DNA from: a virus
Virus record (IMG/VR): IMGVR_UViG_3300034073_002611
Location: 1-28,140 of that record
Strand: one strand, 5' to 3'
DNA: 28,140 nt
The first letter of the stretch is position 1; every line of letters starts with the position of its first letter. The notes beneath the pieces were generated by a model, which saw only the letters and a list, made by a program, of their open reading frames with translations, searched no databases and was not told where the DNA came from. Shown piece by piece: positions 1 through 28,140 of the stretch. Both the position numbers and the translations under genes were made by a program.

Positions 1-205
1 TCACGGTATATAGATTAACACCCATTTCGTTTGCTATAGCTCCTGCCATAGTGGTTTTACCCAACCCTGGAGGTCCGTCAATTAGAACATGCGGCAAATA
101 TCCGTTGGTGTTTTTACATCCGTTAATCATGATTTTCAATCTGTTGACAGTATCAGATTGGCCTATCACATCATCAAATGTTGTTGGTCTAATATTATTT
201 GACAT
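1..205 (-). CDS. ruvB: RuvB-like AAA+ Holliday-junction helicase, N-terminal fragment cut by the window edge
   Basis: The ATG is at 205 and the frame is open to base 1, so only the first 68 residues are visible. They read like the start of RuvB, the AAA+ motor that drives branch migration of Holliday junctions: an RPxxFDDVIGQ stretch at residues 6-16, then HVLIDGPPGLGKTT at 39-52 containing the Walker A P-loop, then AIANEMGVN. The GPPGLGKTT-IANEMGVN combination is typical of RuvB, more so than of clamp loaders, though a clamp-loader-like AAA+ protein cannot be excluded without the rest. The start overlaps the stop of the upstream gene by 11 bp. That upstream gene carries a RuvA-domain-III-like segment, which supports the RuvB reading. 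Walker B and the winged helix lie outside the window. Confidence 0.75.
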   Translation of the reverse strand, partial: MSNNIRPTTFDDVIGQSDTVNRLKIMINGCKNTNGYLPHVLIDGPPGLGKTTMAGAIANEMGVNLYTV

Positions 206-605
206 TACTGCTTTCTCCAAATTTAGTTAGAACACACTTAATTAAGTCTTCACAAGTTGTAAAATTTTGTTTTTCACAAGCACTAGATATTAAACCATCG
301 GCTTCTGTTTTAGAAAATCCATAATTCAATAGCACATCTCTTGTTTCGTTAACCAGACTACTATTTTCAATAGCTGAACCACCTGGTTGTGCTGTACTGT
401 TTTTTTTGTGTTTCTTGATATGCTTTATAGATATAGATTCTACTGTTTTAACTTTAAGGGTTTCGTCACATCTACAGACTATTACAAATTTAGGATGTTT
501 TGCTTCCTTAAACGAAACCCAATGCTCTTGTAGACAATTGTGGCATATGTATTTGATATACCCCTCAATATCTACAGGTCTAAGTTTTTTCTTTTTTGTT
601 ATCAT
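195..605 (-). CDS. Zinc-ribbon protein with a RuvA domain III-like C-terminus
   Basis: A 136-residue protein in two parts. Residues 20-46 hold two cysteine pairs (C21/C24 and C44/C46) that could form a zinc ribbon. Residues 86-130 form a small helical domain, with VNETRDVLLNYGFSKTEAD followed by two more helices, that resembles the C-terminal domain III of RuvA (pattern ..AL..LGY...EA...). In RuvA, domain III is the flexible part that touches RuvB. The downstream RuvB-like gene overlaps this one by 11 bp, so the two are probably co-translated. My inference is a phage adaptor that keeps the RuvB-binding module but swaps the RuvA junction-binding core for a zinc ribbon. A generic UBA-like three-helix fold is the alternative. 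Confidence 0.7.
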   Translation of the reverse strand: MITKKKKLRPVDIEGYIKYICHNCLQEHWVSFKEAKHPKFVIVCRCDETLKVKTVESISIKHIKKHKKNSTAQPGGSAIENSSLVNETRDVLLNYGFSKTEADGLISSACEKQNFTTCEDLIKCVLTKFGESSNVK

Positions 606-990
606 CTTCTATCCAAAATATAAAGTCGTTTTTTTCGCTATCGTAACCTGTTTGAATTACGCCTTTATTTGCTAATGAGTTAAGTATATTACTTACCAAT
701 CTAGAATTAATATCTTCTATAATTTCCATCAATATGCTGTCATTAATATAGTATTTAATTATTGTGTTTCTTTTTTTTCTTTTGGCCTTTTGCTGAATAA
801 TAGATGCACACTCTTCAAATGTTAACAGTTCATTCATTTCTGTTACTTCTTCTGGTGTTAAATCTGATAACATCGTTGATATGATGTCTTCATTATTATT
901 TTCTCCAAGATTTTTAAAAACTAGTTGTCTTGAACTGTTTACAAAACCTTCGAAGTCTTCTATGATAAACCATTCGCTTTTATTATTCAT
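580..990 (-). CDS. Unknown acidic protein, paralogue of the gene at 16463-16837
   Basis: A 136-residue protein of unknown function that overlaps the next gene's start by 26 bp. It starts with an IEDFEGFVNSSRQ segment and ends with LANKGVIQTGYD...NDFIFWIEDDNKK. The protein at 16463-16837 has the same architecture: LDGYASSIR near the N-terminus, then LAAKGLVECAWDDDLNQMIFWVKDNEK. The closing FW(I/V)(E/K)D signature and the start of the protein align by eye, so the two are likely divergent duplicates. The middle contains a basic KAKRKKR run. No signal peptide or membrane segment is seen. The start has no strong ribosome site. Confidence 0.7.
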   Translation of the reverse strand: MNNKSEWFIIEDFEGFVNSSRQLVFKNLGENNNEDIISTMLSDLTPEEVTEMNELLTFEECASIIQQKAKRKKRNTIIKYYINDSILMEIIEDINSRLVSNILNSLANKGVIQTGYDSEKNDFIFWIEDDNKKEKT

Positions 991-992
991 AA

Positions 993-1418
993 TTAATTGA
1001 GTATATCGAAGATACCTCTGTAATAATGTGGTTGTTTAATAAAATATGCCGCATGATTTGCTAAATGGTCTATGTATTCGGATTGTATCGGATCGCTTAC
1101 GAAATATTTCTTTTTCCATATTGCAGCTCCATCATAGTTATTCCCCAAATACTGGTAGGATTTGTTGTCCTTGCCAGTATTGGAGAAGTAACTATTCACA
1201 GGAAACTTTTTTATCGGAAATCCCGGCACGACAGTTGGAGTATACCATACGTTTGGAGAAGATTCAACCACGTCCTTCATTGCTTCATACAGCCACTTAC
1301 CCCAAGCGTCCCAAGCCTTTTCGTCAAACTTAAAATACTTTTTGTACATATCTTCATTTGGATAGTATTTGTCATCATCGTAATCGTCTTCGCTATATGG
1401 CTCATCAATATCTGACAT
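993..1418 (-). CDS. Unknown acidic, aromatic-rich protein
   Basis: A 141-residue protein not recognised as any family. The start is set at the ATG at 1418 (MSDIDEP...) because GGAG lies 7 nt upstream; the longer open frame to 1448 runs back toward the promoter at 1462-1490 without a ribosome site. The N-terminus is very acidic and Tyr-rich (residues 1-25). The middle is rich in Trp and Tyr, with a GKWLYEAMKDVVE helix and a loop containing NTGKDNKSYQYLGNNYDG. The C-terminal third has a YIDHLANHAAYFIKQPHYY stretch with three His. It is the first gene after a sigma-70-like promoter and sits 2 bp upstream of the next gene. Confidence 0.7.
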   Translation of the reverse strand: MSDIDEPYSEDDYDDDKYYPNEDMYKKYFKFDEKAWDAWGKWLYEAMKDVVESSPNVWYTPTVVPGFPIKKFPVNSYFSNTGKDNKSYQYLGNNYDGAAIWKKKYFVSDPIQSEYIDHLANHAAYFIKQPHYYRGIFDILN

Positions 1419-1447
1419 TAAAAATCTCCATGCTGGGCCACGGGGCA

Positions 1448-1456
1448 TCCTAGACT
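1448..1456 (-). repeat. AGTCTAGGA motif, copy 1 of 4
   Basis: Minus-strand 9-mer AGTCTAGGA overlapping the 3' arm of the 1452-1478 inverted repeat. The same 9-mer recurs at 2716-2724, 2781-2789 and 15415-15423. All four copies are intergenic and in the same orientation. Confidence 0.6.
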
Positions 1457-1461
1457 ACTCT

Positions 1462-1490
1462 ATTATACCCCGTAGTCTCACAAGTATCAA
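1462..1490 (-). promoter_or_regulatory. Sigma-70-like promoter, minus strand, with the -10 inside an inverted repeat
   Basis: Minus strand reads TTGATA, 17 nt, TATAAT. The -35 overlaps the last codons of the primase-like gene. A 7-bp inverted repeat, AGACTAC/GTAGTCT (1472-1478 and 1452-1458), flanks the -10 box, so this could be an operator or a 5' hairpin. It would serve the gene starting at 1418. Confidence 0.65.
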
Positions 1491-2602
1491 CCGATACAGA
1501 ATTCGTCACTAAGTTTATTTGCCAGCTCCTTTGCTGCACTACTTAGAAATCTATTATTGCTAAAGTACAGAGGTGTAGACACTTGATTAAGGAACTCCAC
1601 GACCGTTTTTAAAAGTTTGGTCTGTGACCCATCAAGGTTTAAATCCTCGTCAGGCAACGCAACGTCAGCGGTGCTGGTTGCTGATACGGGCATGGGATCG
1701 CCGTAGGCACGGTAGACCATATCGTTAGCCTGAGCATCACTCACCGTCCCCATAATGTGCTTGGCCTGATTCATCAGTTGATCATTTCTCAAATCGTTTA
1801 GAATTTGACTAGCAACATTCGCTGATACTGGTACGCCATTAGTGTCAGACTGCTTATAAGCCTTAGCATATCCCTTATACCATTCATCACTACACTTTTC
1901 AGGAATGATATTTAGCGTGGCCGGCTGGCCAGTAAGAGCAGACTTTAGATCGGCCACATTAATTGGTTGACCAGTACTGCCGGGAAGGATACTCGTAAAG
2001 TAAGGAGCTTTCTTTTCCCAGCCCTTACGCCACCAAGTATAAGGAACACGATAAATCTGATTAGCTTTAATCGCTCGTGGATCGCCGCCAAAATAATTTA
2101 CCAGCTTCTTTTGAAGACCATTCCAGAAAGTCTTATTGTTGCCAACAATCTTTCTACTAGCATCGTCAAAAAGCCAATAGCATTGATAGCCATTACGAGT
2201 ATCTACAACCCAACTTGGCTTAACAGGAAAATCATTAATCTTTTCCAAGAAACGCTTTTTGTGTTGCATAACTACACTGGGTTTGAAATAATTGCCTTCA
2301 TTATCACGACCAGCATCCATATCGCAAAAGCAACAAGTAAACTGATTGATGACATAAAGTTTACGGCCACCATTTACATAGAAGTACACATCAGCGCTTT
2401 GATCAACATTGGCTGTTAATGCTTCTTGGATGTCGTATGTGTGATTCATACTGCTAATCTTCTTACGAGGATTGCCATTATAACAAAAGATGTGTTTTTG
2501 CTTAAAAGAATCCAAAAACCTAGTTTGTGTTGAAGAAAACACGCTATCATAGGAATTATTCTGTTGAGCAAAAGGATTGAACCCAAGATTATCTTTAAAC
2601 AT
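1487..2602 (-). CDS. AEP superfamily (RepB/PrimPol-like) primase domain protein
   Basis: A 371-residue protein. Residues 80-195 match the archaeo-eukaryotic primase fold as used by RepB-like and phage primases: CFCDMDAGR at 91-99 gives the metal-binding DxD (D94, D96); PSWVVDTRNGYQCYWLF at 129-145 is the strand pair with the GYxxYW signature; and FGGDPRAIKANQIYRVPYT at 171-189 matches the D...RVP motif near the active site. The role would be RNA/DNA primer synthesis for phage replication. Oddly, the usual His of the GYHxYW motif is Gln140 here, which may change or abolish nucleotide binding. The C-terminal half is unrecognised and no helicase domain is attached. GAGGT lies upstream of the ATG. 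Confidence 0.75.
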   Translation of the reverse strand: MFKDNLGFNPFAQQNNSYDSVFSSTQTRFLDSFKQKHIFCYNGNPRKKISSMNHTYDIQEALTANVDQSADVYFYVNGGRKLYVINQFTCCFCDMDAGRDNEGNYFKPSVVMQHKKRFLEKINDFPVKPSWVVDTRNGYQCYWLFDDASRKIVGNNKTFWNGLQKKLVNYFGGDPRAIKANQIYRVPYTWWRKGWEKKAPYFTSILPGSTGQPINVADLKSALTGQPATLNIIPEKCSDEWYKGYAKAYKQSDTNGVPVSANVASQILNDLRNDQLMNQAKHIMGTVSDAQANDMVYRAYGDPMPVSATSTADVALPDEDLNLDGSQTKLLKTVVEFLNQVSTPLYFSNNRFLSSAAKELANKLSDEFCIG

Positions 2603-2673
2603 TTTTCTACCTCAAACTTCCTGCGAATAATATGATTGGGATACTAAACACTAGCATCAAAAGCAATCAAAAA

Positions 2674-2777
2674 AGATGATTATGGAATCGAACCATAAGA
2701 TTCTGTCGAGTGGTCTCCTAGACTTTATTTGTGGAATCGAACCACCACTCTGTCGAACCTGTCACCTAACATCATCT
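2674..2777 (-). ncRNA. Structured tRNA-like RNA with two T-arm-like hairpins (unknown class)
   Basis: Read on the minus strand, the 104-nt element opens with AGATGAT (2777-2771) and closes with the perfect complement ATCATCT (2680-2674), like a 7-bp acceptor stem. Just inside the 3' strand is a canonical T-arm, TATGG-TTCGATT-CCATA (2697-2681). In the middle is a second T-arm-like hairpin, GTGG-TTCGATT-CCAC (2745-2731), and a GTCT-AGG-AGAC hairpin. Both sit inside a GAGTG/CACTC stem, so the centre can fold as a three-way junction where the anticodon arm should be. I find no proper D-arm or anticodon arm. A run of six T follows the 3' strand (2675-2670), so it may also terminate rII transcripts. 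It could be a degenerate tRNA, a tRNA mimic or an unknown ncRNA. Confidence 0.55.
2716..2724 (-). repeat. AGTCTAGGA motif, copy 2 of 4
   Basis: Minus-strand 9-mer inside the tRNA-like RNA, where it forms part of the GTCT-AGG-AGAC hairpin. Confidence 0.55.
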
Positions 2778-2780
2778 TCG

Positions 2781-2801
2781 TCCTAGACTCTTTCGAGTCT
2801 A
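2781..2801 (-). other. Hairpin with GAAA tetraloop after rIIB, carrying AGTCTAGGA copy 3
   Basis: Minus strand TAGACTC-GAAA-GAGTCTA (2801-2784) is a 7-bp stem with a GNRA-type tetraloop, 10 nt after the rIIB stop. No T-run follows, so it is not a classical intrinsic terminator. It is more likely an RNA stability or processing element ahead of the structured RNA. Its 3' arm runs into the 9-mer AGTCTAGGA (2789-2781). Confidence 0.6.
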
Positions 2802-2811
2802 AAATTCTAAA

Positions 2812-3717
2812 TCAGCTATAAGAACCATACTCATCATAATCGTCGTCTTCATCGTGTGATGTCATACGAATATCTTCTGGATCGTCCTCGTAGTCTTCAT
2901 CCTCATCGTCATAACGATCCCAGTAAGCGTCATCGTACTCATCGTACAAATCTTCTTCGTCTTCGTTATATTCATCTTCGGCAAACTCGCTCTTGTAAAG
3001 AGGCTTGAGCAATTCGCCCTGATATTCTCCGACTACCTCATATCGACAGGTACGAAGTTTCTCGCAATTACAATCGCTAGGTACACTGACTACATCCTTC
3101 GGATTGATCTTGACTATCATAATATGATCACCATAATCAGCATTACCATAATTAGCAACATAGTTCAACGCACCAGCATGAAGACCATTAGAGCATCCTC
3201 TAGCACGATCATCGTCTACCTTTGCTCGTCGCATTTCGCAAACCTGACCAACACGATTATCAAATGTACCAGCATACTTATCCTTATAATCACTGCGAAC
3301 AGCCTTGTATGCTAGGAAATGTCCGTCCTCAGTAATCGGCAGATGTTCATGCTCCAAGAAATCGTACAGTTCCTTTTGACTCTGCATACTTGGATTCTCC
3401 ATAAGATTATTCAGGAAATTTACAAGAGGCTGAAAAGGCAGACCCTTGCTCATAAACTCCAGAATACGCTTACTGATACTACCATGAACTTCCTCGCCAT
3501 CAAACATTACCTTGCCGTTCTTAACCTCCACAAGACCGTCGCTAAAATTGCTAACAGCCTTTTCAATATCGACCAACTCTGCCAATTCGTCATTGGTAGC
3601 GGTTGGTAGTGCCTCCAGAATCAATCGATAATTAATATGATCTGGAAGAACCTGATGAGCCTTATTATTAAGGATCAGCGTCAAATTACCATCAACCCAC
3701 ATAAACGGAACACTCAT
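2812..3717 (-). CDS. rIIB: RIIB-like protein with a long acidic tail
   Basis: A 301-residue protein, close in length to T4 RIIB (about 312). It lies 26 bp downstream of the rIIA homologue, in the same order as in T4-type phages. The N-terminal VDGNLTLILNNKAHQV is followed by a helical region. Residues about 90-190 (FQPLVNFLNNLMENPS..., then LYDFLEHEHLPITEDGHFLAYKAV) match the core seen in RIIB-like proteins, and a YRYEV/VGEY-type end follows. In T4, RIIA and RIIB are membrane-associated and act in lysis inhibition and phage exclusion; the mechanism is unsettled. The last 55 residues are almost all Asp, Glu and Tyr, possibly DNA-mimicking or charge-repelling. AGGAG precedes the ATG. Confidence 0.85.
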   Translation of the reverse strand: MSVPFMWVDGNLTLILNNKAHQVLPDHINYRLILEALPTATNDELAELVDIEKAVSNFSDGLVEVKNGKVMFDGEEVHGSISKRILEFMSKGLPFQPLVNFLNNLMENPSMQSQKELYDFLEHEHLPITEDGHFLAYKAVRSDYKDKYAGTFDNRVGQVCEMRRAKVDDDRARGCSNGLHAGALNYVANYGNADYGDHIMIVKINPKDVVSVPSDCNCEKLRTCRYEVVGEYQGELLKPLYKSEFAEDEYNEDEEDLYDEYDDAYWDRYDDEDEDYEDDPEDIRMTSHDEDDDYDEYGSYS

Positions 3718-3743
3718 TTTTATTCTCCTGTTTTCCTGTGAAA

Positions 3744-6395
3744 TTATTTAACCATACCACCCAAAAGATTTCTCATTTCTGCGATTTTGTCTTCACCCAA
3801 AGTCTTAAACCATTCTGGAGCCCCATAATAAGTGTTATGATGCATCAGCATTGGGTTGCTGGAAATCTGATCCAGACTCGACTCATTGCTATTGAAGACC
3901 ACACCAACAATATACTTCATCATCGCCACCTTGTCAACCTCAACTTTAAGATTTTTTCTGAGTTGCGTCATGGACGGCATACTCTTAATGAAATCTTCAC
4001 CTTGCTTTGACTTGACAACAATACTAGACGTATAATCTTCGTCATACAATGACGTTATATGATATTTGAGAGTCAGAAAGTCAGCATGAGATTGCTTGGC
4101 TTTCTCTGGATCAATACCATTCAAATTATGCTTCTCAAGAATCTCGGCCATAACAGCATAATATTCAGCTTTCGTACAAAACCTCATGTCAAAGTTGTTA
4201 TGCATAATCCTGGCAAAGAAATTGTATATCATCCACTTATCAAGTTGATCACAAAGAGTTGTGCCACCGATATAGTTCTTGTAGTTTATGCCGAAGATAT
4301 TAATTAGCTCCGTTGCGATCTTGCGATCACTCTTAACTCTATTGTAGTAATAGCGATCAGTTTTGTTTTCTTCAGCATCATACTGCTCTGTGCAATACTG
4401 TACAATATCTTTGTATACCGATACTTTGTCACAGAGTTTTTGCATAGACTTCTTAAGCTGTGGTTTAAACCAATCATTAAAATCCACCAGATCATAACCT
4501 TGCTTACGCAGTTTTTCCACGGAACTTTGCTTGATCGCAAAAATGTTTTGACTATCAAACAACTTGTTCAGACTATGTTTCTGATCTTTCATAATCCCAG
4601 TAATCTCAGAAATAGTTGGATAGTTTTGTGGAACAGCATATCGAATAATAGGAAGATAAATGATAGTTTCATCTTCAAGATCATTCAACATATCTTCTCC
4701 CAGTTCACGCAGATAAGAAGAATCGTTCAAGTCTTTTCCTTGCAATACATTCTTATTCTTTGCGTCTGGAGATGCCGACAGGATAAAGATTTCGTCAGCA
4801 CTAATTTGCCCGGTCTTATCTCTTGTCTTACTACGAGTTCCAGTTTGAAGTAGACTACGATAATCTGAGACATTTATTACATTTGATTCTCCACCGATAT
4901 CATTGATAAGATTATCAAAACCTTCAGTAGAATCTTCTGGAGTATCACTGTCCACCATAAGATAGGCATAACAATCATTTTGATTACAATATCTGGTTAC
5001 GATCTTCTTGGCGGTTTCGGCACTCTTAACATCACACCTGAAGAATACCATCTTGCCGCTCTTTTTCGCACCAGACCAATAGTATTCTGGAACTCCTTGC
5101 AGAGTTTGATAGTGAATCTTGTCTGTCAGATAAACCATCCTACGAGAGCGATAGCCAGCACTTCTAAAGTTAAAGGCATACAACTGCTTACTCTTTTTAA
5201 AAGTGTACTCAAGGTCTTTGCCGCTTTGCAATTCGTGAACTTTTCCACTAGGATCAGTCCAAGAAGCACCAGCAGTCCAACCACCAGCAAGATCACTAAG
5301 GTTATAATAGGTAGTATAAGCATCAATAAGGTTCGTACACTGCTCAAGTTTCTTGCTCATATCTTCCTTGAGTTGAAGATAAATGTCTTGAGTACGATCA
5401 CGCAGAACTTTAATTACATTCTTAGTGTACTGCAATCCCTCACGACTAACATCCATCTCAAGTTCACCAATATTAAATTGGATTTCAAGATACAGACCAG
5501 AGTTCAGAATCTCTCTGACTAGATTCTTCCAGTGATTGACATCTGCCTTCTTGAAGGTACGGTTCCATTTTTGGATAGCATCATTACTCTGCTCTTGTTC
5601 TTCTCCAATAATTTTATCGGCATTTACAGGGTATGCGATATTACCCATAATAGCAACAACACTACTACCCGTACTATGATGCTGGCTGGGATATTGATTA
5701 GAATTACCGGAAACCCTACCGATCTTCCAGCCATTGCCCTCAATAACCGCATTAACGTGAGAGTATGAATGATCTTCCAGACTTTGACACACTCCGCCTT
5801 CAATGATTGGCTTCATTTTGAAGTAGTGAAAAATACGCTTAGACTTGTTGGTAAACTCAACAAAATCATATTGCTTAACAGCAAATGAAATTTCAAGACC
5901 ATTAGGCTCATTAGTGTCACTAATGTTAAAAAGATTAAGACTAGGCACACCATTCTCATCCATAGCAGCAACATAAGAATACTTTTTGCCGTTATGATAA
6001 GAGGTTGTGCTAAAACTCTTGGTATAAGCAAACGGACTCTTACTGCCTAGCCCAAGACATCCAACAAAATCATTGCTGTCATTCTTATTACTAGCACCAT
6101 AAGTAGTATACAGTTCCTCCATATCTTGCTGACTAAGACCAGTACCATAATCACGCACCGTAAAAGATGGGTTGGCTTGTGTAGGTAGAATCACCTTAAA
6201 AGGATTCTTGTTGGCAGCAGCGATATGGGCATCATAAGCATTTGTAGAAAGTTCACGAATAACAGCCATAACCTTATCGGAATACAAAGAGTCCGAAAGG
6301 ATCTTGAACATTTTACTGGTCTGGGCAATAGTGAACTGATTACTGCTATCAAGACCACGGCTATGAATTTCAACGGTACGATCTGCCAACTTCAT
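3744..6395 (-). CDS. rIIA: RIIA-like GHKL ATPase
   Basis: An 883-residue protein with an N-terminal GHKL (Hsp90/MutL/histidine-kinase type) ATPase domain. The N-box is RELSTNAYDA (E48, N52, D55), the G1 box RDYGTGLS (D82, G84, G86), and the glycine-rich lid GCLGLGSKSPFAYT at 112-125. This domain and the rIIB neighbour identify it as an RIIA homologue; T4 RIIA is somewhat shorter (about 725), and the extra length is in the C-terminal part. The RIIA family affects the membrane and host energy state during infection. A strong sigma-70-like promoter lies 43 bp upstream and GGAG sits 10 nt before the ATG, so this gene opens a rIIA-rIIB transcription unit. Confidence 0.88.
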   Translation of the reverse strand: MKLADRTVEIHSRGLDSSNQFTIAQTSKMFKILSDSLYSDKVMAVIRELSTNAYDAHIAAANKNPFKVILPTQANPSFTVRDYGTGLSQQDMEELYTTYGASNKNDSNDFVGCLGLGSKSPFAYTKSFSTTSYHNGKKYSYVAAMDENGVPSLNLFNISDTNEPNGLEISFAVKQYDFVEFTNKSKRIFHYFKMKPIIEGGVCQSLEDHSYSHVNAVIEGNGWKIGRVSGNSNQYPSQHHSTGSSVVAIMGNIAYPVNADKIIGEEQEQSNDAIQKWNRTFKKADVNHWKNLVREILNSGLYLEIQFNIGELEMDVSREGLQYTKNVIKVLRDRTQDIYLQLKEDMSKKLEQCTNLIDAYTTYYNLSDLAGGWTAGASWTDPSGKVHELQSGKDLEYTFKKSKQLYAFNFRSAGYRSRRMVYLTDKIHYQTLQGVPEYYWSGAKKSGKMVFFRCDVKSAETAKKIVTRYCNQNDCYAYLMVDSDTPEDSTEGFDNLINDIGGESNVINVSDYRSLLQTGTRSKTRDKTGQISADEIFILSASPDAKNKNVLQGKDLNDSSYLRELGEDMLNDLEDETIIYLPIIRYAVPQNYPTISEITGIMKDQKHSLNKLFDSQNIFAIKQSSVEKLRKQGYDLVDFNDWFKPQLKKSMQKLCDKVSVYKDIVQYCTEQYDAEENKTDRYYYNRVKSDRKIATELINIFGINYKNYIGGTTLCDQLDKWMIYNFFARIMHNNFDMRFCTKAEYYAVMAEILEKHNLNGIDPEKAKQSHADFLTLKYHITSLYDEDYTSSIVVKSKQGEDFIKSMPSMTQLRKNLKVEVDKVAMMKYIVGVVFNSNESSLDQISSNPMLMHHNTYYGAPEWFKTLGEDKIAEMRNLLGGMVK

Positions 6396-6437
6396 TGTTC
6401 TAAATCTCCAAAAAGTGAATTGTCCTGTGAGCCTCCA

Positions 6438-6466
6438 AGTATATCATCGGCAAACCGCCTTGTCAA
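6438..6466 (-). promoter_or_regulatory. Sigma-70-like promoter for rIIA-rIIB
   Basis: Minus strand TTGACA, 17 nt, TATACT. The spacer contains GCCGATGA next to the -10, a variant of the CCGATA element found in the spacers of other promoters here. The -35 overlaps the end of the upstream membrane-protein gene. Confidence 0.8.
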
Positions 6467-6711
6467 GTTTTATTTTTTTTGTCTCCGATCACACACAATT
6501 TCCATCCGATCAGAATATCTATTAATCCAATATATCTAATATTTGGAATAGGTAATAACAACCACCACAATCCAATTCCAATATTAGCAATAGCCAGTAA
6601 ATATATTATCCAGCTTGGTAGGTTTATCGTTTTACTTAATAGATATGATAACGGACCAATTAATAGCACCGCCATAAGCATAACAGAAACCAACAGAGCT
6701 AAACTAGCCAT
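6463..6711 (-). CDS. Small multi-span membrane protein
   Basis: An 82-residue, very hydrophobic protein with probably three membrane segments: residues 3-26 (rich in Leu, Val and Met), 34-53 (IIYLLAIANIGIGLWWLLLP) and 58-75. It ends with a short basic DKKNKT tail. No family is recognised. It overlaps the stop of the upstream gene as TAATG, with GAGG before the start, so it is translationally coupled. Its 3' end covers the -35 box of the rIIA promoter. Confidence 0.75.
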   Translation of the reverse strand: MASLALLVSVMLMAVLLIGPLSYLLSKTINLPSWIIYLLAIANIGIGLWWLLLPIPNIRYIGLIDILIGWKLCVIGDKKNKT

Positions 6712-7010
6712 TAAATTTCCTCGTCATCGTCATCATACATTTCGTAATCTTCTGGCTCCATATCGTCTTCATACGGATTCCATTCGGTATTATATTTGCT
6801 TTCCTCGTCTTCCATATGGTCTTCCAACATTTCTGCGGCATCCATAATAATTTCAAATTCTTGTATCTTAAGCATAATCTCTTGTATTTTTCGATCCATA
6901 TTTTTTAAGGTTTTTTTAATATCCAAAATATCTTTTTGATTATCTAGCTGTTTTATTTCTTTATTAATTTTTACTATCTCTTTAAAGACATCGTTGATAT
7001 TCTTATCCAT
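6711..7010 (-). CDS. Coiled-coil protein with acidic tail
   Basis: A 99-residue protein. Residues 1-68 are a heptad-rich helix (repeating I/L/K/E, for instance FKEIVKINKEIKQLD), suggesting an oligomerising coiled coil. Residues 69-99 are a strongly acidic Tyr-rich tail (DDDDEEI end), reminiscent of the rIIB tail in this window. The function is unknown. AAGGTGA lies before the ATG and the stop overlaps the next gene's start. Confidence 0.75.
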   Translation of the reverse strand: MDKNINDVFKEIVKINKEIKQLDNQKDILDIKKTLKNMDRKIQEIMLKIQEFEIIMDAAEMLEDHMEDEESKYNTEWNPYEDDMEPEDYEMYDDDDEEI

Positions 7011-7013
7011 GCT

Positions 7014-7325
7014 TCACCTTAATTTCTTGTATTCTGGTATATCTCCATTGGCCAATATTTTTTGATCTTCATAAGAAGAGGCTGCTCTTCTATAAAGCTC
7101 TTGTTTAATATTCTCTAATACACCAGTAGCCATAGCAATATTCTTATATGATACTGTTTTCATAACGCCCATAATCACCCTTGAAAAACAATAATTAATA
7201 CGTCCTAAATAATTAGCAAAATCATGAGGATTAAATAAAGAACACTTGCTATTTCTGATAGCATCCACCATTTGATCAATAGCGTAATCTAATTCTTGTC
7301 TTTCTTCTTCATTTATATATGGCAT
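7014..7325 (-). CDS. Unknown helical protein
   Basis: A 103-residue protein starting at MPYINEEERQELDYAID. GAGGT just upstream of the ATG at 7325 decides the start; the open frame continues to 7493, but that part is antisense to the sulfotransferase and has no ribosome site. It is predicted mostly helical, with a central SLFNPHDFANYLGRINYCFSR segment and a basic C-terminus. No motif is recognised. It is divergent from the plus-strand sulfotransferase gene with 67 bp between starts. Confidence 0.7.
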   Translation of the reverse strand: MPYINEEERQELDYAIDQMVDAIRNSKCSLFNPHDFANYLGRINYCFSRVIMGVMKTVSYKNIAMATGVLENIKQELYRRAASSYEDQKILANGDIPEYKKLR

Positions 7326-7392
7326 GACCGACCTCTTTTTGTGTAATTTATTATTATAAAGCTGCGTTTCTTTGTATTCAGGTTTATTTTTT

Positions 7393-8040
7393 ATGGACAA
7401 ATTTTTTATTTTTTCTTTTCCTAGATCTGGTTTACATTTATTTTCTAGAATTTTAGGCTTAAATTTGTATGTTAATTTTGATGCAATGTCCAATGAGGGT
7501 CATGTCATCAACAAGATACAAAATTATCAACACAAGGAAACCTTATTTACTCATCAAACATTAAGTATGATGTCAACCAATTTATTTGATTATATCAGAA
7601 ATAATACTAAACCAATATTCCTGTACAGAGATCCCAAAGATAGTCTAATCAGTTGGTTTTTTTTAAGCAACAAAAACACACCTCCTAATATTTCTAATAT
7701 CAAAAGTTTTTTGCGTTCTAGCTTTAAGCATTTTCCTAATAGGTTGTTATTGTGGAAATATCACGTATTAGAATATCAGCAATATATTATAGACAATAAC
7801 TATTTGGTTATAAGATATGAAAATTTAGTACAGAATTTTAGTGAAACAAAAACAATGGTTGAAAATTATTTAAACACCACCATTCTTTTGGATTCTATTC
7901 CACCGCTTAAACAAGTAGATATGAGTAGAAAAGGAATTATTGGTGATCATCTTAATTATTTTGATAATGACACAATTAATGAAATAAATAGCGTATGTGA
8001 AAAAGAAATTAAGTTCATAGATAATTATCTAATATCCTAA
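7393..8040 (+). CDS. Sulfotransferase-like protein (PAPS-dependent family)
   Basis: A 215-residue protein with the hallmarks of the P-loop sulfotransferase fold. FIFSFPRSGLHLFSR at 5-19 is the 5'-phosphosulfate-binding loop (usual SFPRSGT). PIFLYRDPKDSLISW at 74-88 is the 3'-phosphate-binding motif (R79, S87). SRKGIIGDHLNYF near residue 190 matches the RKGxxGDxxxxF motif. It would transfer sulfate from PAPS to an unknown acceptor, perhaps a glycan or surface molecule. It is shorter than typical cytosolic enzymes (about 290). It is one of only three plus-strand genes and converges on the kinase-like gene with a 4-bp overlap. The start was placed at the ATG rather than the TTG at 7372. It is AT-rich, which may indicate recent acquisition. 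Confidence 0.82.
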   Translation: MDKFFIFSFPRSGLHLFSRILGLNLYVNFDAMSNEGHVINKIQNYQHKETLFTHQTLSMMSTNLFDYIRNNTKPIFLYRDPKDSLISWFFLSNKNTPPNISNIKSFLRSSFKHFPNRLLLWKYHVLEYQQYIIDNNYLVIRYENLVQNFSETKTMVENYLNTTILLDSIPPLKQVDMSRKGIIGDHLNYFDNDTINEINSVCEKEIKFIDNYLIS

Positions 8041-8621
8041 ACACATTTACACTGGTATCTTTTACAATAGCAACATTTTGGTCCCGGCTCAGGAAATCCC
8101 CAAGCATTACTATGAGGATCAAAACTTTCTTTGCCAGTATCTATGCACACGAAAAGTTTTTTTCTCCCTCTTTTAATATAACCAACATTAGTTTCGTGGC
8201 AATCCCAAAATTTTAACCGTGTTTGATTCCAGATATTTTCTACTAATTTTTGTATCTTAGGAAGATACGAACATTTATATTTAGTGTGTCCTAATTTTGC
8301 ACAGTCTATATCCATACTTTCTAATGGCAACAGATTGGCTTTTTCGGTTACAAATCCCCACCCTGTTGTTGTAATACTGGGGGTCCATACCTCTAATAAT
8401 TTTGGATCAAAATAGTATGGAATTTTACATAGGTCGGTTAGCGGTATTGGGGCGAGATCAAATCTTGATAGTTTTTTTTGAATATCTAATGCGTACTGAG
8501 CTTTATCTTTACGCTTAAAAGATTTGAAGCCTAATGTTTTATCTCCTTTGATTGGCAAAAAATCACAATATCCGCCACTATCATGCCATGAATCATCTAC
8601 GAGATAATCGTTGTTAATCAT
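8037..8621 (-). CDS. APH/protein-kinase-like phosphotransferase with Cys-rich tail
   Basis: A 194-residue protein. The segment KFWDCHETNVGYI (D140, H142, N145), followed about 16 residues later by VCIDTG (D161), matches the DxHxxN catalytic loop and the IDxG metal-binding motif of aminoglycoside-phosphotransferase-like or small phage kinases. GFKSFKRKDKAQYALDIQKKL at 31-51 fits the beta-3 Lys and helix C. Residues 180-194 carry five Cys (CCYCKRYQCKC), a likely zinc knuckle absent from ordinary kinases. The substrate is unknown. It is short for the fold, so it may be a minimal or defective kinase. The start has no clear ribosome site. It sits 2 bp after the next upstream gene. Confidence 0.65.
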   Translation of the reverse strand: MINNDYLVDDSWHDSGGYCDFLPIKGDKTLGFKSFKRKDKAQYALDIQKKLSRFDLAPIPLTDLCKIPYYFDPKLLEVWTPSITTTGWGFVTEKANLLPLESMDIDCAKLGHTKYKCSYLPKIQKLVENIWNQTRLKFWDCHETNVGYIKRGRKKLFVCIDTGKESFDPHSNAWGFPEPGPKCCYCKRYQCKCV

Positions 8622-8623
8622 TG

Positions 8624-8944
8624 TTAATAAGAATAGATGTGTGTCTCAGTCCCGGTTAAATCCTGAATAAAAGACACGGCCTGTTTTATGTCGTAAAAAT
8701 CAGCAAGTACCTTTTTTGTTCTATTGGTTTCTTTTCTGTATACGGCAAACACCCTATAAAAAGGATCATCCAACGCTTCTTCATCAGCGTTAAGAAATTC
8801 TTCTGCTGTTCGTACTTCTTCCAGTATAGTCCCACCTTCATAATCCGGTAATTCCCTGCAAGTAACAATTTCAAATCCTTCTATCGGGGATTTTGGATTA
8901 TTATTGGGAGTATAAGAATTAACTAGCTTACCATCAAAACTCAT
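8624..8944 (-). CDS. Unknown small acidic protein
   Basis: A 106-residue protein with no recognised family. The C-terminal two thirds look like an alpha/beta fold (VRTAEEFLNADEEAL, then FYRVFAVYRKE, then DIKQAVSFIQDLTG). AAAGGAAA lies upstream of the ATG. It follows the small beta-barrel-like gene by 12 bp and precedes the kinase-like gene by 2 bp, probably within one transcript from the promoter at 9214-9241. Confidence 0.65.
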   Translation of the reverse strand: MSFDGKLVNSYTPNNNPKSPIEGFEIVTCRELPDYEGGTILEEVRTAEEFLNADEEALDDPFYRVFAVYRKETNRTKKVLADFYDIKQAVSFIQDLTGTETHIYSY

Positions 8945-8956
8945 ATTATTTTCCTT

Positions 8957-9175
8957 TCAAGCAAATCCGATTCGGGTTTTTTCGGTAGTGACAACAGTTT
9001 CTATATCTGAAGCGTTAAAGTGTTCAGTACAGTATGATCGTCCATTCCACCATCCACATTGATATGTTACGTTATTATTGGATGCGATTGATACGCTTAT
9101 AATTGTACCAAACACATCATCTGCCAGCTTAACTTTAGTTCCTACATTATAAATTTCAAGAGTATTTTTGCTCAT
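8957..9175 (-). CDS. Small beta-barrel-like protein (SH3/Tudor type)
   Basis: A 72-residue protein. The pattern VGTKVKLADDVFGTIISVSIASNN, followed by VTYQCGWWNGRSYCTEHF, resembles small single-domain beta-barrel proteins common in phages, with an FGTI turn and a conserved (A/G)WW(D/N)GR core. The function is unknown; such barrels often bind nucleic acid or protein, but nothing here proves that. It is the first gene after a sigma-70-like promoter. Confidence 0.65.
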   Translation of the reverse strand: MSKNTLEIYNVGTKVKLADDVFGTIISVSIASNNNVTYQCGWWNGRSYCTEHFNASDIETVVTTEKTRIGFA

Positions 9176-9213
9176 TTGGATTCCTTTGTTTTAAAACGTA
9201 ATGGTGTATATGT

Positions 9214-9241
9214 ATTGTAGCGTTTGCTTTTTCTTTGTCAA
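9214..9241 (-). promoter_or_regulatory. Sigma-70-like promoter, minus strand
   Basis: Minus strand TTGACA, 16 nt, TACAAT, with an AT-rich spacer lacking the CCGATA element. It drives the genes from 9175 downward. The region is divergent from the HNH gene on the plus strand, whose ribosome site begins within a few bases of the -35 box. Confidence 0.75.
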
Positions 9242-9252
9242 CTGGAGGCAAT

Positions 9253-9711
9253 ATGAATAAAAAACATCATTATACCGAAAAAAACCTGTCTAAAATTTGT
9301 TCAGAATCTTTTAGTTACAGTCAATGTTTACAAAAAATGGGAATAGTTCCTGCTGGTGGAAATTATGCTATATTAAAAAAATACATCAAACTTTACAATA
9401 TTGATATTTCTCATTTTACTTTACAGGCTTGGAATAGAGGTAAAACTCTGCCGCCAAAACGATCTTTAGAAGATTATCTCTCAAATAAAAAAGCCATTCA
9501 AAGCTATAAACTAAAAAAGAGACTCTTAAAAGAAAAAGTATTTCAGCATCAATGCAATAATTGTTGTAAAAATACTTGGTTAGGAAAACCAATTCCACTA
9601 GAACTACATCATTTAGACGGCAATAGTTTGAATAATAATTTAAATAACCTTTCTTTGCTTTGTCCCAATTGTCATGCTTTAACCGATAATTATAGAGCAA
9701 AAAATAAATAG
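9253..9711 (+). CDS. Free-standing HNH homing-type endonuclease
   Basis: A 152-residue protein. The N-terminal 60 residues look like a DNA-binding region (CLQKMGIVPAGGNYAILKKYI helix-turn type). The HNH nuclease occupies about 98-145: C101-N-N-C104, then LELHHLDGNSLNNNLNNLSLLCPNCH with H119/H120, the Asn of the NNLSLL turn, and C137/C140 plus H141. Zinc-ribbon HNH enzymes of this kind act as mobile homing endonucleases in phages. GGAGG lies 6 nt before the ATG. The stop overlaps the 3' end of the intron-containing tRNA gene by 3 bp on the opposite strand, which suggests a link to intron mobility. Confidence 0.85.
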   Translation: MNKKHHYTEKNLSKICSESFSYSQCLQKMGIVPAGGNYAILKKYIKLYNIDISHFTLQAWNRGKTLPPKRSLEDYLSNKKAIQSYKLKKRLLKEKVFQHQCNNCCKNTWLGKPIPLELHHLDGNSLNNNLNNLSLLCPNCHALTDNYRAKNK

Positions 9712-9988
9712 GAGCAGAGGGAATCGAACCCTCACTGTATGGATTTTCGTACCACTATAGTTTTCACTACCATTGCTGTTTGTGGTCTGGACTTTACCTT
9801 AACCATAGTTATTTAAACTTTAGGTTCCTGCCGTCAAGTCTCTACACCTTCATATTTAATATGCTTGGCTCGGTATTAGCATTTTAAAGCCTTCACCGAA
9901 TTTGACAGGTTCTACTTAAAAAGTTTCCTTTCTAGCACTCAATTTAACGAAAAAAGTCCATTGCCTCTGCCTGTTGGGCTATGCTCCC
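9709..9988 (-). tRNA. tRNA split by a group I intron; predicted anticodon UAA (Leu)
   Basis: Exon 1 (9988-9954) gives acceptor GGGAGCA, UA at positions 8-9, a D-arm with the GG pair, and anticodon stem AUGGA followed by CUU. Exon 2 (9747-9709) gives AAAA, stem UCCAU, a 5-nt variable loop ACAGU, T-arm GAGGG-UUCGAUU-CCCUC, acceptor UGCUCCU (one G-U pair) and discriminator A. CCA is not encoded. Joining at the intron borders yields loop CUUAAAA, anticodon UAA, for leucine. The short class-I variable loop is unusual for bacterial tRNA-Leu. If the borders are off by two bases the loop could read CUUUUAA (UUU, Lys), but then the intron would not end in G. Confidence 0.85.
9748..9953 (-). other. Group I intron, 206 nt, in the tRNA anticodon loop
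   Basis: The intron core elements are readable on the minus strand. UUCGGUGAAGGC (9900-9889) matches element P, AAUACCGAGCCAAGC (9877-9863) matches Q, GUAGAGACUUGACGG (9845-9831) matches R, and AAAGUCCAGACCAC (9795-9782) matches S; GACUU of R pairs with AAGUC of S as P7. Exon-1 ACUU can pair with intron GAGU so that the splice-site U forms the required U-G wobble, and the intron ends in G. The insertion point, after U34 of a UAA anticodon, is the same as in the well-known cyanobacterial and plastid tRNA-Leu introns. It contains no open frame; the neighbouring HNH gene may supply mobility. Confidence 0.88.
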
Positions 9989-10080
9989 ATATTCACCACC
10001 AACCATATTAGTTCACAGGATTTAATCTTGGAGGTTGCGTCCTTGACCAATATGATTGATGATGAATTTTAGGTAAATTC

Positions 10081-10365
10081 TTATGAGTTAGAATGAGCGG
10101 CCTTAAGGCGTCGAACAGTCTCAGCCATAGCCTCGACATTATCTACCGTCTTTGTTGGCTTGGCACGTTCCATAGCAGGAAGTTCCTCGCCTTTCTGAGC
10201 CAGAGCGGCCTTAGTACGGGCATAACGAGCCATAGTACTGGCAATCTTTTGACCAGTCTTAGCAGCAATCTCTGCATATGTTCTACTAGAAAATACCGCC
10301 TCCAAAAACTGCTCATCAGAACAACGAACTCTCTTCTGCTTTTCAGTAGCAATTACATCTGCCAT
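10081..10365 (-). CDS. Small helix-turn-helix-like protein
   Basis: A 94-residue basic protein. Residues 15-50 (DEQFLEAVFSSRTYAEIAAKTG, then a second helix ASTMARYARTKAALAQKG) look like a helix-turn-helix of the kind seen in sigma-like or terminase-small-subunit-like DNA binders, so a regulatory role is possible. The ATG at 10365 has GGAGGT upstream. It is transcribed from its own promoter at 10443-10471 with a leader of about 70 nt. Base composition is noticeably more GC-rich than most neighbours. Downstream (9989-10080) I see nothing recognisable before the tRNA. Confidence 0.7.
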   Translation of the reverse strand: MADVIATEKQKRVRCSDEQFLEAVFSSRTYAEIAAKTGQKIASTMARYARTKAALAQKGEELPAMERAKPTKTVDNVEAMAETVRRLKAAHSNS

Positions 10366-10442
10366 AATATCAACCTCCAAACTAAACCAAACTTGTAAAC
10401 AGGCTCAGTCGAGCGACCGATTACTAACCCGCTTACTCCTTT

Positions 10443-10471
10443 ATTCTACAATCCTCTATCGGCGTTGTCAA
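10443..10471 (-). promoter_or_regulatory. Sigma-70-like promoter with CCGATA spacer element
   Basis: Minus strand TTGACA, 17 nt beginning ACGCCGATA, TAGAAT. It drives the HTH gene at 10365. A leader of about 70 nt contains no obvious riboswitch. Confidence 0.8.
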
Positions 10472-10503
10472 TACCCAAACTTGATTTTTTTGAGACAAAG
10501 CCT

Positions 10504-10686
10504 TTATTCTTTGCTTGGTAAAACTAGGGCAAGTAATAGATATACCCACAACAACAAGCTGCCAGTAAAAATAGTTCCAAAAATCCACAGAAGCCTAAGA
10601 ATAGGAGCATCTATGCCTGTAGTATTTGCTAGTCCTCCACAAACACCTAAAAATACTCTGTTAGATTTGCTTTTGTGTAAACCCAT
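10504..10686 (-). CDS. PspC-domain membrane protein
   Basis: A 60-residue protein matching the small PspC domain. A short basic N-terminus (KSKSNR) is followed by FLGVCGGLA at 12-20, a conserved IDAPILRLLW at 25-34, a hydrophobic segment at 35-56, and LPSKE at the end. In bacteria PspC domains are part of the phage-shock response to membrane stress. A phage copy could tune host membrane stress or stabilise the membrane, but that is inference. It lies 2 bp after the next upstream gene. Confidence 0.82.
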   Translation of the reverse strand: MGLHKSKSNRVFLGVCGGLANTTGIDAPILRLLWIFGTIFTGSLLLWVYLLLALVLPSKE

Positions 10687-10688
10687 AG

Positions 10689-10970
10689 TTAGCTTTCTGT
10701 GTTTTTATGTAAACCTATTTTAATGATAATATAGTGATCTTTTTCTGTTTCTAAGTTTTGTATATAAGATATTTTGCCTTTTCCCAAAAAACTATCACCA
10801 ACCAATAGAAAAGGACCGCCGTCTATATTTGCAGAAGTTATAACAGAAGGATCAAATTGACAGCCAAATCTTACCCAATCAGCTTCTCCTTCTACTAAGT
10901 ATTCGTATTCTCCGATTTGTGTAATTATTCTTGTGTTTTTACCTTTATCTGACCGTATACACGGACTCAT
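10689..10970 (-). CDS. Unknown beta-rich protein
   Basis: A 93-residue protein starting at MSPCIRSDKG, chosen because GAGG lies 7 nt before this ATG; the frame extends to 11003 without a better site. It overlaps the upstream coiled-coil gene by 26 bp. Alternating hydrophobic residues (YEYLVEGEADWVRFG, then YIIIKIGL) suggest a mostly beta fold. No known family is recognised. Confidence 0.65.
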   Translation of the reverse strand: MSPCIRSDKGKNTRIITQIGEYEYLVEGEADWVRFGCQFDPSVITSANIDGGPFLLVGDSFLGKGKISYIQNLETEKDHYIIIKIGLHKNTES

Positions 10971-11163
10971 CAAATGCCTCGCTGTCCAGAATATAGTCTT
11001 CATTATTTTGTGACGCCAAACTAATAAGAACGTCTTGTAGTCTATGATTTTCTTGCTCTAATTTAGAGATTATACTTTTAGCTTGAGATAAAGCGATAGA
11101 TAGATATTTTACTTTAACAGCTAATTCATCAGCGACATAACCATTTATACTTTGGTTTTTCAT
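10945..11163 (-). CDS. Small coiled-coil protein
   Basis: A 72-residue protein starting at the ATG at 11163, which has GGAGG 6 nt upstream; an in-frame ATG at 11190 lacks one. Residues 14-50 are a leucine-zipper-like helix (VKYLSIALSQAKSIISKLE, continuing through LQDVLISL) and the C-terminus is acidic. The function is unknown. It is preceded by the intergenic GGTGTATTT motif at 11204-11212. Confidence 0.7.
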   Translation of the reverse strand: MKNQSINGYVADELAVKVKYLSIALSQAKSIISKLEQENHRLQDVLISLASQNNEDYILDSEAFDESVYTVR

Positions 11164-11203
11164 TATGACCTCCATGAGAAGAAATGCCATAGTTATGTAC
11201 TAT

Positions 11204-11212
11204 AAATACACC
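11204..11212 (-). promoter_or_regulatory. GGTGTATTT intergenic motif, copy 1 of 3
   Basis: Minus strand CGGTGTATTTATAG, then a possible ATAGT/ACTAT hairpin, 41 nt before the start at 11163. It shares its core with copies at 13631-13639 and 15430-15438, all placed between a stop codon and the next start. Possibly a phage-specific promoter. Confidence 0.45.
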
Positions 11213-11218
11213 GAATCT

Positions 11219-11497
11219 CTAGAGGTCTAAAGCAGAAAGGAATAATTTTAAGTCTTTTAACTGATGATTATCAAGCATGATTTGATCAGCATATGGTTTT
11301 TTGTGTCGCAAAACCTGCCAACAGTATCTTATTCTCTGCCAAAATGACATCTTATTACTATGAGACGCATAAGACTCGTATATAGCTAGATCTGCTAGTT
11401 TATATTCGTGATCATACTCAATCATTAAAATCTCACTACGACAATCACAAGGAATAAATAACGTTTTATTTTCTTTTAGATTTCTGATGTTTCCCAT
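11219..11497 (-). CDS. Unknown small protein with CDC motif
   Basis: A 92-residue protein. FIPCDCRSEILMIEYDHE at 14-31 looks like a beta strand pair containing a CxC. The middle is basic and aromatic (FWQRIRYCWQVLRHKK) and the C-terminus is a helix (HQLKDLKLFLSAL). No family is assigned. Its start lies inside the 3' end of the 39-residue gene at 11466-11585, a 32-bp overlap. Confidence 0.65.
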   Translation of the reverse strand: MGNIRNLKENKTLFIPCDCRSEILMIEYDHEYKLADLAIYESYASHSNKMSFWQRIRYCWQVLRHKKPYADQIMLDNHQLKDLKLFLSALDL

Positions 11498-11585
11498 GTT
11501 TAAAAATCCTTTCGTAATTTTTAGCCCAGGTTTTATTGTCTACGCTTTTAGGTCTAGGTGCAGAACCCTTGCCGTTTTGACTCAT
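11466..11585 (-). CDS. Tiny basic protein of a common phage type
   Basis: A 39-residue protein beginning MSQNGKGSAPRPKSVDNKTW and continuing AKNYERIFKHGKHQ. Short proteins with an N-terminal GKGSxPRP and a WxxNxxxIF core recur in many phages, but their role is unknown. GGAGG lies 7 nt before the ATG, inside the stop region of the upstream glycosylase-like gene. Overlap at both ends and the strong ribosome site support it as real. Confidence 0.75.
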   Translation of the reverse strand: MSQNGKGSAPRPKSVDNKTWAKNYERIFKHGKHQKSKRK

Positions 11586-11587
11586 GA

Positions 11588-12289
11588 TTAATCCTCCAGA
11601 ACATAACTCCAATAACGAGAATCCTCCTTACCCTGCAAAGCATCCCAATAGATCGATCTTGCTACATAAGATGGGACACTCAACCTACCACAGTTGACAC
11701 TCCAGTGCTGCTCCATACGCTTGTACTTCTCGATACCTTGCTTACTTTTATTATAAGTCAAATGCTCCATGTTGTACAGTCTGAGTTGATGAACATCTCC
11801 GCACAAAACCCGTGCTTCGTTGGGATGGATCATTTCAAGAGCAAAACTAACTTTAGCCATGCCCAAACCAGTAATACGATTTACAATCTGATCACGTTTT
11901 TTTACATGATACTTCTTGGTAGTCAGATAAAAATCTTTGGGGTTAGACCAAAACTGTTGACTAAAATCCCATATATATTTGGTGCGATTATTATGTAGTC
12001 CAACACCAGAAGTGGCAAGTTTGTTTCTTAGAGTTTCTTGATCATCGATCCATTCGTCAAAATTCTTGATGGCTTGATAACCAGAGCAATTACCCTTCCA
12101 AGTAGTATGCACAGAGCAGTAACTAAAAAGATAACGCCTGAAAATATCAGCGGTATTCTGTGGCCGAACGGACTCCCAATAATCTTTGTAGGATACGATC
12201 TTATCTTTAGGAAAGTTTGCAAAAAATTCATCAGCCTTGCTCCTGCAATACGTTGTTTTCTTTTCCTTCTTTTCCAAAACGGTTTCCAT
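11588..12289 (-). CDS. HhH-GPD-like DNA glycosylase
   Basis: A 233-residue protein. IVNRITGLGMAKVSFALEMIH is a helix-hairpin-helix (GLGMAK), followed at the right distance by VLCGDVHQLR. This matches the order of the HhH motif and the catalytic Asp (VDTHVHR) in the HhH-GPD superfamily of base-excision glycosylases. It would remove a damaged or modified base, perhaps protecting phage DNA or acting on host DNA. No iron-sulfur cluster cysteines are seen. The ATG at 12289 follows GGAG; it has its own promoter at 12329-12357. Confidence 0.65.
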   Translation of the reverse strand: METVLEKKEKKTTYCRSKADEFFANFPKDKIVSYKDYWESVRPQNTADIFRRYLFSYCSVHTTWKGNCSGYQAIKNFDEWIDDQETLRNKLATSGVGLHNNRTKYIWDFSQQFWSNPKDFYLTTKKYHVKKRDQIVNRITGLGMAKVSFALEMIHPNEARVLCGDVHQLRLYNMEHLTYNKSKQGIEKYKRMEQHWSVNCGRLSVPSYVARSIYWDALQGKEDSRYWSYVLED

Positions 12290-12328
12290 AGTAGTCTCCA
12301 AAAAGTTTCTAATCCCGCGATCCTATCG

Positions 12329-12357
12329 ATTCTACACTACTAGTATCGTCTTGTCAA
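12329..12357 (-). promoter_or_regulatory. Sigma-70-like promoter with ACGATA spacer element
   Basis: Minus strand TTGACA, 17 nt starting AGACGATA, TAGAAT. It drives the HhH-GPD-like gene with a leader of about 33 nt. Confidence 0.78.
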
Positions 12358-12367
12358 GATCGTTTCT

Positions 12368-13075
12368 TTAGCCTGTTTTGTGCGTGTATGTCAGATCGTT
12401 CAATAAACCATTTTGCTTAATTTTAGCATAAGAGTCTTCCAATTCTTGATCGAACTCAAAATCTTCTCCTTTTGGTCTGTACTCTTTATGCTCTTTCCAC
12501 TCTTTTGAGTAAGTAAAATTATGAAGATCATCAAATGGATATTCCGATTGTTTTAAACCTTCTATGCCGATAGAATTTAGTAAAGAAACAGTCTCATATT
12601 GGGCTAGGTCTGTTTGATTTAATATAACCATAGAGTGACCACTGTTTTTAGATACAAGCAGCTCATAAAAATTTGTTAAATTTGTTTCTAGGTTCAGTAA
12701 ATTACTCTTTTCTTTAGTTTTGTAATCTAGATAAGAAATATTTTTTTTGATCATATTATTTCTTAATCTATGTTTATAGATACTATACATACAATCATTA
12801 TATGGTCTCATTGTGCATATGAATAAAACATTGTTTGAGTGTTGTAAAATATGGTTAATCCACTGATGAAATATTTTTTGAGTATGCCAATAATATATGA
12901 TGTCAGGATTTTTTCCAAACACAAAGTTAAAATCAGTAATGTTTAAAATATTTTTATGAAACTCAAAACAATGATTAGTTATGGCCCTGTAGCCTCCTTG
13001 CTTACTAAAAAACCTAGAAATATAAGTAGTTCCTGTTTTTGGCGGACCTATGCCTATAATTGTATTATACATCAT
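12368..13075 (-). CDS. Second sulfotransferase-like protein
   Basis: A 235-residue protein. IIGIGPPKTGTTYISRFF at 6-23 is a clear PAPS 5'-phosphosulfate loop (PKTGTT type). VLFICTMRPYNDCMYSIYKHR at 83-103 fits the 3'-phosphate motif (R90, S98). The P-loop resembles the carbohydrate and heparan-type sulfotransferases (PKxGTT) rather than the SFPRSG type at 7393-8040, so the two genes here are not close duplicates. The acceptor is unknown. The start is ATGATG at 13075, with GGAG 5 nt upstream and an 11-bp overlap with the previous gene. Confidence 0.8.
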   Translation of the reverse strand: MMYNTIIGIGPPKTGTTYISRFFSKQGGYRAITNHCFEFHKNILNITDFNFVFGKNPDIIYYWHTQKIFHQWINHILQHSNNVLFICTMRPYNDCMYSIYKHRLRNNMIKKNISYLDYKTKEKSNLLNLETNLTNFYELLVSKNSGHSMVILNQTDLAQYETVSLLNSIGIEGLKQSEYPFDDLHNFTYSKEWKEHKEYRPKGEDFEFDQELEDSYAKIKQNGLLNDLTYTHKTG

Positions 13076-13601
13076 TAAGCTCCGCAATATTATTTATGGC
13101 TTCTTTTTCTTTTAATGTCTGTTCCATCTCATCGGCCTTTTTTATAGCCTCTCTAATTTTAGAGTGCCACTTGTTGAGTTTGTTTATTGCTTCCTTAGAT
13201 TTCTCCTCAGTATCGATAACCTCCTTATCTGAACCATAGTGATATTCCCAAGTTTTCCATCTTACTCTTGTTGTAGCCTCGCCAAATTTTAGTGCATTAT
13301 TTTGGTCTCTAAATTTATATTTGCACCAATAAAACTCGTCATTGTAATAAACCACATCTCCCAATATCTCAAAATCATTAGGATAACCCAGTTCTGTAAA
13401 AATTTTAGATGCTCCAATACTCTTTACTCTGTCCTCTATTTCTTGAGTAAATTCTATTGGGAAAAAGATATTACTAATAGACTTTTCTATTATGACGCTT
13501 TTATAACCAAGCCATTCAGCGTTAGTAATAAATCCTATAGATATGCCTATCAACAAAATTAACCAGTGATAAAAAATAGACCTAAATATAATTTTATACA
13601 T
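13065..13601 (-). CDS. Membrane-anchored protein with C-terminal coiled coil
   Basis: A 178-residue protein. Residues 10-25 (YHWLILLIGISIGFIT) form an N-terminal membrane anchor or uncleaved signal. The middle, about 60-115, is a compact soluble domain (ELGYPNDFEILGDVVYYNDE, then YWCKYKF). Residues 125-170 form a charged coiled coil (KSKEAINKLNKWHSKIREA). It is probably anchored in the inner membrane and facing outward, but topology is inferred. GGAG lies 9 nt before the ATG, preceded by an AGAATATATATTCT palindrome and the GGTGTATTT motif. Confidence 0.68.
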   Translation of the reverse strand: MYKIIFRSIFYHWLILLIGISIGFITNAEWLGYKSVIIEKSISNIFFPIEFTQEIEDRVKSIGASKIFTELGYPNDFEILGDVVYYNDEFYWCKYKFRDQNNALKFGEATTRVRWKTWEYHYGSDKEVIDTEEKSKEAINKLNKWHSKIREAIKKADEMEQTLKEKEAINNIAELNDV

Positions 13602-13630
13602 CAATGATATCTCCAGAATATATATTCTAG

Positions 13631-13639
13631 AAATACACC
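13631..13639 (-). promoter_or_regulatory. GGTGTATTT intergenic motif, copy 2 of 3
   Basis: Minus strand ACCGGTGTATTTCTAGAA, followed by a perfect AGAATATATATTCT palindrome and GGAG, 30 nt before the start at 13601. It lies just after the ligase stop. Confidence 0.45.
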
Positions 13640-13646
13640 GGTATAA

Positions 13647-14954
13647 TTATATTGTTCTTAAAGAACCGTGTAGTACCTTGAAGGTCGGAAATCTTAGAGA
13701 AATTCCACCATCTTGGTTTTGACTTTCGCTAAAGTATTGGACAGTAATAATCTTACCCAAGATCTTCTTAGGATGCTTATAAAAGTCCTGTCTCTGGTCA
13801 ATGCTAAAACCGGAACCTACCCTAACAGGATGATTTTTGTGCATGATGGTCACACATGAGAGCATTGTCTCCTCACACTCTGCACCATCTTTTACATAGC
13901 GAAATGGCCCCATTTCAACATCAATAACTTCATATTCGTCATCACTAAAACTTTTATATTTTAGTAATTCTTTGCTTCGTTTGCCTTTGTATGGGGTATC
14001 TGCACGAAGCATAAGCCCCTCCCACTTTTCTTCGCTAGAATAAGAAATAAGAGATTCAAAATCATCGTCAGTGTCTACCCGTACCTGCTCTAGTAGACTC
14101 AGGCAATCACACTCATTCTTTTTCATAATCTCTCTGAGATTATTTAAGCGGATACTGAACGGTCGATTTTTTTCTCCCTTTTTACTATAGAATTCATCAT
14201 GATTGATCATATCAAAAATTTTATAAGAGGGATTCTGGATGGTGTGATCTTTCTTTCGGAGTTCTTTCATTACTCCTTGAAAATCTTCATTGCCATCCTC
14301 ATCTAGCAGACACAACTCTCCATCCAATACTACATTAGATATACCGAGAGCCTTAATGCCACCAGCAACAATATCCAGAGTTTCAAAAGTTTTTCCTGTG
14401 CGGGAATAGAAAGAAGCGTTACCATTATCGTCAACAATAGCAATACATCTAGCACCATCGATCTTCCTACTAACATACCAACCATCCTTCCAATCTACAA
14501 TATTTGGATCGTACTTATCTGCCAGAGCAACACTAAACTCTGGAATATGATCTGGAATAGCCTTGTTGATAATCTTATCGCCAGCACGGGTCTTTAGGTC
14601 TTTATCAATGATACAGTGAATAAGTTCTTCGTATACTGGATGCTTATCAATAAAAGTATTCACAGCACCTATAGCATCGTGACCAGTAATGGTGCGACTT
14701 TTGAGATCATCAAGCAAATCAAAAAGATCGTTATACTTTTGTCCACGAAGCGAACTTTTCTTCTTTAGATTATCGCTAGTGACATGATATTGCCACAATG
14801 GATGGTAAGTATACTTGAGAATCTGTTTAGTAAAAGCAGCCGCAGATGAATTGTGGTTACAATAATCTTCAATAATATTTTGCTTATCAATAGTGCTGCT
14901 GGTAGCCCTAAGATCACGAACCATACCCCAAACATAATTAAAATCATGAACCAT
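13647..14954 (-). CDS. ATP-dependent DNA ligase
   Basis: A 435-residue protein with all nucleotidyltransferase motifs. Motif I is RKIDGARC with the adenylated K164, motif III LDGELCL (210-216), motif IIIa YKIFDMI, motif IV WEGLMLR (311-317) and motif V LLKYKSF (330-336); an OB-fold region follows. The length is between T7 (359) and T4 (487) ligases. It seals nicks during phage replication, recombination and repair. The start is set at 14954 with AGGAG 9 nt upstream, because the longer frame (to 15008) would run through the promoter's -10 and -35 boxes. Confidence 0.93.
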   Translation of the reverse strand: MVHDFNYVWGMVRDLRATSSTIDKQNIIEDYCNHNSSAAAFTKQILKYTYHPLWQYHVTSDNLKKKSSLRGQKYNDLFDLLDDLKSRTITGHDAIGAVNTFIDKHPVYEELIHCIIDKDLKTRAGDKIINKAIPDHIPEFSVALADKYDPNIVDWKDGWYVSRKIDGARCIAIVDDNGNASFYSRTGKTFETLDIVAGGIKALGISNVVLDGELCLLDEDGNEDFQGVMKELRKKDHTIQNPSYKIFDMINHDEFYSKKGEKNRPFSIRLNNLREIMKKNECDCLSLLEQVRVDTDDDFESLISYSSEEKWEGLMLRADTPYKGKRSKELLKYKSFSDDEYEVIDVEMGPFRYVKDGAECEETMLSCVTIMHKNHPVRVGSGFSIDQRQDFYKHPKKILGKIITVQYFSESQNQDGGISLRFPTFKVLHGSLRTI

Positions 14955-14979
14955 TTCCAAAGTCTCCTGTGTTTCCCCT

Positions 14980-15008
14980 AGCATATCACACTTATCGGCG
15001 GTTGTCAA
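14980..15008 (-). promoter_or_regulatory. Sigma-70-like promoter for DNA ligase, with CCGATA element
   Basis: Minus strand TTGACA, 17 nt starting ACCGCCGATA, TATGCT. The expected transcription start is about 20 nt before the ligase ATG. Confidence 0.8.
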
Positions 15009-15017
15009 GCATAATCT

Positions 15018-15203
15018 TTAATATTTGTACTTGTTGCTGTTTTTCAGTGCTTCCAAAACCATCTCAACGTCTGCTTGGCTATATGGGGTTTCTATGCCTA
15101 GTTGTTGATGGGTTTTCATTTGTTTGTATAAAATCTCTAATGCATCTAAAACTATTTGTAAATCATTGGGTTCTAAATAATATAGGTGATTATGTAGTTT
15201 CAT
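15018..15203 (-). CDS. Unknown small helical protein
   Basis: A 61-residue protein, probably three short helices (EPNDLQIVLDALEILYKQM, then SQADVEMVLEALKNS). No family is recognised. It begins inside the 3' end of the upstream gene (14-bp overlap) without a strong ribosome site, so translational coupling is likely. Confidence 0.6.
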   Translation of the reverse strand: MKLHNHLYYLEPNDLQIVLDALEILYKQMKTHQQLGIETPYSQADVEMVLEALKNSNKYKY

Positions 15204-15402
15204 TGGTGTGATCGGTAAAACTTTTATTTAATTCTTGAACAAGAGTTGAGCCTGTTTTGGGAAATAATCCAGGCACTAAACTATGTATGACAAGAAAAAC
15301 CCCAGCCTGTATACATCTGATACCATGACCACAAGCAAATATAAAATGTGTTATATAGGTCATATTATTGTTTTTAAGATGATCTATGGATTTTTTGATC
15401 AT
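15190..15402 (-). CDS. DUF6356-like small protein
   Basis: A 70-residue protein with the pattern of a small family found in phages and bacteria: a THFIFACGHGIRCIQAGVF segment followed by IHSLVPGLFPKTGSTLVQEL (compare HAVLPFLF..T.S..V.EL in DUF6356). The central part is hydrophobic and may associate with the membrane. The function is unknown. AGGAG lies upstream, within a small hairpin following the GGTGTATTT motif. Confidence 0.7.
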   Translation of the reverse strand: MIKKSIDHLKNNNMTYITHFIFACGHGIRCIQAGVFLVIHSLVPGLFPKTGSTLVQELNKSFTDHTNETT

Positions 15403-15414
15403 TGGTGAAATATC

Positions 15415-15423
15415 TCCTAGACT
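15415..15423 (-). repeat. AGTCTAGGA motif, copy 4 of 4
   Basis: Minus-strand 9-mer in the leader of the DUF6356-like gene. It overlaps an ATCTC-GAGAT hairpin and provides the AGGAG ribosome site. Confidence 0.55.
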
Positions 15424-15429
15424 AGAGAT

Positions 15430-15438
15430 AAATACACC
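15430..15438 (-). promoter_or_regulatory. GGTGTATTT intergenic motif, copy 3 of 3
   Basis: Minus strand AATAGGTGTATTTATCTC, 28 nt before the start at 15402 and overlapping the last base of the endonuclease VII stop codon. A small hairpin and the ribosome site follow. Confidence 0.45.
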
Positions 15439-15779
15439 TATTGTCTATTTTTAGACATTATCAAATAGTTAACCGCTTTAATTAGTCCATCAAGATTATC
15501 TCCTAGTTTGCCTAGCCCAGTATTACACGGCTCACACAGCCAGCCGCGAAAACTATCATTAGCATGATCATGGTCTAAGCACCATTTATGGGGAATTTTT
15601 CCACAACACTCACAAGTTTCTGGTCTTGGTGGCGCTACTTTATGTAAGTGGCTTCTAATTTTGGAATGTTTTTTAACGCACTTTCTACATCTACTATCTA
15701 GATTATCTTTGTACATACTGTGTTTAGGAAAACTTTTTGGGTTTTTTCTTTTGCCACAATATGTACAAATTTTTCTCAT
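15438..15779 (-). CDS. Recombination endonuclease VII (Holliday junction resolvase)
   Basis: A 113-residue protein. The zinc knuckles are C5/C8 with C31/C34, and C56/C58-59 with C82/C85. CLDHDHANDSFRGWLCEPCNTGLGKLGDN contains the D-H-D-H active site (69-72) and the RGWLCxxCNxGLGxxGDN signature of endonuclease VII (T4 gp49 family). It cuts branched DNA to resolve recombination junctions before packaging. T4 gp49 is longer (157), so this is the minimal nuclease without the dimer extension. It starts only 7 nt after the 3' end of tmRNA and has no ribosome site, so translation may depend on tmRNA processing. Confidence 0.88.
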   Translation of the reverse strand: MRKICTYCGKRKNPKSFPKHSMYKDNLDSRCRKCVKKHSKIRSHLHKVAPPRPETCECCGKIPHKWCLDHDHANDSFRGWLCEPCNTGLGKLGDNLDGLIKAVNYLIMSKNRQ

Positions 15780-15786
15780 ATAATAT

Positions 15787-16140
15787 TGGAGGCGGGGGAA
15801 GTCGAATCCCCGTCTTGCGATATTGCTAATTACATATTCTACAAGTTTATTTTGTTCATAAAATTTTAAGAAAAGTTAAAGAACAAACAACATTTACTTT
15901 TCCGTACCAACTAATCTCAGGCTAGAACCCGTTGGCTATCCTAGCAGCCGAAGGATTTTACGACAATCTTTTGAACGCTACCTTCATCGCTTTCTAAGAT
16001 TGTTGCTGCTATTTATTAAGCAGCAAGGGCTAACTGATTTGTGCCAGTTAAAGCATTTAGTAGACTTTTAAAGTGGCCCGTCCACCAACCACTACTTGCT
16101 AACATAATCTTCTATATCCAATCGATACCTTTACGCCCCC
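15787..16140 (-). ncRNA. ssrA: Transfer-messenger RNA (tmRNA)
   Basis: A complete tmRNA of 354 nt on the minus strand. The 5' GGGGGCG and 3' CGCCTCC pair as a 7-bp acceptor stem with one G-U, and the T-arm is GGGGA-TTCGACT-TCCCC. The discriminator is A and CCA is not encoded. The tag frame reads ALTGTNQLALAA if the resume codon is GCU, then UAA UAA. The LALAA end is the usual degradation signal recognised by ClpXP/ClpAP. The stops lie in the loop of the helix TGCTGC/GCAGCA, as in bacterial tmRNA, followed by a long pseudoknot region. It would rescue stalled ribosomes and tag incomplete proteins with a phage-specific tag. The exact resume codon is not certain. Confidence 0.93.
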
Positions 16141-16352
16141 TATGTTGTGTGAGTAATTGTTTTTCTAATCCCATTACTTTTATTGTGATTCGGATACGGA
16201 TAAGGGTCAGGCATATCTATAATGATCGGTTGAGATTTTTTATCTAGCATCTTGCGTAGTCTATCATTCTCAGATTTTTGTAAAAGATTAAAACCTAAAG
16301 ACAAACACAAAAAACCTAATACAATATAAGTGATCGGGTGAATTTTATTCAT
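16140..16352 (-). CDS. Small single-span membrane protein
   Basis: A 70-residue protein with an N-terminal membrane segment (residues 7-24, ITYIVLGFLCLSLGFNLL), then a short basic helix, then a Pro/Tyr-rich tail (PDPYPYPNHN). The function is unknown. The last base of its TAG stop is the first base of tmRNA, so the two are co-transcribed and tmRNA 5' processing would release the end of this mRNA. Confidence 0.7.
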   Translation of the reverse strand: MNKIHPITYIVLGFLCLSLGFNLLQKSENDRLRKMLDKKSQPIIIDMPDPYPYPNHNKSNGIRKTITHTT

Positions 16353-16506
16353 TATTGTTATTGTTAATTTGTATAGACTCTAAAATATCGTAACATTCTT
16401 TTAGTCTCTGGCTCATCTCTTCGCATTTTTTACACAATTCAGTCTCTAAATATTCCTTGATGCTATCTATTTCCAGTTTCAGTTGTGCTATTTGATTGTT
16501 TTTCAT
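16345..16506 (-). CDS. Tiny coiled-coil protein
   Basis: A 53-residue protein: IAQLKLEIDSIKEYLETEL, then CKKCEEMSQRLKECYDIL, then an Asn-rich tail. The heptad pattern suggests a coiled coil; a CxxC pair sits in the middle. It overlaps the previous gene's end by 44 bp and the next start by 8 bp, which fits the packed arrangement here. The ribosome site is weak (AAAGA), so coupling is likely. Confidence 0.6.
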   Translation of the reverse strand: MKNNQIAQLKLEIDSIKEYLETELCKKCEEMSQRLKECYDILESIQINNNNNE

Positions 16507-16837
16507 TATCTTTGACCCAGAAGATCATTTGATTAAGATCGTCATCCCAAGCACATTCTACCAAGCCTTTTGCTGCCAACTTCGACAAACCAGCCTCATA
16601 AAACCACTCCCTCATATCATCAAAAGAATTATTGAATGACTCTTCATCAATCAAATAATTACCGTCTTCATCTTGACCAAGACTATAGCCAATGATAATA
16701 TCCTTGGATTGCTCTATAGTTATATATTCATCCAAATCTTCTGTGTGGTCTTCTGCAAACGAATTGGCTACGCTGACTCTAATCGACGAAGCATATCCAT
16801 CCAAATCGGTTATCGAATAAATCTCATTGTCTGACAT
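16463..16837 (-). CDS. Unknown acidic protein, paralogue of 580-990
   Basis: A 124-residue acidic protein. The N-terminal ITDLDGYASSIRVSVANS, the central EYITIEQSKDIIIGYSL and the end LAAKGLVECAWDDDLNQMIFWVKDNEK line up with the gene at 580-990. The shared LA(N/A)KG(V/L) and IFW(I/V) features suggest a recognition or winged-helix-like fold, but no function is known. GGGG lies before the start. Confidence 0.7.
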   Translation of the reverse strand: MSDNEIYSITDLDGYASSIRVSVANSFAEDHTEDLDEYITIEQSKDIIIGYSLGQDEDGNYLIDEESFNNSFDDMREWFYEAGLSKLAAKGLVECAWDDDLNQMIFWVKDNEKQSNSTTETGNR

Positions 16838-16852
16838 AATAATACCCCAAAA

Positions 16853-17131
16853 TTAAATGAATCTAGAAACGTTTTGATCGCTTTTTTCCTTAGATTTATC
16901 TAAAAGTCTGTTAATTGTATGTTGCATAGTCTGTTCGCCTCTTGGCAGCCATCTTTTATCCTCATAAAGAGCCGTTGTTATTTGAGGAATCCAGTGCTGA
17001 TAAGCGACATCGAATTCCTCTGGAAAATACTCTTTAATAATTCTTTCAATATGAAATAGACTACTGGTGATTTGATCTCTATAGTCAATTAATTTATTTA
17101 AATGATGCTGCTGCTGATTGGTTAAACTCAT
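16853..17131 (-). CDS. Unknown helical protein
   Basis: A 92-residue protein, predicted helical, with Gln/His-rich start (TNQQQHHLNKLIDYRDQI) and a basic C-terminus. The middle has a WIPQITTALYEDKRWLPRG segment. No family is recognised. Its start overlaps the stop of the zinc-ribbon gene as ATGA. Confidence 0.65.
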   Translation of the reverse strand: MSLTNQQQHHLNKLIDYRDQITSSLFHIERIIKEYFPEEFDVAYQHWIPQITTALYEDKRWLPRGEQTMQHTINRLLDKSKEKSDQNVSRFI

Positions 17132-17541
17132 GAGACAACTTCTTTTTGTTTAAGTTTCAAAAGTTTATGCTTAATCTTCCAAACCTTGGTTTCTTTGTTC
17201 TGGATATCCGGTCCCATGTAAATATGACAAAATCCAGCGTGTTTGTCAAGACCAAAAGCCCTAATACCATGCTCATCAATACTATCCACCACAAAACGAC
17301 CGCGATATCCCATTGGTATAAACTCACCCTTAGCAACATAGTATGGACCGCCAGCCACTTTGATGCGATCACCCTTTACTAGTTCTTTCCAATTAAAATC
17401 TCTGATAATTTTTGTGTTTTTGGCTTCTTTACTTTTTGCCTTAAATACAAAAGGCGTATTGCAGTTTTTACAAAAATATGCTCTCGGCCCCGTTACTGTA
17501 CCGCATTTAGGGCAAGCCTTTTTACCTTTGCCAAGTCCCAT
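17128..17541 (-). CDS. Zinc-ribbon protein with C-terminal beta domain
   Basis: A 137-residue protein. Residues 1-31 are GLGKGKKACPKCGTVTGPRA then FCKNCNTPF, a four-Cys zinc ribbon (CPKC, CKNC) with the basic GKGKK start seen in many viral proteins. Residues 45-137 look like a beta-rich domain (VKGDRIKVAGGPYYV, then MGYRGRFVVDSIDEHGIRAFGL). A nucleic-acid role is possible but unproven. The start at 17541 has AGGAG upstream; the longer frame would cross the promoter at 17575-17602. Confidence 0.75.
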   Translation of the reverse strand: MGLGKGKKACPKCGTVTGPRAYFCKNCNTPFVFKAKSKEAKNTKIIRDFNWKELVKGDRIKVAGGPYYVAKGEFIPMGYRGRFVVDSIDEHGIRAFGLDKHAGFCHIYMGPDIQNKETKVWKIKHKLLKLKQKEVVS

Positions 17542-17574
17542 CGTGTTTCTCCTGTGATTTACGAATACTATCCA

Positions 17575-17602
17575 AGTATAGCACAACTATCGTCATTGTC
17601 AA
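17575..17602 (-). promoter_or_regulatory. Sigma-70-like promoter with ACGATA spacer element
   Basis: Minus strand TTGACA, 16 nt starting ATGACGATA, TATACT. It drives the zinc-ribbon gene, leader about 27 nt. Confidence 0.78.
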
Positions 17603-17626
17603 GAGCGAATCTTGAAACAAAATCTA

Positions 17627-17875
17627 CTAGAACCCTCTTTTAGATTTAAGGCTTGGGTCTTTTTTGTCTTTATCCGGTATGATATTCAATATGCCAGCAT
17701 TATAATGACAAAAATAGCTGGCATAAATTCTTTTTTTTGTTAAGTTATCCTCTTCAAATTCAATATATACATTGATTCTGTATCTATTATCATAGACATT
17801 AATAATTTTAGTCATCAAAAAGTTCTTAGGCTTCTCTACCTGCTTAAACAAAAGACTTTCTATTTCCAATTCCAT
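17627..17875 (-). CDS. Unknown small beta-rich protein
   Basis: An 82-residue protein with alternating strands (IINVYDNRYRINVYIEFEE, then KRIYASYFCHYNAGILNII) and a Lys/Asp-rich tail. No family is recognised. The start overlaps the upstream stop as TAATG with AAGGA before it. Confidence 0.65.
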   Translation of the reverse strand: MELEIESLLFKQVEKPKNFLMTKIINVYDNRYRINVYIEFEEDNLTKKRIYASYFCHYNAGILNIIPDKDKKDPSLKSKRGF

Positions 17876-18084
17876 TAAGAGTGTCCTTTCTCAAAGTTAG
17901 TCATCAACACAAGATGTTCGCTACTATTATCTGTAAGGTAATAAGTGTCACAAGTTGACTCTTCACCTGTTGTGGCGTCATATATTTTTATAGGATTATT
18001 CCAGTCCAAACTACCAACACTATGTATACTGTTGGCCTGTTGATGTAAAAAGTTATATAGTTCTAACCAAGTCATTTTATTCAT
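17875..18084 (-). CDS. Unknown small protein
   Basis: A 69-residue protein. A helical start (WLELYNFLHQQANSI) is followed by NNPIKIYDATTGEESTCDTYYLTD, a pattern seen in small phage proteins with a beta-hairpin ending. The function is unknown. GGAG precedes the ATG, which overlaps the upstream stop as ATGA. Confidence 0.65.
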   Translation of the reverse strand: MNKMTWLELYNFLHQQANSIHSVGSLDWNNPIKIYDATTGEESTCDTYYLTDNSSEHLVLMTNFEKGHS

Positions 18085-18299
18085 CTGGCTCTCCTATTGG
18101 CTCTATCAAGTTTACGAATAGTTTCTTTAGCATTAGCAGGAACCATAACAAGTTGTGGTGCTGTTTTATGTCCGTAATCCATCCAGCCGACAGCACGTTG
18201 TTCAGTAGAACAGTCCTTGCAAACCATAGGGCGATTAAATTCAGTCAAAAATTCTAAACGATCATTATCGATCATGCTTCTACAGTATCGGCACAGCAC
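18081..18299 (-). CDS. Small four-Cys zinc-finger protein
   Basis: A 72-residue protein. CRYCRSMI at 3-10 and VCKDCS at 26-31 form a zinc finger, followed by a YGHKTAPQLVMVP strand and a basic C-terminus (KLDRANRRAR). The pattern recurs in phages but its role is unknown; DNA or RNA binding is plausible. The start is GTG at 18299, fixed by GGAGG 6 nt upstream and by the promoter at 18333-18360. Confidence 0.7.
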   Translation of the reverse strand: MLCRYCRSMIDNDRLEFLTEFNRPMVCKDCSTEQRAVGWMDYGHKTAPQLVMVPANAKETIRKLDRANRRAR

Positions 18300-18332
18300 G
18301 TTAAACCTCCGTTGTGAAAGGAATGTATCGTG

Positions 18333-18360
18333 TTTATACCATACTATCGGCGTTTGTCAA
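18333..18360 (-). promoter_or_regulatory. Sigma-70-like promoter with CCGATA spacer element
   Basis: Minus strand TTGACA, 16 nt starting AACGCCGATA, TATAAA. It serves the GTG-started gene at 18299. Confidence 0.78.
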
Positions 18361-18375
18361 GCCGTTCTTTAAAGT

Positions 18376-19128
18376 TTATGACCACAGATGGTGACGAATT
18401 TTAATAAGCTCGATCAGCATATTAGTGTCTTCTTCATCGTAGTCTTTTTCTATTTTCTCTAATTTAGTTAAAGATCTTTTGCGTTTGGTTGTATTTGTGG
18501 ATGAAAACTTAAAAATATCATCGTCGTCTTTAAATGTATCATTATACCCACTAGCAACGTACGGATCCAATCTATTGGGTCTTTTGTTTTTCCACCATTC
18601 ATATAGTTTTTGTATCTGTCTTGAAGATTTGGCTTGTTCTGTTAATACTCTTTTTCCTTGATCGTTTTTCTCTTTGAGGTTGTTGGCCCATTCAAAATAA
18701 TCATGAGCAGCCTCCAAGCATCTTCCTTTTTTAGTTTTATATTTATTCTTATTGAACCACATCATATTAGCTGCTAATTCTATTTCTACAAAATCTACTA
18801 ATTCAGTAAATAAGCCATGAAGCATTTTGTCATCAATCTCATAATATTTTCCTGGCTTAAAACCTGTTTGAATCACATGTGTTTTATCTATCCAACGATT
18901 ACGAATGTAAATTTTAATGCTGTAATAAAGATCAGAAGGATAGTAAGCTATATTTTGTAACCATCCTAAAAATGTATCACTCAGCCAAAACCTAAATGGT
19001 CTTTTCTTTTTTTGCTCCTCTTTCCATTCATCCCACTGCCCCCACTCCAGAGCAAACGGCTTCTTCTCTCCCCTAATCCAGTCAGCAAATTTACTGCAAG
19101 TCCAGTAATGCGTTCTTTGTCTTAGCAT
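18376..19128 (-). CDS. Unknown 250-residue protein (phage conserved type)
   Basis: A Trp- and Lys-rich protein. Residues 1-60 contain RTHYWTCSKFADWIRG then WGQWDEWKEEQKKKRP. Residues 60-90 contain an aromatic amphipathic segment (FLGWLQNIAYYPSDLYYS). A helical core at 105-180 (LFTELVDFVEIELAANMMW, then CLEAAHDYFEWANNL) is followed by a charged tail. I do not recognise a catalytic motif. The start was put at 19128 (AAGGGAA before it) rather than the ATG at 19146, which has none. It overlaps the deaminase-like gene by 38 bp. Confidence 0.65.
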   Translation of the reverse strand: MLRQRTHYWTCSKFADWIRGEKKPFALEWGQWDEWKEEQKKKRPFRFWLSDTFLGWLQNIAYYPSDLYYSIKIYIRNRWIDKTHVIQTGFKPGKYYEIDDKMLHGLFTELVDFVEIELAANMMWFNKNKYKTKKGRCLEAAHDYFEWANNLKEKNDQGKRVLTEQAKSSRQIQKLYEWWKNKRPNRLDPYVASGYNDTFKDDDDIFKFSSTNTTKRKRSLTKLEKIEKDYDEEDTNMLIELIKIRHHLWS

Positions 19129-19594
19129 AATATTTCCCTTTGGCATATCTATAAAAATATTGACTATCTATAGCGATATGGTCGCCATCGCTATTTGCAA
19201 AATTATTATCACCTATGCTCCAATAGACATCATCCAAACCTACTGCATGAAGAATTTTGTCACAATTTTCACAAGGCTTACTTAATCTCATTCGTCCATC
19301 TCGTCCAATTCGTACCACAACAATTGACAAATTAGTATCAATGGAATTATAGCGATCAAGTAATTGAGAAATAAGATGAGATTCAGCATGAACATAGGGA
19401 AATTCTTTATATGTAGGAATATTGAATTTTTGCCCCATTCTTAAAGCCTTAGCATTAACCTTAATCGGGTTATTTTGGCTGAGACAAACGGGACGATTAC
19501 CATCAAACGCTATTGCAAAATGATATCTTCTTTGAAAAGCATTAGGTACAAATCTATCATAACACAGTTTAATCGCTGTTTTCAGAATTTTCAT
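19091..19594 (-). CDS. Cytidine/dCMP deaminase-like protein
   Basis: About 167 residues from MKILKTAIKL. VHAESHLI at 68-75 and KPCENCDKIL at 106-115 give the zinc signature HAE...PCxxC of the cytidine-deaminase fold (H69, E71, C108, C111). FAIAFDGNRPVCLSQNNPIK before it fits the N-terminal sheet. It could act on cytidine or dCMP for nucleotide supply, or on nucleic acid; the substrate is not evident. The start is uncertain: the frame opens at 19705, but the first part overlaps the small gene at 19569-19757, and ATGs at 19603 and 19594 are the likely choices, both with weak ribosome sites. Confidence 0.78.
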   Translation of the reverse strand: MKILKTAIKLCYDRFVPNAFQRRYHFAIAFDGNRPVCLSQNNPIKVNAKALRMGQKFNIPTYKEFPYVHAESHLISQLLDRYNSIDTNLSIVVVRIGRDGRMRLSKPCENCDKILHAVGLDDVYWSIGDNNFANSDGDHIAIDSQYFYRYAKGKYYAKTKNALLDLQ

Positions 19595-19757
19595 CTTTAT
19601 CATTGCCAATATTTTCCAAATCCTTTTTGACATAAACACTATCATTGTCTGGCATAATGTCCCACTGCTGCCTATACAAAGGAGGCATTGGCATTTTTTT
19701 AACATCTTTGCTTTTGGGAGTTTCGGGATTTAGAGGTATCTTATTAGGTTCTTCCAT
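19569..19757 (-). CDS. Unknown small Pro-rich acidic protein
   Basis: A 62-residue protein, low in hydrophobic residues and probably disordered: Pro/Lys-rich first third (NKIPLNPETPKSKDVKKMP), then YRQQWDIMPDNDSVYVK, then an Asp/Glu/Asn-rich tail. AAGGAA precedes the ATG. The function is unknown. Confidence 0.6.
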   Translation of the reverse strand: MEEPNKIPLNPETPKSKDVKKMPMPPLYRQQWDIMPDNDSVYVKKDLENIGNDKDENSENSD

Positions 19758-19767
19758 TATTAATTCC

Positions 19768-19917
19768 TTATTTTGAGGCCAGCATATATAAACCTATGTT
19801 AGCACTTGCATAACCAAGATAGGTAATAAGCATTGGTATATTTTTATGATTATATCCCTGGTCATATGCAACAAAAAGATAGATTAACCCGGTGATTATA
19901 ATTAAATTTGCACTCAT
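19768..19917 (-). CDS. Tiny two-span membrane protein
   Basis: A 49-residue protein. SANLIIITGLIYLFVAYDQG and IPMLITYLGYASANIGLYML are two membrane segments joined by a short HK loop. Similar short proteins with a YxxVAxxQG turn are frequent in phages. AGGA lies before the ATG. It is the first gene after the promoter at 19956-19984. Confidence 0.72.
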   Translation of the reverse strand: MSANLIIITGLIYLFVAYDQGYNHKNIPMLITYLGYASANIGLYMLASK

Positions 19918-19955
19918 TTGTTCAAATCCTACATAAATGAAATTTAGGTGTATGT

Positions 19956-19984
19956 ATTATACACGAACACACAGGAGTAGTCAA
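19956..19984 (-). promoter_or_regulatory. Sigma-70-like promoter, minus strand
   Basis: Minus strand TTGACT, 17 nt, TATAAT. It drives 19917 and the genes below. It overlaps the ribosome-site region of the divergent HNH gene. Confidence 0.75.
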
Positions 19985-19985
19985 G

Positions 19986-20651
19986 ATGAAAAAGTGCCAT
20001 CAGTGTTTATTAGAAAAAGAAGATCACGAATTCCGTCCAAGAAGATGCAATCAATGTAAAGTTTGTGAAAAACAATGGAAAAAAGAATGGTATAACAAGA
20101 ATAAACAAAAAATATCTTCTCAAAGAAAATTATATCAAGAAAAAAATAAAGAAAAAATTAAAGAAACTAAGAAAAAATATTACTTAAACAATAAGGAATA
20201 TATAGACAAAAAAAACGCAATACATAGATCAAAAAATAGAGAATATCTAAATAAAAAATCTAATGAATATTATTATGCTCATAAACAAGAAATCAATCAA
20301 AAAAGACGTCATTATTTATGTAACAATATTCAAGCAAAAATAAAACATAATTTGAGAACAAGAATAAATTTGGTATTGAGAGGCAAAATAAAATCTGGAT
20401 CTACTATTGATTTATTGGGGTGCGACATTACATTTTTTACTAAATATATAGAAAGCAAATTCTTGGTTGGTATGAATTGGAACAATCATACTAGAAATGG
20501 TTGGCATATAGATCACATTAAACCTTGTGCCAGTTTTGATTTAACTGATCCAGAACAACAAAAACAATGTTTTCATTATACTAATTTGCAGCCATTGTGG
20601 GCTGCTGATAACATCCGAAAGTCGGATAAAGTTCTTGATAATGAGCAATAG
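19986..20651 (+). CDS. HNH endonuclease with long basic linker
   Basis: A 221-residue, Lys/Asn/Tyr-rich protein. CHQC at 4-7 and CNQCKVC at 21-27 form an N-terminal zinc finger. Residues 28-115 are a repetitive basic helix (KKEWYNKNKQKISSQRK-type repeats), probably lying along DNA. The C-terminus has WHIDHIKPCASFDLTDPEQQ, followed by NLQPLWAADNIRKSDK, the HNH core with the terminal N. It is a mobile free-standing endonuclease. AGGAG lies upstream. Its last 71 bp overlap the 3' end of uvdE on the other strand. The base composition is more AT-rich than its neighbours, fitting recent insertion. Confidence 0.85.
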   Translation: MKKCHQCLLEKEDHEFRPRRCNQCKVCEKQWKKEWYNKNKQKISSQRKLYQEKNKEKIKETKKKYYLNNKEYIDKKNAIHRSKNREYLNKKSNEYYYAHKQEINQKRRHYLCNNIQAKIKHNLRTRINLVLRGKIKSGSTIDLLGCDITFFTKYIESKFLVGMNWNNHTRNGWHIDHIKPCASFDLTDPEQQKQCFHYTNLQPLWAADNIRKSDKVLDNEQ

Positions 20652-21531
20652 CTAAATCTTTTTGTTTAATTTCAAAGTCCAAATCAAACTCTAAACCATA
20701 GGTATTGATAGATTGGGTGGCGTAATCAGCGTGTTTACGAGGATTATTACCTGGTGCTGATTCTGAGTAGTGGAACAACGGCTGATAGTTTTGCCATGTC
20801 ATATAACATTCTTCGATAGCCTCTCGCTCTGTCATAAAGTCTGAGTGGCAAGCATGATGAAGATAATCGAAGGTGATAGGTATATTGGTTTTACTATGGA
20901 AATCGTCTATAAGTTGTCGAACGCTCCAGCAATTAATTTTATCGTCATTTTCTACTACAAGTCGCTTGCGACAATTCTCGTCTAGTCTGCTAAAATTTGT
21001 CATAAATCTAGCCACAATGTCCTCATTGCTGCCTTGGCGATTGTTGATATGAATATTAATAGGGGTACAATAGTCTGCACTAAGACCAAAACGATCCATT
21101 AGGCCACTCATAAGATTTAGTTCTTTGATAGTTTTTGATACAGATTGTTCATTTGTAGAGGCCAATACATTAAATTGGTCAGGATGTGCTGATATTCTTA
21201 TTTTGGTACGCTGAATAGTATAATTAATTTGATCAAAAGCGTCTTGAATAAGACTATAATTAGGAAGATCGGAAAGGTCTACATTCGCTTTGTCATAACT
21301 AATCAGAGGCATTAGATCGCTACTAAGACGATAGCACCAATTTTTGTTGGCGCAATATTTGATAATGTCGTTCGTGGCGATCATATTATTCAAAATTCTG
21401 TCCCCTAGAATCTCTAGGGCTTCGTCACGCGACAAACTATTAAAACGCTTGAACGTTAGAGTTTGAAATTTAACGGGAGGATCACGCTCCTGCAACGCCA
21501 ATGAAATACAACACAACCCCGGCTTAATCAT
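20581..21531 (-). CDS. uvdE: UV damage endonuclease (UvdE/UVDE)
   Basis: A 316-residue TIM-barrel enzyme. GLCCISLALQ at 5-14 is the usual GYACIN-type start. YRLSSDLMPL at 67-76, RISAHPDQFNVL at 112-123, INIHINNRQG (H161), VVENDD (E194) and PITFDYLHHACH (D222, H225/H226) are the metal-binding and core motifs of the UVDE family. It nicks DNA 5' of UV photoproducts to start excision repair, in line with protection of phage DNA in sunlit water. The C-terminus (YPTFGCYQQPTMAAN) lies inside the region overlapped by the HNH gene and may have been altered by that insertion. AGGAG precedes the ATG. Confidence 0.92.
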   Translation of the reverse strand: MIKPGLCCISLALQERDPPVKFQTLTFKRFNSLSRDEALEILGDRILNNMIATNDIIKYCANKNWCYRLSSDLMPLISYDKANVDLSDLPNYSLIQDAFDQINYTIQRTKIRISAHPDQFNVLASTNEQSVSKTIKELNLMSGLMDRFGLSADYCTPINIHINNRQGSNEDIVARFMTNFSRLDENCRKRLVVENDDKINCWSVRQLIDDFHSKTNIPITFDYLHHACHSDFMTEREAIEECYMTWQNYQPLFHYSESAPGNNPRKHADYATQSINTYGLEFDLDFEIKQKDLAIAHYQELYPTFGCYQQPTMAAN

Positions 21532-21552
21532 AAAATACTCCTATGTCTCGTC

Positions 21553-21581
21553 ATTGTATCCTATTATCGGCCATCTGTCAA
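21553..21581 (-). promoter_or_regulatory. Sigma-70-like promoter for uvdE, with CCGATA element
   Basis: Minus strand TTGACA, 17 nt containing GGCCGATAA, TACAAT. The leader to the uvdE ATG is only about 15 nt. The -35 overlaps the stop of the upstream metallopeptidase-like gene. Confidence 0.8.
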
Positions 21582-22201
21582 GATAGGCTTGAGTCTTTTT
21601 GGTATTCAAGCAACAATGCCGTTTTCATTTGATCTGTCAAGTTATTCTTGTCTAAATAATATGATAAATCATTATGAAAAATATTAGACATATGAGGCAA
21701 TACTCTGTCGGAATAGATTGGATTTACTGGTCTTTGTCGTAACTCTAAATTAATGTGATAACTCCAAAGATAAGCATTAACTGCTCGTTTATACTTATCT
21801 ATATCAAAATCTTCTATAGGATTATTTTGTACAAGTTTTAACACACGTTTCTCACAATCATGTTCTAATAGCAGAATAGTATGCAGGCTTTTTTGTAAAT
21901 CTTCTGCTGATGCAACCATATCTGGCTTGGCTATCCAATCAAACAAAATATCATAAAATTCTACAGAACTTTCCCAAAATTCTCTATCGTTTTTCCATTG
22001 TAGAAAATGACAATATTCGTGAATAAATATTTCAAAGCCCATAGGATGTTTCATGGCTACAACAAATTCCTCTTCTCCTTCATCATTGCCAAACCACCCA
22101 CCATATCCATCGATATTAGTTTTATTGTGTAGCAATACTGAAAAGTTATGGGACAACAAATCCCTAACCGCTTTAATGATGAAAGATTGTTTTGTGTCCA
22201 T
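21578..22201 (-). CDS. HExxH metallopeptidase-like protein
   Basis: A 207-residue protein. FIHEYCHFLQW at 59-69 is a zincin motif (H61, E62, H65). A downstream LLLEHDCEKRV (E113 or E117) could give the third ligand, a layout seen in many phage putative metallopeptidases. The rest is helical. The substrate is unknown. A second, unrelated-looking HExxH protein lies at 25481-26104. The ribosome site is weak. Confidence 0.72.
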   Translation of the reverse strand: MDTKQSFIIKAVRDLLSHNFSVLLHNKTNIDGYGGWFGNDEGEEEFVVAMKHPMGFEIFIHEYCHFLQWKNDREFWESSVEFYDILFDWIAKPDMVASAEDLQKSLHTILLLEHDCEKRVLKLVQNNPIEDFDIDKYKRAVNAYLWSYHINLELRQRPVNPIYSDRVLPHMSNIFHNDLSYYLDKNNLTDQMKTALLLEYQKDSSLS

Positions 22202-22219
22202 ACTTCAATAAAAGTCTTA

Positions 22220-23194
22220 TTATTCTAAGTCAATGGATTTGGTGATAATTTCTTTATACTTTATGTAAAATCTATTCAGCTCTAATTCACAATTATTGAT
22301 CTTAGCAATATCCTTAATGTCATTTATAACCGGACATCCCCAATCAGATAATACAAGATGTCTAGAATCTATAGGAATAATACCCACCGAACAGCCCTGC
22401 ACAAACGCAGGAACAGCATAATGAACCCTTCCAGACAAAACATTATTGGCGCTTTTCATAATGTCTAATGTTTCGATATAATTATTAACTTTTTTTGGTT
22501 TTAATCCTAATTTAATTGCTGTTAGTAAATCGCTTTCCTCAGAACAGTATACTATTGGATCGTATGTTTTGTAGTACGCGAGACATATATCGTAAAATTT
22601 TTCTAGCTTGTCTTTATTTGTCCAATCCACTGAAGATATTGTTTTTGCTGGGTCGCACCATACCAAAATATTGGTTTTTTTATTTGATCCATCTGGTTTA
22701 AGTCCGTAAGCAAAGTAAGCAGGACATGGCAACTCATGGTATTCTAAGTCCGCATTACTAATAATTTTACTGGCTAGACTATCTCTTGTTATAATAGTTG
22801 TATTTTGATATAATTGTCTTATGCCATCAACCTCTTCTTCTCTGTATAAAATATCGTGTTTTTTATTTAGTAAATCTAGAGACAAACAAGAACCAATGCC
22901 ACAAAAAACTTTAGGAGTATCGGTGTGATAAGAAAATATTGTTTGTAAATTTTTGTATTTAACAGATCTTTGGAAATTATCCCATAACCAAGGAGTACCA
23001 CACACAATAATGCCGTTAAATTTAGTGTCTGTTATGATGTCCTCATAAGACATTTGATTATTGTCTTTTAAAGTCTGATATTTCAAAATAAGCTGGTCAG
23101 CATAGATTTCTTCCAATAAGTTTTTTATTCCTTGGATAATAACGCCGTCTGTCGATCTAAATCTTTCTGGACCTATTAGTAAAAATGTTTTCAT
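22220..23194 (-). CDS. Polysaccharide pyruvyl transferase-like protein
   Basis: A 324-residue protein with a GT-B-like layout. The N-terminal FLLIGPERFRSTDGVIIQGI and GIIVCGTPWLWDN match the NxGD/GGG-type phosphate loops. The C-terminal ANNVLSGRVHYAVPAFVQGC (the SGRxHxxxxA pattern) is the hallmark of the pyruvyl transferase family, here with VGIIPIDSRH after it. It would add ketal pyruvate to a sugar, perhaps modifying a capsule or phage glycan; a glycan role fits the two sulfotransferases in the window. The start overlaps the upstream small gene by 4 bp (ATGA). Confidence 0.78.
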   Translation of the reverse strand: MKTFLLIGPERFRSTDGVIIQGIKNLLEEIYADQLILKYQTLKDNNQMSYEDIITDTKFNGIIVCGTPWLWDNFQRSVKYKNLQTIFSYHTDTPKVFCGIGSCLSLDLLNKKHDILYREEEVDGIRQLYQNTTIITRDSLASKIISNADLEYHELPCPAYFAYGLKPDGSNKKTNILVWCDPAKTISSVDWTNKDKLEKFYDICLAYYKTYDPIVYCSEESDLLTAIKLGLKPKKVNNYIETLDIMKSANNVLSGRVHYAVPAFVQGCSVGIIPIDSRHLVLSDWGCPVINDIKDIAKINNCELELNRFYIKYKEIITKSIDLE

Positions 23195-23367
23195 ACTTGT
23201 TCTATCGAGTAAATTTTCAATATATTAAATTCTATAGCATTCTGCCACTTAAAATTATCAGACGCCTCTTCTATAGAATGTGCGTCAATAACCTGGCTAA
23301 TTAATAGCGTCTGTTTAGTTGTATCGCTAGATTCATAAACCTGAGCCGTAATATTATACTGATTCAT
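23191..23367 (-). CDS. Unknown small beta-alpha protein
   Basis: A 58-residue protein. [20 protein letters not shown] and [19 protein letters not shown] look like a strand-helix fold common among tiny phage proteins. It overlaps the ThyX stop by 14 bp with GGTGG before the ATG, and ATGA-couples to the pyruvyl transferase-like gene. Confidence 0.72.
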
Positions 23368-24001
23368 TATTCCACCCTAAAGCCTCAGATGTGATAGGAA
23401 ATTGTTGACAAAAAATATCTTTACACTGATTAGCAATGTCCATATGTTCTTTTTGGGTTCCGTTATTAGATCTTAATTGTATCCAATGAATAAAAGAACG
23501 AACACTACCAGACATATAAAGTCTCGTAGGAGTAGCCAAAGGCAAAACAAATCTTGCACACTCTTTTGCTATCCCGTCTTTAAGCATATCATCATATATG
23601 GCCTTAGACTTAGCAAAATGTTCACGAATTTTTGTTCTCCACTTAACTTTGATTTCATCTTCTACATCGTCTATGCTGTTTTGTCTATTCTTTGTGTCTT
23701 GTCTTCTTAATTCAAATAATGGAATATCTTCAGATAGCAATGTTGTGTCAGCATATCTCTGAGAGAACTCTTGGTATGTAAAAGATCTGTGTCTTAAAAT
23801 CTGAGCAGCAAGACCTCTGGTTGTGTTTATCTCTACCGTCATAAACCCTTGCTCAAAAATACTCCAGTGCTGGTGATCTATGCAATACTTTAACAACCTG
23901 GCATAATTTTCGTTGTCCTGTCCTTTTGGGTTTGACACCCTCGCACAATAGGCCATTAATTTTTCTGCGTCTGGAGTTACTGAAATCAGTTTAACATTCA
24001 T
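23354..24001 (-). CDS. thyX: Flavin-dependent thymidylate synthase ThyX
   Basis: A 215-residue protein with the ThyX signature RHRX7S: R70-H71-R72, SFTYQEF, S80, then QRY. The C-terminal [21 protein letters not shown] holds the conserved Arg region used in dUMP binding. It methylates dUMP to dTMP with FAD, NADPH and methylene-THF, supplying dTTP for AT-rich phage DNA. It fits with the deaminase-like gene, which could feed dUMP. AGGA precedes the ATG, which overlaps the upstream stop as ATGA. Confidence 0.95.
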
Positions 24002-24249
24002 AGTTGTTCCTCAGTATATGAGATATCAAATTCCTCTATTGGACAAAGCTCAACATTCAATTGACCACCCCTAGTTCCAAATGCTATAATATGCCCTGCT
24101 TTTTCCCAAATCTTATATTCCTCAACCGTCATTCTTTTTAATGGTTTATTTTTAGCGTTGTGTCCATCCATATACGCCTCAAAAACTTCTGTACCAACAT
24201 CAAACCATTCGTGTTCTTTTGATATTAGTCTAACGTACATCTCTATCAT
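23998..24249 (-). CDS. Unknown small protein
   Basis: An 83-residue protein with an [20 protein letters not shown] segment and a [11 protein letters not shown] helix. A C-terminal beta pair follows ([19 protein letters not shown]). No family is recognised. The ATGs at 24249 and 24240 are both possible starts; neither has a strong ribosome site and both lie in the end of the upstream membrane-protein gene. Confidence 0.65.
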
Positions 24250-24361
24250 TCCATAATTTAACTATTTTTTCCCACAAAGGCTTGAAAAAGTAAACCGCAA
24301 TATACGCTATAATACCATTAATAGCGGAACCTATCAAGCTAGCCAAAGTTATAGGAACCAT
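24230..24361 (-). CDS. Tiny single-span membrane protein
   Basis: About 43 residues starting MVPITLASLI. One membrane helix (LASLIGSAINGIIAYIAVYF) is followed by [15 protein letters not shown], a pattern recurrent in small phage membrane proteins. AGGA lies 5 nt before this ATG. An in-frame ATG at 24397 would add 12 basic residues. Confidence 0.68.
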   Translation of the reverse strand: MVPITLASLIGSAINGIIAYIAVYFFKPLWEKIVKLWNDRDVR

Positions 24362-24377
24362 CTGTATCCTAAATCTT

Positions 24378-24641
24378 TTACCATCCTTCGATTTCATGAC
24401 TGATATCCTGCTGAGATTGTTTTTCTTTGTATTCTAGCTGATATTCAAGATGAGCGTTATCTGTTATATGATTATATATAGCGGTTGCTATTTTGCTTAC
24501 ACTAGTTGCGGTGCCATTGATAGTTTCATCTTCTATCTTAAACCAAGTATAGTGATAAGAGTTTGTGGAGTCAGCCAATTTCTTTCTATCGGCTTTATAG
24601 CCTTGTTCTTTCGCCCATGTCTTTACCTCTTTCCACAGCAT
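24378..24641 (-). CDS. Unknown small protein
   Basis: An 87-residue protein, start fixed at 24641 by the TAATG overlap with the upstream stop and GGAG. MLWKEVKTWAKEQGYKADRK is a helical start; YHYTWFKIEDETINGTATSV is beta-like; a long C-terminal helix follows. Common in appearance among phage unknowns. Confidence 0.65.
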   Translation of the reverse strand: MLWKEVKTWAKEQGYKADRKKLADSTNSYHYTWFKIEDETINGTATSVSKIATAIYNHITDNAHLEYQLEYKEKQSQQDISHEIEGW

Positions 24642-25129
24642 TACATATCTTCTCCAACGGGAAAACTGATAATATCCCAACCCAAATTATTAATATCTTG
24701 TCGCACTTCTTCTGTTACGAAACTTTCGTCCACATAGCCATCTGTAGAACCAATGCCACTACAATACCAATCTATATAATCTCCTTCTTCTCTAAGATTA
24801 GCAATAATACCCCCGGCACTTCTCCAAGAGCAACTCCATTTTTGATTATTTTTAATGAATTCGTTATTACATAAGGCGGCGTATAGATTTTGACTGTATA
24901 CATCAGAAGCCTTACATTTATTGGCTATATTTTCTGAGTATCTGAGATCATACTCTAAAGAGGTTCCTTCTTTCATATATGGCATAGCGTCTTTTCTTTT
25001 ATATTCATCTATGTATTCGTTCCATTGTTTTAGTTGTTCTTCTGTGATATGTTTATCTTCAAAACTTTTTTGTCTCATCGATCTCATAAACTCAAATCTC
25101 TGAGGGCTTGTAAAATATTTGTCGTTCAT
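24641..25129 (-). CDS. Conserved phage hypothetical protein
   Basis: A 162-residue protein. The first half is helical and charged (HITEEQLKQWNEYIDEYKRK). The second half has WSCSWRSAGGIIANLREEGD and YIDWYCSG, a segment I associate with a widespread unnamed family of large-phage proteins, ending in a DINNLGW helix. The function is unknown. GAGG precedes the ATG, which overlaps the upstream stop as ATGA. Confidence 0.72.
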   Translation of the reverse strand: MNDKYFTSPQRFEFMRSMRQKSFEDKHITEEQLKQWNEYIDEYKRKDAMPYMKEGTSLEYDLRYSENIANKCKASDVYSQNLYAALCNNEFIKNNQKWSCSWRSAGGIIANLREEGDYIDWYCSGIGSTDGYVDESFVTEEVRQDINNLGWDIISFPVGEDM

Positions 25130-25491
25130 TTTTGCATTTCCTCTAAATAATTCGTATATTTACGATATTCAAAACCGTCGTAAAACCCTATTCGATAAAT
25201 TTCTTTAATGGTTTGTATATGATCGAATGTATCAAAAAAATCTTTATTATTCTTGGCCCAATTAATCCATGCTTTTTCAGCATCATCCTCGTCTTCTAAG
25301 TCACCAAAATATAGATTGCTATAATTGTATACAGCAGATTGCAAACCCGTATTAACCACAACGAAATTGACATTATTAATATGTCCGTCATTACATCTGG
25401 TAACTTCTACATCAGCAACAACTAGCGGTTGCATAAAACAATTATAAAGAGTATCTCCTTTGGATACGTCTATAGCCAAATCAAGTCTCAT
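25126..25491 (-). CDS. Unknown acidic protein
   Basis: A 121-residue protein. A beta-rich start (LYNCFMQPLVVADVEVTRC then NNVNFVVVNTG) is followed by an acidic helical region with LEDEDDAEKAWINWAKNN and an aromatic end. No family is assigned. GGAG lies before the ATG, inside the end of the upstream metallopeptidase-like gene (11-bp overlap). Confidence 0.65.
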   Translation of the reverse strand: MRLDLAIDVSKGDTLYNCFMQPLVVADVEVTRCNDGHINNVNFVVVNTGLQSAVYNYSNLYFGDLEDEDDAEKAWINWAKNNKDFFDTFDHIQTIKEIYRIGFYDGFEYRKYTNYLEEMQK

Positions 25492-26104
25492 AATGTTTCT
25501 CCGAAAATTTATTGTATAGAAGCATCACCTGCTCTATTACCTCTGGTTTTTTGATTAGACCCACTACTGTTTCTTCATCATCTAGTATATATGATTGTAG
25601 TTCGTCATACAATAGATATTTGCAATATCCTTTGTCTAAAAGGTGTTCCAAAGCATATTTGATATTTTCTAAGTTAGCATCGAAAACTTTGTTAATTTCA
25701 CGAGCATAAATGTGGTTATAAGCATATAACGCATGATTGAGTTCGTGGTTTAGTGTATCTTGATCGTTTGCTCCTATGATATAAAACTTATCTTGAGGAG
25801 CGTTTGTAAATAATCCTAATAAGTTTTGTTCTTCTATGGTGAGAGGATCAAATAAACCCTTTTGGAAAGGCTCTAAAACATAGCTGTGTATATTAAATCC
25901 AGACCAATCGGTTTCATACGAAAACCATCCGTACTGTTGTTCGTACCAATATTTATATTGTCCTAGAGTAAAAACCTTTCCTCTGAACTGATCGTTGGGG
26001 CTTTCGTAATATTCTTGAAAACGCAAAAAAGATCGTGCCAGTTCTCTGGTACAATCGGCACTAACGCAAAAAGAATTGTATGGCGTTTTTCTGATATATA
26101 ACAT
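25481..26104 (-). CDS. Second HExxH metallopeptidase-like protein
   Basis: A 207-residue protein starting at the TAATG-coupled ATG at 26104. DTLNHELNHALYAYN at 116-130 carries HELNH (H120, E121, H124), a zincin motif, followed by YAREINKVF that may provide the third ligand. The N-terminal half is aromatic (FTLGQYKYWYEQQYGWFSYE). The target is unknown. The frame continues upstream to about 26164 with hydrophobic residues, but that stretch is better explained by the 28-residue gene in another frame. Confidence 0.68.
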   Translation of the reverse strand: MLYIRKTPYNSFCVSADCTRELARSFLRFQEYYESPNDQFRGKVFTLGQYKYWYEQQYGWFSYETDWSGFNIHSYVLEPFQKGLFDPLTIEEQNLLGLFTNAPQDKFYIIGANDQDTLNHELNHALYAYNHIYAREINKVFDANLENIKYALEHLLDKGYCKYLLYDELQSYILDDEETVVGLIKKPEVIEQVMLLYNKFSEKHYET

Positions 26105-26190
26105 TATAGCCAAAAATAACAGACTAAATATATGATAATCACCACAAGGATATCTGCTATCCAAAAACTATCGAATTTAGGTTGTTTCAT
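26104..26190 (-). CDS. 28-residue membrane peptide, translationally coupled
   Basis: A short frame beginning MKQPKFDSFWIADILVV and continuing as IIIYLVCYFWL, one membrane helix after a basic start. Its TAA overlaps the next ATG (TAATG). The -10 box of the promoter at 26199-26227 is only 8 nt upstream, so the transcript would be nearly leaderless. It is supported by position and coupling but too short to be certain. Confidence 0.5.
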   Translation of the reverse strand: MKQPKFDSFWIADILVVIIIYLVCYFWL

Positions 26191-26198
26191 ACCTGTGT

Positions 26199-26227
26199 AT
26201 TATAGACCACATAGTTTGTTTTGTCAA
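26199..26227 (-). promoter_or_regulatory. Perfect-consensus sigma-70-like promoter
   Basis: Minus strand TTGACA, 17 nt, TATAAT, both boxes at consensus. It has no CCGATA element. It begins 2 bp after the 3' end of tRNA-Gly. Confidence 0.8.
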
Positions 26228-26228
26228 G

Positions 26229-26300
26229 AGCGGGAGAAGGGACTTGAACCCTCAACATAAAGATTGGAAATCTTTCACTCTGCCATTGAGTTACTCCCGC
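26229..26300 (-). tRNA. tRNA-Gly (anticodon UCC)
   Basis: A 72-nt cloverleaf on the minus strand: acceptor GCGGGAG/CTCCCGC, D-arm CTC-AATGGCA-GAG, anticodon stem AAAGA/TCTTT around TTTCCAA, and T-arm GAGGG-TTCAAGT-CCCTT with one G-T pair. The discriminator is T, as expected for bacterial tRNA-Gly. CCA is not encoded. The first base is also the last base of the upstream gene's TAG stop. Confidence 0.95.
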
Positions 26301-26569
26301 TAATCATCATCTTCACACCTTAGCAAATCTATTGGCTTGTTAGGATTAGCCAGTATAGATATTGTGCCATCACTATAAAGAACTTTATATATGTATATAG
26401 TTTTAACTGTTGGGTCTTTTTGTAACTCCTCTATCATTATTTCTGTATTGTATTCGCTTAGTCTGGTTCGACTTTTGGGTAAGTATTCTTTGTATTCTTT
26501 ACCCATACTTTTATATATGTAGTACATACGCCCATCACAAGGACTATTTATTGTACTACGAATGATCAT
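26300..26569 (-). CDS. Unknown small protein
   Basis: An 89-residue protein with a beta-rich core (RMYYIYKSMGKEYKEYLPKS, then VKTIYIYKVLYSDGTISIL) and acidic end. No family is recognised. It is directly fused at transcript level to tRNA-Gly through its stop codon. GAGA lies before the ATG. Confidence 0.65.
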   Translation of the reverse strand: MIIRSTINSPCDGRMYYIYKSMGKEYKEYLPKSRTRLSEYNTEIMIEELQKDPTVKTIYIYKVLYSDGTISILANPNKPIDLLRCEDDD

Positions 26570-26570
26570 G

Positions 26571-26765
26571 TTATTCTCTTTGATGTACAGTAAAGTGTTT
26601 TGACATACTATTTAAGCTATTGAATATGGTTTGATCTGATCGTCTAGTCCACTCCATATTATTAGCCCATATTAGTAAAAATACACCAATGCCTATCTGC
26701 CAGTTATTGTAGCCGATAATACCAAATCCACCAGCCCATAATGCTAGTTCTAATAATAGTTTCAT
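26571..26765 (-). CDS. Small membrane protein
   Basis: A 64-residue protein. Two hydrophobic segments (LLELALWAGGFGIIGY and QIGIGVFLLIWANN) are followed by a soluble, polar C-terminus. The function is unknown. AGGG lies before the ATG, within the end of the phosphoesterase gene. Confidence 0.7.
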   Translation of the reverse strand: MKLLLELALWAGGFGIIGYNNWQIGIGVFLLIWANNMEWTRRSDQTIFNSLNSMSKHFTVHQRE

Positions 26766-26767
26766 TT

Positions 26768-27316
26768 TTACACATCCCTATGTTTTTTAGAAAAGAGTTT
26801 TTGAATTTCTTTAAAGCTAAATGGCTGACCAAAAGGTTTGCCATAATTAACACAATTATCAACGCCAACATCCAATACCCTTCTATCAGACGCCCTATCT
26901 TCCGCATCAAATTTAGAATGGGAATGACCATAAGTATGAATACTGCCTTTATGGCTTGATGCCCATACTTTGTGGCAGTAATGTGACATAAATATTTTTT
27001 GATTGCAATATATTATCTCTTTAACATCTTGGACACTACTAAATCCCTGAAGATCGTCCTTATAATCATTACGACGGTCATGATTACCCAAGATTAAGTG
27101 AACGTCTTGACAAACTATTCTTGATCTATATTCTATAGGCTTTTTGCCCTTAAAACAAAAATCTCCCAGTATATATAGAGTATCCTCTACTCCGACAACT
27201 TCGTTTATGTTGTCAAGTATAGTTTTATTCATATGGTGGGCATCGTTAAATGGACGATTACAATACTGAATGATCCTTTGATGTCCCAGATGTTGATCCG
27301 AACTAAAGTATATCAC
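26768..27316 (-). CDS. Calcineurin-like metallophosphoesterase
   Basis: A 182-residue protein with the motifs of small calcineurin-type phosphoesterases: SSDQHLGH (D7, H9), LGDFCF (D52), LGNHDRR (N78, H79), MSHYCH (H112) and YGHSHS (H131, H133). The two-metal centre hydrolyses phosphoesters; the substrate could be a nucleotide or RNA cap-like end, but is not evident. The start is GTG, overlapping the upstream stop as GTGA. Confidence 0.9.
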   Translation of the reverse strand: MIYFSSDQHLGHQRIIQYCNRPFNDAHHMNKTILDNINEVVGVEDTLYILGDFCFKGKKPIEYRSRIVCQDVHLILGNHDRRNDYKDDLQGFSSVQDVKEIIYCNQKIFMSHYCHKVWASSHKGSIHTYGHSHSKFDAEDRASDRRVLDVGVDNCVNYGKPFGQPFSFKEIQKLFSKKHRDV

Positions 27317-27465
27317 CTATACATCTCGTCTAATTTTTTCATTATATTGATATAAACTTCTGGTTTTTGATGAATCTCAATACCATCGGGACCATAATCC
27401 AGCTCATTAAGTTTGTCTTGCACCAAATTTTGTAGTATTTCTAGTTCTTTGTTTGTGAGTTTCAC
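27313..27465 (-). CDS. Small helical protein, GTG start
   Basis: A 50-residue protein: KLTNKELEILQNLVQDKLNE, then a DYGPDGIEIHQKPEVYI stretch and a final helix. Short KLT-x-EL-E-L proteins are frequent in phages. It uses GTG at 27465 with AAAGGA 9 nt upstream and overlaps both neighbours. Confidence 0.65.
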   Translation of the reverse strand: MKLTNKELEILQNLVQDKLNELDYGPDGIEIHQKPEVYINIMKKLDEMYR

Positions 27466-27968
27466 TGAAAATGTCCTTTGTCCTGAATTAACTTCTGAAT
27501 ATTTAGTATGTTCATACCTACAACCTCACCCGTATCAAACGATATGTGAAGTTCTATGTTGTTGTTTAAAGTTTTTGTGTAACAAGCCTCATCTTTAAAA
27601 TAAGCCTCTATACTGTCCATGTCTTCGTTATAGTAAGCATATGGCTGGAAGCAACCAGAGCCACCATATGTTTCTGCTAGTTTAAGCATCTCGTCTAAGA
27701 ATTGTGATGAAGTAACCGCTTTAACGTCGCCATAAACTTGTTCTACTGTCATATTATATTTGTCTCCTTCAATACTTCTAGTATAATCTATAGCTATATT
27801 CCAACTAGGATTGACAAAATTGTTTTGACACATAGGATTGTTATATTTGCCCCAGTTCATCTTGTCATAAAGATGTTGCAAACTTTCATCCAAGCCCTCA
27901 AGACTTTCATCAAGAGTCTTGGGTGACATCCAATCGAACAAACTAAAGAAACCTTTTAGGAAACTCAT
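27462..27968 (-). CDS. Unknown protein
   Basis: A 168-residue protein starting at MSFLKGFFSLFDW, chosen because AGAAGG precedes it. An amphipathic aromatic start is followed by a helical acidic stretch (TLDESLEGLDESLQHLYDKM). A beta-rich region (NIAIDYTRSIEGDKYNMTV, later ELHISFDTGEVVG) follows. No family is recognised. Confidence 0.65.
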   Translation of the reverse strand: MSFLKGFFSLFDWMSPKTLDESLEGLDESLQHLYDKMNWGKYNNPMCQNNFVNPSWNIAIDYTRSIEGDKYNMTVEQVYGDVKAVTSSQFLDEMLKLAETYGGSGCFQPYAYYNEDMDSIEAYFKDEACYTKTLNNNIELHISFDTGEVVGMNILNIQKLIQDKGHFQ

Positions 27969-28140
27969 GACCTTCTCCATATTCTACATCTGTAGTATAC
28001 TTTTTCATACTGTTAATGACGCTAATTATTTTTCCTAACAACACACAATTGTCCTCATGTCCGCTTGTTAAGTATTTGTCCCAAATCTTACCATTAACCT
28101 TAAAATCTTCATACAATCCTTTAAGTTGATTTAGATTGTC
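27943..28140 (-). CDS. Unknown protein, C-terminal part (5' end outside window)
   Basis: Open from base 28140 to a TAG at 27943-27945, 65 residues visible. The segment is helical at first (NQLKGLYEDFKVNGKIWDKY) and has a GKIISVINSMKKYTTD stretch. It overlaps the start of the next gene by 26 bp, as is usual here. No family is recognised from this fragment. Confidence 0.65.
   Translation of the reverse strand, partial: DNLNQLKGLYEDFKVNGKIWDKYLTSGHEDNCVLLGKIISVINSMKKYTTDVEYGEGHEFPKRFL

Follow-up and report, generated by a model that had tools for sequence, protein, structure and literature searches.

The spacer behind the gene rIIB in an uncultured large phage raises the question of what RNA is encoded there and what this RNA may do for the virus. 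The window considered here, i.e., the whole analysed stretch of 28,140 nucleotides from the IMG/VR record IMGVR_UViG_3300034073_002611, contains a spacer of 209 bp between rIIB and a primase-like gene, and this spacer is partly filled by a tRNA-like element. A preliminary description, made from the letters of the sequence, had reported an unusual RNA with two T-arms at this place and offered two readings of it, a tRNA mimic that recruits T-loop-binding or CCA-adding enzymes and a degraded tRNA.

Both the element and the main genes around it are carried by the minus strand. The primase-like gene is assigned only weakly, having neither a Pfam match nor a PDB match of note. Just before its stop codon, rIIB encodes a C-terminus rich in acidic residues (window 2812-2950, minus strand), as do its relatives. 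Near and distant DNA searches and a search with the primase protein gave no record of a direct phage relative, and relatives of rIIB exist. A plus-strand reading of the element was rejected, since the fold is weaker there (z=-0.86 vs z=-2.30 on the minus strand in single-sequence folding) and the neighbouring genes lie on the minus strand. Taken alone, the folding z-score is weak, only mildly unusual evidence, and several single-sequence folds of relatives have unremarkable values (-0.04 for L052 and -0.37 for L095); it is the conservation that is decisive.

All parts named in the preliminary description, including the 7-bp acceptor-like stem, two T-arms with the loop TTCGATT, the GAGTG/CACTC stem and a further hairpin, were found on the minus strand (Table 1), and the three-way junction in place of an anticodon arm was confirmed. 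The description was incomplete: it missed the strand, the D-like hairpins D1 and D2, the GGTTC/GAATC stem, the symmetric GACA/GACA internal loop that separates this stem from GAGTG/CACTC, the link with rIIB and the place of the two-T-arm form in a broader family, most of whose members possess only one T-arm. D2 stands 3' of its T-arm, T2, that is, in permuted order. A pair of A(-1) with U73 extends the window element to 2673-2778. The GAAA (GNRA) hairpin before the element and the T-run after it are also present; the hairpin lies outside the conserved core, because the gap from the rIIB stop codon to the acceptor stem is shorter than 30 nt, and thus too short for it, in 54 of 66 sequences.

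Table 1. Features of the tRNA-like element and its surroundings in the window, in the order of transcription
Feature	Position	Strand	Evidence or remark
rIIB gene, directly upstream of the tRNA-like element	2812..3717	minus	phrog_609, E=1.8e-72; linkage
Optional upstream hairpin TAGACTC-GAAA-GAGTCTA	2784..2801	minus	no room in most relatives; not core
Whole tRNA-like element, 104 nt	2674..2777	minus	R1 match 2670-2780 (minus), 30.8 bits, E=2.7e-6; fold
Acceptor-like stem, 5' strand AGATGAT	2771..2777	minus	7/7 pairs with 2674-2680
D1, small D-like hairpin GTT-AGGT-GAC (GTTAGGTGAC), GG in loop, directly 3' of the acceptor 5' strand	2761..2770	minus	fold; window-type alignment
Inner-domain stem, 5' strand GGTTC, partner GAATC 2699-2703	2755..2759	minus	both-side changes at two pairs
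Inner stem, 5' strand GAGTG, partner CACTC 2708-2712	2746..2750	minus	window-type alignment; RNAalifold; fold
T2, inner T-arm GTGG-TTCGATT-CCAC	2731..2745	minus	stem covaries: GTGG/CCAC, GCGG/CCGC, GCAG/CTGC
D2, inner D-like hairpin GTC-TAGGA-GAC	2713..2723	minus	window-type alignment; RNAalifold; two cells unpaired in L095/L075
Inner stem, 3' strand CACTC	2708..2712	minus	window-type alignment; RNAalifold
Inner-domain stem, 3' strand GAATC	2699..2703	minus	window-type alignment
T1, outer T-arm TATGG-TTCGATT-CCATA	2681..2697	minus	T-loop TTCGA[TC][TC] closed by G-C in 66/66 sequences, window included
Acceptor-like stem, 3' strand ATCATCT, then U-run, no CCA	2674..2680	minus	
Leader hairpin of the primase-like gene	2633..2669	minus	A6 covariation; R2 match 2632-2670
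Primase/polymerase-like gene, downstream, weak assignment	1487..2602	minus	phrog_2478, E=3.8e-5

Using the rIIB and primase proteins, 152 loci were drawn from IMG/VR, and 65 distinct rIIB-primase spacers were excised from them (L055, with a partial primase match, was excluded). A T-loop TTCGA[TC][TC] with its T-stem and an acceptor-like partner upstream was present in all 65. The core common to them is made up of an acceptor stem, a very small D-like hairpin and a T-arm; the anticodon region varies or is lacking, and no subtype has an anticodon. The D-hairpin occupies the same place in nearly all subtypes; a D-stem is not clear in L036, L120 and L092, which are of one type and are off by one in the boundary table, the boundaries having been set by eye. 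The GG of this hairpin was counted in 66/66 sequences, a weak count because of the loose search window. The subtypes differ in length: about 45-50 nt, where almost nothing separates the D-hairpin from the T-arm; 59-63 nt; 82-91 nt, where the anticodon side carries a single long stem; and 104-118 nt, the class of the window element. The arrangement with two T-arms is one subtype. The stacked acceptor/T-arm helix has about 11-13 bp across the family and is interrupted by a bulged A in the shortest forms. Nucleotides +1 and -1 are both usually A.

A pattern scan of viral sequences returned 36 loci, comprising 24 tRNA-like elements, seven ordinary tRNAs and five copies of an unexplained element of tRNA clusters. 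In the phage contigs L159, L164, L165, L188 and L189, an odd tRNA-cluster RNA combines a D-like part AGTCTGGTGACT with a long hairpin rich in A and T, a T-arm and an encoded CCA; ARAGORN does not call it, and an Rfam search of L189 gives only the neighbouring tRNA. A broader pattern with two T-arms found window-type elements together with loci that resemble neighbouring tRNAs by eye (L224-L226, L228 and L229). Seven loci from a scan of genome contigs, all from Bradyrhizobium, were rejected as chance sharing of the motif, each being tRNA-Tyr by ARAGORN.

The paired architecture was examined in three alignments: A1, with 40 of the 65 distinct elements and the window, near-identical ones having been removed; A2, with 24 elements, all of the AGTC-TGG-GACT type (17 taken from the spacers and 7 from the pattern scan), without the window; and A4, with seven window-type elements, of which L003 is cut by a contig end. 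In A2, 92.1% of cells in the acceptor, D and T helices were paired vs 43.5-55.6% with the partner slid by 1-3 columns. Changes on both sides were found at 7/7 acceptor pairs and three T-stem pairs, the D-stem being invariant within the type, and RNAalifold recovered the same three helices without a supplied structure. For the window subtype, 97.1% of cells were paired vs 35-51% after sliding, and both partners had changed at seven pairs, two of them in the inner T-stem and two more in the stem GGTTC/GAATC; one acceptor pair is changed in this way in L075. The covariation of stems, which had been set beforehand as the test of the preliminary description, was therefore observed in both sets. RNAalifold found all helices of this subtype except D1. 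In both L095 and L075, the D2 hairpin has one broken pair and the single-sequence fold lacks the nested stem; the inner elbow is thus likely, though not as well secured as the outer elbow.

A covariance model, R1, was built from the 24 A2 elements with the window left out and matched the window element in a search of 118 kb (Table 1). It also matched the other subtypes, the minimal forms weakly (E about 0.02-0.2). An R1 match was found directly after rIIB in 69 of 80 rIIB loci, 43 of them at E<=0.01 and 26 between 0.02 and 1.3; L003 and L020 are partial, L040 is itself in the model, and L073 and L080 are of the same type as the model row L094. One of the other 11 loci stops at the stop codon, which leaves 10 of 79 testable loci without the element. 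In the spacer set, the acceptor stem starts 4-41 nt past the rIIB stop codon. The primase gene is not next in six loci (L161, L162, L170, L172, L175 and L176), and the element still lies 3' of rIIB in them; because it persists there without the primase gene, it is a 3' UTR element of rIIB.

The element is also a single-copy one. Among 15 large phage records, R1 found one element beside rIIB in 14, the exception (G015/L017) having a plain hairpin. Eighteen other R1 matches were fetched: 16 proved to be tRNA genes by ARAGORN, one of them of undetermined type; of the other two, one is unclassified and one represents the 3' half of a tRNA interrupted by a group I intron. In seven loci (L217-L223) from two T4-like phages, KVP40, MIJ3, a Microcystis phage, a Citromicrobium phage and a 595-kb uncultured phage, no R1 match follows rIIB, and one weak match in L222 lies elsewhere. 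The window itself carries, at about 9706-9981 on the minus strand, a tRNA gene with a group I intron in the anticodon loop (RF00028 at 9767-9963) that is missed by ARAGORN, and L216 holds the 3' half of a similar intron-bearing tRNA.

Comparison with known RNA families confirmed that the element does not fit tRNA, tmRNA or an intron-bearing tRNA. Rfam searches of the window, 16 loci, L144 and L189 gave nothing above threshold for it. Some tRNA features are complete in the window (7/7 pairs in the 7-bp acceptor, 5/5 in the 5-bp T-stem and a 7-nt T-loop), and the anticodon stem-loop with its 7-nt loop is absent in the short forms and replaced in the others; the window element stays below the Rfam (RF00005) and ARAGORN thresholds, and ARAGORN calls no tRNA there. 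The full tmRNA model (RF00023) does not match the element, and cyano_tmRNA aligns below threshold to the T-arm of L144 (17.7 bits against 70). The only RF00023 match in the window is a separate phage-encoded tmRNA without CCA at 15784-16140 (minus strand), whose tag ends in LALAA by eye; a full tmRNA is also present in 8 of 14 related phage records. No Rfam match to Y RNA or YrlA was found, and a TROVE protein was found in none of 14 phage records (0/14). R1 does not match rnaC, the T4 species 1 RNA, in L154.

The closest anatomy is that of mascRNA and menRNA, located at the 3' ends of human MALAT1 and MENbeta. According to PMC11693755, these RNAs have an acceptor stem, a T-arm and a reduced D-hairpin whose two conserved G residues build the elbow; junction linkers and an anticodon are missing, the stem on the anticodon side varies, and CCA is not encoded. 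The phage element shares these features, its elbow being a predicted one, apart from the three loci without a clear D-stem. The same paper places mascRNA and menRNA at the 3' end of a longer transcript and describes their processing by RNase P, then by RNase Z, and then by CCA addition. The phage element, which directly follows the rIIB stop codon, may have a comparable place in its transcript. Unlike them, the phage element occurs in a bacterial setting and in the 3' UTR of a coding gene, its processing is a prediction, some members have no anticodon-side stem, and the window subtype has a nested second elbow. The resemblance is taken to be convergent.

From this likeness in anatomy to known substrates of RNase P and RNase Z, we infer that the element, a conserved family in the rIIB 3' UTR of uncultured large phages, may be the place where these two host enzymes cut the rIIB-primase transcript, and we give this reading an even chance. 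In its general form, it is the tRNA mimic of the preliminary description, which we rate as the best reading. The element would keep only what tRNA-maturation enzymes read, i.e., the acceptor/T-arm stack, the T-loop and a mini D-hairpin whose GG would pair into the T-loop to form a tRNA elbow, and it lacks the part read by the ribosome and synthetases, having neither an anticodon nor an encoded CCA. Host RNase P would cut 5' of the acceptor stem and host RNase Z after the discriminator. Such cuts would set where the rIIB message ends, a few to about 40 nt past the stop codon, and would release the downstream message, which would then open with a conserved hairpin of its own at the new 5' end. 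In the window subtype, the stem bearing the second T-arm and D-hairpin in place of the anticodon arm would form a second, permuted elbow.

In PMC4919913, RNase P is described as binding the T-arm/acceptor stack and measuring from the elbow, and RNase Z as trimming precursors that lack CCA. RNase P has also been reported to cut phage RNAs and mRNAs, among them the C4 antisense RNA of P1/P7, M3 RNA and the T4 gene 32 mRNA (PMC11143913). Encoded CCA is also missing from the tRNA-Gly and tmRNA of the window, and a search of 14 phage records for a CCA-adding enzyme gave none, so the host enzymes would do this work. Several points speak against the cleavage reading: A(-1) is able to pair with U73, so the RNase P site could move or be hindered; position +1 is usually A; the minimal forms have a bulge; and ten rIIB relatives have no element.

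In a second explanation, the element is a plain 3' UTR structure, a stable fold that needs no tRNA enzyme and either shields the rIIB message at its 3' end or halts ribosomes or RNA polymerase. In five close rIIB relatives (L017, after position 5837, L019, L054, L062 and L077), a long plain hairpin replaces the element at the same place, and in five others (L056, L061, L076, L078 and L081) no obvious structure was found after rIIB; hence the tRNA fold is not the sole solution. A short T-run after many copies points the same way. However, these runs are short or absent in several loci (L115 and the L052 class), and a scan of 2500-3000 for intrinsic terminators gave none on the minus strand. Moreover, the near-invariant T-loop and the D-hairpin are kept amid large changes elsewhere, and stability alone needs neither. 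In our opinion, such a structure is a rather unlikely explanation.

It is likewise unlikely that the element acts in trans as a stable small RNA, a decoy for proteins that bind the elbow (RNase P, RNase Z, enzymes that modify T-loops or a CCA-adding enzyme) or for host defence nucleases that attack tRNA, to which it would offer no anticodon to cut. A covarying fold with a freely varying non-elbow part and the lack of an anticodon in all subtypes would suit a decoy, and the double-elbow subtype would provide two binding sites. A weak promoter-like match inside the rIIB end also makes a separate transcript possible. Against this, the element is a single copy and always stands right behind rIIB, at a distance from the stop codon that leaves little room for a promoter and makes one of its own unlikely, so a role in cis fits better.

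A role of the DNA or RNA shape as a primer, packaging or recombination site, e.g., in replication via the neighbouring primase-like gene, is very improbable: this gene adjoins the element in most relatives, partly since it was used to find them, but the element persists without it, and acceptor-type covariation with G-U pairs points to RNA. A functionless relic of a decayed tRNA gene, the other suggestion of the preliminary description, is scarcely credible: this phage group carries real tRNAs that R1 scores weakly, which would suit a relic, but compensatory changes at all seven acceptor pairs contradict decay, the T-loop is near-invariant, and dozens of divergent versions, with the element in 69 of 80 loci, keep the paired architecture. 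Cleavage of the rIIB transcript by host RNase P and RNase Z is the reading that we prefer.

The released downstream message would begin near another structure, the leader hairpin of the primase-like gene. Its 8-bp inner stem, closed by a triloop, is separated from an outer stem by an internal loop with five unpaired nucleotides in the 5' strand and a single C in the 3' strand. Alignment A6 comprised 34 sequences (33 of 46 distinct hairpin candidates and the window, after exclusion of 40-nt forms, poorly fitting candidates and some of the near-duplicates), in which 97.5% of cells were paired vs 33-52% after sliding and 11 pairs changed on both sides. Model R2 gave a single match to the hairpin in each of 12 out of 15 phage records, as well as a single match in the window, and there was no Rfam match for it. 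In six relatives it was lost along with the primase gene, which indicates that it is the leader of that gene. It looks like an RNA element in its own right and is perhaps a protein-binding operator or a guard of the processed 5' end.

Other known systems are further from the element. T4 species 1 RNA, an annotated small stable RNA that bears a tRNA T-arm close to its 3' end, is a phage RNA of a more loosely similar kind; it differs in being encoded in a tRNA cluster, in its overall fold and in the lack of an R1 match. The tRNA-like domain of tmRNA also has an acceptor, a T-arm, a small D-region and no anticodon, but the phage element has neither a reading frame nor pseudoknots, and the window has a separate true tmRNA. 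Viral tRNA-like structures of the TYMV type are tRNA mimics in the 3' UTR of a viral message as well; their acceptor is formed by a pseudoknot and they are aminoacylated, whereas the acceptor of the phage element is an ordinary long-range stem.

The literature searched, which took in few subscription papers, listed no comparable phage element. To our knowledge, P1/P7 C4, M3 RNA and T4 gene 32 mRNA are not recognized as elbow families in 3' UTRs, and we know of no natural tRNA elbows smaller than the forms of about 45-50 nt and of no described tRNA-like RNA with two T-loop/D-loop pairs, the inner one permuted. We see in it a new form of tRNA mimic, carried by phages in a 3' UTR, one subtype of which has a nested double elbow. 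More tentatively, it can be proposed that a new family of phage RNAs uses elbows of about 45-50 nt, made of an acceptor, a mini D-hairpin and a T-arm, as a removable 3'-UTR tag that would borrow host RNase P and RNase Z to cut messages, and that the window subtype evolved a nested double elbow, the inner one permuted.

The molecular role of rIIB, one of the classic genes of phages, is as far as we know still obscure, and with this family the gene would gain a conserved element of post-transcriptional control. The natural series from forms of about 45 nt to the nested double elbow would serve as a panel on the needs of RNase P, RNase Z and other readers of the elbow. If the proposed reading is true, the element would be a phage counterpart of mascRNA, independently reached, and elbow mimicry would be a general route to recruit tRNA-maturation enzymes to messages.

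Follow-up and report, generated by a model that had tools for sequence, protein, structure and literature searches.

The locus at positions 9,253 to 9,988 raises the question of why a free-standing HNH endonuclease gene abuts a phage tRNA gene that is itself split by a group I intron, and whether the intron and the nuclease move as a pair. In the window, by which we mean the whole stretch of 28,140 nucleotides that was analysed (IMG/VR virus record IMGVR_UViG_3300034073_002611), the locus consists of the following features:

9988-9709 (-): split tRNA-Leu(UAA) gene (ARAGORN on the spliced form, with the borders read from the sequence)
9954..9988 (-): 5' exon of tRNA-Leu(UAA), comprising the acceptor 5' strand, D arm, anticodon stem 5' strand, C32, U33 and U34 (sequence; ARAGORN on the spliced form)
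9748..9953 (-): ORF-less group I intron of 206 nt between U34 and A35 (RF00028; covariation among 35 relatives; borders from the sequence)
9709..9747 (-): 3' exon of tRNA-Leu(UAA), A35 to A73, with a short variable arm and no encoded CCA (sequence; ARAGORN on the spliced form)
9253..9711 (+): gene of a free-standing HNH endonuclease of 152 aa; it converges on the tRNA gene, and its stop codon lies over tRNA nucleotides 71-73 (PHROG 10822; AlphaFold)
9601..9675 (+): HNH motif region ELHHxDG...NNxLxNLxLLCPNCH, residues 117-141 (invariant residues among relatives)

ARAGORN detects no tRNA-Leu gene in the unspliced sequence, and it reads the spliced sequence as tRNA-Leu(taa) with an intact cloverleaf when the 5' exon ends at 9954 (U34), the intron runs from 9953 to 9748 and the 3' exon starts at 9747. 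The sequence-only reading had claimed a group I intron of 206 nt without an open frame in a phage tRNA, and an HNH endonuclease gene overlapping that tRNA by 3 bp. All of this was borne out: the borders give 206 nt, the intron interior contains no ORF that reaches 50 aa, the intron scores above the gathering score of RF00028, the HNH product matches PHROG 10822 with its motif conserved, and the HNH stop codon TAG (9709-9711) overlaps the last 3 nt of the tRNA. What goes beyond that reading is the identity of the tRNA as a Leu(UAA) with a short variable arm, and the insertion point between U34 and A35, which we take to be the insertion site of the classic bacterial and plastid tRNA-Leu(UAA) intron. 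Short-arm tRNAs like that of the window are labelled tRNA-Leu in cyanophages and Enterococcus phages, and at least one case in an Enterococcus phage has the anticodon TAG. A stop-suppressor tRNA was considered and rejected, the spliced anticodon being UAA, which reads UUA. Elsewhere in the window, positions 7372-8040 (+) encode a sulfotransferase-domain protein (PF00685, E 1.3e-15).

The match to RF00028 in Rfam covers 9963-9767 (-) and scores 61.7 bits (E 1.4e-13), where the gathering score is 50. P1 is formed by ACUU and GAGU with a U.G pair at the 5' splice site, and the last intron base is G; in a covariation alignment of 35 diverse virus introns plus their exons, the U.G splice-site pair is present in 35 of 35 and G stands directly before the 3' exon. 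RNAalifold supports 48 pairs in this alignment, 34 of them with compensatory changes. When P1, P3 and P7 are written out, 97.7% of the cells are paired and two-sided changes occur in 35 of the 54 pairs, while in the chance controls none of 500 shuffles was as good and slid partners were only 28-42% paired. Across the same introns P3, P8 and P9 covary, and P4 and P7 are paired, P4 being near-invariant and P7 never varying. Both the RF00028 score and the covariation place a group I core, P3-P9 with the P3/P7 pseudoknot, in the intron, and P5 is a short hairpin lacking the P5a-d extensions, as in subgroup IC3 (PMC11835236), a likeness judged from P5 alone. Moreover, the spliced sequence reads as tRNA-Leu(taa) in ARAGORN for 138 of 147 distinct introns at the U34/A35 site, a figure for which the exon search itself demanded a matching anticodon stem. 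The conserved ribozyme structure suggests that the window intron splices out and that the tRNA-Leu(UAA) is usable.

The HNH product matches PHROG 10822 with E 1.6e-43, its matches to the Pfam HNH models are all below cut-off, and a fold search of PDB gave weak HNH matches only, the best being EcoKMcrA (E 0.05). The reading frame is open and keeps the conserved motif residues, of which E117, H120, N132, C137, N139 and H141 are invariant among 17-18 relatives; the AlphaFold model (mean pLDDT 86.6) has a helical N-terminal part and an HNH part. Among relatives gathered from viral contigs by protein sequence alone, most of those above 50% identity adjoin or lie within tRNA-Leu(UAA) genes, in three layouts: some converge on the tRNA 3' end like the window gene, some lie antisense within an intron of 670-810 nt, and some lie in sense orientation within the intron. 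The HNH tree places the window gene in a supported clade of 23 (support 95), all convergent at tRNA-Leu, and nearest to this clade are antisense intron-internal genes. A 49%-identical HNH lies inside the tRNA-Leu intron of the 595-kb phage record LR756511, and in bacterial records a relative lies inside a tRNA intron in antisense (L282, L301) or in sense (L367). The genome labels of L301, L282 and L367 are Acidobacteriota, Gammaproteobacteria and another bacterium, respectively. Because HNH relatives adjoin or occupy the same intron in dozens of viruses and some bacteria, intron and nuclease together have the look of a mobile element that was active recently. Distant relatives adjoin other tRNAs. 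In L163 the HNH gene is frameshifted and full of stops beside an intron-bearing tRNA-Leu, that is, a decaying nuclease with a persisting intron. The window also holds a phage tmRNA gene at 15784-16140 (-) (RF00023, E 9.1e-45; tag NALTGTNQLALAA), immediately followed on its 3' side by a gene of the Endonuclease VII family (PF02945) at 15438-15779 (-), a second case in which a nuclease gene adjoins the gene of a structural RNA. Among the few plus-strand genes of the window, 19986-20651 (+) has no Pfam match, and its Cys-rich start and WHIDHIKP-type motif suggest an HNH-like nuclease.

The occupied and empty states of the site were compared at syntenic loci, which were collected via a neighbour of the tRNA gene irrespective of intron or HNH:

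10081..10380 (-): conserved neighbour gene with a 99-aa product, possibly HTH, the synteny anchor outside the element (209 relatives in viral contigs; weak PHROG match)

After removal of copies the set comprises 84 loci (158 before removal, of which 13 were classed by eye from partial sequence). The intron is present in 38 of them (HNH present in 9, absent in 21, unknown in 8) and absent from 46 (HNH present in 3, absent in 40, unknown in 3), so that related phages show the intron with HNH, the intron without HNH, the empty site and HNH without the intron. Since the convergent HNH is absent from 21 of the 30 intron-bearing loci with enough sequence, the pairing is optional. On the neighbour-gene tree, which has 282 columns and in which recombination may contribute to the count, intron status needs 23 changes, little fewer than the mean of 28 among shuffles, and strong branches force at least nine of them. 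RF00028 matches at most twice, usually once, in nine contigs of about 200-244 kb with syntenic relatives, and gives no match in three contigs in which tRNA-Leu is intronless.

The intron-bearing loci share one anticodon-stem sequence, the two halves of which make up the proposed homing target:

9954..9959 (-): GGACTT, the left half of the homing target proposed here (38/38 intron-bearing versus 29/46 intronless syntenic loci)
9741..9747 (-): AAAATCC, the right half of that target (same counts as the left half)

For the whole stem this difference has p 7e-6. The guide sequence of the intron pairs with ACUU only, and P1 therefore probably does not explain the stem preference, although Leu(UAA) tRNAs commonly have G30-A31. 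In the clade of the window's HNH, 18 of the 23 distinct HNH genes stand beside an intron-split GGACTT/AAAATCC, and the five others beside intronless tRNAs with altered stems (CAAAACTT twice, AGGCACTT, ATCGACTT and GCAGACTT/AAAATTTGC); an HNH gene beside an uninterrupted GGACTTAAAATCC occurs in none of the 23. The standard stem is found in 18/18 clade members with HNH and intron versus 0/5 with HNH and no intron (p 3e-5, uncorrected for kinship, as the independent contrasts on the HNH tree, two well supported and four on all branches, are too few for a kinship-corrected test), and among intronless tRNAs in 0/5 clade members with HNH versus 27/40 syntenic loci without HNH (p 0.007). Altered stems occur without HNH in 13 of these 40 loci and therefore need not be responses to the nuclease. 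One of the five HNH genes at intronless tRNAs (L263) carries C140R in a Cys conserved among the other aligned HNHs, and at L197 a standard intronless target is accompanied by an HNH reduced to a 21-aa relic. A family-wide rule that HNH occurs only with a protected target was rejected: outside the window's clade, L433, L165/L166 and L444/L446/L475 are intronless, yet the target next to their HNH relative is intact or nearly so, and the protection rule is therefore not family-wide.

A homing nuclease must spare its own genome. An ORF-less intron with an adjacent free-standing nuclease is the layout of a collaborative homing pair, which the sequence-only reading had guessed from that layout; the guess is now backed by the co-travel of HNH and intron, by the empty sites and by a clade without HNH at the uninterrupted standard target. 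We regard it as well supported by these sequence comparisons that the phage intron and the HNH are probably such a pair. The intron would leave the precursor RNA, and the phage would thereby retain a usable tRNA-Leu(UAA), while the HNH enzyme would cut, in phages infecting the same cell, the tRNA-Leu genes that no intron interrupts; the cut would fall within or close to GGACTT^AAAATCC in the anticodon stem. Repair of the break from an intron-bearing genome would then copy the intron and, in many cases, the tRNA-intron-HNH block as a whole. Since the intron splits the target, it would protect the phage's own genome, and genomes with HNH and no intron may be protected by the changed anticodon-stem pairs with which they correlate.

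The alternative that survives best is that the free-standing HNH is a homing nuclease whose target lies elsewhere, for example at the tRNA 3' end or in the intergenic flank, and that the intron is a passenger of co-conversion. The HNH gene does abut the 3' end of the tRNA, some 40 nt away from where the 3' exon begins, 5 of the 23 clade genes have no intron beside them, and the distant relatives stand beside other tRNAs; however, a target elsewhere predicts neither that HNH with an intronless GGACTTAAAATCC should be absent from the clade nor that close relatives should lie inside the same intron, including those of the bacterial L282 and L301. We consider this alternative unlikely, though worth keeping in view.

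Less probable still is that no active homing takes place and that tRNA-Leu cassettes with or without the intron are shuffled by ordinary phage recombination, the HNH being inherited along. Such cassettes are seen. L519 and L516 are 100% identical across 1602 bp upstream and 99.4% identical across 1398 bp downstream, and between these flanks L519 has an ~800-bp tRNA-intron-HNH block, with a type II tRNA-Leu carrying the intron, in place of the ~90-bp short-arm intronless tRNA of L516. A short-arm tRNA-Leu is here replaced by a long-arm type with intron and HNH, and the tRNA type therefore changes by cassette exchange. L239 versus L236 is a second whole-block exchange. Both are recent exchanges in which intron and nuclease move together; a nuclease cut may have started them and homing may be their cause, and ordinary recombination could be an alternative source. 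The many intron-bearing loci without HNH likewise fit passive shuffling. On the other hand, the intronless relatives that the sequence-only reading had advised looking for include precise empty sites. L222 and L224 differ by the presence and absence of exactly the 202-nt intron in the same tRNA, bar single substitutions, with flanks 97% and 93% identical, and L274 and L269 form a second pair whose tRNA genes are the same but for the precise intron and a few substitutions. Passive shuffling does not readily account for such pairs, for the restriction of the intron to one stem allele (38/38) or for the recurrence of HNH relatives within the same intron, and we judge it improbable. That the tRNA or intron has decayed, with splicing lost and the locus a relic, is hardly credible: in its favour, the short variable arm is unusual for a leucine tRNA and the HNH is broken in one relative (L163), but the core helices are intact and covary, the spliced cloverleaf is intact, and the window HNH has an open frame with conserved motif residues.

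With the collaborative homing pair as the preferred reading, the mechanism is an ordinary one in an unexpected place, a phage tRNA-Leu(UAA), with unusually complete natural states. As to origin, a genome scan showed that Methylobacterium, Sphingomonas, Xanthobacter, Nitrospirae and Acidobacteria, among others, have related introns, located in tRNA-Leu(UAA) and in other tRNA genes. In the intron tree, which is weakened because letter make-up differs between the groups, 61 virus introns lie on one side of a branch with support 97 and 12 other virus introns group with bacteria; thus, the host and phage pools have exchanged introns or share deep ancestry. Close relatives of the window's intron core also lie in capsid genes of the small phages L005 (Pelagibacter phage HTVC120P) and L007 (KM23-C739, with RF00028 twice), so that the same lineage is present in protein genes as well, and an annotated 286-nt tRNA-Arg of Microcoleus phage My-WqHQDG (L004, 2313-2598) holds a related intron at a different anticodon-loop site. 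The cultured Agrobacterium phage Atu_ph07 likewise carries a relative of the intron. A broader and quite speculative proposal is that phages might be a mobile reservoir of a tRNA-Leu(UAA) intron that has long been regarded as old and immobile, spread among phages and into bacterial chromosomes by an HNH gene drive at the anticodon stem from which phages escape by compensatory stem changes, with one nuclease family showing the states of the proposed route: alone, beside the intron and inside the intron. Phages widely carry an apparently mobile form of this intron, and among them occupied and empty sites are near-identical; the origin of the intron, its mobility and the path from nuclease to mobile intron are therefore directly testable. 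A further suggestion is that a tRNA stem can carry natural alleles that resist a gene drive.

A 2014 review stated that the phage introns known by then were all in protein-coding genes despite the many phage tRNA genes (PMC3984707). The split phage tRNA claimed as the first in 2017 is a tRNA-Stop with an insert of ~2.5 kb, for which an artefact was conceded as possible (PMC5746245), and the main text of the huge-phage paper does not mention introns (PMC7162821). We found no report of this intron-HNH element in the open-access literature, and megablast of the window against named phages gave no relative. The earlier view that group I introns are uncommon in phage tRNA genes thus stands for the literature consulted (PMC3984707; PMC5746245) and fails for metagenomic phages, in which this intron is common.

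Several known systems resemble parts of this locus. The endonuclease of the bacterial tRNA-fMet intron presumably belongs to a nuclease family other than that of the window's HNH. As it is cited in PMC3984707 (Bonocora and Shub 2001), it also differs in being bacterial, in its tRNA and in lying inside the intron. The introns that proteobacteria and other bacteria carry in their tRNA-Leu(UAA) and tRNA-Arg genes are related in sequence, and those in tRNA-Leu(UAA) occupy the same site; unlike the virus introns, they are chromosomal and GC-rich, whereas most virus introns form the group of 61 described above. The cellular and plastid tRNA-Leu(UAA) intron shares the gene and the short P5, but it belongs to cells and plastids and in plastids is described as immobile (PMC5733544), whereas that of the window belongs to phages and has an HNH partner; our intron tree was built from sequences other than cyanobacterial ones. 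T4 SegB is likewise a free-standing phage nuclease driving the inheritance of a tRNA region (PMC2988022), but of the GIY-YIG type and with no intron. In ICP1-type systems the nuclease gene is also adjacent to, not within, the intron-split gene, but the genes are protein-coding and the ICP1 nuclease is of the T5orf172 type. The cyanophage S-PM2 psbA intron with F-CphI, a case of collaborative homing as defined in PMC6083498 in which the intron prevents self-cleavage, is likewise an ORF-less group I intron adjoining a free-standing nuclease; its host gene is psbA instead of a tRNA, F-CphI has an Endo VII motif, and cleavage was shown for S-PM2, whereas it is predicted for the HNH of the window.
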